Assembly: GCF_004216665.1 (NCBI RefSeq)
Contig: NZ_SGWY01000003.1
Span: forward strand, 744,001 to 808,000
DNA length: 64,000 nucleotides
From: Agromyces ramosus
GTDB taxonomy: Bacteria; Actinomycetota; Actinomycetes; Actinomycetales; Microbacteriaceae
Reading direction: 5' to 3'
Shown here: positions 1-64,000 of the stretch, piece after piece
Layout of the letters: each line of letters starts with the position of its first letter
Position numbering within the stretch: the first letter of the stretch is position 1
The notes under the pieces: model-generated
Seen by the model: only the letters and a program-made list of their open reading frames with translations
Told to the model about the DNA's origin: nothing
Databases searched by the model: none
Position numbers and translations under genes: made by a program

Positions 1-1
1 C

Positions 2-874
2 GCGCTCACGCTGCGCATCGTCGGCGGCCTCAGCTCGGAGGAGATCGCCCGGGCGTTCCTCGTGCCCGTCGCGACGATCCAGCAGCGCATCGTGCGGGCG
101 AAGAAGACGCTCGCCGCGGCGAGCGTGCCGTTCGAGGTACCCGAGCCCCAGGACTACGCAGAGCGGCTCGGCTCCGTGCTGAGCGTGCTCTACCTGATCT
201 TCAACGAGGGCTACCTGCCCGCCTCGGGCGAGCAGTGGGTGCGGCCGGATGTCTCGGGCGAGGCCCTGCGACTGGCCCGAGTGGTGGCCGGCCTCATGCC
301 GCGCGAACCCGAGGCGCAGTCCCTCGTGGCACTCATGGAGTTCCACGCCGCCCGGTTCAGCACGCGTGTCGCCCGTGACGGCACGCCGATCCCGCTCGAC
401 CAGCAGGACCGCACCCGCTGGGACCGCGCGCAGATCGAACGCGGCCGCGCCGCGCTCGCCCGTGCCGACCGGATCGGGCGTGGACGTGCCGCGTACGGCC
501 TGCAGGCGGCGATCGCCGAGTGCCACGCCATCGCCCCCTCGGCCGAGGACACCGACTGGGCCCGGATCGTGCTGCTCTACGAAGCCCTCGGACGCATTGC
601 GCCGTCGCCCGTGGTGGAGCTCAATCGGGCCGTCGCCGTGGCGATGGCCACCGGCCCGGCGAGCGCGCTGCGCCTCGTCGACGACCTCGAGCGCGACGGC
701 CGGCTCGCCGGGTACCCCGGCCTCCCCGCCGTGCGGGGCGAGCTGCTCGCCCGGCTCGGCCGCACGAACGAAGCCCGGGGGGAGCTCGAGACCGCCGCCC
801 GGCTCACGGGCAACGAGCGCGAGCGCGCGGCGCTGCTCGCGAAGGCCGCGGCGCTTCCCCGCTCCGGGAGATGA
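2..874 (+). CDS. RNA polymerase sigma factor, ECF42-like, 5'-truncated by window edge
   Basis: The frame is already open at the left edge, so the N-terminal part (region 2) lies outside the window. The visible part begins in sigma region 4, a helix-turn-helix around LSSEEIARAF and TIQQRIVRAKK. It continues into the long alpha-helical C-terminal extension (about 250 residues, TPR-like) that is typical of ECF42-group factors; ordinary ECF factors end soon after region 4. ECF42 factors usually sit beside a DGPF/YCII-type gene, which would lie to the left of the window. The gene converges on the small monooxygenase-like gene, with 9 bp between stops. The family call is from motif layout, not from a search. 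Confidence 0.85.
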   Translation, partial: ALTLRIVGGLSSEEIARAFLVPVATIQQRIVRAKKTLAAASVPFEVPEPQDYAERLGSVLSVLYLIFNEGYLPASGEQWVRPDVSGEALRLARVVAGLMPREPEAQSLVALMEFHAARFSTRVARDGTPIPLDQQDRTRWDRAQIERGRAALARADRIGRGRAAYGLQAAIAECHAIAPSAEDTDWARIVLLYEALGRIAPSPVVELNRAVAVAMATGPASALRLVDDLERDGRLAGYPGLPAVRGELLARLGRTNEARGELETAARLTGNERERAALLAKAAALPRSGR

Positions 875-883
875 GGAACGGGT

Positions 884-1270
884 TCAGGTCCAGCGGGTGA
901 AACCGGCGAAGGCCTCGCGGCTCTGCGGAGTGGTGCTGTCGCCGCCCAGCGCCTGGATCTTCTCGAGCACGCCGGCCCGAGGGGTGCCGTAGATCTGCCA
1001 GCGGCTCTCCCGCTCGAGGTAGTCGGCGTAGGCGACCGCGACATGCTCCGTGATCACCGACAGGTGATGCACCATGGATTCTGCGTCCGGGTGGATCTGC
1101 ACGACCGTGACCTCGTTCGACGCCGGGTCGGCGTACCCCTGGAACGACAGCAGGCGGGGCTCGTTGGGCTCCACCACGGTGTCGGAGAAGTCGATGAAGT
1201 ACTTCTCGAACGCCTCGAACTGCCCGGGCTTCACGGTGTGCGTGGCGATGAAGATGAACGGTGCGGACAT
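884..1270 (-). CDS. antibiotic-biosynthesis-monooxygenase-like small protein
   Basis: The protein has 128 residues. The start is ATG at 1270, chosen because GAGGAGG sits 5 bases upstream; longer in-frame versions read through the repeat region. The N-terminus (FIFIATHTVKPGQFEAFEKYF) and the later NEVTVVQIHPD strand resemble the ferredoxin-like alpha/beta fold of ABM-type monooxygenases, which act as small dimers. No catalytic residues can be assigned. It is divergent from the LuxR-type gene at 1489 across a gap holding three 20-bp tandem repeats, so it may be that regulator's target (inference). Function is uncertain. Confidence 0.6.
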   Translation of the reverse strand: MSAPFIFIATHTVKPGQFEAFEKYFIDFSDTVVEPNEPRLLSFQGYADPASNEVTVVQIHPDAESMVHHLSVITEHVAVAYADYLERESRWQIYGTPRAGVLEKIQALGGDSTTPQSREAFAGFTRWT

Positions 1271-1388
1271 GGTGTCCTCCTCGGTGATGCACTCCGCCCA
1301 TCGGAGTGGATGCCGAAAGACTTGCCGGACCTGCGATCCACGCGCGTCGGCAGGTCGCGCCAGACCGCCGGCGAACAGCTGGGTGATT

Positions 1389-1448
1389 CCACCGATTCGA
1401 CCCTCCGTCCACCGATTCGACCCTCCGCCCACCGATTGGACCCTCCGC
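1389..1448. repeat. three 20-bp tandem repeats, candidate operator
   Basis: Three head-to-tail copies of CCACCGATTCGACCCTCCGY lie at 1389-1408, 1409-1428 and 1429-1448. The third has GATTGGA for GATTCGA, and a decayed fourth copy (CCAGCGGTGG) follows. The 20-bp period is close to two helical turns, so bound proteins would line up on one face. The array sits between the divergent genes starting at 1270 and 1489. Confidence 0.75.
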
Positions 1449-1488
1449 CCAGCGGTGGATCGGGAGGATGATGGGTCTGGAGGACCCG

Positions 1489-3189
1489 ATGTCGGACGTG
1501 GGGAGTCGACTGAAGCGGGCCCGCCGGCTGCACGGCGAGGAGCGGTGGGTCGAGGCGTGCGACGCGTTCGTCGCCGTCGACGAGGTCGAGCCGCTGGGCG
1601 CCGAGGACCTCGAGCTGCTCGCCGAGTCCGCCCAGATCATGGGTCGCGGTGAGCTGGCGGTCGCGACCCTGCGTCGCGCCTATGAGGCGCGGGTCGCCTC
1701 CGGCGACGTCGATCGCGCGCTGACCATCGGCTTCTGGCTGTGGCAGGCCCTGGTCATCAACGGTGAGTTCTCGCGGGCGGGCGGCTGGGCGGCGCTGATG
1801 CGAGACCAAATGGGTCGGGCATCTCCGGACGGCGGCGCTGAGCCGTCGACGGCCGACGGCCCCATCGAGGACTCGGGATGGCTGCTCGTCACCGAGGCGT
1901 ATGGGCTGATCGGGTCCGGCCGCTACGAGGAGGCGGGCGGCGTGCTGGAGCTCGCAGCCCGACTGGGCGCCAGTCGAGCGAATACCGACCTGAGGGTGTT
2001 CGCGACGACGATGTGGGGGCGAGCACTCGTCAAGGCCGGGCGCCTCGGCGAGGGCCTCGCCCGTCTCGACGAGGCGATGCTCGCGATCGTCGACCGCGAC
2101 ACGACACCACGGGCGACGAGCATGCTGTACTGCGGCGCCATCGCCACGTGCCTCGAGGCGCACGAGTGGGGCCGGGCGCGGGAGTGGACACTCGCCCTCG
2201 GCGGCTGGCTCGACGAGCTCCCGCACCAGAGCGGCGTGTACCTCGGCAACTGCCGGATCTACCGATCCCAGCTCTGGTGCATCGGCGGCGATTGGCCGCA
2301 GGCGCTGCACGAGTTGGGCGATGTCTGCGGTGACCTGCGGCTGGGTTTCGGTCAGCGCGTCGCGGGCCACGCCTTCTACGAGCTCGGCGAGTTGCACCGC
2401 CTGCTCGGTGATCCCGAAGCAGACCAGGACTACCGTCGCGCCAGGGATCGTGGCGCCGAGGTCCAGCCCGGCCTGGCCCTGCTACGCCTGTCCCAGGGTG
2501 AGACGGCTTCGGCGGTGGCCGGCATCCGCCGCGCGCTCGTGGAGGCCACGGATCCCCTGGCGCGACTGGGCCTCCTGCCGGCCTGCGTGCAGATCATGCT
2601 CGAGGCCGGCGATCTCGAGGCAGCCGGGTCAGCCGCCGAGGAGATCGCGTCGTTCGTCACGACGTACGACACGCCGGTGGTGCGCGCCGAGCTCGCCCAG
2701 GCCCGCGGCGCGGTCGCGCTGGCGGCCGGCGACGTCGACACGGCGCTCAGCCTGCTGCGCACGGCCGCGCGAACCTGGCGAGAGCTGGAGGCGCCGCATG
2801 CTGTGGCATCCGTGACGGTCCTGGTCGCCCAGGCGTGCCGCGTCCTGCACGACGACGAGGCTGCCGAAGCCGAGCTCGAGTCCGCCCGCGAGACCTTCGC
2901 GCGCCTCGGCGCGCTGCCCGATGTGCGCCGGGTGGAGGTGCTGCAGCACAGGACGCCCGTCCCATCGTCCACGGGAGCCGGGGCAGCGACGCACGCTCTG
3001 ACGACCCGAGAGCTCGAGGTGCTCGCGCTCGTCGCGGAAGGGGCGTCCAACCATGAGATCGCTCGCCGGCTCTTCCTCAGCGCCCGCACCGTCGACCGGC
3101 ACGTCAGCAACATCTTCGACAAGCTCGGGGTCCGTTCGCGCACGGCGGCTGCCGCGATGGCCATCCGGAGCCGGCTCGTCGGAGCGTGA
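1489..3189 (+). CDS. LuxR-family transcriptional regulator with TPR-like sensor region
   Basis: The protein has 566 residues. Residues up to about 490 are alpha-helical and TPR-like with repeated Ala/Leu/Gly spacing (for example VATLRRAYEARVASGD). The last 65 are a LuxR-type helix-turn-helix: LTTRELEVLALVAEGASNHEIARRL, then SARTVDRHVSNIFDKLGV. There is no Walker A, so it is not a full LAL/MalT ATPase. The start at 1489 is preferred because GGAGG lies 5 bases upstream; ATGs at 1468 and 1471 sit on top of or too close to their GGGAGG. The tandem repeats just upstream are a plausible site for autoregulation. The signal sensed is unknown. Confidence 0.88.
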   Translation: MSDVGSRLKRARRLHGEERWVEACDAFVAVDEVEPLGAEDLELLAESAQIMGRGELAVATLRRAYEARVASGDVDRALTIGFWLWQALVINGEFSRAGGWAALMRDQMGRASPDGGAEPSTADGPIEDSGWLLVTEAYGLIGSGRYEEAGGVLELAARLGASRANTDLRVFATTMWGRALVKAGRLGEGLARLDEAMLAIVDRDTTPRATSMLYCGAIATCLEAHEWGRAREWTLALGGWLDELPHQSGVYLGNCRIYRSQLWCIGGDWPQALHELGDVCGDLRLGFGQRVAGHAFYELGELHRLLGDPEADQDYRRARDRGAEVQPGLALLRLSQGETASAVAGIRRALVEATDPLARLGLLPACVQIMLEAGDLEAAGSAAEEIASFVTTYDTPVVRAELAQARGAVALAAGDVDTALSLLRTAARTWRELEAPHAVASVTVLVAQACRVLHDDEAAEAELESARETFARLGALPDVRRVEVLQHRTPVPSSTGAGAATHALTTRELEVLALVAEGASNHEIARRLFLSARTVDRHVSNIFDKLGVRSRTAAAAMAIRSRLVGA

Positions 3190-3227
3190 GCGCGGCATCC
3201 GGTGCCGTGCAACGCTCGAGGGGGAGA

Positions 3228-6200
3228 TCAGATGCCCTCCGCGACCGGCACATCCTCGGGCGCCTCGACGGCAGCCGCCCGCTTCGCCTTCCGACGCTCG
3301 CGTCCGCCCTCGACGAGGTCGTAGAGCACCGGGAGCACGATCAGCGTCAGCGCCGTCGACGACACGAGGCCGCCGATCACGACGAGCGCGAGCGGCTGCG
3401 AGATGAAGCCGCCATGCCCGGTGAGCCCGATCGCCATCGGCAGCAGCGCGAAGATCGTGGCGAGCGCCGTCATGAGGATGGGGCGCAGACGTCGTGACGA
3501 GCCGTGCAGCAGTGCGTCGCGCACGGGCATGCCGCGGTCGCGGTACTGGTTCACCAGGTCGACGAGCACGATCGCGTTCGTCACCACGATGCCCACGAGC
3601 ATCAGCACGCCGACGAGCGAGGCGACGCCGAGCGGGATGCCCGTGATCACCTGCAGCGCGATCGCACCGGTCGCGGCGAACGGCACCGAGACGAGGAGCA
3701 GCAACGGCTGCAGCAGCGACCGGAACGTCGCGACCATCACGATGTACACGATGAGGATCGCCGCGAGCAGCGCGAGCCCGAGCTGCGAGAACGACTCGGC
3801 CTGGTCGGCCGAGACGCCGCCGATCGAGGCCGTCGCGCCGGCCGGCAGGTCCGCGGCGGCGATCGCGCTCGACACCTCCGCGCTCGCGGTGCCCAGGTCG
3901 TCGACGTTCGGCGTCGCCGACACCGTCGCGCTGCGCAGGCCCTGCACGGTCGTCACGGACGACGGGCCGTCGACCTCCTCGACGGTGGCGAGGGTGTCGA
4001 GTGCGACGAGTCCCGTGGAGGTCGGCACCTCGAGTGCGGAGAGCTCCTCGACGGTTGCGGGCGGGTCGTCGCTCGCCAGGTAGATGGTGAGCGTCTTCTC
4101 GTCGATCACGACCGAGCCCGCCGACTGCGGCTGCATCGCCGCCGAGACGAATCCGCCGAGCGCCACCTCGGAGTAGCCGGCCTCCGCGGCCTCCTCGCGG
4201 TTGACCTCGACCGCGACGTAGCGGCGCGACTCCGAGAGGTTCGACGAGGTCTGCGCGAGCGAGTCGAGCCCGTCGAGCTCCTCCTGCACGGCGATGGCCG
4301 CGGCCTGCAGGTCCTCCTCGTTCGACGCGGTCACGTCGACCTCGATGTCGTTCGAGGCCCCGAAGCCGCTCGACGCCGCGAGCGTGATCTCGCCAGCATC
4401 GTCGAGGTCGTCGAGCTCCGACCGCACCTCCGCCTGCAGCGCGTCCTGGTCGGCGTCCTCGTCGGTCGTGACGGAGTAGGTGACGGTCGCCCCGCCGCCG
4501 CCGCCGAGCACCGCCGCGAGCCCGCGACCGCCCGAGCCGATCGAGGTCTGCACGGTCTCGACGCCCTCGGTCTCGCGGATCACCTGCTCGACCGGCTGGG
4601 AGGCCTCGTCGAGCGCCTCGAGGCTCGTGCCCACCGGAAGCTCCTGCGTGACCTGGAACGTGTTCTGGCCCGACGACCCGAGGAAGTTGGTCTTCATGAA
4701 CGGGGTGAGGGCGAGCGTGCCGGCGAGGATGAGCCCGGCGACCACCAGGGTCACGACTCCGTGCTTCAGCGTCCACTCGATGATCGGCAGGTAGCCGCGC
4801 TGGAGGCGCGACGGGTGCTCGAGCTCGTCGACGGCCTGCGCGGGGCTCTCGTCGTCGACGAAGGCCGCCGCCGCGACCTCGCCCTCGTCCTCGTGCTTGT
4901 GCAGCTTCGCCGGCTTCAGGAACCAGTAGGCGAGCACCGGCACGATCGTGAGCGCCACGAGCAGCGAGGCGGCCAGCGCGATCGTGACCGTGAGCGCGAA
5001 CGGGCGGAACAGCTCGCCGGTGACGCCCTCGACGAGCGCGAGCGGCAGGAACACGGCGACGGTCGTGATCGTCGACGCCGTGATCGCGCCCGCCACCTCG
5101 CGCACGGCGCGCACGATCGTCGATGCCTTGTCGACGCCGGCCACGAGGTGGCGCTTGATGTTCTCGATCACGACGATCGAGTCGTCGACCACGCGGCCGA
5201 TCGCGATGGTGAGCGCGCCCAGCGTGAGGATGTTGAGCGTGTAGTCGGCCGCCTGCAGGCCGATGAACGTGATGAGCACCGACGTCGGGATCGAGATCGC
5301 GGTGACGAGGGTCGCCCGCACCGAGAGCAGGAAGACGAGGATCACGATCACCGCGAAGAGCAGGCCGAGCAGGCCCTCGGTGGCGAGCGACTCGATCGAC
5401 TGCTGGATGTAGGGCGCCTGGTCGAACACGACCGTGAACGTCGCGCCGGGGTTGGTGGTGTCGAGCGACGACTCGAGGTCGGGCATGATGGCCCGCACGG
5501 CGTTCGAGACCTCCACGGTGTTGGCCGCGGGGAGCTTGGTGACCGAGATCGTGAGCGCGGACTCGCCGTTCACGCGCGAGATGCTCGTCACGGGGTTGTC
5601 GGCGAGCTCCACGGATGCCACGTCGTCGATCGTCGTGGCCGGCGGCTCGGCCGGGGCGGCGGCGCTCGGGAAGGAGGCCGCCCCGGCGCCCGGCGCCGAC
5701 GGCTCCGTCGCGCCGAGCACGGGGAGCGCGGCGATCTCGGCGACGCTGCCGAGCGTCGCGCCGGTCTGCACGGCGAACGTGGAATCGCCCTCGGTGATCG
5801 TGCCTGCCGGGACGAGCAGGCCGTTCTGCTGCAGCGCGTCGCGGATCGCCTGTTGGCTGAGGCCGCGCGCCGCGAGCTCGACGGGATCGGGCGTGATGGT
5901 GACCCGCTGCCCGACGTCGCCGATGAGCGTCGCGTCGCGCACGCCGTCGAGGTCGCGGATCTCGCCGAGCGTGGTGCGGTCGATCTCGTCGGACAGGGCG
6001 CTGACGTCGTCGGCCCCGGTGACGGCGATGGCGATGACCGGGAAGTCGTCGAGGCTGAGGGCGAGCACCCGCGGGTCGACGTCCTCGGGCAGCTCGCCGG
6101 CGATGCGGTTCACGGCCGAGAGCAGCTTCTGCTCCGCGAATGCGAGGTCGGTGCCGTACGTGAAGCTGGCGGTCACGCGCGAGAGCCCGGTCGAGCTCGT

Positions 6201-6449
6201 GGTCGACGTGGTCTCGAGCCCGGTGATGCCCTGGATCGCGGTCTCGATGGGCGTCGAGACATCCGTGTTCACGACATCGGGAGAAGCGCCGGGGTAGGAG
6301 GTCACGATCGAGAGCTGCGGGAACTCGATCGACGGTGCCAGCTCCTGCTTGAGGTTCGACAGCGCGATGCCGCCGAAGATCGCGACGACGACGGTCACGA
6401 GCGCGATGAGCGCTCGGTTCTTCATGCTGAGCGCAGCAAGCAGGTGCAT
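3228..6449 (-). CDS. RND-superfamily efflux transporter, AcrB/HAE1-like
   Basis: The product is about 1073 residues, the usual length for an RND pump. It opens with a membrane helix (ALIALVTVVVAIFGGIAL) followed by the typical QELAPSIEFPQLSIVTSYPGASP region. There are two large extracytoplasmic blocks and two groups of membrane helices. The proton-relay pair is present as GRVVDDSIVVIENIKRH at about residues 421-422. The start is ATG at 6449; a longer frame to 6557 adds a non-membrane leader with no ribosome site. No membrane-fusion or outer-membrane partner is nearby, as expected in a Gram-positive cell. The substrate cannot be read from sequence. The C-terminus ends in a charged cytoplasmic tail. 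Confidence 0.93.
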   Translation of the reverse strand: MHLLAALSMKNRALIALVTVVVAIFGGIALSNLKQELAPSIEFPQLSIVTSYPGASPDVVNTDVSTPIETAIQGITGLETTSTTSSTGLSRVTASFTYGTDLAFAEQKLLSAVNRIAGELPEDVDPRVLALSLDDFPVIAIAVTGADDVSALSDEIDRTTLGEIRDLDGVRDATLIGDVGQRVTITPDPVELAARGLSQQAIRDALQQNGLLVPAGTITEGDSTFAVQTGATLGSVAEIAALPVLGATEPSAPGAGAASFPSAAAPAEPPATTIDDVASVELADNPVTSISRVNGESALTISVTKLPAANTVEVSNAVRAIMPDLESSLDTTNPGATFTVVFDQAPYIQQSIESLATEGLLGLLFAVIVILVFLLSVRATLVTAISIPTSVLITFIGLQAADYTLNILTLGALTIAIGRVVDDSIVVIENIKRHLVAGVDKASTIVRAVREVAGAITASTITTVAVFLPLALVEGVTGELFRPFALTVTIALAASLLVALTIVPVLAYWFLKPAKLHKHEDEGEVAAAAFVDDESPAQAVDELEHPSRLQRGYLPIIEWTLKHGVVTLVVAGLILAGTLALTPFMKTNFLGSSGQNTFQVTQELPVGTSLEALDEASQPVEQVIRETEGVETVQTSIGSGGRGLAAVLGGGGGATVTYSVTTDEDADQDALQAEVRSELDDLDDAGEITLAASSGFGASNDIEVDVTASNEEDLQAAAIAVQEELDGLDSLAQTSSNLSESRRYVAVEVNREEAAEAGYSEVALGGFVSAAMQPQSAGSVVIDEKTLTIYLASDDPPATVEELSALEVPTSTGLVALDTLATVEEVDGPSSVTTVQGLRSATVSATPNVDDLGTASAEVSSAIAAADLPAGATASIGGVSADQAESFSQLGLALLAAILIVYIVMVATFRSLLQPLLLLVSVPFAATGAIALQVITGIPLGVASLVGVLMLVGIVVTNAIVLVDLVNQYRDRGMPVRDALLHGSSRRLRPILMTALATIFALLPMAIGLTGHGGFISQPLALVVIGGLVSSTALTLIVLPVLYDLVEGGRERRKAKRAAAVEAPEDVPVAEGI

Positions 6450-6572
6450 CCCCCGATTCTCGCAGGGGCATGTGCCGCGCAATGTCACGGGATGCTGGGA
6501 ATCCCTCCCGTTCGGGTGCTGGACCGCTTCGCACCCCGCGGAGTACCGTCGAAGCACACGGGGGTGAGAACG

Positions 6573-8045
6573 ATGACGTCAGGGGAGGCCGCACGGCGCA
6601 TGCCGTGGCTCCGCTTCGCCCTGCTCGCCGTCGTCGTCGCGGCGATCTGGCTCGTCGTCAGCCTCTTCTCGAGCGCGGTCGGGGCTGCCGCCGAGGAGGT
6701 CGAGCCGCCGGGAGCGGGTGGCGCGATCGTTGACGCGAACGCTCCATCGCAGACGACGGATGCCGCTTCCGGCACATCGGGCGAGGCGGCCGAGTCGCCC
6801 ACCGAGTCCGTCGTCGCGCCCGCACCCGAGCCACCCGCAGAGGCCGCCGGCGAGGCCGCGGCCGTGCCTGCAGCCCCGGCCGTCGAAGCGGCAGCACCGT
6901 CCGGCCCGGCCGCCGCCGGCACGAGCGACCATCCCGCTCCCGCGCAGGCACCGGCACCCCAGAACGACACCGCGCCCGGACCCGCCGACACCGGCGACCG
7001 ACCCGCACCGGCCCAAACGCCCGCGGAAACTCCCGCACACGCACCGGCCCAGCTCCCCGAACCCCGGAACGACACCCCGCCCCGGCCCGCTGAGAAGCTC
7101 GACCACGTCCCACCCGCCCAAGCCCCCGCGGAAACTCCCGCGCAGGCACCGGCCCAGCTCCCCGAACCCCGGAACGACACCCCGCCCGGGCCTGCCGACA
7201 AGCCCGACCACGCCGCACCCGCCCAAACCCCGGCGCAGGCACCGGCCCAGCTCCCCGAACCGCAGAGCGACACCCCGCCCGGCCTCGCCGACAAGCCCGA
7301 TCACCCCGCACCGGCCCAAACCCCGGCGCAAGCACCGGCGCAGGCGCCGGCCCAGCTCCCCGAACCGCAGAGCGACACGCCACGCGGGCCTGCCGACAAG
7401 CCCGACCACTCCGCACCCGCCCAAACCCCGGCGCAAGCACCGGCGCAGGCGCCTGCCCAGCTCCCCGAACCGCAGAGCGACACCCCGCGCGGGTTCGCGG
7501 ACGAGGACCTCGGGATTTCAGCGGTCGAGACGGACGCGGCCGGGCACACGTCCGAGGTTCCCGGAGTGCCGGGGCACCTGGCCGCGAACACGTCGGCGCC
7601 CGACCCGGCCGACGAATCGGGACTGCCTTCCGTCGCGAGCCCATCCGTCGTGGCCGTCGCGCCCGGTTCCAAGCTGAGCGGACCGCCGAGCAGCCCCCGG
7701 CTCTTCGGTGACGGCAGCGCCTCGACCGCCGACTCGAGCTGGACGGACGTCGCGGGCACTCCCGCCGAAGCTGTGGGCACGATCACGCCCGCCGATGGCA
7801 CGCCGTCCGGCGGCTCGGGCCCCGGAGCCCCCGGAGCGCCGGCCGCGGGCGGCGCTGCCGGCAGCGGTGGAGCAGGTGGCGGAGCGGGCTCCGGCGCCGG
7901 CTCCGGCGCTGCCGGGGCATCCGGAACCTCCGACGCTGCGTTCGCCGCCGTCGGACTCGACGCACTCGCGTCGCTGGTGCTGCGCTCGGTCGACGACGAA
8001 CTCCCGTCGTCGCCGGTGTACGATACCGACACCACCCCTGACTGA
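6573..8045 (+). CDS. Pro/Ala-rich repeat envelope protein with N-terminal membrane helix
   Basis: The protein has 490 residues. Residues 10-35 form one hydrophobic helix (WLRFALLAVVVAAIWLVVSLF), so it is membrane-anchored or secreted. The middle has about five degenerate repeats of 25-35 residues around APAQLPEPQSDTPRGPADKP at nucleotides 7000-7500. The C-terminal third is Gly/Ala/Ser-rich and ends in a short amphipathic stretch. No LPxTG signal or catalytic motif is seen. The start is ATG at 6573, with GGGGGTGAG four bases upstream; GTG at 6564 is possible. Composition suggests a wall-spanning spacer. It is divergent from the RND pump. Function is unknown. Confidence 0.75.
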   Translation: MTSGEAARRMPWLRFALLAVVVAAIWLVVSLFSSAVGAAAEEVEPPGAGGAIVDANAPSQTTDAASGTSGEAAESPTESVVAPAPEPPAEAAGEAAAVPAAPAVEAAAPSGPAAAGTSDHPAPAQAPAPQNDTAPGPADTGDRPAPAQTPAETPAHAPAQLPEPRNDTPPRPAEKLDHVPPAQAPAETPAQAPAQLPEPRNDTPPGPADKPDHAAPAQTPAQAPAQLPEPQSDTPPGLADKPDHPAPAQTPAQAPAQAPAQLPEPQSDTPRGPADKPDHSAPAQTPAQAPAQAPAQLPEPQSDTPRGFADEDLGISAVETDAAGHTSEVPGVPGHLAANTSAPDPADESGLPSVASPSVVAVAPGSKLSGPPSSPRLFGDGSASTADSSWTDVAGTPAEAVGTITPADGTPSGGSGPGAPGAPAAGGAAGSGGAGGGAGSGAGSGAAGASGTSDAAFAAVGLDALASLVLRSVDDELPSSPVYDTDTTPD

Positions 8046-8056
8046 TCGGGGTCCGC

Positions 8057-8080
8057 TCCGCCTGCGTCTGCGCGGGCGGA
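8057..8080. terminator. hairpin after the repeat-protein gene
   Basis: TCCGCCTGCG pairs with CGCGGGCGGA around a 4-nt loop (10 bp, one G-U pair), 11 bases past the stop at 8045. There is no U tract, as is common in high-GC actinobacteria. A second perfect 8-bp stem, TCGCTCCC/GGGAGCGA, follows at 8089-8109. Confidence 0.55.
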
Positions 8081-8140
8081 AACGGTCATCGCTCCCTGCC
8101 CGGGAGCGAACACCCCAGTTCCAGTCAGGAGGACCGGACC

Positions 8141-8248
8141 ATGCCGCGACCAGCCGTGACGGCGAGCGATGCGATCCCTCGCGGGTCCGTGCTGCGCATG
8201 GAGAGGTCCCAGCTGTTCCGCATCGGGAGGTTCCCGATGCGACGTTGA
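8141..8248 (+). CDS. 35-residue ORF with ideal ribosome site
   Basis: ATG at 8141 is preceded by AGGAGG with an 8-nt spacer, one of the best ribosome sites in the window. It reads 35 codons to TGA at 8246 and ends in the basic segment RSQLFRIGRFPMRR. The last codons form a perfect 10-bp hairpin (8219-8241). It lies in the 440-bp gap after the repeat-protein gene and before a convergent regulator, so it could be a basic micro-protein, a leader peptide, or chance. I recognise no family. Confidence 0.35.
   Translation: MPRPAVTASDAIPRGSVLRMERSQLFRIGRFPMRR
8219..8241. other. perfect 10-bp hairpin, 3-nt loop
   Basis: CGCATCGGGA and TCCCGATGCG flank GGT. The stem overlaps the final codons of the 35-residue ORF, so translation and folding would compete. 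It is the first of a series of strong stems running to about 8460. Confidence 0.7.
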
Positions 8249-8325
8249 CCGGGTGGGGTCCGGCGCCGCGCCCCCAGTGTCGGGTCCCACCCCCTACGGC
8301 CGTGCTGCGTGCCCGACGCGCACGG

Positions 8326-8390
8326 CCGGCCGCGCCGTTCTGCGCGGCCGGTGCGGGGCGGCGGAGAAATCCCGTCCGCCGCCCTGCACC
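8326..8390. terminator. adjacent strong stems, probable bidirectional terminator
   Basis: CCGGCCGCGC/GCGCGGCCGG (8326-8351, 6-nt loop) is followed by a 16-bp stem. That stem pairs 8350-8365 with 8375-8390 around a 9-nt loop and has a single G-U pair. More inverted repeats follow: CTCATCGA/TCGATGAG from about 8396, and GCGCGGCG/CGCCGCGC from about 8440. Genes converge here from both sides, so termination is the simplest role. Confidence 0.6.
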
Positions 8391-8486
8391 CCTTCCTCAT
8401 CGACAGGGAGCCCTCCGGCTCATCGATGAGAGCCCACTGGCGCGGCGGTGCGCCGCGCAGCGGCGCGGCCTCCCGGCCTCGGCGGG

Positions 8487-9926
8487 TCAGACCACCGAGG
8501 CGAGGAGCTCGGGCTCGGGATCGGAGACCGGGGCATGCGCCAGGGACCGCCAGGCGCGGGCGAGCGCCTGCACCGCGGCATCCGTCGTCTCGGGCGGGTA
8601 GCAGATGGGCAGGCGGAGGAAGCGCTCGAACGCGCCGTCGATGCCGAACCGCGGGCCGGCCGCCACGATCAGGCCCTCGCGTCGAGCGGTGAGGGCGAGC
8701 TGCGAGCTGACCGGCGCGCCGAGTCCGACCCAGGTGACGATGCCGCCGTCGACGTGCGGCACGTCCCACTCGGGCATGCTGCGGGCGAGGAGCTCCTCGA
8801 GGCGGTCGCGGCCGGCGCGGAGCTGCGCGCTGCGGAGCTCGAGGATCTCGTCCATGCGGTCGAGCAGGCGGGTCACGAGCAGCTGCTCGAGGATCGGCGT
8901 GCCGAGGTCGCCCGGCGACCGCACGGCGAGGAGGCGGCGGATGAGCGGGCGCTCGGCGCGGATCCATCCGACGCGCAGGCCGCCCCACACGGTCTTGCCG
9001 ACCGAGCCGATGAGCACGGCCGGGCCGTCGGCCGCCATGGGCGGGAAGTGGCCCTGGCGATCGATCGAGAGCTCGGCGGTGGTCTCGTCGGCGATCACGA
9101 CCGTGCCCTGGCGGGCAGCGGCGTCGAGCACCCGGGCGCGGGCCGATCGGCTCATGGTGCGGCCGGTCGGGTTGTGGAAGTCGGGGATGAGGTACGCCGC
9201 GACCGGGTTCGAGTGCCGGATGGCCTGCACGAGGCCCGCGGTCTCCTCGCGGTCGTCGTCGCCGGCCTCTCGCGGGCCGACGGGCACCGGCACGAGGCGA
9301 GCCCCTGCCGCGCGGAGGGCCTCGTAGGCGTGCGGGTAGATGGGCACCTCGGTGACGGCTCGGTCGCCCCGGCCGATGAGTGCACGGGACAGCAGGGCGA
9401 TCGCGTGCTGGGCGCCGATCGTCACCATGATCTGCTCGGGCGTCGTCGGGAGGCCGCGCGCCGTGTACCGGTCGGCGATGGCCTGCCGCAGGGCGGGCGT
9501 GCCGATCGGGTCGAAGCCGGCATCGGCGAGGTGTGCGGGGAGGTCCTCGACGGCTTGCCTCGCGACCTCGGGCAGCCACGGCAGGGCCGGCGGGGCGGCC
9601 TTGGAGAAGTCGATGTACTCGCTCTCGAGGGGCGCCGGGAGCACCGCAGGGGCTCCGGGCAGCCGGGCGACACTGCCCGAGCCGCGCACGCTGTGCAGGT
9701 TGCCCTGCTCGCGGAGGTGCCGGTAAGCCGCCGTCACCGTGGTGCGGCTCAGGCCGAGCCGCTCGGCGAGGTCGCGCTCGGCCGGCAGGCGGGTCTCCAC
9801 GGCGATGCGCCCGTCGACGATCAGCAGGCGGATGCGCTCGGCGAGCGCCTCGTAGGCACTGCCGGATCCTCGCCAGTCGCCGAGCAGCAGTTCGAGGGAG
9901 CGCGCGCTGAGCGCGAGGTCGGACAT
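8487..9926 (-). CDS. MocR/GntR-type PLP-dependent regulator (YczR-like)
   Basis: The protein has 479 residues. Residues 20-95 are a GntR winged helix (YEALAERIRLLIVDGRI, then LSRTTVTAAYRHLREQG). Residues 105 onward form a class-I aminotransferase-like domain, with NPTGR, an acidic residue in VVIADET, and a PLP-lysine candidate in GSVGKTVWGG. MocR proteins use the aminotransferase-like domain as a ligand sensor. It is divergent from a YczE-family membrane protein 43 bp away, a pairing known in bacilli, which points to a YczR-type regulator of that gene. The spacer holds direct and inverted repeats. ATG at 9926 is the start. Confidence 0.9.
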   Translation of the reverse strand: MSDLALSARSLELLLGDWRGSGSAYEALAERIRLLIVDGRIAVETRLPAERDLAERLGLSRTTVTAAYRHLREQGNLHSVRGSGSVARLPGAPAVLPAPLESEYIDFSKAAPPALPWLPEVARQAVEDLPAHLADAGFDPIGTPALRQAIADRYTARGLPTTPEQIMVTIGAQHAIALLSRALIGRGDRAVTEVPIYPHAYEALRAAGARLVPVPVGPREAGDDDREETAGLVQAIRHSNPVAAYLIPDFHNPTGRTMSRSARARVLDAAARQGTVVIADETTAELSIDRQGHFPPMAADGPAVLIGSVGKTVWGGLRVGWIRAERPLIRRLLAVRSPGDLGTPILEQLLVTRLLDRMDEILELRSAQLRAGRDRLEELLARSMPEWDVPHVDGGIVTWVGLGAPVSSQLALTARREGLIVAAGPRFGIDGAFERFLRLPICYPPETTDAAVQALARAWRSLAHAPVSDPEPELLASVV

Positions 9927-9941
9927 GAGGCCACTTTAGGC

Positions 9942-9984
9942 GGATTGGCTCTTTGCGGGAAGGCCAATCATGGAATTGGATTGG
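9942..9984. promoter_or_regulatory. candidate MocR operator
   Basis: GATTGGC at 9943-9949 is inverted as GCCAATC at 9963-9969. GGATTGG at 9942 recurs in direct orientation at 9978. The sites fill the 43-bp gap between the divergent regulator and YczE genes and run into the start of the latter. MocR proteins characteristically bind paired direct or inverted sites in such spacers. Confidence 0.6.
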
Positions 9985-10707
9985 TTCATGCTTCGTCGCC
10001 CCGCCGACCCCGCCCCCGTGCTCGTCCGCCGATTCGTGCAGCTCTTCGCCGGGCTGTTCCTCTACGGCATCGCCATTGCACTCATCGTGCGCGGCGAACT
10101 CGGTGTCGGTCCGTGGGACGTGCTGACGCAGGGCATCGCAAAGCACACCGGCCTCGGCTTCGGCCTCATCACCGTGCTCATGAGCGGCGTGGTGCTGCTC
10201 CTCTGGATCCCCATCCGCCAGCGCCTCGGCTTCGGCACCGTCATGAACGCGCTGCTCATCGGTCCCTCCGCCGACGTCGGCCTCTGGCTCATCCCCGCGG
10301 GACTCGACCTCTGGGTGCGCATCATCCTGCTCGCCTCGGGCATCGTGGTGCTCGCGGTCGCCACCGGCCTCTACATCGGTGCGCACTTCGGGCCCGGTCC
10401 GCGCGACGGCCTCATGACGGGACTGCACCGGGTCACCGGGTGGAAGATCTGGATCGTGCGCACCGGCATCGAGCTCATCGTGCTCGCGGCCGGCTGGCTG
10501 CTCGGCGGCAACGTCGGCATCGGCACGGTCGCGTTCGCGCTCCTCATCGGCCCGCTGTGCGGGTACACGATCCCGCTTTTCGCGATCCGCCGTTCCGGCC
10601 GGATGCCCCCCGATCGCATGCCCGCCAGGCCCGCCAAGCCTGCTAACCCCGCTGGACCCGCCCGCGGCGAGAACGACACCGCCGCGGCATCCGTCACCAC
10701 CGCCTGA
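9970..10707 (+). CDS. YczE/YyaS-family integral membrane protein
   Basis: The protein has 245 residues with about five or six membrane helices. The family-like segment FLYGIAIALIVRGELGVGPWDVLTQGIAKHTG is followed by a repeat of the same logic (GPGPRDGLMTGLHRVTG), which suggests an internal duplication. The tail after residue 205 is polar and Pro/Ala-rich. ATG at 9970 has GGGAAGG six bases upstream and is preferred over ATG 9988. The transported substrate is unknown. Its divergent MocR partner suggests a link to a PLP-sensed metabolite such as an amine, a vitamin B6 compound or an amino acid (inference). Confidence 0.85.
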   Translation: MELDWFMLRRPADPAPVLVRRFVQLFAGLFLYGIAIALIVRGELGVGPWDVLTQGIAKHTGLGFGLITVLMSGVVLLLWIPIRQRLGFGTVMNALLIGPSADVGLWLIPAGLDLWVRIILLASGIVVLAVATGLYIGAHFGPGPRDGLMTGLHRVTGWKIWIVRTGIELIVLAAGWLLGGNVGIGTVAFALLIGPLCGYTIPLFAIRRSGRMPPDRMPARPAKPANPAGPARGENDTAAASVTTA

Positions 10708-10722
10708 CCCGACCCTCGCACT

Positions 10723-10784
10723 GGAATCCCGTTGACGCGGTGGAATCCGCGAGTCCGGGGATTCCATCGCGCCGACGGGATTCC
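10723..10784. terminator. 26-bp imperfect inverted repeat
   Basis: Positions 10723-10748 are inverted at 10759-10784, with three non-Watson-Crick positions and a 10-nt loop. The arms begin GGAATCCCGT and end ACGGGATTCC. It lies just after the YczE stop in a convergent gap, consistent with a terminator or a decayed repeat element. Confidence 0.5.
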
Positions 10785-10807
10785 GGCGAAGCCGTGGGAA
10801 CGGCGCG

Positions 10808-10841
10808 ATCGCCCCCGAGGCCGGGACACCTCGGGGGCGAT
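10808..10841. terminator. perfect 13-bp hairpin terminator
   Basis: ATCGCCCCCGAGG and CCTCGGGGGCGAT are separated by an 8-nt loop. It sits 19 bp beyond the MerR-type gene stop and 100 bp beyond the YczE stop, serving both convergent genes. Confidence 0.75.
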
Positions 10842-10859
10842 GCGCGATGCGCCTACCCG

Positions 10860-11618
10860 CTACAGGTTGCGCTCGGCGTAGACGGTCATCGCGTCCCGCA
10901 CGAACTCGGCGCCGGCCTGGCCGCCGTAGTTCGCGCCGAAGCGCTCGTCGGCCACGTACATCTCGGCGAGGCCGAGGAAGTACTCCTTCGAGGGACCCTC
11001 CGCGCCGCCCCCCGGCGTGCCCGGGATGCCGCGCAGCCACTCGAAGTGGCGCCGGGCGAGGGCCTGCGCCTCGTCGCCGGCGGGGTCGATGCCCCGTTCG
11101 TGCGCCGAGATCCAGTCGCTGCCGAGCCCGGCCGCGCGTTCCTGCCACGCGGCCCTCTCCTCGGCGCTCATCGAGCGCCACCACGCGTCGCTCCTCGCAT
11201 ACGCGTCCTTGCCCCAGCGCTCCTCGACCTCCTCCTTGTACCGGGTGTGGTCGAAGCCGTCGAACATCTGCTCTGCCATGAGTCGTTCACCTCCTTCCAA
11301 TGCTCCGATGGTGCGTTCGACCGACGCGATCTGCCGCGCCAGCCGGTCCTGCTCCCTGCGCAGCCACTCGAGGTGGCCGCGCAGGGCGTGCGGTGCGCTC
11401 GACTCCCGCTCGAGGATCTCCGCGATCACGGGCAGCCCGAGTCCGAGGTCGCGCAGCAGCATGATGCGCTGCAGCCGAACGAGCGCGTCGTCGTCGTAGT
11501 ACCGGTACCCGTTGCCGCCGAGGCGGGTCGGCGGGAGCAGCCCGATGTCGTCGTAGTGACGGAGGGTGCGGCTCGTGGTGCCCGCGAGCTTCGCAATCTC
11601 CTGGATCGACCAGTCCAT
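10860..11618 (-). CDS. MerR-family regulator with TipAS domain
   Basis: The protein has 252 residues. Residues 1-70 are a MerR helix-turn-helix (SIQEIAKLAGTTSRTLRHYDDIGLLPPTRLGGNGYRYY). A dimerisation coiled coil spans about 75-115. A TipAS-type drug-binding helical domain follows, with FDHTRYKEEVEERWGKDAY, WWRSMSAEE and EWLRGIPG. TipAS proteins bind thiopeptide-like and other ligands and activate transcription. The start ATG at 11618 has GAGGAGG just upstream; longer in-frame extensions are antisense to the DUF4097 gene. A perfect dyad at 11672-11686 is a likely autoregulatory operator. Confidence 0.92.
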   Translation of the reverse strand: MDWSIQEIAKLAGTTSRTLRHYDDIGLLPPTRLGGNGYRYYDDDALVRLQRIMLLRDLGLGLPVIAEILERESSAPHALRGHLEWLRREQDRLARQIASVERTIGALEGGERLMAEQMFDGFDHTRYKEEVEERWGKDAYARSDAWWRSMSAEERAAWQERAAGLGSDWISAHERGIDPAGDEAQALARRHFEWLRGIPGTPGGGAEGPSKEYFLGLAEMYVADERFGANYGGQAGAEFVRDAMTVYAERNL

Positions 11619-11671
11619 GCCTCCTCCTCTCGTGACCCGGGGCGATTCCCCGCTGGATGCCACGGTAGAGG

Positions 11672-11686
11672 TTGACGCTGCGTCAA
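11672..11686. promoter_or_regulatory. dyad TTGAC-N5-GTCAA, MerR-type operator candidate
   Basis: TTGACGCTGCGTCAA lies 54 bp upstream of the MerR start. MerR proteins bind such dyads inside their own promoter spacers, and TTGACG on the minus strand could double as a -35 box. Confidence 0.55.
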
Positions 11687-11731
11687 TGTCAAGCGGCCAC
11701 CTCCGACCGCCGCTTGCGACATCCGCAAACG

Positions 11732-11770
11732 CGATATATCGTGTTGTGAGGCAAGACGCGATATATCGCG
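11732..11770. promoter_or_regulatory. two CGATATATCG palindromes, PadR operator candidate
   Basis: CGATATATCG at 11732-11741 and CGCGATATATCGCG at 11757-11770 have centres 27 bp apart. They are the only AT-rich palindromes nearby and contain TATATC, which could serve as a -10 box. They lie 60 bp upstream of the DUF4097-PadR operon, so autorepression by that PadR protein is likely. Confidence 0.65.
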
Positions 11771-11829
11771 AAATGATCGGCACAGACCGGCGGATGCCAC
11801 GCACGACGCCCGCGAGAAGGAGAACCACC

Positions 11830-12702
11830 ATGGCCATCGAGAAGTGGGTCATCACCCCCGGCGAGTCCCGGGTCATCGACCTCGAGCTCGTGCGCAAGCT
11901 GAAGGTCAGCCTGATCGGCGGCAAGGTCGACGTGATCGCCCACGACGAGCCCGGCGCGCGCATCGAGATCTCCGGCGTCACCGGCAAGGACCTCATGGTC
12001 TCGATCGACGGCGACGTCCTCGAGATCGACCACCCGCAGCTCCGCTGGGACAACTTCATCGACGCGTTCAAGGGCTTCGTCGGCAGCGCCAAGGCCGAGG
12101 TGTCGATCCTCGCCCCGCGCCACGTCGCGATGAAGCTCGGCGTCGTCTCGGGCGCCGCACTGGTGTCGGGCTTCACGACCGACGCGAGGTTCAACACGGT
12201 CTCGGGCGACGTGGTGATCGACAACCACGAGGGCGACATCGAGCTCTCGAGCGTCTCGGGCGAGATCTCGGCGGGCAACCACACCGGCCGCATCACGGCG
12301 CACTCGGTGTCGGGCGACATCGTGGCGACGGGCGACATCGTGTCGTTCAACGCCGACACGGTGTCCGGCAGCATGATCGTCGACGCGTACGGCACCCCCG
12401 ACCGCGTGGACACCAACACCGTCTCGGGCGACCTCACGGTGCGCTTCGAGCCGGGCTCGGGCGCCCGCTACCGCATCAACACGGTCGGCGGCACGGTGCT
12501 GCTCGACGACATGACCATCAGGGGCATGCTCGGCAAGGGGTTCGAGCGCGTGGTCGGAGAACTCGCCGGCCGCTGGCTCGAGCTCGGCGCCAACAGCGTC
12601 TCGGGCAGCATCTCGATCATGCGTCGCGAGGCGCCGGCGAACGCGGGCACGGCGGATGCCGCGGCGGGCACGAGCGCAGGCGATGGCGAGGCCTCGGCAT
12701 GA
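11830..12702 (+). CDS. DUF4097-family beta-strand repeat protein
   Basis: The protein has 290 residues. It has no signal peptide or membrane helix, so it is probably cytoplasmic or peripheral. The core repeats a VSGDV-type motif every 18-22 residues (NTVSGDVVID, SSVSGEISAG, HSVSGDIVAT, DTVSGSMIVD, NTVSGDLTVR). This fits the parallel beta-helix-like architecture of DUF4097/DUF4098 (toastrack) proteins, often linked to cell-envelope stress. AAGGAG sits 7 bases before ATG 11830. Its stop overlaps the next gene's start (ATGA), so it is translationally coupled to the PadR regulator. Molecular function is unknown. Confidence 0.85.
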   Translation: MAIEKWVITPGESRVIDLELVRKLKVSLIGGKVDVIAHDEPGARIEISGVTGKDLMVSIDGDVLEIDHPQLRWDNFIDAFKGFVGSAKAEVSILAPRHVAMKLGVVSGAALVSGFTTDARFNTVSGDVVIDNHEGDIELSSVSGEISAGNHTGRITAHSVSGDIVATGDIVSFNADTVSGSMIVDAYGTPDRVDTNTVSGDLTVRFEPGSGARYRINTVGGTVLLDDMTIRGMLGKGFERVVGELAGRWLELGANSVSGSISIMRREAPANAGTADAAAGTSAGDGEASA

Positions 12703-13340
12703 CCCCGCCCGTCTTCGCGCACGGCAACCTGCGTCTCTACCTGCTCGCGCTGCTCCAGGAGCGGCCGCGCCACGGCTACGAGCTCATCCAGGCGCTCGCC
12801 GAACGGTTCGGCGGCACCTACAGCCCGAGCGCGGGCACGATCTATCCGCGCCTCTCGAAGCTCGAGGAGGAGGGCCTGGTCTCGAAATCGACCGACGGGC
12901 GCAAGACCGTCTACGAGATCACGGCTGCCGGCAGCGCCGAGCTCGACTCCCGGCGTCACGAGCTCGATGCCATCGAGGACGACCTGACCGACTCCGTGCG
13001 GCGCCTCGCCGACGGCGTGCGCGCCGAGGTGAACGACGCCATGCGCTCGCTCCGCGCCGAGCTCGCGAGCGCCGCGCGCGAGGCGAAGCGCGCTGCGACG
13101 AGCGCGTCGGCGAGCGGTGGCGGCGCCGCGTCGGGCGGGTCCACCAACCCGCACGTCGAGTCCAGCCGAGCGGTGCACGAGGCCGACATCGTGCTCAACG
13201 AGTTCCGGCAGCAGCTGCGCACCGACCTGCGCACGCACGCGCACCGCGGGCTCGTGAACTCCGAGTCGGTGTCGGTCCTGAAGGCGCGGCTCGCCCAGGT
13301 GCGCGCCGACGTGCTCGCCACGCTCGCCGCGAGCGAGTAG
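12699..13340 (+). CDS. PadR-family transcriptional regulator
   Basis: The protein has 213 residues. Residues 8-95 are a PadR winged helix (LYLLALLQERPRHGYELIQALAERFGGTYSPSAGTIYPRLSKLEEEGLV). A long C-terminal helical region with an Ala/Ser/Gly-rich linker at about residues 125-150 follows. The start ATG overlaps the DUF4097 stop by four bases. It probably represses its own operon through the paired CGATATATCG sites at 11732-11770. Confidence 0.92.
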   Translation: MTPPVFAHGNLRLYLLALLQERPRHGYELIQALAERFGGTYSPSAGTIYPRLSKLEEEGLVSKSTDGRKTVYEITAAGSAELDSRRHELDAIEDDLTDSVRRLADGVRAEVNDAMRSLRAELASAAREAKRAATSASASGGGAASGGSTNPHVESSRAVHEADIVLNEFRQQLRTDLRTHAHRGLVNSESVSVLKARLAQVRADVLATLAASE

Positions 13341-13407
13341 GCCTCGAGCCCACCCTCGACGCCCCCGCCATGGCCCGGGCGTCGGGGGTGGGTGGTTCGA
13401 TGGCCTC

Positions 13408-13920
13408 ATGACCGACGTCGAACTCCACCCGTGGTCCCGATCCGACCTCGACCTGCTGCGCCGGGCCAACACGCCCGAGCTGATGGACCAGCTCGGCGGC
13501 GTCGAGACCGATGAGCAGGTGATCGCTCGACACGAGCGCTACCTGCGCCTGCACGCCGACGGCACCGGGCAGCAGTTCCGCATCACGATCCCGGGTCACC
13601 CCGAGGGCGTCGGCATCGTCGGCTACTGGCAGCACGACGTCGACGGCGAGCCCGCGCTCGAGGCCGGCTGGTCGGTCGAGGCGGAGTATCGCGGCCGTGG
13701 CATCGCGCCCGCGGCGGTGCTCGCCATGCTCGACCAGGCGCGGGCCGCCGGCGAGACACTGCCAGTGCACGCCTACCCGCGCGTCGACAACCCCGCCTCG
13801 AACGCGGTGTGCCGCAAGGCCGGCTTCACGCTGCTGCGCGAAGCCGACTTCGAGGTCACGCCCGGCAACACGCTGCACACGAACGACTGGGTCGTCGAGC
13901 TCGCGCCCGCCACGGCGTAG
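13408..13920 (+). CDS. GNAT-family N-acetyltransferase
   Basis: The protein has 170 residues. The acetyl-CoA pyrophosphate loop is visible as SVEAEYRGRGIAPAAVLAMLDQA at about residues 89-111, followed by the NPASNAVCRKAGF motif that closes RimJ/RimL-like GNAT folds. The acceptor substrate is unknown; protein N-termini, small amines and antibiotics are all possible. The -10 box of the next gene overlaps its stop codon. Confidence 0.9.
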   Translation: MTDVELHPWSRSDLDLLRRANTPELMDQLGGVETDEQVIARHERYLRLHADGTGQQFRITIPGHPEGVGIVGYWQHDVDGEPALEAGWSVEAEYRGRGIAPAAVLAMLDQARAAGETLPVHAYPRVDNPASNAVCRKAGFTLLREADFEVTPGNTLHTNDWVVELAPATA

Positions 13921-13923
13921 CCT
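13918..13923 (+). promoter_or_regulatory. -10 box TAGCCT, leaderless start at 13930
   Basis: TAGCCT ends 6 nt before the GTG of the first crcB gene and overlaps the upstream TAG stop. Transcription would start at the start codon itself. Confidence 0.6.
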
Positions 13924-13929
13924 CGAGGG

Positions 13930-14349
13930 GTGCACGCCTACCTCGCCGTCGCGCTCGGCGGCCTCGTGGGCACCGGGCTCCGCCTCGCGTGCGACCTCGC
14001 ATTCCCCCACGCCGATGGCGAGCTGCCCGTCGAGACCCTCGTCGTCAACCTCGTCGGCGCGTTCGCGCTCGGCTGGCTCGTCGGCGGCTTCTGGACCCGT
14101 CCGACCACGCCGATGTGGCTGAAGGCCGGCCTCGGCTCGGGCCTGATCGGATCGTTCACGACGCTGTCCGCCGTGATGGCCTCGCTCCTCGCGCTCGCCC
14201 GCGTGGGGGAGCCGTGGCTCGGCGCGCTCTACCTCCTCGTCTCGGTGGCCGGCGGCCTCGGCCTCGCGGCGGCCGGCCTGCGCATCGGCTCGCTGCTCGC
14301 GCATCGGCCGATGCCGACCGAGATCACGGATGCCGGGGAGACGCTGTGA
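13930..14349 (+). CDS. crcB: CrcB/Fluc fluoride channel subunit 1
   Basis: The protein has 139 residues and four membrane helices. Family features are GGLVGTGLRLACD near the N-terminus, the membrane Asn in TLVVNLVGAFALG, and GSGLIGSFTTLSAVM. Fluc channels export F- as antiparallel dimers. Here two homologous genes overlap by four bases, so the channel is probably a heterodimer of opposite topologies. GTG at 13930 follows a -10 box by six bases; there is no room for a fluoride riboswitch. Confidence 0.92.
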   Translation: MHAYLAVALGGLVGTGLRLACDLAFPHADGELPVETLVVNLVGAFALGWLVGGFWTRPTTPMWLKAGLGSGLIGSFTTLSAVMASLLALARVGEPWLGALYLLVSVAGGLGLAAAGLRIGSLLAHRPMPTEITDAGETL

Positions 14350-14726
14350 CCGGCACGCTCACTCCCCTCGTCGTGGTCGCCGTGCTCGTGGCGGGCGCGG
14401 TCGGCGCGGTGCTCCGCTACGCGCTCTCGCGGGCGCTCCCGGTGCGGCCCGGACACCTGCCCGGCGGCATCCTCATCGTGAACGTCGTGGGGTCGGGCGT
14501 CGCCGGCGCCCTGATCGGCCTCGCCGAGCGGGCCGCGCTCGACGGCGACCTGCGCCTCATCCTCGTGACGGGCTTCTGCGGCGGGCTCACCACCTTCAGC
14601 ACGTGGACCGTGGAGACGATCGAGCTCCTCGACGGCGGCCGATGGCGCGCCGCGATCCTCAACGTCGTCGTGACCCTCGCGCTCGGCGTCGCCGCGGCCG
14701 CGGCCGCCTACCTGCTCGCGCGCTGA
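14346..14726 (+). CDS. crcB: CrcB/Fluc fluoride channel subunit 2
   Basis: The protein has 126 residues and four membrane helices. It has GAVGAVLRYALSRALP, GGILIVNVVGSGVAG and the well-conserved GFCGGLTTFSTWTVE. This copy is closer to the family consensus than its partner. The GTG start overlaps the partner's TGA (GTGA), which favours equal synthesis of both halves of an antiparallel F- channel. Confidence 0.93.
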   Translation: MTGTLTPLVVVAVLVAGAVGAVLRYALSRALPVRPGHLPGGILIVNVVGSGVAGALIGLAERAALDGDLRLILVTGFCGGLTTFSTWTVETIELLDGGRWRAAILNVVVTLALGVAAAAAAYLLAR

Positions 14727-14807
14727 CCCGGCACGTGCGCCGGCCGACGCCCCGCAGCATCCGGTCGACCGACAGGAGACCACTCGACAGGTAACCATTG
14801 GGTTGCC

Positions 14808-14813
14808 TATCAT
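14808..14813 (+). promoter_or_regulatory. -10 box TATCAT, leaderless start at 14820
   Basis: TATCAT lies exactly 6 nt before GTG 14820. The partial dyad GGTAACC/GGTTGCC just upstream (about 14790-14807) could bind the ArsR-type product for autoregulation. Confidence 0.55.
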
Positions 14814-14819
14814 GGGACC

Positions 14820-15119
14820 GTGGACGCGGTGTTCAAGGCCATCTCCGACCCGACGAGGCGCGTGCTCGTCGAGGAGCTGGCCGAGCGCGACGGGCAGACG
14901 CTGTTCGAACTGTGCGTGCGCCTCATCTCCCGACACGGCCTCGACGTCTCCCGGCAGGCGGTCGCGAAGCACCTCGACGTGCTCGAGGCCGCCGGACTCG
15001 TGCACGTGCGACGCGAGGGGCGCTATCGCCTCCACACCCTCGACCGCGCACCCCTCCGTGCGGCGTGGGACGAGTGGTTCCGACCGCTCGTGCAACCGGA
15101 CGATCCGATCAAGGAGTGA
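14820..15119 (+). CDS. ArsR-family (SdpR-like) transcriptional regulator
   Basis: The protein has 99 residues. It opens with VFKAISDPTRRVLVEELAERDGQTLFEL and has the winged-helix recognition segment VSRQAVAKHLDVLEAAGLVHVRREGR, the hallmark of non-metal ArsR proteins. No cysteine metal site is seen. It is two bases from the downstream VOC gene, whose ribosome site AAGGAG lies in its last codons, so the two form an operon. The likely role is autorepression of the pair. Confidence 0.9.
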   Translation: MDAVFKAISDPTRRVLVEELAERDGQTLFELCVRLISRHGLDVSRQAVAKHLDVLEAAGLVHVRREGRYRLHTLDRAPLRAAWDEWFRPLVQPDDPIKE

Positions 15120-15121
15120 CC

Positions 15122-15514
15122 ATGCGCATCAATCTCGCCAGCGTCTTCGTCGACGACCAGGTCAAGGCGCTCGCCTTCTACACCGAGGTGCTCGGCTTCG
15201 AGAAGAAGACCGACCTGCCGGCAGGCGAGGCCAGGTGGCTCACCGTGGTCTCGCCCGAGGACCCCGACGGCGTCGAGCTCGTGCTCGAGCCCGACGGGCA
15301 TCCCGCCGTGGGGCCGTTCAAGCGGGCGCTCGTGGCCGACGGCATCCCGTACACCTCGTTCGCGGTGTCCGACGTCGCGGCAGAACACGCCCGCCTCGCC
15401 GCCGCGGGCGTCGCGTTCACCCAACCGCCGACCGCGATGGGACCGGTCACGACGGCGGTCTTCGACGACACCTGCGGCAACCTGATCCAGATCGCGAGCC
15501 TGCCCACCGACTGA
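15122..15514 (+). CDS. VOC-family (glyoxalase/bleomycin-resistance-like) protein
   Basis: The protein has 130 residues. It shows two beta-alpha-beta-beta-beta modules, beginning INLASVFVDDQVKALAFYTEVLGF and ending TTAVFDDTCGNLIQI. Glu in the last strand is replaced by Leu-Ile-Gln, so enzymatic metal binding is uncertain. It is co-transcribed with the ArsR-type regulator, a common pairing. The substrate is unknown. Confidence 0.88.
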   Translation: MRINLASVFVDDQVKALAFYTEVLGFEKKTDLPAGEARWLTVVSPEDPDGVELVLEPDGHPAVGPFKRALVADGIPYTSFAVSDVAAEHARLAAAGVAFTQPPTAMGPVTTAVFDDTCGNLIQIASLPTD

Positions 15515-15515
15515 C

Positions 15516-15543
15516 TTGACTTGCGCCCCGGCGGGTGTAGTGT
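15516..15543 (+). promoter_or_regulatory. promoter with TTGACT and TAGTGT, 16-bp spacer
   Basis: This is one of the few promoters in the window with both boxes recognisable: -35 TTGACT at 15516-15521 and -10 TAGTGT at 15538-15543. The -10 ends 8 nt before GTG 15552, which predicts a leaderless or nearly leaderless mRNA. Confidence 0.65.
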
Positions 15544-15551
15544 CGTCCGCC

Positions 15552-17669
15552 GTGACGAATGAAGTCGGCGAACCGCCGGCAGAACTGAAATCGCCGAAGC
15601 ACTGGATCATCGGCGACCCGCTCCCGACGGAGCACCTCGAGGGGCAGCTGCTCCCCAAGCACCTCGCACTCCCGATCTTCGCGAGCGACCCGCTCTCCTC
15701 GGTGGCCTATGCCCCGCAGGAGCTGCTCATGATCCTGATGGTCGGCGGACTCGCCTTCCTGAGCTTCGCGCCATGGGTCGCCCTCGCCGTGATCGTGCTG
15801 CTGGTCACGGTCGTCGCCTCCTACCGGCAGCTGATCCGCGCCTACCCGTCGGGCGGCGGCGACTACGAGGTGGCGCACCGCAACCTCGGCGAGAAGGCGG
15901 GCCTCGTCGTGGCATCCGCCCTGCTCGTGGACTACGTCATGACCGTCGTCGTGTCGGTCGCGTCGGGCGTCGACAACATCATCTCGGCGATCCCCGAGCT
16001 CAACCCGTTCCGCGTCGAGATCGCGGTGCTCTTCGTCATCATCCTCGCCGCGGTGAACCTGCGAGGCGTGAGCGAGTCGTCCAAGGCGTTCGCCGTGCCG
16101 ACGTACCTGTTCATCGGCAGCGTGTTCGTCATGGTGGTGGTCGGGCTCACGCGCACGGTGATGGGCGACCCGCCCGTGGCCGAATCGGCCACCTACGGCG
16201 TCGAGCCGGAGTCGCTCACCCAGGCCGGCATCATCCTGCTGCTGCTGCGCTCCTTCGCCAGCGGATGCTCCGCCCTCACGGGTGTCGAGGCGATCTCGAA
16301 CGGCGTGCCCGCCTTCCGCCGTCCCAAGGTGCGCAACGCGCAGCGCACGCTCGTGCTGATGGGCGGCATCGCGATCATCCTCTTCGCGGGGCTGACCGCG
16401 ATGGCCCTCATCTCGCAGGTGCACTACGCCGAGGTCCCGTGCCACCTGATCGGGTGGGCGGAGTGCGACACCGAACCGCAGCCCAGCCTCATGGCGCAGG
16501 TCGCGGCGGCGACGTTCGGCGGCAGCTCGATCTTCTTCTACGTGATCCAGGCGACGACGGCGCTGGTGCTGCTGCTCGCGGCCAACACCGCGTTCAACGG
16601 CTTCCCGCTGCTCGGCTCGGTGCTCGCCCGCGACAGCTACGCGCCCAAGTCGCTGTCCACCCGGGGCGACCGCCTGATCTACTCGAACGGCGTAGTGATC
16701 CTCGCGCTCGCGGCATCCGTGATCCTCGTGGTGTTCCAGGCGAACCTCACCGTGCTCATCCAGCTGTACATCATCGGCGTGTTCGTGTCGTTCACGCTCG
16801 GCCAGACCGGCATGGTGCGGCACTGGCTGCGCGAGCTCTCGCTGCGGCGGCATCCGGCCGGCACGGCGAAGCGCCCGCCGACGCGCCCCGACGACGACGC
16901 CCGCCCGCTGTCGCAGGGCGCGATCCTGCGCGCCCTCGTGATCAACGCGGTCGGCGCCGGGATGACCGCGGTCGTGCTCCTCGTCGTGACGATCACGAAG
17001 TTCACGCACGGCGCGTGGATCGTGTTCGTGATGATGCCGATCCTCTTCTTCCTCATGATGGGCGTGAACCGGTACTACCGCGATGTCGAGAAGGAGATCG
17101 AGGTCGATCCGACGACGACCTTCGGTGCGACCGGAGACCACGCGATCGTGCTGGTGGGCCGGATGCAGAAGCCCACGTTGAAGGCCCTCGACTACGCGAT
17201 CGCCGCCCGCCACGACTCCCTCGAGGCCGTGCACGTCTCCATCGACGAAGCGGCCACGAAGAAGCTGAAGAAGGACTGGGTCAAGCAGAACATCCACGTG
17301 AAGCTGCGCATCCTGTCGTCGCCCTATCGCGACCTCAGCCACCCGCTGATCCAGTACATCAAGAACCGGCGCCAGGAGCACGGCTCCGAGGTGGTCACGG
17401 TCTACATGCCGCAGTACATCGTCGGCCACTGGTGGGAGAACCTCCTGCACAACCACAAGGCCCGGCGCATCCGCCAGAAACTGCTGCTCGTGCACGGCGT
17501 CACGGTCGCCCTCGTGCCATGGCTGCTCGACTCGTCCGACCTCATCTACGGGCGCCGCTCGCGGCCGCTCCCCGGCCAGGACCGCCGCGGCGAGCCCGTG
17601 CGCGCGGTGCCGCGGCGCCCCATCACCGAGCCGCAGGGCACCGGTGCCGGACCGAAGCGAGGTCGCTAG
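15552..17669 (+). CDS. APC-superfamily transporter, KimA-like
   Basis: The product is about 705 residues. It has twelve or so membrane helices in the first 520 residues, starting FASDPLSSVAYAPQELLMILMVGG, with YPSGGGDYEVAHRNLGEKAG and GVEAISNGVPAFRRPK. A roughly 180-residue cytoplasmic C-terminus follows. The SDPLSSVAYAP motif and long soluble tail match the KimA/YdaO-type K+ transporters better than ordinary amino-acid permeases. KimA is inhibited by c-di-AMP. No ydaO riboswitch can fit, because the promoter abuts the GTG. Substrate assignment (K+) is inferred. Confidence 0.85.
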   Translation: MTNEVGEPPAELKSPKHWIIGDPLPTEHLEGQLLPKHLALPIFASDPLSSVAYAPQELLMILMVGGLAFLSFAPWVALAVIVLLVTVVASYRQLIRAYPSGGGDYEVAHRNLGEKAGLVVASALLVDYVMTVVVSVASGVDNIISAIPELNPFRVEIAVLFVIILAAVNLRGVSESSKAFAVPTYLFIGSVFVMVVVGLTRTVMGDPPVAESATYGVEPESLTQAGIILLLLRSFASGCSALTGVEAISNGVPAFRRPKVRNAQRTLVLMGGIAIILFAGLTAMALISQVHYAEVPCHLIGWAECDTEPQPSLMAQVAAATFGGSSIFFYVIQATTALVLLLAANTAFNGFPLLGSVLARDSYAPKSLSTRGDRLIYSNGVVILALAASVILVVFQANLTVLIQLYIIGVFVSFTLGQTGMVRHWLRELSLRRHPAGTAKRPPTRPDDDARPLSQGAILRALVINAVGAGMTAVVLLVVTITKFTHGAWIVFVMMPILFFLMMGVNRYYRDVEKEIEVDPTTTFGATGDHAIVLVGRMQKPTLKALDYAIAARHDSLEAVHVSIDEAATKKLKKDWVKQNIHVKLRILSSPYRDLSHPLIQYIKNRRQEHGSEVVTVYMPQYIVGHWWENLLHNHKARRIRQKLLLVHGVTVALVPWLLDSSDLIYGRRSRPLPGQDRRGEPVRAVPRRPITEPQGTGAGPKRGR

Positions 17670-17672
17670 ACT
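17667..17672 (+). promoter_or_regulatory. -10 box TAGACT, leaderless start at 17680
   Basis: TAGACT overlaps the stop codon of the APC transporter and ends 7 nt before ATG 17680. Confidence 0.5.
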
Positions 17673-17679
17673 GCCGGCC

Positions 17680-18114
17680 ATGACGGTCGACCCCGAGGTT
17701 CGCGCGCTCATCGAGTCCATCGAGCAACCCGTTCGCCGACGCGACGCCGAGACCCTCGTCGAGCTCATGGGCCGGGTGACCGGCCAGCCCGCCCGCATCG
17801 CGTACAAGGGGATCATCGGCTTCGGCACGTACCACTACCGGTACGACAGCGGCCGCGAGGGCGATGCACCCGGGGCCGGCTTCGCACCGCGCAGGCCGTC
17901 GACGACGATCTACCTGTCCGACGGCGTCGGCACGCATCCCGAGCTCCTCGAGCGACTCGGGCCGCACACCACGGGCGTCGGATGCCTCTACGTGAAGGAC
18001 CTGTCGAAGGTCGACCTCGACGTGCTCGAACAGCTCGTGGCCGCGTCGTACGCGAACCTCACGGCGGGGACCTTCGGGCAGCGCGCCCGCGAGGGCGGGT
18101 CCGACGCCGTCTGA
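17680..18114 (+). CDS. DUF1801-domain protein
   Basis: The protein has 144 residues. It starts MTVDPEVRALIESIEQPVRRRDAETLVELMGRVTGQPA and has YKGIIGFGTYHYRYDSGREGD and GCLYVKDLSKVDLDVLEQLV, the layout of the YdhG/DUF1801 fold. Such proteins are small, cytoplasmic and of unknown biochemical role. An apparent -10 box (TAGACT) seven bases upstream supports the ATG at 17680 over an earlier in-frame start. Confidence 0.82.
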   Translation: MTVDPEVRALIESIEQPVRRRDAETLVELMGRVTGQPARIAYKGIIGFGTYHYRYDSGREGDAPGAGFAPRRPSTTIYLSDGVGTHPELLERLGPHTTGVGCLYVKDLSKVDLDVLEQLVAASYANLTAGTFGQRAREGGSDAV

Positions 18115-18125
18115 GGCGCGAGCGA

Positions 18126-18143
18126 CGGATGCCGCGGCATCCG
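18126..18143. terminator. CGGATGCC-GC-GGCATCCG hairpin between convergent genes
   Basis: A perfect 8-bp stem with a 2-nt centre lies between convergent stops at 18114 and 18147. It is two facing copies of the heptamer GGATGCC that is over-represented in this genome. Confidence 0.55.
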
Positions 18144-18146
18144 CCC

Positions 18147-19319
18147 CTAGAGCATCGCCATGATCTGGCGCGCGATCATCCGACCCGCGCGGTTCGCACC
18201 GATGGTGGACGCCTGTGGTCCGTAGCCGGCGAGGAACACGCGCGGATCGCTCCAGGCCGCGCCCTGGCCGACGGTGACGCCGCCGGACTTCTCCCGGAGC
18301 TTGAGCGGCGAGAGGTGTCGCAGCTCGGGGCGGAACCCGGTGGCCCAGATGATCGCGTCGGCGCGCGCCATGCCGCCCTCGCCGCCGTCCCACAGCACGC
18401 GGTCGGCCTCGATGCGGTCGAACATGGGACGCGCCACGAGCAGGCCGCGCTCGATGCCGGCCGCGATGCGACGGCTCTTGGGCACGCCGGTGCCGCTCAC
18501 GATGGAGGGAAGGGCGCGCCCGGATCGTGCCGCCTCGTCCTGCAGGGCGACGGCCGCGGAGGCGCCCTCGAGATCCATCTCCTGCCGGTCGAGCCAGTCG
18601 ATCGGGCGACGGGACACCCACGTGAGGCCGGCCGCGACGTCCTCGAGCTCGAGCATGAAGCCGATGGCCGAGGTGCCGCCGCCCACCACCACGACGTGCC
18701 GATCGCGGAAGTCCTCGACGTCGGCGTAGTCGGACGTGTGCACGTGACGGCCCGCGAAGTCGGCCATGCCCGGGTAGTACGGAACGAACGGCGAACCCCA
18801 GGTGCCGGTGGCGTTCACGAGGAACTGCGTGGTGATCGCGTGACGCGGGGCGGGCGGCACCGCGGGCTCCTCGAAGGTCTTGCGACGTCGCCCGAAGAAG
18901 CCCTTCGCCTTGAGCTCCTCCATCGGCTGCGGGGTCAGGTCCTCGGAGTCGACACGCAGGTCGACGCCCTCGTTCACGACCGAGCGCACGTTCATCGGGC
19001 GCCGCACCCGCAGGTCGAAGTGCTCCTCGAACCGGCCGTAGTACTCGGCCACGACCTGCTTGGCGGGCAGCGTGCGGTCGGCGGTGTCGAAGCTCAGTCC
19101 GAGCTCGGCCATGCCGGGGAGGTCGTTGACGCGGTGCGCGGTGCCGAGCCGCAGCGACGACCAGCGGTGCTGCCAGGCGCCGCCCGGGCCGGGGGCGCGG
19201 TCGAGCATCACGAAGTCCTCGTCGGCGACGAGCTCGAAACGGCGAAGGTAGTAGGCCACGGAGAGGCCGGCCTGGCCGGCGCCGATCACCACGACCTTCA
19301 CGCGTTCAGGGCTCGTCAT
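18147..19319 (-). CDS. FAD/NAD(P)-binding flavoprotein (CzcO/FMO-like)
   Basis: The protein has 390 residues. There are two Rossmann fingerprints: VVVIGAGQAGLSVAYYL near the N-terminus for FAD and VVVVGGGTSAIGFMLEL mid-protein for NAD(P)H. A third conserved block, ADAIIWATGFRPELRHL, is typical of flavin monooxygenases and CzcO-type proteins. The full FMO FxGxxxHxxxY motif is only partly present (FAGRHVHTSDYADVEDF). It is cytoplasmic and the substrate is unknown. The annotation of such proteins as K+ transport-associated is historical. ATG 19319 is chosen over GTG 19322. Confidence 0.88.
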   Translation of the reverse strand: MTSPERVKVVVIGAGQAGLSVAYYLRRFELVADEDFVMLDRAPGPGGAWQHRWSSLRLGTAHRVNDLPGMAELGLSFDTADRTLPAKQVVAEYYGRFEEHFDLRVRRPMNVRSVVNEGVDLRVDSEDLTPQPMEELKAKGFFGRRRKTFEEPAVPPAPRHAITTQFLVNATGTWGSPFVPYYPGMADFAGRHVHTSDYADVEDFRDRHVVVVGGGTSAIGFMLELEDVAAGLTWVSRRPIDWLDRQEMDLEGASAAVALQDEAARSGRALPSIVSGTGVPKSRRIAAGIERGLLVARPMFDRIEADRVLWDGGEGGMARADAIIWATGFRPELRHLSPLKLREKSGGVTVGQGAAWSDPRVFLAGYGPQASTIGANRAGRMIARQIMAML

Positions 19320-19519
19320 CACGTGACAATCTCAGCACGTGTTGGCTGGGTGCGCGCACCACGTCATCGTGCCCGGTTCGGGGGTGCGACAGGACGTTGT
19401 GGATGGCTCCATTGGGTGCGTTTCCCGGTGCTAAACTGGCAGCCGGACGAATTTCATTTATCAGATGAGCGCCGGGTGAAGACCATCCCACCCGGCCAGA
19501 TGTCGTAAGGGGGTCACGC

Positions 19520-19720
19520 ATGGGGCGCGGCCGTCAGAAAGCCAAGCACACCAAGGTCGCTCGGGAGCTGAAGTACTTCAGCCCGAATACCGACTACACG
19601 GCGCTTGAGCGCGAGCTCACCGGCTCGCAGCATGACGAGTACAACGACGAGGCGTCGAAGTGGTCGGAGTACGCCGACGACGACGACACCTACGTCACGG
19701 GCGACGAGCAGCGCGCATAG
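19520..19720 (+). CDS. DUF3073-domain protein
   Basis: The protein has 66 residues. It begins MGRGRQKAKHTKVARELKYFSPNTDY and has an acidic C-terminal half, a pattern conserved across Actinobacteria (DUF3073). The basic N-terminus and acidic tail suggest nucleic-acid or ribosome association, but no function is established. GTAAGGGGGTC 10-20 bases upstream supplies a ribosome site. The 200-bp leader region upstream includes TAAACT at 19432-19437, a possible -10 box. Confidence 0.92.
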   Translation: MGRGRQKAKHTKVARELKYFSPNTDYTALERELTGSQHDEYNDEASKWSEYADDDDTYVTGDEQRA

Positions 19721-19788
19721 CCGCGCCGACCACGCCGTCACCCTGCTGAGGGCTTCGCCGCATCGCCCGACTCCTCCGCTCCACGGCC

Positions 19789-19794
19789 TAGGCT
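19789..19794 (+). promoter_or_regulatory. -10 box TAGGCT, leaderless start at 19801
   Basis: TAGGCT is followed by exactly 6 nt and then ATG 19801 of the Nudix gene. Confidence 0.6.
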
Positions 19795-19800
19795 GAGCGG

Positions 19801-20340
19801 ATGACGGAGCTGCCGCGCGCCCTCACCACGCGCATCGCCTACGAGAACGCCTGGATGCGCGTACGCGAGGACCTGGTGCGCTGGCCCGGCGGGCACGAGG
19901 CGATCTACGGCGTCGTCGAGAAGCCCGACTTCGCGGTCGTGCTCCCACGGGATCGCGACGGCTGGTGGATGGTCGAGCAGTACCGCTACACGATCGGGCG
20001 GCGCGCGTGGGAGTTCCCCCAGGGCTCGTGGCCTGCCGGGCACGGCGGCCACACCCGCGAGCTCGCCGCCGCGGAGCTGCGCGAGGAGACCGGCTTCGAG
20101 GCCGCTTCGCTCGAGCACATCGGCCGCCTGCAGGAGGCCTACGGCTTCACGAGCCAGGGCTGCGACCTTTACCTCGCGACCGGGCTGACGCCGGGCGAAC
20201 CCGAGCGCGAGCCCACCGAGCACGGCATGGTGCACCGATGGGTCGCCGATGAGGAGCTCGACCGGATGATCCGCGCCGGCGAGGTCATCGACGCCGTGAC
20301 GATTGCGGCGCTCACGCTCGTGCGCCTGCACCGGGGCTGA
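19801..20340 (+). CDS. Nudix hydrolase, ADP-ribose-pyrophosphatase-like
   Basis: The protein has 179 residues. The Nudix box is seen as GHTRELAAAELREETGFEA, containing the REETGF metal-binding core, at about residues 80-100. The preceding WMVEQYRYTIGRRAWEFPQG resembles the ADP-ribose pyrophosphatase subgroup, where the WEFPxG strand precedes the box. It probably hydrolyses nucleoside diphosphate sugars such as ADP-ribose in the cytosol. It appears to be transcribed without a leader. Confidence 0.88.
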   Translation: MTELPRALTTRIAYENAWMRVREDLVRWPGGHEAIYGVVEKPDFAVVLPRDRDGWWMVEQYRYTIGRRAWEFPQGSWPAGHGGHTRELAAAELREETGFEAASLEHIGRLQEAYGFTSQGCDLYLATGLTPGEPEREPTEHGMVHRWVADEELDRMIRAGEVIDAVTIAALTLVRLHRG

Positions 20341-20357
20341 GGCGTACGAGAGGAGGA

Positions 20358-20780
20358 TCACGACGCCGGGCGGTCACGGCTGACCCCGCGAGCCGTGAGG
20401 GATCCCCACGCGAGCGCGAGCAGCACCACCCGTGCGACGCCGAACGCCCACGGGACGGGAAGGGCGAAGCCGAACCAGAAGGCCACCTCGACCGGCAGGA
20501 GCGCCAGGCTCAGGATCGCGCCGGTGCGCGAGCCGCGCCACACGAGCCACGCCGCGAACGCGGACGCCATCAACACAAGGACGAACGCGATGAGGAGCGC
20601 GGCGAAGGCGCCCACGCCGAGGCGGTCCGACCACGGGCCGCCGTACATCTCGAAGAGGTCGAGGAATCGCGGCAGCAGGCCCCCGGTCTCCACGTGATGG
20701 ATCGCGATCGGGATCGCGGGGAGCCCGAACATGGCGGCGTACGCCCACGTCAGCACGGCGTCGATGCGCGCGAACCTCAT
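20358..20780 (-). CDS. small integral membrane protein
   Basis: The protein has 140 residues and four predicted membrane helices (AVLTWAYAAMFGLPAIPIAI, GAFAALLIAFVLVLMASAFAAWLVW, AILSLALLPVEVAFWFGFA, AFGVARVVLLALAW). GAGG sits 7 bases before ATG 20780, so this start is preferred to ATG 20798. I recognise no family. It lies head-to-head with nothing and 55 bp downstream of the LLM oxidoreductase on the same strand, so it may belong to the purM-LLM transcript. Confidence 0.7.
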   Translation of the reverse strand: MRFARIDAVLTWAYAAMFGLPAIPIAIHHVETGGLLPRFLDLFEMYGGPWSDRLGVGAFAALLIAFVLVLMASAFAAWLVWRGSRTGAILSLALLPVEVAFWFGFALPVPWAFGVARVVLLALAWGSLTARGVSRDRPAS

Positions 20781-20835
20781 TGCCGACCTCGATCCCATGG
20801 TGCGACCGGGCAAGTACCTGAGCTGTGCTCGGATT

Positions 20836-21624
20836 CTACGCCGCGCCCGAACGCCAGCGAGCGGTCTCCTCGACGAACCGCTCGAGCTCGGCGAGGGAGT
20901 TCGTCGGCGTGATCGCGCGCAGCACGACCTCGTCGACGACGTCGAACGCGGCGAGGCCCGCGGCGGCGTGCAGCGTCGCGTCCGCTGGCCGCATGCCGAG
21001 CCGCTCGAAGTTCGCGGCGTACGAGGGCACCGACTCGTAGCGCTCGACCTCGCGCTGCAGCGCCGGCCGTGCGTCGATCTCGGCGATCGTGCGCACGTAG
21101 AGCACGGCACGCGGCGGTCGGGCCACGTGGGTGCTCCCGTCGCCCGCAGCGCGTGCCCCGGCGGCATGCAGCTCCGCTGCCGCATCGCGCGCGGCCTGGG
21201 GCGTAAGCCAGTTGAGCAGCACGCCGTCGGCCCGCTCGGCGGCGAGGCGGCGCATCCGAGGGCCGAGCGCGCCGACCACGACCGCGGCATCCGTCACGGC
21301 GCGCAGCGTGGCGATGCCCTCGCGCACGAGCGCCAGCGGGCGGGGCGCCCGGCCCGAGCCGATGCCGAGCGTCGTGCGCGCCGCCGGGAGCCCGTGCAGG
21401 TCGAGGCTGTCGACCGGCCGGCGGTCGAGCGGGATGACCCCCGTCGCGAGCCCGAGCCGCTCGGTGGCCGACGCCGCGATCCGCAACCCGTCGAGCGAGT
21501 CGCCGCCGGGGATGTCGTTGATCCACAGCGCGGAGAACCCCAGGCGCTCGATGCGCGGCGCGAGCGCTCGCACGACCTCGGCGCCCGTGGTGCAGGTGAT
21601 GCCGATCGAGACCGCTGCGCGCAT
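20836..21624 (-). CDS. LLM-class flavin/F420-dependent oxidoreductase
   Basis: The protein has 262 residues, shorter than a typical luciferase-like monooxygenase (about 330). It has a TIM-barrel pattern with LGFSALWINDIPGGDSLDG, TLGIGSGRAPRPLALVREGI, VVVGALGPRMRRLAAERADGVLLNWLTP and PRAVLYVRTIAEID. The WLTP-type segment and overall form resemble F420-dependent reductases common in Actinobacteria. The start lies 4 bp after the purM stop, so it is co-transcribed with purM. No purine link is known. The substrate is unknown. Confidence 0.85.
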   Translation of the reverse strand: MRAAVSIGITCTTGAEVVRALAPRIERLGFSALWINDIPGGDSLDGLRIAASATERLGLATGVIPLDRRPVDSLDLHGLPAARTTLGIGSGRAPRPLALVREGIATLRAVTDAAVVVGALGPRMRRLAAERADGVLLNWLTPQAARDAAAELHAAGARAAGDGSTHVARPPRAVLYVRTIAEIDARPALQREVERYESVPSYAANFERLGMRPADATLHAAAGLAAFDVVDEVVLRAITPTNSLAELERFVEETARWRSGAA

Positions 21625-21628
21625 GACG

Positions 21629-22738
21629 TCAGCCGGCGTAGGCGCCGACCAGGCGCACGGCGCCGCCGTCGACCCCCTTCGCGCCCTGCTCGAACCCGTC
21701 GAGGTCGCGTGCCCCGAACGTCACCGTGCCCGCCCGCCAGGCGGGGAGCCCGAGCGCGCCGAGCGAGGCGACCACGTCGGCCGCGGCGTCCGCCGCCACG
21801 ACGGCGAAGAACCCGATGCCGAGGTTCCACGTCCCCTCGGTCGACTCGAGCGTCGTGCCCGCCAGGTCGTTGAGCACGCGGAAGACCGGCGCCGGCGACC
21901 ACGTCGACCGGTCGAGCTCGACCCACGAGCCGCGCGGCAGCACGCGCGCGAGGTTCGCCGCGATGCCGCCGCCGGTGACGTGCGAGAGCGAGTGCACGGA
22001 TGCCGCGAGCCGGTCGTCGTCGAGGAGGCGCACGAGCGGCCCGGTGTAGAGCCGCGTCGGCTCGAGCAGCGCCTCGCCCCAGGTGGCGCCGAGGTCGGGC
22101 GCGGCATCCGCGTAGCCGATCTTCGCGCCGGAGAGGATGTGCCGGACCAGCGAAAAGCCGTTGGAGTGCAGGCCGCTCGACGCGATCGCGATGACCGCGT
22201 CGCCGTCGCGCACCCGGTCGGCCCCGAGCAGGCGGTCGGCCTCGACGACGCCCACCGCGGCGCCTGCGACGTCGTAGTCGTCGGGGCCCATGAGGCCGGG
22301 GTGCTCGGCGGTCTCGCCGCCGACGAGGGCCGTGCCGGTGTCGGCGCAGGCCCGGGCGATGCCCGTGACGATCGTCGCGATGCGCTCGGGGACGACCCGC
22401 CCGCAGGCGATGTAGTCGGTCATGAACAGCGGCCTGGCGCCGACGACCACGATGTCGTCGACGACCATGCCCACGAGGTCCTGCCCGATGGTGTCGTGCT
22501 TGTCGAGCGCCTGGGCGATCGCGATCTTCGTGCCGACGCCGTCGGTCGACGTGGCCAGCAGCGGCCGCGCGTAGTCCTTCGCGAACGACAGGTCGAAGAG
22601 ACCGGCGAAGCCGCCGACGCCGCCCAGCACGCCCGGGCCGTGGGTCGCGGCGACCGCCTCCTTCATGAGTTCGACGGCGAGGTCGCCGGCCCGGGTGTCG
22701 ACTCCGGCAGCGGCGTAGGAGGAGTTCGCGTCGGTCAC
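21629..22738 (-). CDS. purM: phosphoribosylformylglycinamidine cyclo-ligase
   Basis: The protein has 369 residues, normal for PurM. It starts YAAAGVDTRAGDLAVELMK and has the ATP-binding GVGGFAGLFDLS, STDGVGTKIAIA, LVGMVVDDIVVVGARPLFMTDY and GETAEHPGLM motifs of the PurM/PurL superfamily. It catalyses FGAM to AIR, step five of purine synthesis, in the cytosol. GTG at 22738 is the start. It is transcribed away from the other pur genes, which lie 4-24 kb to the right on the opposite strand. Confidence 0.97.
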   Translation of the reverse strand: MTDANSSYAAAGVDTRAGDLAVELMKEAVAATHGPGVLGGVGGFAGLFDLSFAKDYARPLLATSTDGVGTKIAIAQALDKHDTIGQDLVGMVVDDIVVVGARPLFMTDYIACGRVVPERIATIVTGIARACADTGTALVGGETAEHPGLMGPDDYDVAGAAVGVVEADRLLGADRVRDGDAVIAIASSGLHSNGFSLVRHILSGAKIGYADAAPDLGATWGEALLEPTRLYTGPLVRLLDDDRLAASVHSLSHVTGGGIAANLARVLPRGSWVELDRSTWSPAPVFRVLNDLAGTTLESTEGTWNLGIGFFAVVAADAAADVVASLGALGLPAWRAGTVTFGARDLDGFEQGAKGVDGGAVRLVGAYAG

Positions 22739-22795
22739 CCGTCAAGCGTACCCGCGGCCCGCGCGCCGAACCGTGCCCCGCCGCCCCGCCCGGGC

Positions 22796-22801
22796 TAAAA
22801 T
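22796..22801 (+). promoter_or_regulatory. -10 box TAAAAT, leaderless start at 22809
   Basis: TAAAAT is followed by 7 nt and ATG 22809. It is the best -10 hexamer in the window and argues for ATG 22809 over ATG 22800. Confidence 0.6.
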
Positions 22802-22808
22802 GAGCCGC

Positions 22809-23420
22809 ATGCAGGCGGGGGGAACACCGTCGTGGGTGATTCGCGAGAACGCGAGTCGCTCGGTCCTGCTCGCCCTGTACCTGCGCGAGGTGCTCGCGAT
22901 CGCGTCCCCGGTCGAGCTGCCGCGGCTGCGTGACGTGGGCGCCGTCGGCCAGCGGCTCGAGATCGACCAGCACGACCTGCTCGAGCGGCAGTGGCGCGCG
23001 TGGTGGGCGATGACCGTCGAGCCCGAGGCGCATCCATCGGTGGTGCCGCTCGAGCTCGTCGACGCCTACGACACCGACGTGGCGCTGCCGGTCTCGGGCG
23101 CCGAGGTGCTCGCGGCGGCCATCGTGCCGCACGCCGAGGCCGCCCGGGCGTGGGCCGAATGGGCGCACCAGGGCTATCGCACGGCGTCCGCGGCGCGGCG
23201 CGGCGACTCGTATCGCGCCTACGCCGGCACCATCGCCGAGCACGAGCGGGAGGTCGGCCGGCGTGCGCACTCCTTCGAGCTCAACGTCGAGGTCGTGCCG
23301 TTCGCGGCCCCGGGCGTGTGGTGGATCGGGGCGATGACCGTCGCGGTCACCGACTCGCTGCGATCGGATGCCTCGGCGTTCGACGACGCCATCCACCCGA
23401 TCATCGCCGAGCTCGCCTGA
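22809..23420 (+). CDS. uncharacterised actinobacterial protein
   Basis: The protein has 203 residues. It is soluble, with no signal peptide. It opens with an alpha-helical part (ENASRSVLLALYLREVLAI), has a Trp-rich stretch (RQWRAWWAMTVEP), and a beta-rich C-terminal part (ELNVEVVPFAAPGVWWIGAMTVAVTDSLR). I recognise no domain. It is divergent from purM, with the -10 box 30 bp from purM's start, and precedes a thioesterase gene by 40 bp. Confidence 0.7.
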   Translation: MQAGGTPSWVIRENASRSVLLALYLREVLAIASPVELPRLRDVGAVGQRLEIDQHDLLERQWRAWWAMTVEPEAHPSVVPLELVDAYDTDVALPVSGAEVLAAAIVPHAEAARAWAEWAHQGYRTASAARRGDSYRAYAGTIAEHEREVGRRAHSFELNVEVVPFAAPGVWWIGAMTVAVTDSLRSDASAFDDAIHPIIAELA

Positions 23421-23460
23421 CGCCCGCTCCGCTCCGAGGCGCCATGCGAGACTCGATCGC

Positions 23461-23895
23461 ATGAGCATCTGGTTCGGCGAGCCCTCCCTCGAGTGGGCGA
23501 ACTCACGCGGCGACGGCACCCTCCTTCGAACGCTCGGCATCGAGATGACGGAGCTCACCGAGGACTCCCTGAAGGGGCGCATGCCGGTCGACGGGCGCAC
23601 CCGCCAGCCCGGCGGGGTGCTGCACGGCGGGGCATCCGTCGCCTTCGCCGAGACCCTCGCGAGCTGGGGCTCGAGCTTCACGGTGGATCCCGAGCTGAAC
23701 TACTGCGTCGGCATGGAGATCAACGCGAACCACACCCGCCCGGTGGCCGAGGGGTGGGTCTACGGCGAGGCGCGCCCGCTCACGCGCGGACGCACGACAC
23801 AGGTCTGGGAGATCAGGATCACGGATGCCGCGGGCAAGCTCGTGTGCATCTCGCGATGCACGATGGCCGTTCTCGCGAAGCCCTCCGAGTACTGA
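23461..23895 (+). CDS. PaaI-family hotdog-fold thioesterase
   Basis: The protein has 144 residues. The hotdog signature is QPGGVLHGGASVAFAETLASWGSS, with Glu in AETLAS as the probable general base, followed by NANHTRPVAEGWVYGEA. This matches PaaI/MenI-type acyl-CoA thioesterases. MenI (1,4-dihydroxy-2-naphthoyl-CoA hydrolase) is a possible role in menaquinone synthesis, but no men genes are in the window, so the substrate is open. Confidence 0.88.
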   Translation: MSIWFGEPSLEWANSRGDGTLLRTLGIEMTELTEDSLKGRMPVDGRTRQPGGVLHGGASVAFAETLASWGSSFTVDPELNYCVGMEINANHTRPVAEGWVYGEARPLTRGRTTQVWEIRITDAAGKLVCISRCTMAVLAKPSEY

Positions 23896-23935
23896 GGCAC
23901 GTCGAGGAGTAGGGGCACGTCGCGCGTCTCACGCC

Positions 23936-23941
23936 TATCGT
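23936..23941 (+). promoter_or_regulatory. -10 box TATCGT, leaderless start at 23948
   Basis: TATCGT is followed by 6 nt and GTG 23948. Confidence 0.55.
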
Positions 23942-23947
23942 GGACCC

Positions 23948-24679
23948 GTGAAGCCATTCGTGCTGCTCGCGACGCGCTCCGAGGACCAGCCCGCCGACGC
24001 GGAGTACGCCCTCTTCCTCCGCTACGCCGGACTCGACGAGCGCGACCTCGTGCGGGTGCGGCTCGAGGCGGCGCCCATGCCCCGGCTCGACCTCGATGCG
24101 ATCTCGGGGATCTTCGTGGGCGGCGGCCCGTTCAACGCGTCAGACCCGCCCGAGCGGAAGACACCGGTGCAGCACCGGGTCGAGGCGGAGTTCGACGCGC
24201 TCCTCGACGAGGTGGTCGCCAGGGACTTCCCCTTCCTCGGCGCCTGCTACGGCGTCGGGCCGCTCGGCGTGCACCAGGGCGGCTCGATCGATCGCACGCA
24301 CGCCGAGCCGATCAGCGTCGTGCCGGTCACGTTGACCGACGCCGGGGCCTCGGACCCCATCCTCGCGGGATTGCCCCGGATGTTCGACGCCTTCGTCGGG
24401 CACAAGGAGGCCATCAGCTCGCTGCCCCGCTCGGCGACGCTGCTGGCGTCGTCGCCGACCTGCCCGGTGCAGATGTTCCGGGTCGGGTCGAACGTCTACG
24501 CGACGCAGTTCCACCCCGAGCTCGATCTCGACGGGATCATCCTGCGCATCCATGCGTACGGGGGCTACGGCTACTTCGCCGACGACGAGGTCGAGGCGAC
24601 CATCGCCGCGGCGCGGCGCGCCCCGGTGTCGCACCCGAGCCGGATGCTCCGGAACTTCGTCGAGCGTCACGCCCGATAG
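23948..24679 (+). CDS. class-I glutamine amidotransferase-like protein
   Basis: The protein has 243 residues. The nucleophile elbow is FLGACYGVGPLG (Cys), and the His-Glu pair of the triad is TQFHPELD near residue 190. FVGGGPFNASDP is the oxyanion-side glycine loop. This is a stand-alone GATase of the GMP-synthase-like/GuaA1 type. The amide acceptor or true substrate (free glutamine, gamma-glutamyl compounds) is unknown. GTG at 23948 follows a -10 box by six bases. Confidence 0.9.
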   Translation: MKPFVLLATRSEDQPADAEYALFLRYAGLDERDLVRVRLEAAPMPRLDLDAISGIFVGGGPFNASDPPERKTPVQHRVEAEFDALLDEVVARDFPFLGACYGVGPLGVHQGGSIDRTHAEPISVVPVTLTDAGASDPILAGLPRMFDAFVGHKEAISSLPRSATLLASSPTCPVQMFRVGSNVYATQFHPELDLDGIILRIHAYGGYGYFADDEVEATIAAARRAPVSHPSRMLRNFVERHAR

Positions 24680-24699
24680 CGGGGACCGGCGCGCACGAC

Positions 24700-24735
24700 G
24701 ACGCCCCCGCGCCGGAAGGGTGGCACGGGGGCGTC
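24700..24735. terminator. 14-bp hairpin terminator
   Basis: 24700-24713 pairs with 24722-24735, with one mismatch and an 8-nt loop (arms GACGCCCCCG / CGGGGGCGTC). It lies between the convergent stops at 24679 and 24752. Confidence 0.75.
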
Positions 24736-24751
24736 GGGTGGGCGGGGTCGA

Positions 24752-25702
24752 TCAGGACGCCGCTGCGGTGGCGTAGGCGCTCTGCGCGACCGAGCCGTAG
24801 TAGGGCCCGAACATCACGTTCGGGATGTTGTTGTACCCGAAGCTGTTCAGCGAGTTCTGCGCACCCGACGAGAGGAACCAGGGACCGCCCGACGAGCCGC
24901 CGGTCATGTCGCACGGGATGCCCTGCGACTGCGTCTGGCCGTAGGGATCGTCGCTCGCGGTGCCGGCGCACGACTTCAGCGTCTGCCCGTCGAACGGCGC
25001 GGCCGCCGGGTAGCCGAACGCCTCGTACGCGAGACCGCGCGCCTGGTTGAACGCGACCGCCGAGGCGCCGACCGCCTGCGCGAGCGTGCGCCCGTTCAGG
25101 GGAGCGACCTTCACGAAGGCGGTGTCGTACGTGATGTCGCCGCCCCTGGTCCACTGCGTCGGCGCCGAGAACGACGTGGCGGCCCACTGTCCGTAGGGCG
25201 CCGCGCCGTTCTCGTAGGCGGGCACGAAGATCCAGCGGCTGGCGTACTTGCCCTTGCCGCTGTGCACGCAGTGGCCGGCCGTCGAGACGACGCTGCCGTT
25301 GGTCGCGCTCACCGAGTTGGCCGAGCACACGTAGTTGCGGCCGCTCAGGGTGAAGAACACCTTCCCGATGTGGGAGACCGGCGCCTCGGAGGTCGCGTTG
25401 AGGTCCACCTCGGGCGCCGGCACCGGCTTGCCGTACGTGATCGGGTCGCCCTTTGCGACCTCGCTCGCCGGCGTCGACGCGACGCGGTCGGCGACGAGCA
25501 CGTCGGCGGGCACGGCCGAGCGCATGCGGTCGGCGGTCCAGTACTGCGCTGCGGTCGACGACTCGGCGGCGGGCACCGAGGCGTGGTCGATGCCGGGCGC
25601 CCCGGGCGGCGGGGCGGCGACGGCCGCCGCCGGGGCGGCGAGCAGCCCGCACGCGACGAGCGCAGCGCCGGCGAGCCCGGCGCGGAGTGAGGTGAGTTTC
25701 AT
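24752..25702 (-). CDS. secreted trypsin-like serine peptidase
   Basis: The protein has 316 residues. The Sec signal peptide is MKLTSLRAGLAGAALVACGLLAAPAAAVA. Catalytic residues in precursor numbering are His144 in STAGHCVHSG, Ser271 in GGSSGGPW, and the likely Asp193 in YDTAFVKV. Cys in AGHC and other cysteines may form disulphides. The fold fits the V8/glutamyl-endopeptidase-like branch of S1 peptidases. ATG at 25702 directly starts the signal peptide, with AGAGGA 10 bases upstream. It is exported and probably acts outside the cell. A short pro-region likely precedes the protease domain. Confidence 0.92.
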   Translation of the reverse strand: MKLTSLRAGLAGAALVACGLLAAPAAAVAAPPPGAPGIDHASVPAAESSTAAQYWTADRMRSAVPADVLVADRVASTPASEVAKGDPITYGKPVPAPEVDLNATSEAPVSHIGKVFFTLSGRNYVCSANSVSATNGSVVSTAGHCVHSGKGKYASRWIFVPAYENGAAPYGQWAATSFSAPTQWTRGGDITYDTAFVKVAPLNGRTLAQAVGASAVAFNQARGLAYEAFGYPAAAPFDGQTLKSCAGTASDDPYGQTQSQGIPCDMTGGSSGGPWFLSSGAQNSLNSFGYNNIPNVMFGPYYGSVAQSAYATAAAS

Positions 25703-25895
25703 GGACGAGTCGTCCTCTCTGATGCCGGCGGCCCGATCCCCCATGTTCCGGTTGCACCGGGGCCGCGGTGAACGGAATGCCCGAGAGCGTGTCACAGGTC
25801 CCCCGTTCGGGGGGAGGGGGCGGACCGGAGTTCGTGGAGATCGACGAACATCGGCGCGGAACCGAAGAATCCGCCCGCCGATTCCGTCGGCAGGA

Positions 25896-25901
25896 TAGGC
25901 T
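25896..25901 (+). promoter_or_regulatory. possible purF promoter -10 (TAGGCT)
   Basis: TAGGCT lies 178 nt upstream of purF, giving a leader that contains the 10-bp tandem repeats and an inverted repeat. The rest of the 376-bp gap (25703-26078) shows no gene. Confidence 0.4.
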
Positions 25902-25915
25902 CTGCGGTTTCGACC

Positions 25916-25956
25916 GGGAGCCCTCGGGAGCCCTCGGGAACCCCTCGGGAGCCCTG
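25916..25956 (+). repeat. four tandem GGGAGCCCTC repeats in purF leader
   Basis: GGGAGCCCTC at 25916 and 25926, GGGAACCCCTC at 25936, and GGGAGCCCTG at 25947. Each unit is itself self-complementary (GGGAGCCC / GGGCTCCC-like), so the leader can form alternative stems. A further inverted repeat CACACG-N4-CGTGTG lies at 26003-26018. Confidence 0.65.
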
Positions 25957-26078
25957 CGAGCGTCCCCCGCTCAGCTGAGCATCGGGCGTCCCTCAGGCGG
26001 CTCACACGCGCACGTGTGGGAGGATGGATCGTCCAGCTCGGACGCTCTCACCACACTCCCCGAGGAGCCATCGCTCGC

Positions 26079-27536
26079 ATGTGCGGCATCGTCGGCATCG
26101 TCTCCACCGAGCCCGTCAACCAGCAGATCTACGACAGCCTCCTCCTGTTGCAGCACCGCGGCCAGGACTCCACCGGCATCGCGACCGCCGACGGCCCCGT
26201 GTTCCACATGGCGAAGGCGCGCGGGCAGGTGCGCGAGGCGTTCCGCACTCGCGACATGCGCTCGCTGCTGGGCAACATCGGCCTCGGCCACGTGCGCTAC
26301 ACCACGAAGGGCGCCGCCGAGCGCGAGGAGGAGGCGCAGCCGTTCTACGTGAACGCGCCGTACGGCATCATCCTCGTGCACAACGGCAACCTCACGAACA
26401 CCCGCGAGCTCTCGGGCGACCTGTTCTCGATCGACCGCAGGCACGTGAACTCCACGAGCGACACCGAGATGCTGCTCAACGTGCTCGCCACCGAGCTGCA
26501 GGGGCAGATCACCGGCCTCGAGCTCGACCCCGACCAGGTGTTCCGCGCCGTCGAGCTCGTGCACGAACGCGTCGAGGGCTCCTACGCCGTCATCTCGCTC
26601 ATCGCGGGCTACGGGCTCCTCGCCTTCCGCGATCCGTACGGCATCCGCCCGCTGATCCTCGGCAAGCGCGTGACCGAGTCCGGCAGCGACGAGTGGATCG
26701 TGGCATCCGAGTCGCTCGTGCTCGAGAACGGCGACTACGAGATCGTGCGCGACGTCGATCCCGGCGAGGCGATCTTCATCACGCTCGACGGCGAGATGAT
26801 CTCGCGCCAGTGCGCACCGAACCCCCGGCTGGTGCCCTGCTCGTTCGAGTACGTCTACCTCGCGCGTCCCGACTCTGTGATGAACGGCATCTCGGTGTAC
26901 GAGGCGCGCCTGCGCATGGGCGACCGGCTCGCGACGACCATCGAGACCCACATGGACAAGGGCGACATCGACGTCGTCATGCCCATCCCCGATTCATCGC
27001 GGCCGGCCGCGATGCAGGTGGCGCAGAAGCTCGGCATCGAGTACCGCGAGGGCTTCTACAAGAACCGCTACGTGGGCCGCACGTTCATCATGCCGGGGCA
27101 GGCGCAGCGTCGCCGCTCGGTGCGCCAGAAGCTCAACGCGATGGGCACCGAGTTCAAGGGCAAGAACATCCTCATCGTCGACGACTCGATCGTGCGCGGC
27201 ACGACCTCGAAGGAGATCGTCGAGATGGCGCGCGCCGCCGGCGCCAACAAGGTCACGTTCACGTCGGCCGCTCCCCCGGTGCGGTTCCCACACGTCTACG
27301 GCATCAACATGCCGAGCCGACAGGAGCTCGTCGCGCACGGTCGCAAGATCCCCGAGATCGCCCGCGAGCTCGGCGCCGACCACATGATCTACCAGGAGGT
27401 CGTCGACCTGCAGGCGGCGATCACCCAGGGCACCTCGATCGAGCAGCTCGACATGTCGTGCTTCACCGGCGACTACGTCACCGGCACGGTCACCGAGGAG
27501 TACCTCGAGTGGGTGGAGAAGACCCAGCTCAGCTGA
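26079..27536 (+). CDS. purF: amidophosphoribosyltransferase
   Basis: The protein has 485 residues. It begins MCGIVGIVS, so Cys2 is exposed after Met removal and there is no propeptide. The glutaminase domain shows LLLQHRGQDSTGIA and HNGNLTN. The PRPP-binding loop is ILIVDDSIVRGTTSKEIVE in the second half. It commits PRPP and glutamine to phosphoribosylamine, the first purine step. GAGGAG lies 11 bases before the ATG. Its leader carries tandem repeats that may be regulatory. A broken hydrolase gene follows. Confidence 0.97.
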   Translation: MCGIVGIVSTEPVNQQIYDSLLLLQHRGQDSTGIATADGPVFHMAKARGQVREAFRTRDMRSLLGNIGLGHVRYTTKGAAEREEEAQPFYVNAPYGIILVHNGNLTNTRELSGDLFSIDRRHVNSTSDTEMLLNVLATELQGQITGLELDPDQVFRAVELVHERVEGSYAVISLIAGYGLLAFRDPYGIRPLILGKRVTESGSDEWIVASESLVLENGDYEIVRDVDPGEAIFITLDGEMISRQCAPNPRLVPCSFEYVYLARPDSVMNGISVYEARLRMGDRLATTIETHMDKGDIDVVMPIPDSSRPAAMQVAQKLGIEYREGFYKNRYVGRTFIMPGQAQRRRSVRQKLNAMGTEFKGKNILIVDDSIVRGTTSKEIVEMARAAGANKVTFTSAAPPVRFPHVYGINMPSRQELVAHGRKIPEIARELGADHMIYQEVVDLQAAITQGTSIEQLDMSCFTGDYVTGTVTEEYLEWVEKTQLS

Positions 27537-27571
27537 GTCGTCGCGTCGGCGGCCTGCGCCAGACTGGCGCC

Positions 27572-28463
27572 ATGGGGTTCACTCGCCGCGGCAGCGTCCG
27601 CACGTCCGTGCTCGACATCGCCTACGAGGAGGCGGGGCCGGCCGACGCACCGGTCGCGGTGCTGTCGCACGGATTCCCCTACGACGTGCGGGCGTACGAC
27701 GAGGTCGCCGACCTGCTCGCCGCATCCGGCGTGCGCGTGATCGCGCCGTACCTGCGCGGCTACGGCCCGACCCGGTTCACGGATGCCGCGACACTTCGCT
27801 GGGGTGAGCAGGCCGCCCTCGCGCAGGACCTGCTCGACCTCCTCGACGCCCTCGGCATCGACCGCGCCATCCTCGGCGGCTACGACTGGGGCGGACGCGC
27901 CTCGTGCATCGTCGCCGCGCTGCATCCCTCGCGCGTTCACGGACTCGTCACCGTGGGCGGCTACAACATCTTCGACCCGGCCTTCGCCCAGGAGCCGACG
28001 CGCCCCGAGTGGGAGCGCACGTATCTGGTACAAGTACTACTTCCACTCCGAGGCCGGCCGCCGTGGACTCGAGCGCTACCGGCACGAGCTGTGCGAACTG
28101 CTCTGGACGACGTGGTCGCCCGAGTGGGCGGATGCCGCGGCGGCCTACGCGGCGAGCGCCTCGAGCCTCGACAACCCCGACTTCGTCGACGTGGTGATCC
28201 ACTCCTACCGGCACCGCTCGGCGCTGGTCGCGGGCGACCCGCGCTACGCCGCGATCGAGGAGGCACTCGCCGACCGGCCGTCGATCTCCGTTCCCACCGT
28301 GGTGCTCGAGAGCGGCGCCGACGGCCTCGGGGGCCCGAGCGGGGCGGAGGACCGCGACCGGTTCACCGGCCCGTACGCGTTCCTCGAGCTCGCCGGGATC
28401 GGCCACGACCTGCCGCAGGAGGCGCCGCGCGAGTTCGCCGAGGCCGTGCTGAGCCTGCGGTGA
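27572..28463 (+). pseudogene. alpha/beta hydrolase, broken by a single-base frameshift
   Basis: The first frame runs from ATG 27572 with the family motifs SHGFPYDVRAYDEVADLLAASG, PYLRGYGPTRF and GGYDWGGRASCIVAALHP. The nucleophile is Asp, as in epoxide hydrolases and haloalkane dehalogenases. At about 28025 the frame must shift by one base to recover the conserved continuation WYKYYFHSEAGRRGLERYRHEL, and then reads to 28463 with GIGHDLPQEAPREF (catalytic His). One extra base near 28025 accounts for it. It is either a real inactivation or a sequencing error. Both halves look otherwise intact. Confidence 0.8.
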
Positions 28464-28479
28464 GCTTGGGCCGGACCCG

Positions 28480-28968
28480 CTACTCGTCGACGCGGTGCGT
28501 CGACTCGTGCACGACCAGCACCGACTTCGCGCGCTTGGCCGAGCCGCGGTCGATGAGGAGCGCGACCACGGCGCCCAGGGCGGCGCCGATGGTGGCGCAC
28601 AGCAGCAGCAGGAAGCCGAAGACCTGGCCCCGGTCGAACCCGAGCTCGAGCTCGGGCTGCGCCGGCTGGCCCGAGAACGCGAACGTGACGATGAGCGCGA
28701 CGACCGCGCCGAGGAGGGCGCCGAGCGTGATGAACCGCCCGTAGCGGGGTGCGCGGCGCACCGTGACGACGTCGTCCGAGACATCGGTCTCGACGGGCTC
28801 GTCGATCTCGATGCGCTCGACGCGCCGGGCGGACTCGTCGCCCTCGACGGGTTCGACGCGCTCGACGGGTCCGACGCCCTCGACACGGTCGACGCCCGCG
28901 ACGTCGTCGCCCACCGCCGCCGAACGCTCGGGATCGTGCGGCTGGGGGGTGCTCTGGGGGTCGCTCAC
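28480..28968 (-). CDS. two-helix membrane protein with acidic N-terminal domain
   Basis: The protein has 162 residues. The first 80 are polar and acidic with VERVEPVEGDESARRVERIEI-type repeats. Two membrane helices follow: FITLGALLGAVVALIVTFAFSG and VFGFLLLLCATIGAALGAVVALLI. The C-terminus is short and basic. GTG at 28968 lies 6 bases after GACAAT on the minus strand, suggesting a leaderless mRNA; ATG 28992 is an alternative. It is often seen near pur genes in Actinobacteria (my recollection), with no known function. Confidence 0.7.
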   Translation of the reverse strand: MSDPQSTPQPHDPERSAAVGDDVAGVDRVEGVGPVERVEPVEGDESARRVERIEIDEPVETDVSDDVVTVRRAPRYGRFITLGALLGAVVALIVTFAFSGQPAQPELELGFDRGQVFGFLLLLCATIGAALGAVVALLIDRGSAKRAKSVLVVHESTHRVDE

Positions 28969-28974
28969 CCCTCC

Positions 28975-28980
28975 ATTGTC
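28975..28980 (-). promoter_or_regulatory. -10 box GACAAT (minus strand), leaderless start at 28968
   Basis: Minus-strand GACAAT is followed by 6 nt and GTG. Confidence 0.4.
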
Positions 28981-29009
28981 CCGCACTCGCATCGGGGCGG
29001 TGCGCGTGC

Positions 29010-29417
29010 TCAGGGAACGCGCAGTACCGGGAGGTGCCCGCGGAGGTCGGCGCGCTGGCCCGAGGCGTGCACCCGGCCGGATCCCCGGGCGTCGTCCCAC
29101 GTGAGGCCGCCCGTGGCGAGGGCGAGCCACGTCGCGGCATCCGTCTCGATCACGTTGGGCGGCGTGCCTCGGGTGTGCCTCGGGCCCTCGACGCACTGCA
29201 CCGCGGCGTACGGCGGCACCCGCACCTCGACCGTGCCGCCGGGCGCCTGCTCGGCGAGGAGCTGCAGCGTGTAGCGCACCGCCAGGGCGAGGGTCGTGCG
29301 GTCGACAAATGCCGCGAGCGAACGCCCGTCGGGCACGCCCTCGATGCCCGCCGCGATGCGCCCGACGGTCGCGACTGCGGCCGAGCCCAACTCGTCGTCG
29401 ATCCGTGCGCGTGCCAT
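29010..29417 (-). CDS. sterol-carrier-family protein
   Basis: The protein has 135 residues. It starts MARARIDDELGSAAVATVGRIAAGIEG and has PPYAAVQCVEGPRHTRGTPPNVIETDAATWLALATGG, the pattern of the actinobacterial SCP-like (bacterial sterol carrier) family. These form a small alpha/beta lipid-binding fold. It commonly accompanies purF/purD in Actinobacteria without a proven link. It is cytoplasmic. Confidence 0.82.
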   Translation of the reverse strand: MARARIDDELGSAAVATVGRIAAGIEGVPDGRSLAAFVDRTTLALAVRYTLQLLAEQAPGGTVEVRVPPYAAVQCVEGPRHTRGTPPNVIETDAATWLALATGGLTWDDARGSGRVHASGQRADLRGHLPVLRVP

Positions 29418-29532
29418 GGCTCCATCCTCCCGCACGGCACCGTCACGCGGCGCCGTCCACGGCACGCAGACGGCGCCGTCGCGGGGCGTCGTCGCACTGC
29501 GCAGCGCCCCGGGCGGTCCGAACCCCATCCGG

Positions 29533-29538
29533 TAGCCT
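29533..29538 (+). promoter_or_regulatory. -10 box TAGCCT, leaderless start of purD
   Basis: TAGCCT is followed by 6 nt and GTG 29545, giving purD its own leaderless promoter distinct from purF's long leader. Confidence 0.6.
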
Positions 29539-29544
29539 GAACCG

Positions 29545-30855
29545 GTGAGAATCCTCGTCCTCGGCTCGGGCGCGCGCGAGCACGCCATCATCCTCGCGCT
29601 CCTCGACGAGGAGGCCGGGCACGAGATCATCGCGGCCCCGGGCAACGCCGGCATCGCGGCATCCGCCACCTCGTCGGCCCGCGGCAGCGTGACCACGATC
29701 GCCCTCGACCCGACCGACCCGGTCATCGTGGCCGACTACGCGATCGACAACGACGTCGAGCTCGTCGTGATCGGGCCCGAGGCCCCGCTCGTGGCCGGAG
29801 TGGCCGACGCGCTGCGCACCCGGGGCATCGCCGCCTTCGGACCCGGCAGGGCGGCTGCGGCACTCGAGGGCTCGAAGACGTTCGCGAAGCGCATCATGGA
29901 GGCGGCCGGGGTTCCGACCGGCCGCGCGACGCTCGCCGAGACGCTCGCCGAGGTCGAGGCGACGCTCGACGAGTTCGGCGATCCCTACGTCGTGAAGGCC
30001 GATGGGCTCGCCGCAGGCAAGGGCGTGCTCGTGACCACCGACCGCGACGCCGCGCTCGCCCACGCCGAGCACTACCTGCAACAGGGCCCGGTGCTCGTCG
30101 AGGAGTTCCTCGACGGGCAGGAGGTCTCGCTCTTCCTGCTCTCCGACGGCACGAACGTGCTGCCGCTCTCGCCCGCCCAGGACTACAAGCGCCTCCGCGA
30201 CGGCGACCAGGGACCCAACACGGGCGGCATGGGCGCCTACTCGCCCCTGCCCTGGCTCGACGGCGACTTCGGCAGCGAGCGGGCGTTCGTCGACGAGGTC
30301 ATCGAGACGATCGCGCTGCCCACCGTGCGGAAGCTCGCGGCCGAGCAGACCCCGTTCATCGGCCTGCTGTACGCGGGCCTCATCCTCACGCCGCGAGGCA
30401 TCCGCGTCATCGAGTTCAACGCCCGATTCGGCGACCCCGAGACGCAGGCGGTGCTCCCGCGGCTCATCACGCCGCTGTCGGGGCTGCTGTTCGCCGCCGC
30501 CACGGGCCGGCTCGGCGAGCAGCCCCGTCCCGAGTTCCGGTCGGATGCCGCCGTCACGGTGGTGCTCGCGAGCGAGGGGTATCCCGAGGCCCCCGAGACC
30601 GGTCGGCGGATCGAGGGGCTCGACGCCGCGGCATCCGTGCCCGGCGTGCACCTGGCGCACGCCGCCACCGCGATCGGACCGACCGACGAGGCGGGCGCGA
30701 CCCCGCTCATCGCCACGGGCGGACGCGTGCTCAACGTCGTCGCGCTCGGATCCGACTTCGCCGAGGCGCGCCGCCGCGCCTACGAGGCGTTGGGGCACCT
30801 GCGCCTCGACGGCGGGCAGTACCGCACCGACATCGCCGCGCGCGTCGCGGAGTGA
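29545..30855 (+). CDS. purD: phosphoribosylamine-glycine ligase
   Basis: The protein has 436 residues, the normal PurD length. It starts with the N-domain [18 protein letters not shown]. The ATP-grasp core includes [44 protein letters not shown] and [17 protein letters not shown]. It makes GAR from phosphoribosylamine and glycine (step two). Its start follows a -10 box by six bases. purC begins 15 bp after it, and the two form a purDC operon. Confidence 0.97.
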
Positions 30856-30869
30856 GGAAGCAGGACATC

Positions 30870-31811
30870 ATGAGCGACGCCGTCGAACTGCCCGGCTGGA
30901 CCCACGTCTACTCGGGGAAGGTGCGCGACCTGTACGTGCCGACGGCCGCGCTCGACGACGACGACACCTGGACAGGCGACCCCCTGCGTCTCTCGCGGGT
31001 CGTGCTCGTCGTCGCCACCGACCGCGTGAGCGCCTACGACCGCGTCCTCGAGCCCGCCATCCCCGGCAAGGGCGCCATGCTCACCGCGATCACGCGCTGG
31101 TGGTTCGACCAGCTGCCCGAGGTGCCGAACCATCTCGCCTACGCGGAGGACGACCGACTCGTCGTGCCCGCGGTCCCCGATTCCGTCGCCGACCGGGCGG
31201 CGCTCTGCCGCACCCTCGACATGTTCCCGATCGAGTGCGTGGTGCGCGGCTTCCTCACGGGCGGCGGCTGGAAGGAGTACGAGGCCACCGGGGCGATCGG
31301 CGGCATCCCCCTGCCCGAGGGCCTGCAGAACGGCGACCGGCTCCCCGCGCCGATCTACACGCCCGCGTGGAAGGCGCCGATGGGCGAGCACGACGAGAAC
31401 GTGTCGTACGAGCGCACCGTCGAGCTGGTGGGCGAGACCGTGGCCGAGCAGCTGCGCGAACTGTCGCTCGAGATCTTCGAGCACGCCTCGGTCATCGCCG
31501 AGACCCGTGGGCTGATCCTGGCCGACACGAAGTTCGAGTTCGGCGCCGACCGCGACACCGGCATCGTCACGCTCGCCGACGAGGTGCTCACGAGCGACTC
31601 CAGCCGGTACTGGGATGCCGAGGCCTACCTGACCGGCGCGACGCCCGCGCAGCGCATGGCGAGCTTCGACAAGCAGATCGTGCGCGACTGGCTCGCCGCC
31701 AACTGGGATCAGGGGGCGTTCGAGGCGCCGCCCACGCTACCGCACGAGATCGTCGAGCGCACGGCGGAGCGCTACCGTGCGCTGTTCGATCGGCTCACCG
31801 CCGGCGCCTGA
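30870..31811 (+). CDS. purC: phosphoribosylaminoimidazole-succinocarboxamide synthase
   Basis: The protein has 313 residues, the longer actinobacterial/fungal form. It has HVYSGKVRDLY at the N-terminus, VVATDRVSAYDRVLEPAIPGKGAMLTAI, ECVVRGFLTGGGWKEY, LILADTKFEFG and EVLTSDSSRYWD. It joins CAIR and aspartate to give SAICAR. ATG at 30870 is preferred, with AGGAAGCAGGA upstream, and the gene lies 15 bp after purD. A 160-bp gap to the next gene holds no obvious gene. Confidence 0.97.
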   Translation: MSDAVELPGWTHVYSGKVRDLYVPTAALDDDDTWTGDPLRLSRVVLVVATDRVSAYDRVLEPAIPGKGAMLTAITRWWFDQLPEVPNHLAYAEDDRLVVPAVPDSVADRAALCRTLDMFPIECVVRGFLTGGGWKEYEATGAIGGIPLPEGLQNGDRLPAPIYTPAWKAPMGEHDENVSYERTVELVGETVAEQLRELSLEIFEHASVIAETRGLILADTKFEFGADRDTGIVTLADEVLTSDSSRYWDAEAYLTGATPAQRMASFDKQIVRDWLAANWDQGAFEAPPTLPHEIVERTAERYRALFDRLTAGA

Positions 31812-31974
31812 GCCGTCGCCGCCCGCCCGTCGACCGCCAGACCCGCGCGACCACCGCCCGTCCTCCGCACGATCCCCGCACGCCCTCGCCCGACCCGCGA
31901 TGCCGGCTGTCGATCGCGGCGGCTTCCGTTCGTCGTCCCTGTGACGGCGCCGCACGGGCGCCATGGGAGGTCGG

Positions 31975-32394
31975 ATGCCACGCATCGAGCAGTACACCGA
32001 GACCGCGGTCGATTCCGCCGAGGTCGCCTGGCTCGTCAGCAAGCGGGCGGCGGCCATCCGCGCGCGCGACGCGGAGTACCTCGCGTCGCGCTACGCGCCG
32101 GGGGCCCTGACCTTCGGCGCGGCCCCGCCGCTCAGCGCCTTCGCCGGCGAGGCGCAACGCGTCGAATGGCTCCGCGCGTGGTTCGAGCGTTTCCGCGGGC
32201 GCATCGAGCATCGGGTGCTCGACCTCACGGTGAGCGTCGGCGACGACCTCGCGTTCTGCCACAGCCGAGACGTGCTCTCGGTCCGGCCCGTGCACGGGCG
32301 GCGTCGCGAGGTGCGGTTCGAGACGACGCTCGGCCTGCGACGCGTCGGCGGGGTGTGGCTCGTGGAGTCGGAGCGCGTGGGCGTGACGGAATAG
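31975..32394 (+). CDS. SnoaL/NTF2-like protein
   Basis: The protein has 139 residues. The cone-like fold is suggested by EVAWLVSKRAAAIRARDAEYLASRYAPGALTF at the start and LDLTVSVGDDLAFCHSRDVLSVRPV, RFETTLGLRRVGGVWLVESE at the end, as in DUF4440/SnoaL proteins. GGGAGG sits 4 bases before ATG 31975, favouring this start over 31963. The ligand is unknown. Confidence 0.8.
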   Translation: MPRIEQYTETAVDSAEVAWLVSKRAAAIRARDAEYLASRYAPGALTFGAAPPLSAFAGEAQRVEWLRAWFERFRGRIEHRVLDLTVSVGDDLAFCHSRDVLSVRPVHGRRREVRFETTLGLRRVGGVWLVESERVGVTE

Positions 32395-32416
32395 CCCCGG
32401 TGGCGCATGGGTTACT

Positions 32417-32438
32417 ATTAGTTGTGACTACAACCAAT
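32417..32438. promoter_or_regulatory. inverted repeat over the VOC gene start, MarR-type operator candidate
   Basis: ATTAGTTGT-N4-ACAACCAAT is a 9-bp arm dyad with one mismatch that covers the GTG at 32424 and abuts TACTAT (32413-32418), a probable -10 box. A repressor here would block a leaderless promoter directly. Its size and AT-richness fit MarR-family sites. Confidence 0.55.
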
Positions 32439-33332
32439 AAGTCGCCGCATAGCGGCCTGCTCGCCGCCGACACCGGCATGGGCGCCGTGACACTGCGCGT
32501 CGGCGACCTCGACGGCATGATCCGCTACTACCGAGACGGCGTGACCCTCGAGCTGCTCCGCCACGACGGCCCGGTCGCCGTGCTCGGACGAGGCACCACG
32601 CCGGTCGTGATCCTCGAGCACACGCCCGACCTGCGGCACGCGTCGCCCCGTGATGCCGGCCTCTACCACACGGCGATCCTCTTCGACTCGCGCGAGGCGC
32701 TGGCGGCCGCCATCTACTCCGTCGCGTCGAGGTACCCGGGCACCTTCACGGGCAGCGCCGACCACCTGGTGAGCGAGGCCTTCTACTTCACCGATCCCGA
32801 GGGCAACGGCGTCGAGCTCTACTTCGACCGCGACCGCTCCACCTGGAGCTGGACCCACGGGCAGATCGAGATGGCCACGATCTTCCTCGACCCCAACGCC
32901 TACCTGCGCGACCACCTCACCGAGGGCGCAGCGGATGCCGCGGCGGCCGGCGTGGGCGTCGGCGACGCCGTGGTCGGCCACGTGCACCTGTCGGTCGGCG
33001 ACATCGCGAGCGCGCGGGAGTTCTACGTCGACCGGCTCGGCTTCGAGACGACGGCGAGCCTCGGCGGCTCCGCCCTGTTCGTCTCGGCGGGCGGCTACCA
33101 CCACCACATGGCCATGAACACGTGGAACAGCGCGGGCGCCGGGCGGCGCCGCCTCGCCCTGGGCCTGGGCAAGGTCGAGATCGTCGTGCCCGGTTCCGAC
33201 GACCTCGGCGAGCTCGGCGAGCGGATGTCGCACCACGGCGTCGCAACCCGCGACGACGGGCGAACGCTCGCGTTCGACGACCCGTGGTCGAACGTCGTCG
33301 AGGTGCGTGCCGCCGAGGCATCCGGCGACTGA
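32424..33332 (+). CDS. two-domain VOC protein (CatE-like extradiol dioxygenase/glyoxalase family)
   Basis: The protein has 302 residues. There are two VOC modules: AVTLRVGDLDGMIRYYRDGVTLELL...YHTAILFDSREAL...YFTDPEGNGVELYFDRD, then VVGHVHLSVGDIASAREFYVDRLGFET...GYHHHMAMNTWNS...FDDPWSNVVEVR. Metal-ligand candidates are His in YHTAIL, His in GHVHLS and Glu in GVELYF. It resembles CatE/MhqO-type catechol-2,3-dioxygenase-like proteins, which detoxify quinones and catechols in bacilli under MarR control. The start overlaps a MarR-like dyad. Confidence 0.86.
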   Translation: MTTTNKSPHSGLLAADTGMGAVTLRVGDLDGMIRYYRDGVTLELLRHDGPVAVLGRGTTPVVILEHTPDLRHASPRDAGLYHTAILFDSREALAAAIYSVASRYPGTFTGSADHLVSEAFYFTDPEGNGVELYFDRDRSTWSWTHGQIEMATIFLDPNAYLRDHLTEGAADAAAAGVGVGDAVVGHVHLSVGDIASAREFYVDRLGFETTASLGGSALFVSAGGYHHHMAMNTWNSAGAGRRRLALGLGKVEIVVPGSDDLGELGERMSHHGVATRDDGRTLAFDDPWSNVVEVRAAEASGD

Positions 33333-33343
33333 CGCCCCCGGGA

Positions 33344-33390
33344 TGACGCGAATCGTCCCGCGGACGACGGCGAAGGGACGATTCGCGTCA
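33344..33390. terminator. perfect 16-bp hairpin
   Basis: TGACGCGAATCGTCCC at 33344-33359 pairs exactly with GGGACGATTCGCGTCA at 33375-33390 across a 15-nt loop. It lies between convergent stops at 33332 and 33414, and serves both strands. Confidence 0.75.
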
Positions 33391-33413
33391 CCTCGAGTGC
33401 GCGCGCAAGGCGG

Positions 33414-34064
33414 TCAGTCGCGCGCCGGTGTGGGCCCCTTGGCGTGCGACATGTCGTGGAACTCGTCGAAGCCCTGTCCGGTTCCGGGCAGCGGTGTGAG
33501 GTCGGGTCGCGCACGCAGTCCGTCGAGCACGATCGTGAGCTGCCGTCGCCAGTAGGGCAGGTACGCGCCGCCGTACTGGCCGACGGAACCGAGCATGTCG
33601 ACGAGCACGCTCAGGTCGACGCCGGTCACGTCCTCACGCAGCGCGCCCTCGGCCTTGGCACGCGCCACGAGCCCGTCGATGGCCTCGGCGAACTCCGCAC
33701 CCGGACGGTGGGACGGATCGAGCTCGGCGACGCGTCGCATGACGGCCGGCAGGTACGGCGATTCGGCCACCCAGGAGGCGAGGCGCTCGAGGTAGAGCTC
33801 GACGGAACGCCACCCGGAGTCGGCGCCGAGGATCTCGACGGCGAACCCCCGCAGGTCGGCCACCGCGGTGTCGTAGAGCTCGCGCACCAGGGCATCGCGA
33901 GTGGGGAAGTGGCGATAGACCGTGCCCGCACCGACCCCCGCTCGCACGGCCAGCTCGTCGAGGGGCGCGTCGATGCCGCGCTCGCCGAACAGCACCCGCG
34001 CCTCGGCCAGGAGCCGCTCGTGGTTGCGCCGCGCATCGCGACGCGGCGACGCGTTCGGACTCAC
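33414..34064 (-). CDS. TetR-family transcriptional regulator
   Basis: The protein has 216 residues. The N-terminal helix-turn-helix is RDARRNHERLLAEARVLFGERGIDAPLDELAVRAGVGAGTVYRHFPTRDALVREL, a clear TetR signature. The C-terminal domain is a helical ligand and dimer region ending in a flexible tail. GTG at 34064 follows the minus-strand -10 TACAGT by six bases. The dyad CCGGA-N2-TCCGG at about 34080-34091 could be its operator. Divergent kynA is the nearest possible target. Confidence 0.9.
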   Translation of the reverse strand: MSPNASPRRDARRNHERLLAEARVLFGERGIDAPLDELAVRAGVGAGTVYRHFPTRDALVRELYDTAVADLRGFAVEILGADSGWRSVELYLERLASWVAESPYLPAVMRRVAELDPSHRPGAEFAEAIDGLVARAKAEGALREDVTGVDLSVLVDMLGSVGQYGGAYLPYWRRQLTIVLDGLRARPDLTPLPGTGQGFDEFHDMSHAKGPTPARD

Positions 34065-34070
34065 GAGTTC

Positions 34071-34091
34071 ACTGTACGCCGGATGTCCGGT
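34071..34091 (-). promoter_or_regulatory. TetR gene promoter and dyad
   Basis: Minus-strand TACAGT (34071-34076) is 6 nt from GTG 34064. A CCGGATGTCCGG dyad lies immediately upstream, overlapping the spacer, suited to autorepression. Confidence 0.5.
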
Positions 34092-34232
34092 ATCATTCGG
34101 AGGGTCGCCTCCGTTTGCAAGACGGAAGCGGACGGCCCTCTTGGGGGAGAGGGATGCGGTGCGGCGGGCGAGAGCCGGTCTGACCGGCGGGGGACGCCCG
34201 CCGCGCCCGATCCGTCCGCGGTTGCGCGCGGC

Positions 34233-34238
34233 TAGGCT
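34233..34238 (+). promoter_or_regulatory. -10 box TAGGCT, leaderless start of kynA
   Basis: TAGGCT is followed by 6 nt and GTG 34245. The 170 bp between it and the divergent TetR start include several small inverted repeats, such as GGAGG-TCGC-CTCC-like, near 34100-34120. Confidence 0.6.
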
Positions 34239-34244
34239 GACCTC

Positions 34245-35123
34245 GTGGCCGAACCCGTGGAAACCGAGCAGCCCGTCGCGGACAACACCCGCCGGATCGA
34301 GGCATCCGTCGTCACCGACTTCAGCGACCGGATGAGCTACGGCGGATACCTCGACCTGCCCACGCTCCTCTCGGCGCAGCGCCCGATCTCGCGGCCCGAG
34401 CATCACGACGAACTGCTGTTCATCATCCAGCACCAGACCACCGAGCTGTGGCTGAAGCTCGTACTGCACGAGCTCGAGACGGCACGCGACCTGCTGCGCG
34501 CCGACGAGCTCGCCCCGGCGCTCAAGTGCATCGCACGCGTGAAGCACATCCAGAAGACGCTCACCGAGCAGTGGTCCGTGCTCGCGACGCTGACGCCCAC
34601 CGAGTACGCCCAGTTCCGCGGCGTGCTCGGCAACGCGAGCGGGTTCCAGTCCTACCAGTACCGTGCCGTCGAGTTCGTGCTCGGCAACAAGAACGCGAAG
34701 ATGATGCAGGTCTTCGAATCGGATGCCGCGGCCACCGCCATCCTGCGCCACGCGCTCGAGTCGCCCAGCATCTACGACGAGTTCCTCCGCCTCCTCGCCC
34801 GCACCGGCTACCCGATCCCCGCGTCGGTGCTCGAGCGCGACGTGACCCGGGCGTGGACGTTCCAGCCCGAGCTCGTGCCGGTGTTCGCCTCGATCTACGC
34901 CGACCCCGACGAGCACTGGGCGGCCTACGAGACCTGCGAGGAGCTCGTCGACCTCGAGGACAACTTCCAGCTCTGGCGGTTCCGGCACCTGAAGACGGTG
35001 GAGCGCATCATCGGCTCGAAGACCGGCACCGGTGGCTCGAGCGGCGCGACGTTCCTCAAGCGCGCACTCGAGCTCACCTTCTTCCCCGAGCTGTACGCCG
35101 TGCGCACCGAGATCCCGGGGTGA
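34245..35123 (+). CDS. kynA: tryptophan 2,3-dioxygenase
   Basis: The protein has 292 residues. Haem-dioxygenase motifs are SYGGYLDLPTLLSAQ, HHDELLFIIQHQTTELWLKL (with the substrate-pocket His), NASGFQSYQYR, and the proximal His in LWRFRHLKTVERIIGSKTGTGGSSG. It opens the indole ring of tryptophan to N-formylkynurenine. It is the first gene of the kynA-amidohydrolase-kynU operon, three bases before the next gene. Confidence 0.96.
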   Translation: MAEPVETEQPVADNTRRIEASVVTDFSDRMSYGGYLDLPTLLSAQRPISRPEHHDELLFIIQHQTTELWLKLVLHELETARDLLRADELAPALKCIARVKHIQKTLTEQWSVLATLTPTEYAQFRGVLGNASGFQSYQYRAVEFVLGNKNAKMMQVFESDAAATAILRHALESPSIYDEFLRLLARTGYPIPASVLERDVTRAWTFQPELVPVFASIYADPDEHWAAYETCEELVDLEDNFQLWRFRHLKTVERIIGSKTGTGGSSGATFLKRALELTFFPELYAVRTEIPG

Positions 35124-35126
35124 CGG

Positions 35127-36182
35127 ATGTCGCACGCCGCCGGACCCCGACCGTCCGAGTTCCCCGAGGACCCCTGGGACGCACCATCGACCCCCGACCC
35201 TGATCGGCTCGACCTCGGGCCGCTCGCCGTCGCCGTGCGCCGCTCGCTGAACGGCGACCACGCCGGCGAGGTCGGCACGATGCTGCCCCCGCTCGTCGAC
35301 CACCACGTGCACCTCATGATCGTCGGCGCCGACGCCCTCGCCGACAGCGCGATCGCGGGCCTGGTCGACCTCGGCGCGCCGCTCGACCTCGTCGCCGCCC
35401 GGCTGCACCGCGACGGCCTGCCGCGAGCCGACTTCGCAGGCACCTTCCTCACGGCGCGCGGCGGCTATCCGGTCGGGCGTCCGTGGGCACCTGCCGGGTG
35501 CGCGCGCGAGCTCGATCCCGAGCGCGGCGACGGTCGGTCGGCACTGCCGAGCGCCGTCGAGACGGCCGTCAGCGAGCAGCAGGCGTTCGGGGCATCCGTC
35601 GTGAAGGTCGCCCTCAACGCCGACGTCGGGCCCGTGTTCGATCGCGGCACCCTCGACGCCATCGTCGCTGCAGCGCACGGCCGCGGCATGCCGGTGGTCG
35701 CCCACGTCGAAGGCGACGGGATGACCCGGCTCGCGGTCGAGGCCGGTGTGGACGTGCTCGCCCACACGCCCTTCACCGAGCCGGTGGACGACCTGCTCAT
35801 CGACCGAGCCGTGGCGATCGGGCAGCGCTGGATCTCCACCCTCTTCGTGACCGGCTACGGCACGGCCACGCCCGACTCCGACCGCGCGCTCGACAACCTG
35901 CGCCGCTTCAGGGACGCGGGCGGTTCGGTGCTGTACGGCACCGACCTCGGCAACGGGGACCAGCCGCTCGGCGTGAATCCCGCCGAGCTCGCCCTGCTCG
36001 CCGCGGCGGGCCTCGGCGCGCCGGAGCTGATCGCCGCGATCACCGATCCCTGGCCGCGACCCGACCGTGCCGAGGGCATCGCGACCTTCGTGGCCGGGCC
36101 GCCGCCGGCCACCCTCGACGAACTGCCCGAATGGCTCGCGACCGCGTGCGTCGTGCCCACGGAAGACCTGGAGGCCCTGTGA
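35127..36182 (+). CDS. amidohydrolase-superfamily protein, candidate N-formylkynurenine formamidase
   Basis: The protein has 351 residues. The metal-dependent hydrolase barrel has HxH at His60/His62 (LVDHHVHLMIVG), a possible carbamylated Lys in GASVVKVALNADVG, His in VVAHVEGDGM, His in VLAHTPF, and Asp in YGTDLGNGD. It sits 3 bp after kynA and overlaps kynU by 4 bp. That is the slot of the formamidase needed between them, yet neither a KynB-type cyclase nor an alpha/beta-hydrolase formamidase is present. Its action on N-formylkynurenine is an inference from position and from the C-N hydrolase fold. Confidence 0.8.
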   Translation: MSHAAGPRPSEFPEDPWDAPSTPDPDRLDLGPLAVAVRRSLNGDHAGEVGTMLPPLVDHHVHLMIVGADALADSAIAGLVDLGAPLDLVAARLHRDGLPRADFAGTFLTARGGYPVGRPWAPAGCARELDPERGDGRSALPSAVETAVSEQQAFGASVVKVALNADVGPVFDRGTLDAIVAAAHGRGMPVVAHVEGDGMTRLAVEAGVDVLAHTPFTEPVDDLLIDRAVAIGQRWISTLFVTGYGTATPDSDRALDNLRRFRDAGGSVLYGTDLGNGDQPLGVNPAELALLAAAGLGAPELIAAITDPWPRPDRAEGIATFVAGPPPATLDELPEWLATACVVPTEDLEAL

Positions 36183-37438
36183 CCCTCGACCCGCACCTCG
36201 CCTACGCCCGCCGGATGGACCGGGCCGACGGCCTGGCCCACTACCGCAAGCGCTTCGTCGGCGCCGCGACCGATCTCGTCTACTTCGACGGGAACTCGCT
36301 CGGCCGGCCGCCGGTGACGGCGGTCGAGCGCGTCGAGCAGTTCCTGCGCGAGGAGTGGGGCGGCCGGCTCATCCGAGGCTGGGACGAGTCGTGGATGCAA
36401 CTGCCCTTCGAGATCGGCGATCGCATCGGCCGGGCGGTCATCTCGGCGAAGGCCGGCCAGACGGTCATCGGCGACTCCACGACGGTGCTGCTCTACAAGC
36501 TCGCACGGGCGGCGGTCGACGCGCAGCTCGCCCGCGACACGTCGAGGCGGGAGATCGTGGTCGACAGCGACAACTTCCCCACCGACCGATACGTGCTCGA
36601 GGGCATCGCCCGGGAGCGCGGCATGCGACTGCGCTGGATCGAGGTCGACACCTCGTCGGGCGTGACGCCCGAGCAGCTCGCCGAGGCCGTCGGCCCCGAG
36701 ACCGCCCTCGTCGTGGTGAGCCACGTCGCCTACCGCTCGGCCTACCTCGCCGAGGCGCACGAGCTCACCCGCATCGCGCACGACGCCGGCGCGCTCATCC
36801 TCTGGGACCTCTGCCATTCCGCGGGCTCCGTGCCCGTCATGGCCGACCTCTGGGGCTTCGACCTCGCCGTGGGCTGCACCTACAAGTACCTCAACGGCGG
36901 ACCCGGCTCCCCGGCGTTCGCCTACGTGCGCGACGACCTCCAGGGCGTGCTGAGCCAGCCGATCCAGGGCTGGATGGGCACGGCCGACGTGTTCGCGATG
37001 GGACCCGAGTACGCCCCGGCCGACGGGATCCGCCGGTTCCTCAGCGGCACGCCCCCGATCGTCGGCATGATCGCCATGGAGGAGTCCCTCGCGATGATCG
37101 AGGAGGCCGGCATGGCCGCCATCCGCGCGAAGTCGGTGGCGCTCACGTCGTTCGCCATCAACGTCGCCGACGCCTGGCTCTCGCCCCTCGGCGTCACCCT
37201 CGCCTCGCCGGTCGATCCCGAGGAGCGCGGCGGCCACGTGACCCTCCAGCATCCCGCGATGCGCGAGGTCACGGCGCGACTCTGGCAGCAAGACGTGATC
37301 CCCGACTACCGGGACCCCGGCGGACTTCGGCTCGGGCTCTCCCCGCTCTCGACGAGCTTCGAGGAGGTCCATCGCGGGCTCGCCGCCACGCGGGACACTC
37401 TCCGGACCGTGCTCACCGAGCGGGCCGGGCTGGCCTAG
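36179..37438 (+). CDS. kynU: kynureninase
   Basis: The protein has 419 residues. PLP-fold motifs are YFDGNSLGRPP, the phosphate-binding GDSTTVLLYKLARAA, SHVAYRSAYLAEAHELT, ILWDLCHSAGSVP (Asp), and the PLP lysine in GCTYKYLNGGPGSPAFAYV. It cleaves kynurenine to anthranilate and alanine. GTG 36179 overlaps the amidohydrolase stop. Its stop shares the CTAG tetramer with the convergent DUF1304 gene. No kynurenine 3-monooxygenase is seen, so anthranilate is the likely product. Confidence 0.96.
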   Translation: MTLDPHLAYARRMDRADGLAHYRKRFVGAATDLVYFDGNSLGRPPVTAVERVEQFLREEWGGRLIRGWDESWMQLPFEIGDRIGRAVISAKAGQTVIGDSTTVLLYKLARAAVDAQLARDTSRREIVVDSDNFPTDRYVLEGIARERGMRLRWIEVDTSSGVTPEQLAEAVGPETALVVVSHVAYRSAYLAEAHELTRIAHDAGALILWDLCHSAGSVPVMADLWGFDLAVGCTYKYLNGGPGSPAFAYVRDDLQGVLSQPIQGWMGTADVFAMGPEYAPADGIRRFLSGTPPIVGMIAMEESLAMIEEAGMAAIRAKSVALTSFAINVADAWLSPLGVTLASPVDPEERGGHVTLQHPAMREVTARLWQQDVIPDYRDPGGLRLGLSPLSTSFEEVHRGLAATRDTLRTVLTERAGLA

Positions 37439-37869
37439 GCGACTCGCGCCCCCGACTCCGAAGCGGCGTCGGCGCGCACGGCCGACCGGCGGTCGCCGAT
37501 GACGATGGCGAGGATGACCGCCAGCGCCAAGCCGAACTCGAACACCGCCGAGAGCCACAGCTCGGGTGCGGTGATGACCAGCGAGATCCCGAGCACCAGG
37601 TGCATCGCGCTGATCGTGAGGATGATCGCCCGGCCGGCCGCGACCTGCGCCCGGTGCACGAGCACCAGGGCGACGATGATCGCCGCGCCCATCAGCATGT
37701 TGTACACGCCCACGTTGCGCGTCCACAGGGCGACGGCGTCGTACTCGTCGGGCTCGATGAGGAAGATCGGGTAGAGCTCGGGACTGCGGAAGAAGAACGT
37801 CTCCAGCGCGCCGACGGCGATGAGCGTCAGCGCCTCGAGGGCGGCGAGGACCTGTGCGACCTTGTTCAT
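37435..37869 (-). CDS. DUF1304 membrane protein
   Basis: The protein has 144 residues and four membrane helices. It starts VAQVLAALEALTLIAVGALETFFFRSPELYPIF and has WTRNVGVYNMLMGAAIIVALVL, the layout of DUF1304. The start ATG 37869 follows minus-strand CAGAAT by 7 bases, an apparent leaderless promoter; ATG 37878 is an alternative. It is convergent with kynU, and the two stop codons overlap within CTAG. Function is unknown. Confidence 0.85.
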   Translation of the reverse strand: MNKVAQVLAALEALTLIAVGALETFFFRSPELYPIFLIEPDEYDAVALWTRNVGVYNMLMGAAIIVALVLVHRAQVAAGRAIILTISAMHLVLGISLVITAPELWLSAVFEFGLALAVILAIVIGDRRSAVRADAASESGARVA

Positions 37870-37969
37870 GGCGCACATTCTGGCCCGCGGTCGTCACCGC
37901 CGCATCCCCCGCACCCCGCGTATGCCCGCGTGCGTGCGGCCGAGGGCCGAGCGGATGCCGCGACGCCGC

Positions 37970-39574
37970 CTACTCGACGCGCCTGCGCGATCCGGGAGCG
38001 CCACCGGCGGGCTCGTTCGCGCCCTCCGCGGATGCGCCGCCGGAGGAGTCGCCCGCGGCATCCGCGACCGGCTCGCCGACGGCCTCGCCGACCGCCTCGC
38101 CCGAGCGGACGGCCGCACCCCAGTCGACCGTGACCTTCGGCTTCGCGTAGAACGGCACGACGATCGCCCCCACTGCGAAGCCGAGCGCCGGCAGCCACAT
38201 CGACTGCGACATCGCGGCCGTGAAGCCGTCGAGCACCTGCGGGGGAAGCCCGCCCGTTCCGCCCGCCTGCTCGGCCGCCCGGGTGTCGAACCCGGGCAGC
38301 TCCGCGGCCAGCCGCGCGTTCAGCAGGGCCGCGATGGCCGCGCTGCCCAGCACCGCGCCGACCTGGCGGGTCGTGTTGTAGACGCCCGAACCCGCGCCCG
38401 CCTGCGCGGGCGGCAGGTTCCGCGTCGCCGACGAGGCGAGCGGCGCCCAGATGCCCGACAGCCCGAGGCCGAGCAGGCCCGACGGGATGAGCAGCACCCA
38501 GAGCTCCTGGTCGGGGGTGATGAGGCTCGCCGTCCACCAGAGGGACAGCGCCGTCACCACGAAGCCGCTGAACGCGATCCACTTCGGGTCGACGCGGTCG
38601 ATGAGCCGACCGACGAACGGTGCGGCGACGCCGGTCACGAGGGCCATCGGCACCAGCATCAGCGCCGCCTGCGTCGGCGTGAGCCCCCTCGCGACCTGGT
38701 AGTAGAAGGCGAGCGGCAACGGCATCGCCACGATGCCGAAGCCGACGAGCGAGATGGCCACGTTCGAGAGCGAGAAGTTCCGATCGCGGAAGAGCCCGAG
38801 CGGCAGCAGGGGCTCGGCCGGGTTGAAGCGCTGCCACACGACGAACGCGACGAGCACCACGACGCCGCTGACGATGAGTCCCCAGACGGTGATCGGGCCG
38901 ACGATCGTGCCCCAGTCGTAGGTCTCCCCCTCCTGGATGCCGAAGACGAGCAGGAACATGCCGATCGCGCTCAGCGCGACGCCCAGCCAGTCGAAGCGGT
39001 GCGAATGGGTCTCGAGGTTCGGCACGAGCCGCCACGCGAGCACGAACGCGATGACGCCCACGGGCACGTTCACGAAGAAGATCCACTCCCAGCCGAGCGA
39101 GTCGACGAGCACGCCGCCGAGGATCGGCCCGACGAGGGTCGCGACGCCCGCCACCGCACCCCAGAGGCCCATGGCGGCACCGCGCTGGTTCGGCGGGAAG
39201 ATGCGGGTGATGACGGCCATCGTCTGCGGCGTCATGAGTGCGGCGCCGAGCCCCTGCACCGCGCGCGCGGCGATGAGCATCGTGATGTCGCCCGAGAAGC
39301 CGCACCACAGCGAGGCGAGCGTGAACACGACGAGCCCGATCATGTAGACCCGCTTCGGCCCGAAGCGGTCGCCGAGCCGCCCGGTGATCAGCAGCGGCAC
39401 GGCGTACGCCAGCAGGTACGCGCTCGTGGCCCAGAGCACCGAGGTGATGTCGGCGTCGAGGTCGCGCAGGATCGCGGGGTTCGCGATCGACACGATCGTC
39501 GAGTCCACGAGGATCATGAAGAAGCCGATGACGAGTGCCCAGAGGGCGGGCCAGGGCCTGCGTTGCGTTTCCAT
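37970..39574 (-). CDS. MFS drug efflux pump, DHA2 (EmrB/QacA) type
   Basis: The protein has 534 residues and 14 membrane helices. DHA2 motifs are FFMILVDSTIVSIANPAILRDLDAD, the motif A loop GRLGDRFGPKRVYMIGL, motif C-like GPILGGVLVDSLGWEWIFFVNVPVG, and NTTRQVGAVLGSAAIAALL. The C-terminal 60 residues are polar and acidic. ATG 39574 is preferred because AAGGA lies 5 bases upstream; ATG 39598 has none. It is 69 bp downstream of the PadR regulator on the same strand, forming a regulator-pump operon. Confidence 0.93.
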   Translation of the reverse strand: METQRRPWPALWALVIGFFMILVDSTIVSIANPAILRDLDADITSVLWATSAYLLAYAVPLLITGRLGDRFGPKRVYMIGLVVFTLASLWCGFSGDITMLIAARAVQGLGAALMTPQTMAVITRIFPPNQRGAAMGLWGAVAGVATLVGPILGGVLVDSLGWEWIFFVNVPVGVIAFVLAWRLVPNLETHSHRFDWLGVALSAIGMFLLVFGIQEGETYDWGTIVGPITVWGLIVSGVVVLVAFVVWQRFNPAEPLLPLGLFRDRNFSLSNVAISLVGFGIVAMPLPLAFYYQVARGLTPTQAALMLVPMALVTGVAAPFVGRLIDRVDPKWIAFSGFVVTALSLWWTASLITPDQELWVLLIPSGLLGLGLSGIWAPLASSATRNLPPAQAGAGSGVYNTTRQVGAVLGSAAIAALLNARLAAELPGFDTRAAEQAGGTGGLPPQVLDGFTAAMSQSMWLPALGFAVGAIVVPFYAKPKVTVDWGAAVRSGEAVGEAVGEPVADAAGDSSGGASAEGANEPAGGAPGSRRRVE

Positions 39575-39643
39575 GGGGTCCTTCGGTGTGGTCGGCATGC
39601 GTCGTGAGGTCGGCGAGCGGATGCCGCGACGGGCGCTCGGGTG

Positions 39644-40246
39644 TCAGGTTCGGATCGGGTCCGCGGATGCCGCCGCGAGCTGCTCGGGCGCCGCCCACGT
39701 GAGCTCGCCGTCGCGGAGCTCGGCGATCGTGCGCTCGAGCCAGTCGAGCTCGGCGGCGACCATGGCACGGGTGTAGTGGACGTTGAGCACGCGGTACCGG
39801 GCGACGCCCTTCGCCGCGATGTGCCGCAGTCCGGTGTCGAGCAGGTCGGCGAAGTCCCGGATGCGGGCCGCCCGCTCGTCGAGGAGGTCGGCGACGCGCT
39901 CGGGCGGCAGGTTGTGCGCCTCGCCGATCGCCACCGGGAACTCGGGGAACTCGTTGACGAACTCGCCGAGCATCTGCTCGAGCGTCGAGCGGAGCGCATC
40001 ACGCCCGGAAGCGGTGATCGTGTAGACCGTGCGCTCGGGTCGGTTGCCCTCGCGCTCGACGCCGCTCTCGGCGATGTCCCCGTCGGCGGCGAGTCGCTCG
40101 ACCGCGCGGTAGAGCGATCCGGCACTGACCTTCACGACCCGGTCCTCGCGGCGCTGGAGCATCAGCTGGTACATCTCGTACGGGTGCATCGGCCGTTCTG
40201 CGAGGAGCGCCAGCGCCGAAACGGCGAGCGGGTTCAGACGCGACAT
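39644..40246 (-). CDS. PadR-family regulator of the MFS pump
   Basis: The protein has 200 residues. The PadR winged helix is SALALLAERPMHPYEMYQLMLQRREDRVVKVSAGSLYRAVERLAADGDIAE. The C-terminal Vir-type helical dimer domain is GRDALRSTLEQMLGEFVNEFPEFPVAIGEAH. It is first in an operon with the DHA2 pump and probably represses it. The inverted repeat at 40275-40310, 29 bp upstream of the start, is the probable operator. Confidence 0.92.
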   Translation of the reverse strand: MSRLNPLAVSALALLAERPMHPYEMYQLMLQRREDRVVKVSAGSLYRAVERLAADGDIAESGVEREGNRPERTVYTITASGRDALRSTLEQMLGEFVNEFPEFPVAIGEAHNLPPERVADLLDERAARIRDFADLLDTGLRHIAAKGVARYRVLNVHYTRAMVAAELDWLERTIAELRDGELTWAAPEQLAAASADPIRT

Positions 40247-40274
40247 CCGTGGCCCTTCCCGCTCGGCGATCTTC

Positions 40275-40310
40275 GACTATTCCGTGCGGAATACTACGTG
40301 CGGAATAGTC
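40275..40310. promoter_or_regulatory. PadR operator candidate
   Basis: GACTATTCCG at 40275-40284 is inverted perfectly as CGGAATAGTC at 40301-40310. Within it TATTCCG-TG-CGGAATA (40278-40293) is a second perfect dyad, and GTGCGGAATA occurs twice in direct repeat (40284, 40298). It lies just upstream of the PadR-MFS operon. Confidence 0.7.
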
Positions 40311-40475
40311 AGTCCGCAACCTCGGACGACGACCGGATTCGGGGTGCGGCTGGGGCCGCCGGGCCGGGTCATCGCGTACCACCCGATTCGCGGCGTTGGC
40401 AACCCCGGCGACGTTTCGGCCGGCTTCAGGGAGGCGGACGTACGATGACCGGATCGCACGACGAAAGGTGGAACC

Positions 40476-40937
40476 ATGACTGACACGGACCGCGACATCG
40501 CCGAGGCGACCAGGGCGGCACGCGACGCCGCAGCCCGCACGGCCGACGCCACCGGCGACGCGGCGGAGGACATCGCCGACGCCGTGAGCCGAGGGGCACG
40601 CGACGCCGGGGACACCGCAGCCGACGCCAAGGAGCAGGTGGCGAGCGCCGTCAACGACGCGATCGACAGCGCGCGAGCGACCGCGGCGGACGCCGCCGAG
40701 ACGATCGCCGCGAAGGCCAAGGATGCGGCGGACACGGTCTCCGCGCAGGCCAAGGACGCCGCCGACACCGTCTCCGCACAGGCCAAGGAGGCGTATGCGA
40801 ACGCGAAGACCGCTGCCGACGAGGGCATGACGTACGTGCAGGCGCGTTACCGCGAGAACCCGGTGCTCGTGATCGGGGTCGCGATCGGCGCGCTCATCGC
40901 CGTGGGCGTCATCGTGAGGGCGATCTTCCGACGCTGA
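40476..40937 (+). CDS. amphipathic-helix protein with C-terminal membrane anchor (DUF883-like)
   Basis: The protein has 153 residues. Residues 1-115 are almost wholly Ala/Asp/Lys/Glu in an 11-residue pattern (AKDAADTVSAQ occurs twice in tandem), predicting one long amphipathic helix. One membrane helix follows (PVLVIGVAIGALIAVGVIVRAIF) after a Tyr/Arg-rich linker. It resembles DUF883/ElaB-type stress proteins or apolipoprotein-like helices. GAAAGGTGG lies upstream of the ATG. The role is unknown, possibly membrane protection or ribosome tethering. Confidence 0.72.
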   Translation: MTDTDRDIAEATRAARDAAARTADATGDAAEDIADAVSRGARDAGDTAADAKEQVASAVNDAIDSARATAADAAETIAAKAKDAADTVSAQAKDAADTVSAQAKEAYANAKTAADEGMTYVQARYRENPVLVIGVAIGALIAVGVIVRAIFRR

Positions 40938-40947
40938 GCCTCGATCT

Positions 40948-40993
40948 CACGCGGCGGCATCCGCGGTGAGCGCTGGTCGGATGCCGCTGCGTG
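40948..40993. terminator. 16-bp hairpin, one G-U pair
   Basis: CACGCGGCGGCATCCG (40948-40963) pairs with CGGATGCCGCTGCGTG (40978-40993) around a 14-nt loop, 11 bp after the stop at 40937. The stem contains facing copies of the GGATGCC heptamer. Confidence 0.7.
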
Positions 40994-41072
40994 ATCGTGC
41001 GCGCGCCCGAAGCCGGCTCTCGAGCGCCGCCTCACGTCGCGCCGCCGAGATCGGGCACCGGCCGCCGCCCGA

Positions 41073-41078
41073 TAGAAT
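41073..41078 (+). promoter_or_regulatory. purSQ promoter -10 (TAGAAT)
   Basis: TAGAAT lies 39 nt before GTG 41118, so purS has a short leader with a GACGGAG ribosome site, unlike the leaderless purD. Confidence 0.5.
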
Positions 41079-41117
41079 CGGAGGATCCACACCATCGACA
41101 CCGGACGGAGAACCGCG

Positions 41118-41453
41118 GTGCCCACCATCGTCGTCGACGTGATGCCCAAGGCCGAACTGCTCGACCCCCAGGGGAAGGCCGTCGCCGGCGCCCTCGCCCG
41201 CACGGGCCACACCGGGTTCACCGGCGTGCGCATCGGCAAGCGCTTCGAACTCATCGTCGACGGTCCCGTCGATGACGCGCTCAAGGCGAGCGTGCAGCAG
41301 ATCGCCGAGGAGATCCTCTCCAACTCGGTCATCGAGGACGTCGTGGGCATCCACTACGAGCAGTCCAACGCCGAGCTCGCCGAGGAGGCCGCGCGCGCGG
41401 CATCCGAACACGCCGACGAGGGCTACGTGGCGCCCGCCGGCGAGACGCACTGA
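41118..41453 (+). CDS. purS: phosphoribosylformylglycinamidine synthase subunit PurS
   Basis: The protein has 111 residues. The PurS core is [40 protein letters not shown], with the C-terminal strand [10 protein letters not shown]. An acidic tail of about 25 residues exceeds the usual 80-residue length. PurS bridges PurQ and PurL in the FGAM synthase complex. purQ follows 11 bp later. GTG 41118 is preceded by GACGGAG. Confidence 0.95.
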
Positions 41454-41464
41454 GGCGGGCTGAC

Positions 41465-42163
41465 ATGCGCATCGGCGTCATCACCTTCCCCGGCTCGCTC
41501 GACGACCGCGACGCGCAGCGCGCCGTGCGGCTCGCGGGCGCAGAGCCCGTCGCGCTCTGGCACGGCTCGCACGACCTCGAGGGGGTCGACGCGCTCATCC
41601 TCCCGGGCGGCTTCAGCTACGGCGACTACCTGCGCTGCGGCGCGATCGCCTCGCTCAGCCCGATCATGACCGAGGTCGTGGATGCCGCGAACCGGGGCAT
41701 GCCCGTGCTCGGCATCTGCAACGGCTTCCAGATGCTCACCGAGGCGCACCTCCTCGAAGGCGGGCTCATCCGGAACGACCACGGCTCGTTCATCTGCCGC
41801 GACCAGGTGCTGCGCGTCGAGAACACCTCGACCGACTGGACGAGCGGGTTCGACGCCGGCCAGGAGATCACCATCCCGCTGAAGAACGGCGAGGGCGGAT
41901 TCATCGCCGACGACGGGACGCTCGACCGCCTCGAGGGCGAGGGTCGCGTGGTGTTCCGCTACGTCGGCGTGAACCCCAACGGCTCGCTCCGCGACATCGC
42001 GGGCATCTCGAACGCGCGCGGCAACGTGGTGGGCCTCATGCCGCACCCCGAGCACGCGGTCGAGCCCGGCTTCGGCCCCGACACCGCCGCGGCCATGCGT
42101 TCGGGCGTCGACGGCCTCGGGTTCTTCACGAGCGTCGTGCAGCGCGCGCTCGTCGAGGCGTAG
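41465..42163 (+). CDS. purQ: phosphoribosylformylglycinamidine synthase subunit PurQ
   Basis: The protein has 232 residues. The class-I glutaminase triad is Cys in [11 protein letters not shown] and His/Glu in [11 protein letters not shown]. It begins [25 protein letters not shown], and [21 protein letters not shown] is the PurQ signature. It supplies ammonia to PurL. It is co-transcribed with purS; purL is 3.2 kb downstream under its own promoter. The following 139 bp (42164-42302) shows no gene. Confidence 0.97.
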
Positions 42164-42302
42164 TCGGCTCTGCGCACACCACGATCCTCGGGCGCGATTC
42201 CGCAGGGGATGCATCGGCTGCTGAGGGTCGGCGCCGAGCCGCGGACCCGATGCTGCCGTGAGGCGCGGGGACTCCACCCCGCCGCTTCCCGGATGATCGA
42301 TC

Positions 42303-42491
42303 ATGAGTGCCACCGCTCCCACGCAGCCATTCCCGCCACGGCCGTACGAGCCGGGCGCCGACGCCTCCGGCGGGGCAGACGCTGCTCCCGCCGCGCCTGC
42401 CAGGCGGGACCCCGGATTCCGCGACGGCGTGCCTCCGGGCGACGGGCGCTTCCCGGGCTCGACGGGCGACACCACCTCGTCGCAGGGCTGA
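42303..42491 (+). CDS. small Pro/Gly-rich ORF of unknown function
   Basis: This ORF has 62 codons with strong GC bias at third positions. It encodes a disordered Pro/Ala/Gly-rich peptide (PFPPRPYEPGADASGGADAAP). There is no clear ribosome site, but the palindrome TGATCGATCA abuts the ATG. It could be a real small protein or chance in GC-rich DNA. Confidence 0.35.
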   Translation: MSATAPTQPFPPRPYEPGADASGGADAAPAAPARRDPGFRDGVPPGDGRFPGSTGDTTSSQG

Positions 42492-42638
42492 GGCGCGCCG
42501 GCGGCGAGTGCCGGCCGCGGCATCCGGGACGAACGCAGGATGAGACGCACGTCGACCACTCACGGCAGGGGTCGCGGGTCGCTGGTCATGCAGAACGAGG
42601 GACCGGCACCGCGGATGCCGCGGCACGGCGCGACGCGG

Positions 42639-42644
42639 CAGGAT
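42639..42644 (+). promoter_or_regulatory. -10 box CAGGAT, possible leaderless start at 42651
   Basis: CAGGAT is followed by 6 nt and ATG 42651. It lacks the usual first T. Confidence 0.35.
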
Positions 42645-42650
42645 GGGACG

Positions 42651-43217
42651 ATGGACGACGCGCCTGCCCCCGGACCCGTGACCCCCGAACCGCTGACGCC
42701 CGAGCTCGAGGCCACGATCGCCGAGATCTTCGGGCGGCGCGACCGCGAGGACATGCAGCCGACGATCGAGGCGTTCCTCGCGCTGCTCGACGAGCATCCC
42801 GGCCGGCCCGAGGTGCTCTACGAGGTCGGCGGGTCGTACGACACCGCTGGCGAGGAGGCGACGGCGGCCGGCTACTACGAGGCCGCGCTCGCCGCGGGCC
42901 TCTCGGGTGACACGCTCCGCAAGTGCCTCCTGCAGTACGGCAGCACGCTGCGCCTCCTCGGTCGCTACGACGACTCGGTGGCGGTGCTCGATCGCGCCCT
43001 CGCGGGATGGCCGGGGTCGCCGTCGGTGCGGGCCTTCCATGCCCTCGGACTGCACGCCGCCGGCCGCAGCCATGGGGCGGTCGGCGAGCTGCTCGCGCTC
43101 GTCGCCGATGCCGTCCGCACGCCCGACATCCTGCGGTACGAGGCGGCGCTCCACGGCAATGCGGGCTACCTCATCGGGCTCGACGCGGCACGCCCCGGCG
43201 CGGCCGCCGCCGGCTGA
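42651..43217 (+). CDS. tetratricopeptide-repeat protein
   Basis: The protein has 188 residues. There are four degenerate TPR units, for example RPEVLYEVGGSYDTAGEEATAAGYYEAALAAGL, TLRKCLLQYGSTLRLLGRYDDSVAVLDRALAGWPG and SVRAFHALGLHAAGRSHGAVGELLALV. It is cytoplasmic and probably a protein-interaction scaffold. ATG 42651 is preferred over longer in-frame starts, because the extra N-terminus is low-complexity and a -10-like box lies six bases upstream. Confidence 0.85.
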   Translation: MDDAPAPGPVTPEPLTPELEATIAEIFGRRDREDMQPTIEAFLALLDEHPGRPEVLYEVGGSYDTAGEEATAAGYYEAALAAGLSGDTLRKCLLQYGSTLRLLGRYDDSVAVLDRALAGWPGSPSVRAFHALGLHAAGRSHGAVGELLALVADAVRTPDILRYEAALHGNAGYLIGLDAARPGAAAAG

Positions 43218-43327
43218 ATCCGCGGCATCCGCCGGAATCCGCGGCATCCGCTTCAATCGTTCGTTCGATGCGATGCCGCCGCGGCGGCTGGCACCATGGA
43301 AGCATCCCGACCCTTGGAGCATCCCCC

Positions 43328-43789
43328 GTGTCACCGAAACGCCTCTTCCGCACGCTCGCCGTCGCCGAGGCGGTGACCTGGACGATCCTCATCATTGCGA
43401 TGATCCTGAAGTACGCGGGCGGCGTCGATGCCGCGGTGCTCGTCGGCGGGTCGATCCACGGCTTCGTGTTCCTGGCGTACGCGTTCCAGGCGGTGCTCGT
43501 CGGCGTGAACCAGCGCTGGGGCGTCGGGATCATCGCGTTCGCCGTGCTCACCGCGATCGTGCCGTACGCGACGATCCCGTTCGAGGTGTGGCTCGTGCGG
43601 CGCGGCCGGCTCGACGGCGGCTGGCGGCGCGAGACGACCGCGCACCCGGCCGACGGCAGCTTGGTGAACCGGATGCTGCGCTGGTTCCTCGCGCGTCCGG
43701 TGCTGCTCACCGCCGTCGCGGTCGTCGGGGTGGCCGCGGTGTTCACGGCACTCCTCGTGATCGGGCCGCCCGGGGGCCGCGAGGCCTGA
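43328..43789 (+). CDS. DUF3817 membrane protein
   Basis: The protein has 153 residues. There are three to four membrane helices: LAVAEAVTWTILIIAMILKYAGG, SIHGFVFLAYAFQAVLVGV, GVGIIAFAVLTAIVPYATIPFEVW and VLLTAVAVVGVAAVFTALLV. The AEAxTWxxL and SIHGFxFLAY patterns are those of DUF3817. Function is unknown. GTG 43328 is the start. Confidence 0.82.
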   Translation: MSPKRLFRTLAVAEAVTWTILIIAMILKYAGGVDAAVLVGGSIHGFVFLAYAFQAVLVGVNQRWGVGIIAFAVLTAIVPYATIPFEVWLVRRGRLDGGWRRETTAHPADGSLVNRMLRWFLARPVLLTAVAVVGVAAVFTALLVIGPPGGREA

Positions 43790-43841
43790 GCGGCCGACCT
43801 CGAGCCGAGCGGCGAGCCGCGGCATCCGGCACCATGGAGGA

Positions 43842-44657
43842 ATGCCCATCCTCAACAAGGACATGTCCGTGTGCATCTCGCTCGCCGGACGACCGTCGAA
43901 CCTCGGCACCCGCTTCCACAACTTCCTCTACGACGAGCTGGGCCTGAACTTCATCTACAAGGCGTTCACGACCGACGACATCGACGGCGCCGTGCGCGGC
44001 GTCCGCGCGCTCGGGATCCGCGGCTGCTCGGTGTCGATGCCGTTCAAGGAGGCGGTGATCCCCCTCGTCGACGTCGTGGAGGTGTCGGCCGCGGCCATCG
44101 AATCGGTCAACACGATCGTGAACGACGACGGCGTGCTCACCGCGTCGAACACCGACTACGAGGCGATCGCGATGCTCATCGACGAGCATGCCCTCGACCC
44201 GGAGCAGCGGGTGCTCGTGCGCGGCTCGGGCGGCATGGCGAAGGCCGTCGTGGCGGCGTTCCGCGGCGCGGGGTTCGCCGACCTCACCGTGGTCGCGCGC
44301 AACGCCGATGCCGGCGAGGCCCTGGCGGAGAAGTACCGGTACCACTGGGTCGCACGCGACCCCGACCCCGACTTCGACCTCATCGTCAACGTCACGCCAC
44401 TCGGCATGCTCGGGGCGGATGCCGCTGCGCTCGCGTTCGCCCCCGAGTTCATCGAGCGCGCGACCACCGTGTTCGACGTGGTCGCGTTCCCCGCCGAGAC
44501 CCCGCTCATCGTCGCGGCGCGCGGGGCCGGGAAGCGGGTGGTCTCGGGCGCCGAGGTGATCGCGCTGCAGGCGGCGCGCCAGTTCGAGCGCTACACGGGG
44601 GTGCCCCTCACCCGCGAGCAGGTGGAAGGGGCGTCGGCGTTCTCGCGAGCGGAGTAG
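43842..44657 (+). CDS. shikimate-dehydrogenase-like protein (SdhL/HI0607 type)
   Basis: The protein has 271 residues. The N-domain is DMSVCISLAGRPSNLGTRFHNFLYDELGLNFIYKAF, with the catalytic-type Lys in GCSVSMPFKEAVIPL and Asp in ASNTDYEAI. The Rossmann nucleotide loop is VLVRGSGGMAKAVVAAF. The LAGRPSN form is that of shikimate-dehydrogenase-like (SdhL) proteins; canonical AroE has an NPIxHSxSP motif. Physiological activity on shikimate may be low. Six bases of GGAGGA lie before the ATG. Confidence 0.88.
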   Translation: MPILNKDMSVCISLAGRPSNLGTRFHNFLYDELGLNFIYKAFTTDDIDGAVRGVRALGIRGCSVSMPFKEAVIPLVDVVEVSAAAIESVNTIVNDDGVLTASNTDYEAIAMLIDEHALDPEQRVLVRGSGGMAKAVVAAFRGAGFADLTVVARNADAGEALAEKYRYHWVARDPDPDFDLIVNVTPLGMLGADAAALAFAPEFIERATTVFDVVAFPAETPLIVAARGAGKRVVSGAEVIALQAARQFERYTGVPLTREQVEGASAFSRAE

Positions 44658-44669
44658 CGCAGCGGCGGC

Positions 44670-45170
44670 TCAGTGGACGAGCGCGCCCAGCCAGATCACG
44701 AGCGCCCCGAGGCTCGCGGTCACGATCGCGCTCACGAGGCGCAGGTACCACGGGCTGCCGCGCCGCGCCGACGCGCCCCAGCCGAGCACGGCGAGCACGA
44801 CGACGCCGATCCAGAGCGCCAGGTAGTAGGCGACGTACTCGTCGAGCACCCCGACGACTGCGAGCAGCAGCGCGATCGTCGGCAGCACCATCGCGGTCAG
44901 CAGGCCCGCCGTGTGCCGCGCCGAGGCGAGTGCGGCGGTCAGGATCGCGCGACGCCGCGGACCGTCGGTCTCCTCGCGGGCGATCGTGCCGGCGTAGATG
45001 TGCGCCAGCCAGAACACGGCGACCGACCCGAGCGTGAAGAGCAGGACGTCGAGGTCGGTCTCGTCCTCCCAGCCCACGGCGATGATCGCGCTCACGAGCA
45101 CGACCCCGTAGATCGCGTACTCGGTGCGGTACGCCGCGAGCACGATCTGCGCCTGCTTCGACACGTCCAT
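44670..45170 (-). CDS. uncharacterised multi-pass membrane protein
   Basis: The protein has 166 residues and five hydrophobic helices: YAIYGVVLVSAIIAVGWE, VLLFTLGSVAVFWLAHIYAG, GLLTAMVLPTIALLLAVVG, YYLALWIGVVVLAVLGWG and LRLVSAIVTASLGALVIWLGAL. The HIYAGTI segment recurs in small actinobacterial membrane proteins. It is convergent with the SdhL gene, 12 bp apart. It is divergent from purL across 227 bp that hold only the purL promoter. Confidence 0.75.
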   Translation of the reverse strand: MDVSKQAQIVLAAYRTEYAIYGVVLVSAIIAVGWEDETDLDVLLFTLGSVAVFWLAHIYAGTIAREETDGPRRRAILTAALASARHTAGLLTAMVLPTIALLLAVVGVLDEYVAYYLALWIGVVVLAVLGWGASARRGSPWYLRLVSAIVTASLGALVIWLGALVH

Positions 45171-45329
45171 GCGGCTCCCCCGGTCGGCGCGTGGGTTAGT
45201 GGGTGAGGGGACTCTACCCGGGTCGGGGCCCGCTTGTCAGGCGCCGAGCCCCGCGGGCACCCGCGCGCCGACGCGACCCGGGCGCCGATCGGGCCCGGGA
45301 CCGCGCGACACCGCACCGTGGGCCGCCGG

Positions 45330-45335
45330 TAGACT
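45330..45335 (+). promoter_or_regulatory. purL promoter -10 (TAGACT)
   Basis: TAGACT lies 62 nt before GTG 45398, giving a leader of about 55 nt. Confidence 0.45.
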
Positions 45336-45397
45336 TGCACGGTCAGGCATCCGCCCCGCGGCATCCGCTCGCCGCCGTTCTCTGGAGCTCGCCACTC

Positions 45398-47737
45398 GTG
45401 ACCACTGAAGCCCCCGCCACGACCGCTGCCCCGACGGCGACCCCGCCGGTGCTCGACACCGTCGACGTCGCCGCGGCCACCCCCGAGAAGGAGCAGCCGT
45501 ACGCCGCCCTGGGCCTGAAGCCCGACGAGTACGAGCGCATCCGCAACATCCTCGGCCGGCGCCCCACGAGCGCCGAGCTGGCGATGTACTCGGTGATGTG
45601 GAGCGAGCACTGCTCCTACAAGTCGTCGAAGATCTACCTGCGCCAGTTCGGCAAGAAGGTCACGCCCGAGATGAAGCAGCACCTCATGGTGGGCATGGGC
45701 GAGAACGCCGGCGTGCTCGACATCGGCGAGGGCTGGGCGGTCACGTTCAAGATCGAATCGCACAACCACCCGAGCTACATCGAGCCGTTCCAGGGCGCCG
45801 CGACGGGAGTCGGCGGCATCGTGCGCGACATCATCTCGATGGGCGCGCGCCCGGTCGCCGTCATGGACGCGCTGCGCTTCGGCGCGATCGACCACCCCGA
45901 CACCGCGCGCGTCGTGCACGGCGTCGTGTCGGGCATCAGCTTCTACGGCAACTGCCTCGGCCTGCCGAACATCGGCGGCGAGACCTGGTTCGACTCCACC
46001 TACCAGGCGAACCCGCTCGTGAACGCGCTCGCGGTGGGCGTGCTGCGGCACGAGGACCTGCACCTCGCCAACGCGAAGGGCGCGGGCAACAAGGTCGTGC
46101 TCTTCGGCGCGCGCACCGGCGGCGACGGCATCGGCGGCGCGTCGATCCTCGCGTCGGACACGTTCGCGGAGGGCGGCCCCACGAAGCGCCCCGCGGTGCA
46201 GGTCGGCGACCCGTTCGCCGAGAAGGTGCTCATCGAGTGCTGCCTCGAGCTGTTCGCGGGCGACCTCGTCGAGGGCATCCAGGACCTGGGCGCGGCCGGC
46301 ATCTCGTGCGCGACGTCCGAGCTCGCGAGCAACGGCGACGGCGGCATGGCGATCGTCCTCGACGACGTGCTGCTGCGCGACCCCTCGCTCACGCCCGAGG
46401 AGATCCTCATGAGCGAGAGCCAGGAGCGCATGATGGCCATCGTGCGCCCCGAGAAGCTCGACGGCTTCCTCGAGGTCGTGCAGAAGTGGGACGTCGAGAC
46501 CAGCGTGCTCGGCGAGGTCACCGACACGGGCCGCCTCAGCATCATGTGGCACGGCCAGGAGATCGTGAACGTCGACCCGCGCACCGTGGCGGTCGACGGC
46601 CCCGTGTACGAGCGCCCGCTCGCCTACCCGTCGTACCTCGACGCGCTGCAGGCCGACGGGGCATCCGACCTCGAGCGCCCCACCAGCCCCGACGACCTGC
46701 GTGCGCAGTTCGTGCAGCTCGTCGGCTCGGCGAACCAGGCGGATGCCGCGTGGGTCACGAACCAGTACGACAAGTACGTGCTCGGCAACACCGCCCTCAG
46801 CTACCCCGACGACGCCGGCATGGTGCGCGTCGACGAGGAGTCGGGACTCGGCGTCTCGGTCGCGACCGACGCCAACGGCCGCTACTCGCAGCTCGACCCA
46901 CGTCAGGGTGCGAAGCTCGCGCTCGCCGAGGCGTACCGCAACGTCGCGGTCTCGGGGGCGAGGCCCATGGGCGTGAGCGACTGCCTGAACTTCGGCTCCC
47001 CCGAGAACCCCGAGGTCATGTGGCAGTTCTCCGAGACGGTCGAGGGCCTGAGCGACGGATGCCTCGAGCTCGGCATCCCCGTCACGGGCGGCAACGTGTC
47101 GTTCTACAACCAGACCGGCGACGTGCCGATCCACCCGACGCCCGTGATCGCCGTGCTCGGCGTGATCGACGACGTCGCCCGCCGCGTGCCGTCGGGCTGG
47201 CAGGACGACGGACACAACATCTACCTCCTCGGCGACACGGCGGCCGAACTCGACGGCTCCGCGTGGGCGGGCGTCGTGCACGACCACCTCGGCGGTCGCC
47301 CCCCGGCGGTCGACCTCGGCCGCGAGAAGGCGCTCGCCGAGCTGCTGGCCGCGGCCGCGCTCGAGGGCCTCATCGACTCGGCGCACGACCTCTCCGACGG
47401 CGGCCTCGCGATCGCCCTCGCCGAGGCGGTCGGCCGCTTCGGCGTCGGCGCGCGCATCGTGCTCGACGAGGTGATCCAGGACGCCGGCATCGACGCCGCC
47501 ACGGCGCTGTTCTCGGAGTCGACCGGGCGCGTCATCGTGTCGGTGCCGCGGGAGGACGACGTGAAGTTCCGGGGCCTGTGCGAGGGCCGGGGCTACCCGG
47601 TTCGTCGCATCGGCGTGACGGACGCCGCATCCGGCTCGCTCGAGGTGCAGGGCCTGTTCACCGTGCCGGTCGAGGAGCTCCGCACGGTGAACCGCGCGCC
47701 GCTCGCCGACGCGTTCGGACCGATCGTCGGGTACTGA
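45398..47737 (+). CDS. purL: phosphoribosylformylglycinamidine synthase subunit PurL
   Basis: The protein has 779 residues, the small (PurS-dependent) form. Motifs are [66 protein letters not shown] and [15 protein letters not shown]. An Ala/Thr/Pro-rich N-terminal 30 residues precede the domain. It converts FGAR to FGAM with ammonia from PurQ. It is coupled to the Nudix gene by a TGATG overlap. Confidence 0.97.
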
Positions 47738-48231
47738 TGTCCGAGTCGGCGCGCCAGGGGTACTCCCCCGCGTACGCCGCTGCCCACGGGCGGTTCAGCG
47801 TGATCCCGGCCGCCTACGTCTTCCTGCTCGACCACGGCCGCGTGCTGCTGCAGCTGCGTGCCGGCACGGGGTACTACGACGGCTGGTGGGGCGCCTCGGC
47901 GGCCGGACACGTCGAGGCCGGCGAGTCCGTGCTCGACGGCCTGGTCCGTGAGGCCGCCGAGGAGATCGGCGTCGTCATCGCACCCGGATCACTCGCTCCG
48001 CTGACCACGATGCATCGCACGGGCTCCTCGGCCGCCGTCGACCAGCGCGTCGACTTCTTCTTCGCCTGCCGCGAGTGGACGGGCGAACCGACGCTGCTCG
48101 AGCCGAAGGCGGAGGAGCTTCGGTGGTTCGACCTCGACGACCTGCCCGACGACGTCGTGCACCACGAGCGGTTCGTGCTCGACGGGATGGTCGCCGGCAA
48201 CCTCCGCGCGATCACGGCGTTCGGGTTCTGA
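47737..48231 (+). CDS. Nudix hydrolase
   Basis: The protein has 164 residues. The Nudix box is AAGHVEAGESVLDGLVREAAEEIGV (GX5EX7REUXEE pattern intact) at about residues 52-76. It opens with PAAYVFLLDHGRVLLQLRAGTGYYDGWWG, typical of MutT-like enzymes that clean up oxidised or damaged nucleotides. The start overlaps the purL stop, so it is translated from the purL mRNA. The nucleotide substrate is undetermined. Confidence 0.9.
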   Translation: MSESARQGYSPAYAAAHGRFSVIPAAYVFLLDHGRVLLQLRAGTGYYDGWWGASAAGHVEAGESVLDGLVREAAEEIGVVIAPGSLAPLTTMHRTGSSAAVDQRVDFFFACREWTGEPTLLEPKAEELRWFDLDDLPDDVVHHERFVLDGMVAGNLRAITAFGF

Positions 48232-48233
48232 CC

Positions 48234-48476
48234 ATGGAACTCGTGCTCCCGATCCTCCTCGGACTCTTCGCCGCGGCGCTCGTCGTCGGCATGACCGTGC
48301 GAGCGGTGCGGGCTCCCCGTGGTCAGCGGTTCCGGGCGGCCTTCGGCCCGATCATGGGCGCCGGCGAGACGTACCAGGAGCTGCACACCGGGCAGAAGGG
48401 CCTGCACGACTCGGTGATCGAGGCGATCCAGGAGTCGGAGGTGCGCCCGACGCGCACCGACGGCGACGACCGCTGA
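48234..48476 (+). CDS. small single-pass membrane protein
   Basis: The protein has 80 residues. One N-terminal membrane helix (LVLPILLGLFAAALVVGMTVRAV) precedes a soluble tail with FGPIMGAGETYQELHTGQKGLHDSVIEAI. It starts 2 bp after the Nudix stop and ends the purL-Nudix transcript. No family is recognised. Confidence 0.7.
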   Translation: MELVLPILLGLFAAALVVGMTVRAVRAPRGQRFRAAFGPIMGAGETYQELHTGQKGLHDSVIEAIQESEVRPTRTDGDDR

Positions 48477-48500
48477 GCAGCGCGGCTGGGTCGCTCCGAG

Positions 48501-49094
48501 CTACGCGCCCTGCGGCGGATGAGCGAGCAGGTCGACCCGGTCGCGGAGGTACGCGTCGAGCGGGGTGAGCGCGTCGGGCTGGGCGTGGCTCCAGCGCACG
48601 AGCACCTCGCTGCCGCGCACGACGAGCGGGCCGGATGCCCCGTCGCGACCGAGTCCGTCGAGGTCGATCGGCGTCGCGTCGAAGGCCACGGTCTCGCCCT
48701 CGGCGATGCCGCCCTTCACCGCGGCCGCGCGGAGCGCTCGCTGCTCGGCCACGGATTCCGCGGTGATGCTCTTGCGGGCCGGGCGCTCCGCCCGCACCAC
48801 GCGTCCCGTGTCCCACACGCCGCTCTCCTCATCGAGCAGCAGCACGCCGAGCCGCCAGACGCGCCCGATCGGGTTCATCCTGGCGGGGCGGGGGATCCCG
48901 AGCACGCGACGCTCGGGCGCGAGCTCCGCGAGCGTCTCCCGCCGGGCGTCGGCATCGCGCAGGGCGGCGACGGCCTCGGCCACGAGTGTGCGGGCCCGCG
49001 CGATCGCCGTCCCCGCGGCGTCCGGCCCCGCGGCATCCGGCCCCGCGGCATCCGGCCCCGACGCGTCAGGACCCGGCTCGGCGGCATCCGTCAT
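48501..49094 (-). CDS. uncharacterised protein with GPDAA-repeat N-terminus
   Basis: The protein has 197 residues. An N-terminal low-complexity stretch (three or four GPDAA units, encoded by 15-bp tandem repeats built on CCGCGGCATCCGG) leads into a helical part. A beta-rich domain follows with PIGRVWRLGVLLLDEESGVWDTGRVVRAERPARKS. It has no signal peptide. The start overlaps the upstream gene's stop (ATGA), so the two are co-translated. No family is known to me. Confidence 0.72.
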   Translation of the reverse strand: MTDAAEPGPDASGPDAAGPDAAGPDAAGTAIARARTLVAEAVAALRDADARRETLAELAPERRVLGIPRPARMNPIGRVWRLGVLLLDEESGVWDTGRVVRAERPARKSITAESVAEQRALRAAAVKGGIAEGETVAFDATPIDLDGLGRDGASGPLVVRGSEVLVRWSHAQPDALTPLDAYLRDRVDLLAHPPQGA

Positions 49095-49510
49095 CGCGAC
49101 CTGCCCACCAGTTCGAGCAGCGCCAGGCCGTAGGCCTCGGCGACGTCGGGGTGATCGAACCGCATGCGCTCGCCGCCGAGCTCCACCTCCACCTCGAACG
49201 AGTCCTCGAGACGCGTGAGCGATCGGAACGTCGCGCGCAGCAGCTCGCGCAGCTGGTCCTCGCGCGGCAGCCACACCGCGTCGGCGAACGCGACGGAGTC
49301 GAGTGCCCACTCGGTCGTGCCGTTGAAGGCGAGGATCGTTCCCGAGGGGTAGCGGCGCGCCTCGATCGTCATCTCGCTCACGGTGAAGACGTCGGCCTCG
49401 GCCTCCGCCTCGACGTCGCCCGGCAGGTCGAGCTGGAAGCGGTCGCCCGATTCGGGATGCCACACGAGGCCGGCCTCCCGGAGGGCGAGCGCGAGCTCCC
49501 TGCTGATCAT
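49091..49510 (-). CDS. uncharacterised conserved protein
   Basis: The protein has 139 residues. It begins MISRELALALREAGLVWHPESGDRFQLDLPGD and has TVSEMTIEARRYPSGTILAFNGTTEWALDSV, a pattern I have seen labelled CpaE-like in Actinobacteria though no pilus function is evident. It is soluble. It is the first gene of a two-gene unit with the GPDAA-repeat protein. ATG 49510 is next to GGGGAG. Confidence 0.75.
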   Translation of the reverse strand: MISRELALALREAGLVWHPESGDRFQLDLPGDVEAEAEADVFTVSEMTIEARRYPSGTILAFNGTTEWALDSVAFADAVWLPREDQLRELLRATFRSLTRLEDSFEVEVELGGERMRFDHPDVAEAYGLALLELVGRSR

Positions 49511-49573
49511 CTCCCCATGCTGCCCCGAACCGGGCGCCGCGTCACGCCCCCACGTGGCGCGGCGCCCGGCGCC

Positions 49574-50731
49574 TCACACGGGCCGGCGCCCCGGCGCGAC
49601 GCCCACCCGCACGAACCGGCCCGTCGCCGCCTCGGCGAGCGCGTCGTCGAGCTCGGCGAGCGGATGCGTCGCACCCACGAGCTCGTCGAACGGCACCCGT
49701 CGCCAGGAGCGCTCGAGGAACGCCACCGCGCGGACGAGCTGCGCGCCCGTGTAGTCGTGCACGGCGGCGATCGTCACGAGGCGCCGCACGAGCGACTCGG
49801 GGTCGAGGCACACCTCGGATCCCGGGGCGACGCTGCCGACCAGCACGCCCACGCCGCCGACCCCGAGCGACCCGATGGCGGTGCGCACGGCGGACGGCGC
49901 GCCGGAGGTCTCCACCGCCGCGAGCACCTCGGGCAGTCCGCGCCGCTCGCACGCGGCGAGCACCGTGTCGAGCCGCTCGGGCGACGTCGACCGCGCCGCC
50001 GGGTCGACCGCCACGGCACCGAGGCCGCGGGCGAACGCGCGCCGCGAGGCATCCGGATCGGACACGATCACCTCGGCGCCCGCTTCGACCGCCATCGCCG
50101 CCACGGTGAGTCCGACGAGGCCGGCCCCGGTCACGAGGACCAGGGCGCCATCGAGGTCGACCCGGGCGGATGCCGCGTCGAGCGCCGCGAGCGAGGTCGC
50201 CGTGGCGCACGAGGCGGGCGCGAGCACCCGGCTCGGCACGTCCTCGCCCACGCGCACGATCGCGGTGCCGACCCGCAGCTGCACGTGGGTGGCGAATCCG
50301 CCCGACAGCTCCCACCCGCGGTGCACGCGCTCGTGGCCGTACTTCGCGAGCGTGCGGCACTGCTGCGGCACGCCACGGGTGCAGCGATCGCATTCGCCGC
50401 AGCTGACGGTGACCGACCACACGACCCGGTCGCCGAGCTCGAGCGGCACGCCGTCGGTGCGGCGGGCTCCCTCGCCGACCGCGACCACCCGGCCGACCTG
50501 CTCGTGGCCGAGCACGAGCGGCGTGTGCGCCACGCGTTCCCCGCGAACCGTGCGCACGTCGGAGGGGCAGATGGTGGCGAGCTCGACCTCGACGAGGGCC
50601 TCGCCGGGCGAGAGCCGCACGCCGGGCGCGGCGAGCGCGTCATGCGGCCGCCCCGGCTCGTTCCACACCATGGCGACGGGCGAGGGCTTCACGATGACGT
50701 CGAGGTCACCGACCCGCTGGACGGTGTGCAC
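49574..50731 (-). CDS. zinc-dependent alcohol dehydrogenase, HpnZ-like
   Basis: The product is about 385 residues. MDR-superfamily features are ELATICPSDVRTVRGE, LVLGHEQVGRVVAVGEG, the structural-zinc cluster VSCGECDRCTRGVPQQC, and the Rossmann loop LVTGAGLVGLTVAAM. Pro replaces the usual Gly-Ser after the catalytic-zinc Cys. The VELATIC, VTVSCGxC and LxKYGHE segments resemble the HpnZ group associated with phosphonate catabolism, though no phn genes are nearby. GTG 50731, 11 bp after the small acidic gene, is likely; ATG 50671 is possible. The substrate is unknown. Confidence 0.85.
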   Translation of the reverse strand: MHTVQRVGDLDVIVKPSPVAMVWNEPGRPHDALAAPGVRLSPGEALVEVELATICPSDVRTVRGERVAHTPLVLGHEQVGRVVAVGEGARRTDGVPLELGDRVVWSVTVSCGECDRCTRGVPQQCRTLAKYGHERVHRGWELSGGFATHVQLRVGTAIVRVGEDVPSRVLAPASCATATSLAALDAASARVDLDGALVLVTGAGLVGLTVAAMAVEAGAEVIVSDPDASRRAFARGLGAVAVDPAARSTSPERLDTVLAACERRGLPEVLAAVETSGAPSAVRTAIGSLGVGGVGVLVGSVAPGSEVCLDPESLVRRLVTIAAVHDYTGAQLVRAVAFLERSWRRVPFDELVGATHPLAELDDALAEAATGRFVRVGVAPGRRPV

Positions 50732-50742
50732 GGAGGCCGCCC

Positions 50743-50922
50743 CTACCGTCGGCGACGGCCGACGCGCGAACGGATGCCGCGCCCGTTCCGGCCGGTGGGA
50801 CGAGCGTGGCCCGCGCGAGGGCTCGGGACGAGGCCGAGCAGGTCCACCAGCAGGTCGATGTCGTGTTCGTCGGCATCGTCGTACCCGTCGATGAGGTCGA
50901 CGACCGTGGTGCGCCTGGACAT
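50743..50922 (-). CDS. 59-residue acidic/basic small protein
   Basis: ATG 50922 is preceded by AGAGGAGG with a 7-base spacer, a near-ideal ribosome site. Residues 7-27 are an acidic segment (VVDLIDGYDDADEHDIDLLVDLL) and the C-terminal third is very basic (RNGRGIRSRVGRRRR). It ends 11 bp before the alcohol dehydrogenase gene, so the two likely share a transcript. The charge layout suggests nucleic-acid or protein binding. I recognise no family. Confidence 0.6.
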   Translation of the reverse strand: MSRRTTVVDLIDGYDDADEHDIDLLVDLLGLVPSPRAGHARPTGRNGRGIRSRVGRRRR

Positions 50923-51102
50923 TGCTGGGCCTCCTCTGGCGACCTCGGTCGGGCAGGGCCGCTCCGCCACGCGGGCTCGAGAACCCGCGATACCTTCCGT
51001 CGACGTTAGGCAGCGGGCGCCAACGACACCCGAAGCAGGGGTTGCGCGCAGGTGAACCGCTCGCGACGGGCTCCAGCCGCGACATGCGGTCGGGCGCCGG
51101 CG

Positions 51103-51297
51103 TCAGCGCTTGCCGCGGCGCCCCGGACCCATGGCCGCGCCGAGGCCGATGACGATGACGGCCACGAAGAGGAACCCGTATCGCGCGGTGACGAGCGCGA
51201 CCAGTGCGACCACGATCCCCACCGCCACCACGACGCGCGCGAGCACGAGTCGCACCCGCGGCGAGAACCAGCCGCTCGTGCGGCCCGGCTCGGTCAT
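51103..51297 (-). CDS. small two-helix membrane protein
   Basis: The protein has 64 residues. Helices are VRLVLARVVVAVGIVVALVALVT and FLFVAVIVIGLGAAMG, flanked by basic residues. ATG 51297 overlaps the SDR stop by four bases. It is last in the chorismate mutase-SDR operon. Function is unknown. The 180 bp to the left (50923-51102) hold only the promoter region of the acidic gene. Confidence 0.72.
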   Translation of the reverse strand: MTEPGRTSGWFSPRVRLVLARVVVAVGIVVALVALVTARYGFLFVAVIVIGLGAAMGPGRRGKR

Positions 51298-52214
51298 CCG
51301 CCCACCGCGAACGAGCGGCCGGTCGCCTGCTCGGCGAAGGCCCACACACGCCGTCCGATCGCCGGATCGGCCGACACGCGGGTCGGCCGCTGCCGGGTCG
51401 GCTCGCCCCGCGAGAGGTATTTCGGGCCCCAGAAGTCCCCTCCGTCGACGCCGGCCGCGGTGAGCGCGTGCAACGGGATCTCCGCGCCGCGGTGCTTGCC
51501 CTGGGCCCACGCCGCCTGCAGCGCGTCCGTGAACCGCTTGCCGCGCCGGGGCTCGTTCACGCCGGGCACCGTGGGGGTTCGGCCGCCGATCGAATAGCCC
51601 GGGTGCGCGACGACGCTCGCCACGGACGCCCCCGCCGCGCGCAGCCGGCGGTCGAGCTCGAACCCGACCACCTGCGACGCGATCTTCGACTGGGCGTAGG
51701 CGCGCCAGGAGTCGTAGCCGCGCTCGAGCTGCAGGTCGTCGATGCGGAACGTCGAGAGTCGCGTCGACAACGACCCGAGCGACACGATGCGCGCGCCGGC
51801 GGCGAGGTGCGGCAGCATCCGCTCGAACAGTGCGAAGTGCCCGAGGGCGTTGGTCGCGAGCACGAGCTCGTTGCCGTCGACCGACTCGAGTCTCGTGGAG
51901 GGGGTGTGCACCATGCCCGCATTGGCGACGATCCCGTCGAGCGGGGCGCCGGCGCGCAGCCGATCGGCTCCGGCGTCGACCGCGTCGAGCGACGACTGGT
52001 CCATCACGAGGGCCTCCACGGATGCCGCGGGGCGCGCGCCGCGGATCGCCCCCATCGCGGCATCCAGCCGCTCGGGGCTCCGCCCGCTCAGCACGACGTG
52101 CGCGCCCGCTCCGGCGAGGCGCGCCGCGGTGAAGAACCCGAGTCCCGCGCTGGCGCCGGTCACCAGGTAACGCCGGCCCGACTGCGACGGCAGGGCGAGC
52201 GGGTACCAGCTCAC
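51294..52214 (-). CDS. short-chain dehydrogenase/reductase (light-dependent protochlorophyllide-reductase-like)
   Basis: The protein has 306 residues. The NAD(P) motif is YLVTGASAGLGFFTAARLAGAGAHVVLSGR, the NAG motif is DGIVANAGMVH, and the catalytic YxxxK is YAQSK. The C-terminal segment VVAHPGYSIGG matches WW-domain oxidoreductase/retinol-dehydrogenase-like SDRs. GTG 52214 overlaps the chorismate mutase stop. The substrate is unknown; shared translation with chorismate mutase does not by itself imply aromatic metabolism. Confidence 0.88.
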   Translation of the reverse strand: MSWYPLALPSQSGRRYLVTGASAGLGFFTAARLAGAGAHVVLSGRSPERLDAAMGAIRGARPAASVEALVMDQSSLDAVDAGADRLRAGAPLDGIVANAGMVHTPSTRLESVDGNELVLATNALGHFALFERMLPHLAAGARIVSLGSLSTRLSTFRIDDLQLERGYDSWRAYAQSKIASQVVGFELDRRLRAAGASVASVVAHPGYSIGGRTPTVPGVNEPRRGKRFTDALQAAWAQGKHRGAEIPLHALTAAGVDGGDFWGPKYLSRGEPTRQRPTRVSADPAIGRRVWAFAEQATGRSFAVGG

Positions 52215-52543
52215 AGGCCGTCGCCGGCGCCGCCGTTGCCGGCCAGCTCCTCGTGGTGCTGGATCACCTCGGCGACGACGAAGTTGAACCACTTCTCGGC
52301 GAACGCCGGATCGAGGTGGGCGTCGACGGCGAGCGCGCGGAGCCGTGCGATCTGCCGCCGCTCGCGGTCGGGATCGCTCGGCGGCAGCCCGTGCTCGGCC
52401 TTCAGCCGACCCACCTGCTGCGTGAATTTGAAGCGCTCGGCGAGCAGGTGGATGAGGGCCGCATCGATGTTGTCGATGCTCGATCGGATGCCGAGGAGCT
52501 CGCTCATCGCGGCATCCCGTTCGTCGATGGACCCGTCAGTCAT
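52211..52543 (-). CDS. chorismate mutase, AroQ class
   Basis: The protein has 110 residues. The AroQ helix bundle is LLGIRSSIDNIDAALIHLLAERFKFTQQVGRLKAEHGLPPSDPDRERRQIARLRALA. The substrate-contacting Arg, the RFKFTQQVGRLK (Lys) and DRER arginines are present. It has no signal peptide, so it is the intracellular monofunctional type that gives prephenate. ATG 52543 follows minus-strand TACCCT by 6 bases, so it is probably leaderless. It leads the operon with the SDR and a small membrane protein. Confidence 0.92.
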   Translation of the reverse strand: MTDGSIDERDAAMSELLGIRSSIDNIDAALIHLLAERFKFTQQVGRLKAEHGLPPSDPDRERRQIARLRALAVDAHLDPAFAEKWFNFVVAEVIQHHEELAGNGGAGDGL

Positions 52544-52549
52544 GCTTCG

Positions 52550-52555
52550 AGGGTA
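52550..52555 (-). promoter_or_regulatory. -10 box TACCCT (minus strand), leaderless chorismate mutase
   Basis: Minus-strand TACCCT is followed by 6 nt and ATG 52543. Confidence 0.5.
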
Positions 52556-52582
52556 CCCGCGCCGCGAGCCCGCGACATCGCA

Positions 52583-53899
52583 TCAGGCGGACGCCGCACG
52601 CTCGAGCACCGGACGCGTGGCGAGGAGCCCGAGCCACACGATGCCGATGCCCGCCGCCAGGACCCCGGCGATGACGAGGAGCGACTCCGGCGCGACGATG
52701 AGCGTGATGCCGGTGAGCGGCAGCATCACGATCGCCGCGGTGACCGCCGAGCCGATCGCGGTGATGCGCAGCGGCGACATCACCGCACGGCGTCGCGCGG
52801 CATCCATGGTGGCCACCGGCATGCCGAGCATGTCGAGGCTGCGGTACAGCTCGCCGCGGTCGAGGATGCCCGCCGCCTGGTTGACGCCCACCGAGCAGGC
52901 GACCATGAGGAACGAGCCGACCACGGTGATGAGGATGCCCGTGCGGATGTCGGTCACGAGCAGCTGCGACTCGGCGTCGCCCTCCGCGCCCATGACGCCG
53001 AGCACCGCGACGCCCGTCCCCGCGAACACGGCCATGAAGCTCGTCATCGCGACGCCGCCGACCTGCCGCCACGCGCCCTTCGGGGACTCGAGCACGGTGC
53101 GTGCGGCGAGCAACCGCGCCGGCGTCTTCGCACGACTCGCCTGGCCGCGAGCGACGAGGCGGATCACCCACGGGCCGATGAGGTTCAGCACGGCGAGGGA
53201 GGCGCCGAACGCGACGGCGAGCATGCCGAGGATCACCATCGTGGTGGGCGCGACCCGCAGCACGGCCATGAGGCCGAAGGCGAGCGCCACGACGCCGACG
53301 CCGATCACGACGCGCACCCAGTGCAGGCGCGGCGCCTCCTGGCGGGTGCGCACGCCGAGCGGCGAGATCACGACCTGCCGCAGCCCGAGCACCGCGCTGA
53401 GCGCGGCGAGCGCGGCGATCCCGAACGGCACGGCGACGAGCACCGGCCACGGCAGCAGCACCCCGGAAGCCGAGAGCGGCTCGCCGCGGAACTCGATGAG
53501 CCCGAGCAGCGGCACCACGGCCAGGTACACGACCACGCCGGCGACCGCGCCGACGGCGGCGAGCACGGCGGATTCGATCACGGCGAGCGCAGACACGGCC
53601 GCCGGCGTCGCGCCGAGCAGGCGCAGGGTGGCGAGCCGGTCGTCGCGGCGCCGCGCGGACAGTCGGGCGGCCGCACCGCCGAGCGACACGAGCGGCACGA
53701 CGAGCAGCACCAGCGCGATGACCGCGAGCGCCTGGTAGAGCACGCCCTCGTCGTCGGTCCAGGTCCAGAACGCCTGCGCGCCGCCGATCACGGTGAGCAG
53801 CAGGGCCGTCACGATGCCGAAGGCGGTGACGGGCAAGGCGGATGCCGCTGCGCCGGCCGTTCCCGGCCGCGCCAGCAGCCACGCGACCCGCGCGATCAT
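52583..53899 (-). CDS. ABC transporter permease, FtsX/MacB-like
   Basis: The protein has 438 residues and about eight membrane helices in two FtsX-like halves. The first is after LSARRRDDRLATLRLLGATPAAVSALAVIESAVLAAVG, which is the canonical FtsX DUF214 motif. The second is ELYRSLDMLGMPVATMDAARRRAVMSPL. It overlaps the ATPase gene by four bases. Such transporters export lipoproteins or peptides or relay envelope stress; the substrate is unknown here. Confidence 0.88.
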   Translation of the reverse strand: MIARVAWLLARPGTAGAAASALPVTAFGIVTALLLTVIGGAQAFWTWTDDEGVLYQALAVIALVLLVVPLVSLGGAAARLSARRRDDRLATLRLLGATPAAVSALAVIESAVLAAVGAVAGVVVYLAVVPLLGLIEFRGEPLSASGVLLPWPVLVAVPFGIAALAALSAVLGLRQVVISPLGVRTRQEAPRLHWVRVVIGVGVVALAFGLMAVLRVAPTTMVILGMLAVAFGASLAVLNLIGPWVIRLVARGQASRAKTPARLLAARTVLESPKGAWRQVGGVAMTSFMAVFAGTGVAVLGVMGAEGDAESQLLVTDIRTGILITVVGSFLMVACSVGVNQAAGILDRGELYRSLDMLGMPVATMDAARRRAVMSPLRITAIGSAVTAAIVMLPLTGITLIVAPESLLVIAGVLAAGIGIVWLGLLATRPVLERAASA

Positions 53900-54588
53900 G
53901 CCGACACCCGCTCGCCGACGATGCGGCCATCGCGCATGTCGACGATGCGCGAGCAGCGCCCGGCCACCTCGGCGTCGTGCGTGACCAGGATGAGCGTGCG
54001 GCCCTGTCCCGTGGTCGAGTCGAGGAGCGCCCGCATCACGTCGGCCGAGGTCGCGGAGTCGAGGGCACCCGTCGGCTCGTCGGCGAAGACCACGGATGCC
54101 CCGGTCACCTGCGCGCGGGCGATGGCGACGCGCTGCGCCTGGCCGCCCGAGAGCTGGCCGATGCGGCGGTCCTCCATGCCCGCGAGGCCGAGGGCGGCGA
54201 GCCAGCCTCGGCCGTGCTCCTCGGCGCGGGCGCGCGGCATCCCGTTGAGCATGAGTGCGAGCGCGACGTTCTCGACCGCCGTGAGCTCCGGGATGAGGAG
54301 CCCCTGCTGGAAGACGAACCCGAACGCCTCCCGGCGGAGTCGGGAACGTTCGCGCTCGCCGAGTCCCGTGACCTCCACCCGTCCGGCGCCGGACACGAAG
54401 CCGACCGTCCCGGCGTCCGGGCGGGTGATCCCCGCGAGGCAGTGCAGCAGCGTCGTCTTGCCCGAACCCGACGCGCCCATGATGGCGAGCGACTCGCCCG
54501 TGCGCACCGAGAGGTCGACGCCCGCGAGCGCGCGTGTCGATCCGAATGACCTGCTGAGGCCCGCTGCCTCGATCACGAATGAACTCAT
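53896..54588 (-). CDS. ABC transporter ATP-binding protein, MacB/LolD-like
   Basis: The protein has 230 residues. It has Walker A GASGSGKTTL, Q-loop FGFVFQQGLL, signature LSGGQAQRVAIARA, Walker B SVVFADEPTGALD and H-loop LVTHD. It partners the FtsX-like permease with which it overlaps. A 20-bp perfect palindrome 65-84 bp upstream of the start may be an operator. Confidence 0.95.
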   Translation of the reverse strand: MSSFVIEAAGLSRSFGSTRALAGVDLSVRTGESLAIMGASGSGKTTLLHCLAGITRPDAGTVGFVSGAGRVEVTGLGERERSRLRREAFGFVFQQGLLIPELTAVENVALALMLNGMPRARAEEHGRGWLAALGLAGMEDRRIGQLSGGQAQRVAIARAQVTGASVVFADEPTGALDSATSADVMRALLDSTTGQGRTLILVTHDAEVAGRCSRIVDMRDGRIVGERVSA

Positions 54589-54652
54589 GCTCCGAGCCTC
54601 TCGTGGCGGGCGCCGGCACGCGTCGGACCGCAGGCGGATTCGAGGGGGCCCG

Positions 54653-54672
54653 GGTCATCCTCGAGGATGACC
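54653..54672. promoter_or_regulatory. 20-bp perfect palindrome
   Basis: GGTCATCCTCGAGGATGACC sits in the 155-bp gap between the permease of the YtrA-type operon and the MacB-like ATPase, both on the minus strand. It may terminate the former or be an operator for the latter. Confidence 0.55.
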
Positions 54673-54743
54673 TCGAGGCGTCGTGCGGCGCGACACCCGC
54701 TCCCCCGAACGGATGCCGCGCCGCAGTCATTCGCGCCCGCAGG

Positions 54744-55511
54744 TCAGCGCGGCGTGGCCCGCCGGATCACGACGTAGCCGCCGATGGCGAACACCAGCGC
54801 GAGACCGAGCACGACGGTGAACACGCCCACGACGCCGATGCTGCCGAACCACGTGAAGATCGCCGGCCAGCTCTGGGTGAGGGTCGCGATGGCGACGCCG
54901 CCGAGTGCGAGGGCGATCGCGCCGAAGGCGAGGACCAGCATGCCGCGCATCCGCCACCGCAGGAACACCGTCGTGACGCTCGCCCCGATGAAGAGCACGA
55001 AGAGCTGGAGCGCGAACGTCGTGTAGAAGTCGACGAGCCAGCCGCCCTGCCCGTACCACAGCGAATCGAACATCGAGACCTTCAGCCACCAGCCGTTCGT
55101 CAGCTTCTCGAGCTGCACGAGCGTGGCGATGGCGATGGCGTTCAGCAGCGAGACGATCCCGAACATCAGGCCCGTGCCGAGCCAGAAGTCCCGCCGCGTG
55201 GCACCGAATCCCAGTGCGAACGACATCGTCAGGCCGATGGCCTGGACGCCGACGGCCACGAGGTACCACTGGGGTGAGAGCACCGCCCAGCTGTAGCGCA
55301 TACCCTCGCCCATCTTCACGGTGTCCGCACCGGCGGCTCCGGCGATGATGCCGATGATGATCATCACGAGCCAGGCGGCGCCGAGGATGATCCACGGGAT
55401 GCCGAAGAACACCGAGGGGGTCACCGCGTGGAGGCGGACGACGCGCCAGATCTCGCCGACCCTCGAGCGCGGCTCCGTGCGGACGGTCGGCTGTTCGAGC
55501 ACGGCGGTCAT
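54744..55511 (-). CDS. ABC transporter permease of the YtrA-type operon
   Basis: The protein has 255 residues and six membrane helices (for example FFGIPWIILGAAWLVMIIIGIIAG, WYLVAVGVQAIGLTMSFALGFGATRRDFWLG). The RRDFWLGT loop is typical of ABC-2-like permeases from GntR-YtrA operons. Its start overlaps the ATPase stop. It probably exports a cell-envelope-active compound or relieves antibiotic stress (family knowledge; substrate not visible). Confidence 0.82.
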   Translation of the reverse strand: MTAVLEQPTVRTEPRSRVGEIWRVVRLHAVTPSVFFGIPWIILGAAWLVMIIIGIIAGAAGADTVKMGEGMRYSWAVLSPQWYLVAVGVQAIGLTMSFALGFGATRRDFWLGTGLMFGIVSLLNAIAIATLVQLEKLTNGWWLKVSMFDSLWYGQGGWLVDFYTTFALQLFVLFIGASVTTVFLRWRMRGMLVLAFGAIALALGGVAIATLTQSWPAIFTWFGSIGVVGVFTVVLGLALVFAIGGYVVIRRATPR

Positions 55512-56416
55512 GCTGCGACCTCCTGTTCGGTCGTGCCGGCGCGGAGGTCCGCTCCGGTGAGGTGGACGATGAGCTGCTGGAGCGAGACCGGTGCGAGCTC
55601 GAGGCCGAGCTCGGCGGCCCGGACGCGGTCGGCCCGGTCGAGCCGGCCGTCGATGGTGACGGAGGCCAGGCCGCCGAGGCCCTCGCGCCCGATCACCGCC
55701 CGGTCGGCGACGAACGACTCGACCGCCGCCCGGCCGCCCGCGACGGTGGTGGCCGAACCGCGCACCTCGTCGGCATCGCGGTCGAGCAGGATCCGGCCCT
55801 GGTCGATGATGAGCAGGTGCTCGAGGAGGTTGGCCACCTCGTCGATCAGGTGCGTCGAGAGCACGATCGTGCGGGGGTGCTCGGTGTAGTCCTCGAGGAG
55901 CCGATCGTAGAAGATCTGCCGTGCGACGGCGTCGAGGCCCAGGTAGGGCTCGTCGAAGAACGTCAGCGGCGCTCGGGAGGCGAGACCGACGATGACGCCC
56001 ACCGCCGAGAGCTGGCCCCGCGAGAGCTTCTTGATGTAGCGCTTGAGCGGGAGCCGGAAGTCGTGCACGAGTCGGTCGGCGAACGCGGCATCCCAGTTCT
56101 CGAAGAACCACGGTGCGGCCTTCAGCACGTGCGCGGCGTTGAAGGCGTCGGGGTACCGCTGGGATTCCGCGATGAAGCACAGCCGTCGAAGGACGTCGGC
56201 GTGCTCCGCCGGAGTGCGGCCGAACACCTCCAGCTCGCCGTCGTTCGGGAAGATCTGGCCGGTCAGCATCTGCATCACGGTGGTCTTGCCGGCGCCGTTC
56301 CGCCCGAGGAGACCGTAGATGCGGTTCTCCTCGAGCGTGAAGTCGACGGCGTCAACGGCCGTGAACGAGCCGTATCGCTTGGTGAGTCCGCTGGCGCGGA
56401 CCACGGTGCGGGTCAT
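55508..56416 (-). CDS. ABC transporter ATP-binding protein, YtrB-like
   Basis: The protein has 302 residues. It has Walker A GLLGRNGAGKTTVMQML, signature KKLSRGQLSAVGVIVGLA, Walker B PLTFFDEPYLGLD and H-loop VLSTHLIDEV. An 80-residue C-terminal extension is typical of the CcmA/YtrB group. It overlaps both neighbours by four bases in the order GntR-ATPase-permease. Confidence 0.93.
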   Translation of the reverse strand: MTRTVVRASGLTKRYGSFTAVDAVDFTLEENRIYGLLGRNGAGKTTVMQMLTGQIFPNDGELEVFGRTPAEHADVLRRLCFIAESQRYPDAFNAAHVLKAAPWFFENWDAAFADRLVHDFRLPLKRYIKKLSRGQLSAVGVIVGLASRAPLTFFDEPYLGLDAVARQIFYDRLLEDYTEHPRTIVLSTHLIDEVANLLEHLLIIDQGRILLDRDADEVRGSATTVAGGRAAVESFVADRAVIGREGLGGLASVTIDGRLDRADRVRAAELGLELAPVSLQQLIVHLTGADLRAGTTEQEVAA

Positions 56417-56772
56417 GACTGGATCCTTTCCGCGCGGAGGAGTCCCGCGAGTTCGTCGATGTCGATGCCGAGCTTCTCGGCCTCGATGATGAGCGGCCTG
56501 ATGTACTCGGTGGCGAAGTCGGCCCGTCGACGCTCGATGAGACGGTCCCTGGCCCCGGGGGTCACGAACATGCCGATCCCCCGTCGCTTCGCCACGATGC
56601 CGTCGTCGACAAGGCGATTCACCCCTTTCAGTGCGGTTGCCGGATTGATGCGGAAGAACGTCGCGAACTCGTTCGTCGAGGGAATCTGCTCGTCCTCCCT
56701 GAGGACGCCGTCGATGATGTCGTTCTCGACCTGTTCTGCGATCTGGATGAAGATCGGTCGCGATTCGTCCAT
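56413..56772 (-). CDS. GntR-family regulator, YtrA subfamily
   Basis: The protein has 119 residues, short as usual for YtrA. The winged helix is RPIFIQIAEQVENDIIDGVLREDEQIPSTNEFATFFRINPATALKGVNRLVDDGIVAKRRGIGMFV. A short dimerisation helix follows instead of a large effector domain. In this subfamily it represses its own ABC operon until the cell meets envelope stress or an antibiotic. A near-palindrome at 56804-56831 is the likely site. Confidence 0.93.
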   Translation of the reverse strand: MDESRPIFIQIAEQVENDIIDGVLREDEQIPSTNEFATFFRINPATALKGVNRLVDDGIVAKRRGIGMFVTPGARDRLIERRRADFATEYIRPLIIEAEKLGIDIDELAGLLRAERIQS

Positions 56773-56803
56773 GCCGGCCTATCTGGTCGTGTACCGAACC
56801 TCG

Positions 56804-56831
56804 TTGGTTCATTACTTATGTAACTAACCAA
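56804..56831. promoter_or_regulatory. YtrA operator candidate
   Basis: TTGGTTCATTAC-TTAT-GTAACTAACCAA: 10 of 12 arm bases pair across a 4-bp centre. This AT-rich dyad starts 32 bp upstream of the regulator's ATG, in the expected promoter position. Confidence 0.65.
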
Positions 56832-56975
56832 CCATGTACCCTCGCCCGTGTCAAGGCCGCGCTGGATCGCGTGCATCGAGAACTGCGTGCCACCCCGGAT
56901 GTCGCGTACCACCGACGCGCGATACGGTCCGGTTGAGGGCTCGCTCCGAGCCCGCAGGCCCGGGAAGGTACCGCC

Positions 56976-57572
56976 ATGACCATCGTTGCCGCCATCATCC
57001 TGCTCGCCAGCGCGGCAGCCCTCATCGTGGGGGCGTCACTGCCGCAGCTCTACCCGATCTGGATGGCTCGAGAGGTGGACACCATCGGGATCGTCCACGA
57101 CAACCTGCGAGTCTGGCAGGTCGACACCGCCTTCTTCCTCGTCAGCGCGGTCGGAGCGGCTGTCGGTGCGTGCCTGCTGTTCGGCGGCGTCGGGGGCGAG
57201 GGGACTGCGCTCGCGCTGACCTCGCTGATCCTGCTCGGGATCGGCACGACGCTCTGGTGCGTGAACCTGGCGTTCAGGTTCAGCACGACGGCGGCCGTCG
57301 CCCGAGACCTCGGCGGGGCCACACCGCAGTGGTATCCGTACCTCGTTCGATTGTCGGTCGCGCTCTGGCACGTCGCGGCGATCTTCCTGGGACTCGTCCT
57401 GATCGGCCTCGGTGTCCTGATCCTCGTGTTCGACCTCCTCGATGCGTGGAGCGGGTGGGTGACGCTGGGCGTCGCGGCGGTGCACTGGGGCATACTGGCC
57501 GCGACCCGGGACGCACCGCCGCTCTTCTTCTACCTCACCCCCGCCGCGTGGGGCATCGCCGCTCTCACGTGA
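56976..57572 (+). CDS. uncharacterised membrane protein
   Basis: The protein has 198 residues and five or six membrane helices (VAAIILLASAAALIVGASL, TAFFLVSAVGAAVGACLLFG, ALALTSLILLGIGTTLWCVNLAF, LWHVAAIFLGLVLIGLGVLILVFDLL, WVTLGVAAVHWGILAA). It has an amphipathic N-terminal loop with PQLYPIWMAREVDTIG. No family is recognised. It is divergent from the YtrA operon, with 200 bp between starts, and convergent with the EamA gene. Confidence 0.75.
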   Translation: MTIVAAIILLASAAALIVGASLPQLYPIWMAREVDTIGIVHDNLRVWQVDTAFFLVSAVGAAVGACLLFGGVGGEGTALALTSLILLGIGTTLWCVNLAFRFSTTAAVARDLGGATPQWYPYLVRLSVALWHVAAIFLGLVLIGLGVLILVFDLLDAWSGWVTLGVAAVHWGILAATRDAPPLFFYLTPAAWGIAALT

Positions 57573-57597
57573 CGCTCGGCCGGGGCCGACGTGCCAC

Positions 57598-58599
57598 TCA
57601 GGCGGCGGACGATGCCCGAGCTCGGCGGCGCGGCATCCGGAGCCGGCCCTGGGCGAGCAGGATGCCGAGGAGCACGAGCACGGCGCCGACCGGCTCGTGC
57701 CAGCTGAACCGCTCGGCGAGCAGCAGTACGCCCAGCACCACGCCGACGACCGGGGTCACGTACGTGACCGTCGAGGTGCCGGTCGGCCCCCAGGCCCGCA
57801 GCACGTTGATGTTCCAGATGTAGGCGAGGCCCGTGCCGAGCACGCCGAGCGCCAGTAGCGAGCCGACGATGGTCCAGTCGAGGTCGACCGGCGAGAGGGC
57901 GAGCCACGGCGTGAGCACGAGCATCACCACTGCCGAGACGCCGATCGAGAGGAACGCGAACGTCGCGGGGGCGATCGGGCGCTGGCTGAGGAAGCGGCGC
58001 TGGTAGCCGAACGTGAAGCCGTAGCACGCGGTGGCGACCAGGCACGCGAGCTGCCCGGCGAGGCTGCCGGTGAGCGCCGAGTACTGCCATGGTCCGATCA
58101 CGACGATGACCCCCAGGATGCCGACGCCCACGCCGACCCAGCGGCTGAGCCCGAGGCGCTCGACGCGGAACACGAGGGTGGCCATGAGCGCGGTCATGAT
58201 CGGGGTGGTGGCGTTGTAGATCGACGCGAGGCTCGACGAGACGTACTGCTCGGCCCAGGCGAAGCACAGGTAGGGGATGACGCACGTCGTGAGCGACACG
58301 ACGAGGAAGTGCAGCCAGACCACGCGCTCGCGCGGCAGTACCGGACCGGGCGTGCCATCGACCCGCGGCACGCGCGGACGTGTGATCAGCACGATCGCAC
58401 CGAGGGCGAGGGCACCGAGCACGGTGCGCGACCATGCCACCTGGCCGAACGAGACGCCCTCGAGCGCGACCTTCATGAAGAGGAAGCTGGCCCCCCACAC
58501 CACGCCCATCGCGAGGAACTGCACCCACGTCGACAGCCGCCCGGATCGATTCGGTGCGGATGCCGCGACGGCGGCCTGACGGGTGGTGCTGGTGCTCAC
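57598..58599 (-). CDS. EamA/DMT-superfamily exporter
   Basis: The protein has 333 residues and ten membrane helices in two EamA repeats. The first is FLAMGVVWGASFLFMKVALEGVSFGQVAWSRTVLGALAL, and the second includes GTGLAYIWNINVLRAWGPTGTSTVTYVTPVVGVVLGVLLLAERF. It typically exports metabolites such as amino acids. GTG 58599 follows minus-strand TACGCT by six bases, suggesting a leaderless mRNA. It is divergent from the CHAT-protein gene by 195 bp. Confidence 0.92.
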   Translation of the reverse strand: MSTSTTRQAAVAASAPNRSGRLSTWVQFLAMGVVWGASFLFMKVALEGVSFGQVAWSRTVLGALALGAIVLITRPRVPRVDGTPGPVLPRERVVWLHFLVVSLTTCVIPYLCFAWAEQYVSSSLASIYNATTPIMTALMATLVFRVERLGLSRWVGVGVGILGVIVVIGPWQYSALTGSLAGQLACLVATACYGFTFGYQRRFLSQRPIAPATFAFLSIGVSAVVMLVLTPWLALSPVDLDWTIVGSLLALGVLGTGLAYIWNINVLRAWGPTGTSTVTYVTPVVGVVLGVLLLAERFSWHEPVGAVLVLLGILLAQGRLRMPRRRARASSAA

Positions 58600-58605
58600 C
58601 GGTCG

Positions 58606-58611
58606 AGCGTA
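58606..58611 (-). promoter_or_regulatory. -10 box TACGCT (minus strand), leaderless EamA gene
   Basis: Minus-strand TACGCT is followed by 6 nt and GTG 58599. On the plus strand TAGCCT at 58736-58741, 53 nt before ATG 58795, is a possible -10 for the CHAT gene. Confidence 0.5.
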
Positions 58612-58794
58612 TGCCCGACGGGTGACGCGCGTGGAGGGTCGGCGGGGTGCTTGTCCGGAATCCGCCGGAGGACGGCAGGATGATCCGGTCGGCCCGACCC
58701 GGGTCCACCCTGATGACCGGTGAGGCCGCGCGGGAGTAGCCTGCTGCCGTAACGGTTCCGGGTCTGGAGCCCCCGGGACCGCCGGGAGCCTCTG

Positions 58795-60951
58795 ATGAGC
58801 GCGATCATCGAGCTGGAGATCGGACCCGGCGAGGAGCCGGGCACGTGGAACGTCCGCGTCCTCCGATCGGCAGGGGCGGATGCGGCATCCGCGTCGTTCA
58901 GCCTGGACGTCGACGCCCTCATCTCCCGGCTGCCCTTCATGGACTCCACCGTGCTCGCCTCGGCCGTCCCCGCACGGCGGGTCCTGACCGAGGGCGAGAC
59001 CGAGGTTCAGCGCGTGGGCACCGAGCTGTTCTCCGCGGTCTTCGCCGGCGAGGTCGAGGAGGCGTACCGCACGAGCCGCGCGGTCGCCAAGGAGCGCGGC
59101 GAGAGCCTGCAGGTGCGGCTCCGGCTCGTCGCGCCCACGCTCGCAGCCCTGCCCTGGGAGGCGCTGTTCGACCCCGAGGCGGGCGTGTACGTCTGCCGCA
59201 AGGAGCCGCTCATCCGGCAGATCCCCACGACGGACGTGATGGAACCGCTGAGCCTCGAACCGCCGCTGCGCGTGCTGGCGATGGTCGCGGCGCCCGGCGA
59301 CCTGCCGGCGATCGACGCCGGGGCGGAGCGTGTGCGCCTCGAGGCGGCGCTCCGGCCGCACATCGCCCGGGGCCGGATCCTCGTCGAGTGGCTCGACGAG
59401 GTCACCTGGAGCAACGTGCACGAGAAGCTGCTCTCGGCGCCGTGGCACGTGCTCCACTTCGTGGGGCACGGATCCTACGATGCGTCGTCCGACGAGGGGG
59501 TGCTCGCGTTCGTCGGCTCCGGCGGGCGGGCGGAGTACGTCGACGCCTCGGCGCTCGCCGACCTGCTCGACCAGGCTGAGCCGACGCCCCGCCTGGTCGT
59601 GATCAACTCGTGCATGTCGGGCGCAGCGAGCACGGACGAGCTGTACTCCGGCACGGCTGCGGCGCTCGTCAACAGCGGCATCAACGCCGTCGCCGCGATG
59701 CAGTTCACGATCAGCGACGCGGCGGCGGTCGCGTTCTCGCAGGGCTTCTACTCCGCCCTCGCCTACGGCCGCCGCATCGACGAGGCGGTCGTGAGCGGTC
59801 GGATCGCGATCCTCGGCCTCGGCAGGGACACGCTCGAGTGGGTCACGCCGGTGCTCTGCCTGCGCGGCGACGACACGCGCCTGTTCATCCTGCCGCCCAG
59901 CCCGGCGGACGCGGAGGACGCGGAGGACGCAGCGGGAGCCGAGCACGCGGCGGGCGCCGCGGCCATCCCGGGAGGCCCCGATGCCCCGCCGGAGCCCCGA
60001 CCGAAGCCCGACCCGCGCCGAGTCGGCCTGATCGCCGCCGTGGCGGCCGGGGCCGCGCTGCTCCTCGGCATCGGCGGCACGGTCGCGGTGATGGCCGCCT
60101 TGGGCGGTGGCGGTGGCGCAGACGGGGGTTCCGGCGCCGCCGACGTCGGGGCGCAGACCCTCCCCGCCCGCATCGACGTCGCGGGCGACACGGTGTGGAC
60201 CCCCACCGGCCTCGACTGCGCCGGCGGCCAGCGGCTCCTGCTCACGGCGTCGGGGGAGGTCGAGGTGGACGACCTCGGCGGCATCGCGCTGACGCCGGAG
60301 GGCGCCCAGCAGCAGTACTCGACGATCAACCCGCAGCCGTACGCGTCGTACGCCTCGCTCATCGGCCGCGTCGGCGACGGCGGCATGCCGTTCGTGGTCG
60401 GATCCCGGCTCGCGATGGAGTGCCCCGGCGACGGCGACCTCCAATTGGGCGTCAACGACCCGGATCCCGCCCAGAACGTCGGCCAGTTCTCCGTGCAGGT
60501 CTCGGATGTCACCGTCGACCCGACGATCACGCTCGACGCCCTCACCCCGATCACGGTCGACGTGCCGGCCGACGCCGGCGACTGGACGTCCACGGGGATC
60601 ACGTGCGTGCCGGGGGCCACCTATTCGATCTGGGCTGACGGGGTGATCACGTGGGGGGAGGATCAGGAGCTCACGGCGGTGAACCCCGACGGAACGGAGC
60701 TGTTCGCCGAGCAGGACAACGACGCGACCGCGAACCTGCCTGGCCTGGAGGCCGCGCAACATGGATCTCTCGTCGGCGCCATCGGCGGCCTGCCGCCGTA
60801 CGTCGGACTCGGCACCGACACGTACGTCGACTGCTATGCCGGCGGCGGCCGGATCGGTGAGCTCGTGCTGGGCCTGAACGACCTGGACCGCGCCGACAAC
60901 ACCGGCGGGTTCACGGTCACCCTGTCCCGCATCACCGGCCCGTCGGGCTGA
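58795..60951 (+). CDS. CHAT-domain (caspase-like) protease, transmembrane, with two PA-IL-like C-terminal modules
   Basis: The protein has 718 residues. Residues 1-120 are a beta/alpha N-terminal region with FSLDVDALISRLP and [23 protein letters not shown]. Residues about 130-370 are the CHAT protease, with the catalytic His225 in [11 protein letters not shown] and Cys273 in LVVINSCMSG. An acidic Ala/Glu linker leads to one membrane helix at about 410-432 (GLIAAVAAGAALLLGIGGTVAVMAAL), basic on its N-side, so the protease is inside and the C-terminus outside. Outside are two tandem PA-IL/LecA-like beta modules (TPTGLDCAGGQRLLLTASG; LQLGVNDPDPAQNVGQFSV; LVLGLNDLDRADNTGGFTV). GGGAG lies upstream of the ATG. 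Confidence 0.88.
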   Translation: MSAIIELEIGPGEEPGTWNVRVLRSAGADAASASFSLDVDALISRLPFMDSTVLASAVPARRVLTEGETEVQRVGTELFSAVFAGEVEEAYRTSRAVAKERGESLQVRLRLVAPTLAALPWEALFDPEAGVYVCRKEPLIRQIPTTDVMEPLSLEPPLRVLAMVAAPGDLPAIDAGAERVRLEAALRPHIARGRILVEWLDEVTWSNVHEKLLSAPWHVLHFVGHGSYDASSDEGVLAFVGSGGRAEYVDASALADLLDQAEPTPRLVVINSCMSGAASTDELYSGTAAALVNSGINAVAAMQFTISDAAAVAFSQGFYSALAYGRRIDEAVVSGRIAILGLGRDTLEWVTPVLCLRGDDTRLFILPPSPADAEDAEDAAGAEHAAGAAAIPGGPDAPPEPRPKPDPRRVGLIAAVAAGAALLLGIGGTVAVMAALGGGGGADGGSGAADVGAQTLPARIDVAGDTVWTPTGLDCAGGQRLLLTASGEVEVDDLGGIALTPEGAQQQYSTINPQPYASYASLIGRVGDGGMPFVVGSRLAMECPGDGDLQLGVNDPDPAQNVGQFSVQVSDVTVDPTITLDALTPITVDVPADAGDWTSTGITCVPGATYSIWADGVITWGEDQELTAVNPDGTELFAEQDNDATANLPGLEAAQHGSLVGAIGGLPPYVGLGTDTYVDCYAGGGRIGELVLGLNDLDRADNTGGFTVTLSRITGPSG

Positions 60952-60957
60952 ACACCG

Positions 60958-60988
60958 CCGTCGAGGCATCCGACCCGTGACGAGCGGG
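60958..60988 (+). repeat. 31-bp 3' flank repeat, copy 1
   Basis: This stretch beginning CCGTCGAGGCATCCGACC and ending GACGAGCGGG recurs at 63451-63480 with one base missing. Both follow the stop of a CHAT gene by a few bases, marking the duplicated segment. Confidence 0.75.
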
Positions 60989-61110
60989 AGCGCCCCTCGA
61001 CGATCATCATGACCGCGCAGTCCGTGCTACCCCTGACGCTGCCGGGATCCGGCGACGCTACCCTGCCGATGAAAATGCGTCGGCACGCTGTGCCGCCCAG
61101 GGGGCGTGAG

Positions 61111-63447
61111 ATGAGTGCGATCATCGAGGTCGAGATCGGTCCCGGAGCAGATCCGGGCACGTACGACGCTCGCGTGATCCGCGCGCCCGGAGGTGCGCCG
61201 GGACGACTGAACTTCTCCCTGGACATCGATTCGATTCTCGAACGCCTTCCGACTGTGGAGGCCGTAGTCCTCGCTTCGGCCGTGTCGGCACGGCGAACCC
61301 TCACGGCGAACGAGTCGGAGATCCACCGTCTCGGCGGCTAGTTGTTCGCCTCGACCTTTGCAGGCGACGTCGGCACCGCCTTCCGAACCGGCCAGGCCGT
61401 CGCCCGCGAGCGAGGCACGAGCCTCCAGGTCCGCCTCCGGCTCACCGACCCTTCCCTCGCGGCACTGCCCTGGGAGGCGATGTTCGATCCCGTCGACGGA
61501 GTGTACGTGTGCCGCAAGGAGCCGCTCATCCGCTACGTCGAGACGCCGAGATCGAACGAAGCCCTTCGCGTCGAACCGCCGCTGCGCATCCTGGGCATCA
61601 TCTCCGCGCCGCGCAACCTGCCTCGAATCGACACCTCGTCCGAGCGCGATCGACTCGAGCGCGCACTCGGTTCCCACCTCGCAGCAGGTCGGGTCACCAT
61701 CGACTGGCTCGAGGAGGCGACATGGGCGAACGTTCACGAGAGACTCCTCTCCGGACGATGGCACGTGCTCCACTTCGTCGGACACGGGGACTACGACCAT
61801 GCCGCCGGTGAGGGCGTCCTCGCGCTGGTCGGAGAGGGCGGACGCGCGGAGTACGTCGATGCGAGCGTGTTCGCCGACCTGATCGACGAAGCGGAGCCGA
61901 CGCCCCGACTCGTCGTCCTGAACTCCTGCGCCTCCGGAGCGTCGGGCGACACGGAGTTGTTCGCCGGCACGGCGTCAGCCCTGGTGCGCAGCGGTGTCCA
62001 AGCGGTCGCGGCGATGCAGTTCACGGTCAGCGATCCGGCCGCGCTGGAGTTCTCGCGCGGCTTCTACTCGGCGCTCGCGAACGGGCGAGGGGTCGATGAA
62101 GCGGTGCGCAGCGGACGGATCGCGATCCTGGGTCTCGGTCGGTTCACCCTGGAGTGGGTCACGCCCGTGCTGTACCTTGCGGGCGACGATGCACACCTCT
62201 TCGACATCGACGCGGCCGCCGTGCCGGCGCTCGTGACCGCTCCGCCCCCGCCCACACCTGCCCCGATTGCCGAGCCCAGCCCCGAACCGGAGCCCGAACC
62301 GGAGCCCGAACCCGGGCTCGAATCGGCGCCCGAACCCGAACCGGCGCCCGAACCCGAACCGGCGCCCGAACCCGAACCGGCGCCCGAACCCGAGCCGGCG
62401 CCCGAACCGGAGCCCGAACCCGAGCCCGAACCCACAGCAGACGCCGAATCGGGGCCGGGGCGCGAGCCCGCCGAGCTGCCACCCACGTACGCACACCCCG
62501 ATGTCCCGCCAGCACCCGGTCGCAGGTCGTCGCGGAAGCGCCGGCTCGTGCTCCTCATCGCTGGCGCGGCGGCACTCGTCGGGATCGGGACCGCCGTGGT
62601 ATTCGCACTTGGCGGCTCGAGGTCGAGCGGGGGCGCGGTCGTGGGGGATGGCCCGTCCGAACCGGACCCACCGATGACCTTCACGATGCCGGGGAGCATC
62701 CCGTGGACCTCGACCGGCGTCGAATGCACCGGCGGGAGCGCCCTCGAGATCACGGCCACGGGGACCGTGACCGATGAGTCGGACCCGTCGGCACCGGTGA
62801 CGCCCGACGGACTCGACGACGTCGCCCGCCGTCAGGCGAACCTGCCCGCACTACCCGACGCCAATGCCCTCGCCCTGGTGGGTCGGGTCGGCGAGGACCA
62901 GCCGTACTTCGTGATCGGCAGCGACTTCACCGGCATCTGCCCTGCCTCCGGCCCGCTCGATATCGGACTCAACGACACGGCGACCAGTGGCAACGGCGGA
63001 TCGTTCGAGGTCACCGCGACCATGACGCCGAGCAACGGTGTCGGCAATTACTTCGTCGAACCCGTGCCCGGAGACTCGACCTGGTCGCAGGCAGCCGTCA
63101 CCTGCGAGGCAGGCGACCGGATCCACTTCATGGCCAGCGGGCGGGTACTGCTCGGAGGGGCGCCGGACCGAGTCGCCGGACCCGACGGACGGCCGGGGGA
63201 CGACGCATCCTCGAACCTCCCCGGGCTCGAGTCGGCTCCACCCGGGGCGTTGATCGGGCGATTCGGTGACGCCCCGCCGTTCCTCATCGGTTCGTCGTCG
63301 TCGGTGGCGTGCCCGGGCGGCACCGAGTACTGGCTCGACCTGGCTCTGGGGATCAACGACGCGGGCCCGGATGTCGCCTACAACACCGGAACGTTCACGG
63401 TCGCGGTCGTGCCCCTCACCGAGACGGATCCGTCCGAATCGGACTGA
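61111..63447 (+). pseudogene. second CHAT-domain paralogue, interrupted by an amber codon at 61339-61341
   Basis: The frame is 778 codons including an in-frame TAG at codon 77. The first copy has GAG (Glu77) at the matching place. Otherwise it is intact: His225 ([10 protein letters not shown]) and Cys273 (VVLNSCASG) fall at identical positions to the first copy. A Glu-Pro-repeat linker spans about 370-460. One membrane helix lies at about 478-500 ([22 protein letters not shown]), with two PA-IL-like modules after it. The downstream part could restart weakly at TTG 61342. Readthrough, a nonsense mutation and a sequencing error all remain possible. Confidence 0.75.
62324..62395 (+). repeat. four 18-bp tandem repeats encoding APEPEP
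   Basis: Four head-to-tail units of CGGCGCCCGAACCCGAAC at 62324, 62342, 62360 and 62378 encode the Ala-Pro-Glu-Pro linker between the protease and the membrane helix. Less regular GAGCCCGAACC repeats flank them. The first CHAT paralogue lacks this linker. Confidence 0.85.
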
Positions 63448-63450
63448 CGA

Positions 63451-63480
63451 CCGTCGAGGCATCCGACCGTGACGAGCGGG
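63451..63480 (+). repeat. 30-bp 3' flank repeat, copy 2
   Basis: This matches 60958-60988 except for one missing C. It supports a segmental duplication that included DNA just past the stop codon. Confidence 0.75.
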
Positions 63481-63492
63481 GGGCGACCGACC

Positions 63493-63498
63493 TAGGCT
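63493..63498 (+). promoter_or_regulatory. -10 box TAGGCT, leaderless start at 63506
   Basis: TAGGCT is followed by 7 nt and ATG 63506 of the dihydrolipoyl dehydrogenase gene. Confidence 0.6.
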
Positions 63499-63505
63499 GG
63501 CCCGC

Positions 63506-64000
63506 ATGACCAGCCAATTCGACGTCATCGTCCTCGGCGCGGGCCCCGGCGGCTACGTTGCCGCGATCCGCGCCGCGCAGCTCGGCCTGAAGGTGGCCGT
63601 CATCGAGGAGAAGTACTGGGGCGGAGTGTGCCTCAACGTGGGCTGCATCCCCTCGAAGGCGCTGCTGCGAAATGCCGAGCTCGCGCACATCTTCCACGAC
63701 CAAGCCGCCACGTTCGGCATCTCGGGCGACGTGCAGTTCGACTTCGGTGCCGCCTTCGACCGAAGTCGTCAGGTGTCCGAGAAGCACGTCAAGGGCGTGC
63801 ACTTCCTCATGAAGAAGAACGGGATCACCGAGTTCGACGGCCGAGGCACGTTCCGTGACGCGAACACCATCGACGTCGCGAAGTCCGACGGCTCGACCGA
63901 GACGGTCTCCTTCCGCAATGCGATCATCGCGACGGGCTCTCGCGTCCGGCTCCTGCCCGGCGTGCAGTTGTCGCAGAACGTCGTCACCTACGAGGAGCAG
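63506..64000 (+). CDS. lpdA: dihydrolipoyl dehydrogenase, truncated by window edge
   Basis: The first 165 residues are visible. The FAD fingerprint is [36 protein letters not shown]. The redox-active disulphide is [10 protein letters not shown] (Cys-x4-Cys). The [15 protein letters not shown] segment is the FAD-domain ATG motif. It is the E3 component of 2-oxoacid dehydrogenase complexes. The frame is open at the right edge. Confidence 0.95.

Follow-up and report, generated by a model that had tools for sequence, protein, structure and literature searches.

Does a single polypeptide of Agromyces ramosus connect a lectin-like sensor outside the cell with a caspase-like protease inside it, and if so, what would it sense and what would it cut? 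The question is raised by two neighbouring genes at the right end of the window, i.e., the whole stretch of 64,000 nucleotides that was analysed. The sequence-only reading described them as adjacent paralogues that each join a cytoplasmic CHAT protease, one membrane helix and two outward modules resembling PA-IL/LecA lectins. We find that this observation is partly confirmed for the pair as a whole, and that the interpretation as a surface receptor with an internal effector is partly supported. The first gene (P1) is organized as follows.

58795..60951, plus strand: P1, intact gene for CHAT, membrane helix and ectodomain, 718 aa (Pfam; hydropathy)
58795..59010, plus strand: conserved N-terminal head of P1, residues 1-72 (alignment of 33 members)
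59011..59823, plus strand: CHAT protease domain, residues 73-343 (Pfam PF12770, E 8.1e-26)
59467-59469 and 59611-59613, plus strand: codons of His225 and Cys273 (position count)
60022..60078, plus strand: membrane helix, residues 410-428 (hydropathy and charge count)
60160..60519, plus strand: ectodomain module A, PA-IL-like (module alignment and profile)
60535..60948, plus strand: ectodomain module B, PA-IL-like (module alignment and profile)

The CHAT assignment holds for P1, as PF12770 scores 91.6 bits in the Pfam scan (cut-off 24) and the putative dyad, His225 within HFVGHG and Cys273 within NSC, is invariant in all 33 aligned family members, both window proteins counted. Residues 1-72 are common to the same 33 members, with few invariant positions. 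The claim of one membrane helix is borne out by a single hydrophobic segment at residues 410-428, with four Lys/Arg among the 12 residues before it and none among the 12 after it. According to the positive-inside rule, these charges predict that the N-terminus lies inside and the C-terminus outside. Lys/Arg are likewise more numerous before than after the helix in 23 of 24 one-helix proteins of the family, the exception (L070) having equal charges on both sides. P1 orthologues occur in genomes G052 and G021, in the latter split over two contig pieces. P1 is thereby supported as one chain combining a predicted cytoplasmic CHAT protease with a lectin-like ectodomain that faces outward, and a receptor is its best reading.

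Both C-terminal modules of P1 carry the signatures on which the PA-IL comparison had been based. The likeness is upheld at the level of profiles: a profile built from 23 modules matches PllA (1.6e-6), two further PA-I lectins (1.3e-4 and 0.0012) and LecA (0.013) over most of the module, and a profile from 19 ectodomains matches PllA at 1.9e-8. It does not carry over to a Pfam assignment, since P1 scores 12.5 bits against a PA-IL (PF07828) cut-off of 22.5, the downstream frame of the second gene has no PA-IL listing at E up to 1, and only 4/23 single modules match PF07828 at E up to 0.1 (best 9.7e-4). By profile, the modules appear to be related to the PA-IL/LecA lectins. Two Cys are invariant in 23/23 modules, which fits a location outside the cell. 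Also invariant in these 23 are N99, D100 and N106 of module A, some of which may correspond to calcium or galactose ligand residues of LecA. The sugar-contact loop looks unconserved in the alignment to PA-IL lectins, and the carbohydrate-contact residues of LecA are not clearly kept. Modules of this kind are also found outside the genus in other settings; the three viewed of five such frames are a Ser/Thr kinase (G132; module E 3.1e-10, kinase E 5e-46), a small protein whose start resembles a signal sequence and a multi-module protein that looks secreted.

The second gene (P2) is interrupted, and the description as two adjacent paralogues is accurate only for an intact first gene followed by a split one.

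61111..61338, plus strand: N-terminal fragment of P2, 76 codons, upstream of the stop (likeness to P1)
61339..61341, plus strand: in-frame TAG breaking P2, codon 77 of the frame from the ATG at 61111 (sequence)
61342..63447, plus strand: downstream open frame of P2, 701 aa from a TTG (ORF list; Pfam; hydropathy)
61783 and 61927, plus strand: first positions of the His and Cys codons of P2 (position count)
62545-62601, plus strand: membrane segment of the downstream frame, which also holds CHAT and a Pro-Glu-rich linker (Pfam; hydropathy)
62659-63027 and 63049-63435, plus strand: PA-IL-like modules of P2 (module alignment)

The fragment before the stop shares 54.7% identity with P1 across 75 residues. 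The listed frame at 61342-63447 opens immediately behind the stop with a TTG, before which no ribosome-binding-like sequence is visible by eye. It is short of the first 77 positions and retains a CHAT domain (PF12770, 99.3 bits against 24). The numbering 225/273 given for the second protein is right only if the TAG is included in the codon count. A recent tandem duplication was considered and rejected: the two heads are only ~65% identical, P2 sits on a long branch (0.51) in a tree of 43 heads, and in the nearest two relatives of the sample, G052 and G021, no P2 lies between P1 and the gene that follows. We regard P2 as an older paralogue in its own right, now broken by a stop codon. The interruption, together with a second CHAT copy in genome G044 that matches in several short frames, might indicate that the pair is a decaying, functionless remnant. 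We regard this as very improbable, since P1 is open throughout, the dN/dS of its head lies at 0.16-0.30, the dyad is invariant, and the 701 downstream codons of P2 contain no further stop, whereas 778 codons of such composition should hold ~14.

The checked neighbours of the pair are a transporter and an oxidoreductase gene.

57646..58599, minus strand: EamA transporter gene, flank and not part of the system (92% match to the L063 relative, itself EamA by Pfam, E 2e-40)
63506..64000, plus strand: oxidoreductase gene, probably dihydrolipoyl-dehydrogenase-like, flank, running off the window (Pyr_redox_2, E 9.6e-26)

Pair and flanks do not form one operon, as the same flanking genes adjoin without CHAT in G018, G007 and G023, where the junction is empty. 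It holds other sequence in G054 (~8.5 kb) and G010 (~3.5 kb), and we rejected the idea of a defence hot spot because the G054 genes do not look defence-like by eye. An origin from a plasmid or a phage was dismissed too: the top match among ten plasmid records comes from Arthrobacter at 52% (the other nine at most 33%), and a single phage record, unannotated, shows 42%. A NYN gene adjoins the CHAT array.

The family has a constant protease and a changing sensor. The A. ramosus genome has ten CHAT places, seven of them with a PA-IL-like ectodomain, and the spread across the genus is patchy (11/60 genomes at E up to 1e-20). While the CHAT head is constant in the relatives, the C-terminal half comprises PA-IL, CBM9, NHL, WD40 or multi-helix regions. 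On the tree of 43 heads, a quick tree in which some long branches (L149 and L143 among them) are joined, the C-terminal labels change 12 times, with eight as the least possible; these labels were assigned by hand, 'TM_other' lumps unlike ectodomains, and 'TPR' was given by eye with little Pfam support. Between most pairs compared, the ectodomain evolves faster than the head. The dN/dS of head and ectodomain is 0.18 and 0.35 for P1 versus G052, 0.30 and 0.66 for P1 versus G031, and 0.16 and 0.37 for P1 versus A. humi, with a small contrast for G052 versus A. humi (0.24 and 0.34); relaxed constraint would also produce this difference. Genes at the relatives' loci come from a GC3-based caller, and their starts are approximate.

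Patchiness and sensor exchange bear on what the protein may be for. As a special case of a receptor-protease, the ectodomain could detect a phage or hostile neighbour, upon which CHAT would trigger growth arrest or death by abortive infection. This is possible: CHAT and Trypco proteins have been tied to conflict systems (PMC10907252; PMC7159879), and in a PADLOC scan of P1 and P2 the SAVED_CHAT model matches the head region (E 1.4e-16), only over model positions 79-265 of 498. On the other hand, no killing partner was identified at the window locus, and signalling fits patchiness and variable sensors too; a role in immunity is plausible. Alternatively, the modules could read glycans of the cell's own wall, with CHAT exerting regulated proteolysis in division or development. 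Here, the model is HetF, a characterised divisome CHAT protein with one predicted membrane segment (PMC8406250), to which the heads show a weak NCBIfam match (65.1 and 66.2 bits, below the equivalog cut-off of 1200), and the Ser/Thr kinase of G132 carries a related ectodomain. A core division role sits poorly with presence in only 11 of the 60 genomes and does not suit ectodomain exchange, which makes this alternative rather doubtful.

A frequent partner emerged from the relatives. Of 11 Trypco1 places in the genus, ten adjoin such a CHAT gene, the window locus not being among them. Outside the genus, four genomes have both genes, and in three of these Trypco1 stands beside CHAT. Overall, it is present at 18 of the 38 CHAT loci examined, a non-random set picked in several ways (L065 and L066 being taken as ends of one gene), including two loci of A. 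ramosus itself (L009, L010). Eleven of these 18 copies had themselves gone into the search profile, and the hypergeometric values for these loci take no account of kinship. In a class sample, Trypco1 matches occur in 47/296 genomes. At 29 loci from this sample (L079-L107), tblastn found no P1-type CHAT near Trypco1, within flanks of only 1.5 kb on each side, too short to reach the head of a long CHAT gene upstream. One genome fetched because it appeared in both the CHAT and the Trypco1 lists, among the matches listed, has CHAT-WD40 followed by Trypco1 (G347). Two genus members, G032 and G055, carry CHAT genes of this kind and yield no match to Trypco1, and Agromyces G043 has one Trypsin_2 and Trypco1 pair. 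The earlier statement that the window pair has no partner beside it agrees with our search, in which no Trypco1 was found in the 20 kb around it (L013).

Trypco1 might be a controller of CHAT or its target. In the former case the modules would serve only as a surface anchor and CHAT would be governed from inside, e.g., by Trypco1, which is genetically linked in relatives and by eye has no obvious membrane segment; some relatives even have no predicted membrane segment in the CHAT protein (second gene of L010, L077). Such varied ectodomains are not needed for anchoring, and we consider this unlikely. In the latter case, CHAT-Trypco1 would represent an actinobacterial class of transmembrane receptor-proteases with Trypco1 as their own substrate, cut at a loop Arg, mostly Arg-Gly; we offer this as a long shot. 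Arg-Gly occurs in 17/18 CHAT-adjacent Trypco1 copies, 6/12 near a trypsin-like motif and 8/27 with neither, counted anywhere in the matched stretch and ignoring kinship, so that chance would often give it; by eye it lies at one place in 11 aligned copies from CHAT loci. As proof of cleavage the dipeptide was therefore rejected, and it remains a lead. A role as shared substrate would explain why Trypco1 is paired with both trypsin-like and CHAT proteases, whose folds are unrelated.

Taken together, we favour with moderate confidence that P1 is a one-piece transmembrane receptor-protease with a constant CHAT head, exchangeable sensors and Trypco1 as a frequent partner of the family. CHAT would reside in the cytoplasm, connected by one helix through the membrane to two PA-IL-like modules outside. 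Their ligand would most likely be a glycan or another surface or wall component, and its binding, probably via receptor clustering, would turn CHAT on to cut a cytosolic protein, Trypco1 being one candidate. The window locus would be an orphan copy, and its Trypco1, if one is needed, would be supplied from elsewhere in the genome. That P1 acts as a receptor, is activated by clustering, cleaves a target and takes part in defence or conflict is what we infer. If this is right, bacterial lectin-type surface receptors signal straight into a caspase-like protease within a single chain, a layout resembling what animals assemble from receptor, adaptor and caspase. If the substrate reading is true as well, the exchanged lectin, CBM9 and propeller ectodomains form a surface receptor repertoire that reports through one cut. 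The Trypco1 partner of the relatives, the ectodomain exchange and the junction that is empty in some species go beyond the sequence-only reading. A constant head, exchangeable sensors and a partner shared with trypsin-type systems pose a concrete, testable question: is Trypco1 the substrate or switch that conflict proteases of bacteria, unrelated in other respects, have in common?

Several known systems share elements of this organization. The modules have profile kinship with PA-IL/LecA and PllA, but are fused to a receptor and carry a conserved Cys pair. The SAVED-CHAT structure PDB 8tl0 matches P1 (3.6e-7) and the family profile (1.1e-18), and the Pfam scan reveals no SAVED family in P1 or P2. 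SAVED-CHAT and TPR-CHAT/Craspase of type III CRISPR have CHAT in common with P1, yet are activated by cyclic oligonucleotide or RNA targeting (PMC11417357; PMC9729208) and not through an ectodomain. HetF combines CHAT with one predicted membrane segment like P1, but has TPR instead of lectin modules and a divisome role (PMC8406250); a literature search on HetF/PatU3 cleavage found no paper.

The layout had been called unusual, a view that is weakened in principle because caspase-fold membrane proteases with outward sensors are already in print. The metacaspase-CHASE2 protein of T. erythraeum unites an inside caspase-fold protease with an outside receptor domain in one chain (PMC3501461), although it uses a C14 metacaspase, CHASE2 and four helices, and in the EACC2 systems proteases of the caspase fold are likewise joined to membrane helices and to sensor domains facing outward (PMC8195603). 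In Trypco1-trypsin pairs a small Trypco1 gene adjoins a protease gene, and a figure legend calls Trypco-trypsin and hydrolase-caspase pairings mutually exclusive (PMC7159879); in the relatives of P1, CHAT replaces the trypsin-like protease. The closest printed precedent for CHAT-Trypco1 pairing is formed by diversity-generating-retroelement loci with Trypco adapters. The DGR 2 locus has a CHAT-TIR target protein and a Trypco2 gene, and loci are named in which genes for caspase-like peptidases occur with Trypco1 or Trypco2 as adapter (PMC10907252). These differ in their retroelement-diversified C-type lectin sensors and other cores, and a CHAT-TM-lectin protein paired with Trypco1 does not figure in the available text of that account. 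As far as the available literature on related systems goes, CHAT-Trypco1 is apparently not described as a receptor-protease class.

The EACC1-caspase systems (System 4) are two-gene, membrane-linked and prevalent in actinobacteria, with an N-terminal caspase-fold protease, a highly variable C-terminal half and a small constant partner gene; some members have TM helices and an extracellular domain (PMC7159879). The likeness extends to the N-terminal protease, the variable C-terminal half and the small partner gene (in P1's relatives), but here the protease is CHAT and the partner in the relatives Trypco1, the EACC1-type caspase model NF047832 scores 24.9 bits against a cut-off of 140, and PA-IL-like and CBM9 domains are unnamed in the available System 4 account (PMC7159879). 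In the best reading, the one-chain receptor-protease is the CHAT counterpart of these systems of constant protease and variable sensor.

The P1 system combines a constant protease head with an intact catalytic dyad and a lectin-like ectodomain in a predicted inside-to-outside topology, and its relatives display exchange of the sensor half and a partner gene. The window (G000:C3:744001-808000) lies on a single contig, the whole genome measuring 3.8 Mb, and carries the following elements:

57646-58599, minus strand: EamA transporter gene
58795-60951, plus strand: P1, intact CHAT-transmembrane-ectodomain gene encoding 718 amino acids
61111 onward: P2, second CHAT gene, starting with ATG and interrupted
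63506-64000, plus strand: oxidoreductase gene, continuing beyond the window

The assignment of P1 to the CHAT proteases, made in the sequence-only reading, is borne out by the Pfam profile, which matches residues 73-343 with 91.6 bits (cut-off 24). P1 has His225 and Cys273, and neither residue varies in any of the 33 aligned family members, among which are both window proteins. The single hydrophobic segment (residues 410-428) is preceded by four Lys/Arg in 12 residues and followed by none in 12; this charge bias predicts the CHAT domain inside and the remainder outside.

The PA-IL-likeness proposed earlier for the outer modules holds at the level of a family profile, while P1 itself stays below the Pfam PA-IL cut-off. 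An alignment of the window's four modules with 19 modules of relatives spans their length and shows two Cys and an N, D, N, G, F signature shared without exception. Compared with the PDB (E 0.1 or lower), a profile of these modules matches exclusively PA-IL-type lectins, with PllA first (1.6e-6), followed by matches at 1.3e-4 and 0.0012 and by LecA and a relative (0.013); taken singly, 4 of the 23 modules match Pfam PA-IL at E up to 0.1. The outer modules thus likely adopt a PA-IL-like fold and may or may not bind galactose. Across 41 genomes of the genus, 20 of the 21 matches of the module profile are located on CHAT genes or at the ends of contigs that truncate the head, as applies to three in Agromyces humi. 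The remaining match (L158), in another Agromyces (G007), is to a PA-IL-like protein that stands alone, is small and appears to be secreted. The class sample yielded matches in 7 of 246 genomes, G000 included, and three of the other six were inspected. One of these three, in genome G132, is a Ser/Thr kinase (Pfam; L175:1495-3399, minus strand) in which an apparent membrane helix is followed by a PA-IL-like module, lacking the first Cys as far as visible; it represents a related sensor coupled to a different output.

The Agromyces genome of the window has ten CHAT places, seven of which carry PA-IL-like ectodomains with nine modules in total: the two in the window, a tandem of four at L009 and a single one at L011. 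The two CHAT proteins of L010 show either numerous predicted helices or none at all. The tenth place (L012:6474-10974, minus strand) encodes a CHAT protein of another kind, which contains DUF7363, next to a gene for a protein with a C14 caspase domain. In a phylogeny of 43 heads, C-terminal labels assigned by hand change 12 times, with a minimum of 8 for nine labels and a mean of 24.7 after shuffling. The clearest exchange separates the sisters L011, with a PA-IL-like ectodomain, and L073, with another ectodomain (support 99), and a distant head in genome G355 (L149) also carries a PA-IL-like module. Other C-terminal halves consist of NHL repeats (L017), WD40 (L152) or CBM9, the latter by Pfam in L143, L144 (barely above the cut-off) and L146, and by likeness in L142, L145 and L147. 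The CHAT-transmembrane-CBM9-like proteins thus add another ectodomain of carbohydrate type, and with it another kind of partner: a C14 caspase gene adjoins the CHAT gene in five of these six loci (L142, L144, L145, L146, L147, all from genomes of the same taxonomic order), and the neighbour scanned at L143 is another CHAT gene.

The two halves of P1 also differ in evolutionary rate. For residues 1-371 versus the ectodomain, dN/dS is 0.18 versus 0.35 against the orthologue of genome G052, 0.30 versus 0.66 against G031, and 0.16 versus 0.37 against A. humi, which among the named species of the scanned collection is the closest relative, with 93% identity in its copy of the first head; the close pair G052 and A. 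humi gives 0.24 (head) and 0.34 (ectodomain). These rates are compatible with an enzyme under constraint that bears a rapidly evolving sensor; relaxed constraint would look alike.

Trypco1 (PF19493) occurs at 11 places in 10 of the 60 genus genomes, and ten of these places adjoin a CHAT gene of the P1 family (near and distant heads pooled); the eleventh (G043) adjoins a trypsin-like gene. P1-like heads (E 1e-20 or lower) are present in 11 of the 60 genomes, nine of them together with Trypco1 (hypergeometric 3.6e-8, kinship ignored). Among 295 genomes sampled from the rest of the order, head and Trypco1 each occur in 11 and both in four (3.1e-4, kinship ignored), adjacently in G355, G498 and G507 and on separate contigs in G358. 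At 18 of 38 CHAT loci, Trypco1 is encoded on the CHAT strand at most 131 bases away; it is absent from the other 20, the window locus included, and the search of the 60 genus genomes found none anywhere in G032 and G055. In the class sample, no P1-type head lies within 1.5 kb of any of 29 Trypco1 loci, a distance insufficient to cover long CHAT genes. Some caspase-fold proteases prefer Arg. An Arg-Gly pair is found in 17 of 18 CHAT-adjacent Trypco1 proteins, in 6 of 12 encoded near a trypsin-like motif and in 8 of 27 near neither; in 11 aligned copies it occupies one place, after the first predicted strands and before the predicted helix. The recurring loop Arg is a possible candidate for a protease cut site. 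Arg, mostly as Arg-Gly, recurs in a loop of the products of L009:12233-12661 and of other Trypco1 genes.

Comparison of the junction across relatives indicates that the CHAT genes are additions at a shared chromosomal site. In G052, and on the A. humi contig with the 3' part of P1, the oxidoreductase gene follows P1 directly, without P2; G031 has a helicase-like gene at the corresponding place. The EamA and oxidoreductase genes adjoin in G018, G007 and G023, with no P1 match and a gap of roughly 0.15 to 0.75 kb, and are separated by other sequence in G054 and G010. Elsewhere, an NYN gene lies near the CHAT genes of L009 (16697-17785; this copy, the sole one scanned, has a LOTUS domain) and, by sequence likeness, of L064, L070, L071, L072 and L075. 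Its recurrence in several species suggests that those CHAT genes occupy a shared site as well.

P2, previously taken as intact, is split by an in-frame TAG (61339-61341). By eye, purine-rich sequence precedes ATG 61111 and none is visible upstream of TTG 61342. After the TAG, 701 codons contain no further stop, whereas about 14 are expected per 778 codons of P2 composition; P2 was thus probably intact until recently, unless the TAG reflects an error of the assembly. Its GC3 rises from 0.73 upstream of the stop to 0.83 downstream (P1, 0.94), values compatible with foreign origin or relaxed constraint. P2 is no recent duplicate of P1: a quick tree places it outside the group of P1, the orthologue in G052 and the homologue in G031 (SH-aLRT 96 and 93). 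In G044, a second CHAT copy beside Trypco1 (L072:6265-7587, minus strand, and nearby) matches only in short pieces in several frames; gene decay is recurrent in this family.

We propose that ligand binding outside would cluster the receptors and activate CHAT, with Trypco1 as one candidate target. A role in defence is plausible from the associations of the CHAT and Trypco1 families; nothing at the window locus proves it. As described for HetF (PMC8406250), a membrane CHAT protein can take part in cell division.

No description of a CHAT-transmembrane-lectin receptor with Trypco1 was found in the literature searched, which included few subscription journals. PMC7159879 presents Trypco1 as a neighbour of trypsin-like proteases. 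PMC10907252 names loci in which Trypco1 or Trypco2 adapters accompany caspase-like peptidase genes, and the association of Trypco1 with caspase folds is therefore not wholly new. In its section on EACC1-caspase systems, PMC7159879 describes a caspase that stays constant, C-terminal domains that vary and a small partner that is likewise constant, some systems having transmembrane helices and an extracellular domain; EACC2 systems resemble this layout (PMC8195603). P1 agrees with it in its constant protease, variable C-terminal half, and predicted transmembrane helix and extracellular domain. Membership is not established because the protease family differs and the partner of the P1 relatives is Trypco1. 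The P1 system may therefore be regarded as a variation, with a CHAT protease, on the published layout of constant caspase and variable sensor.
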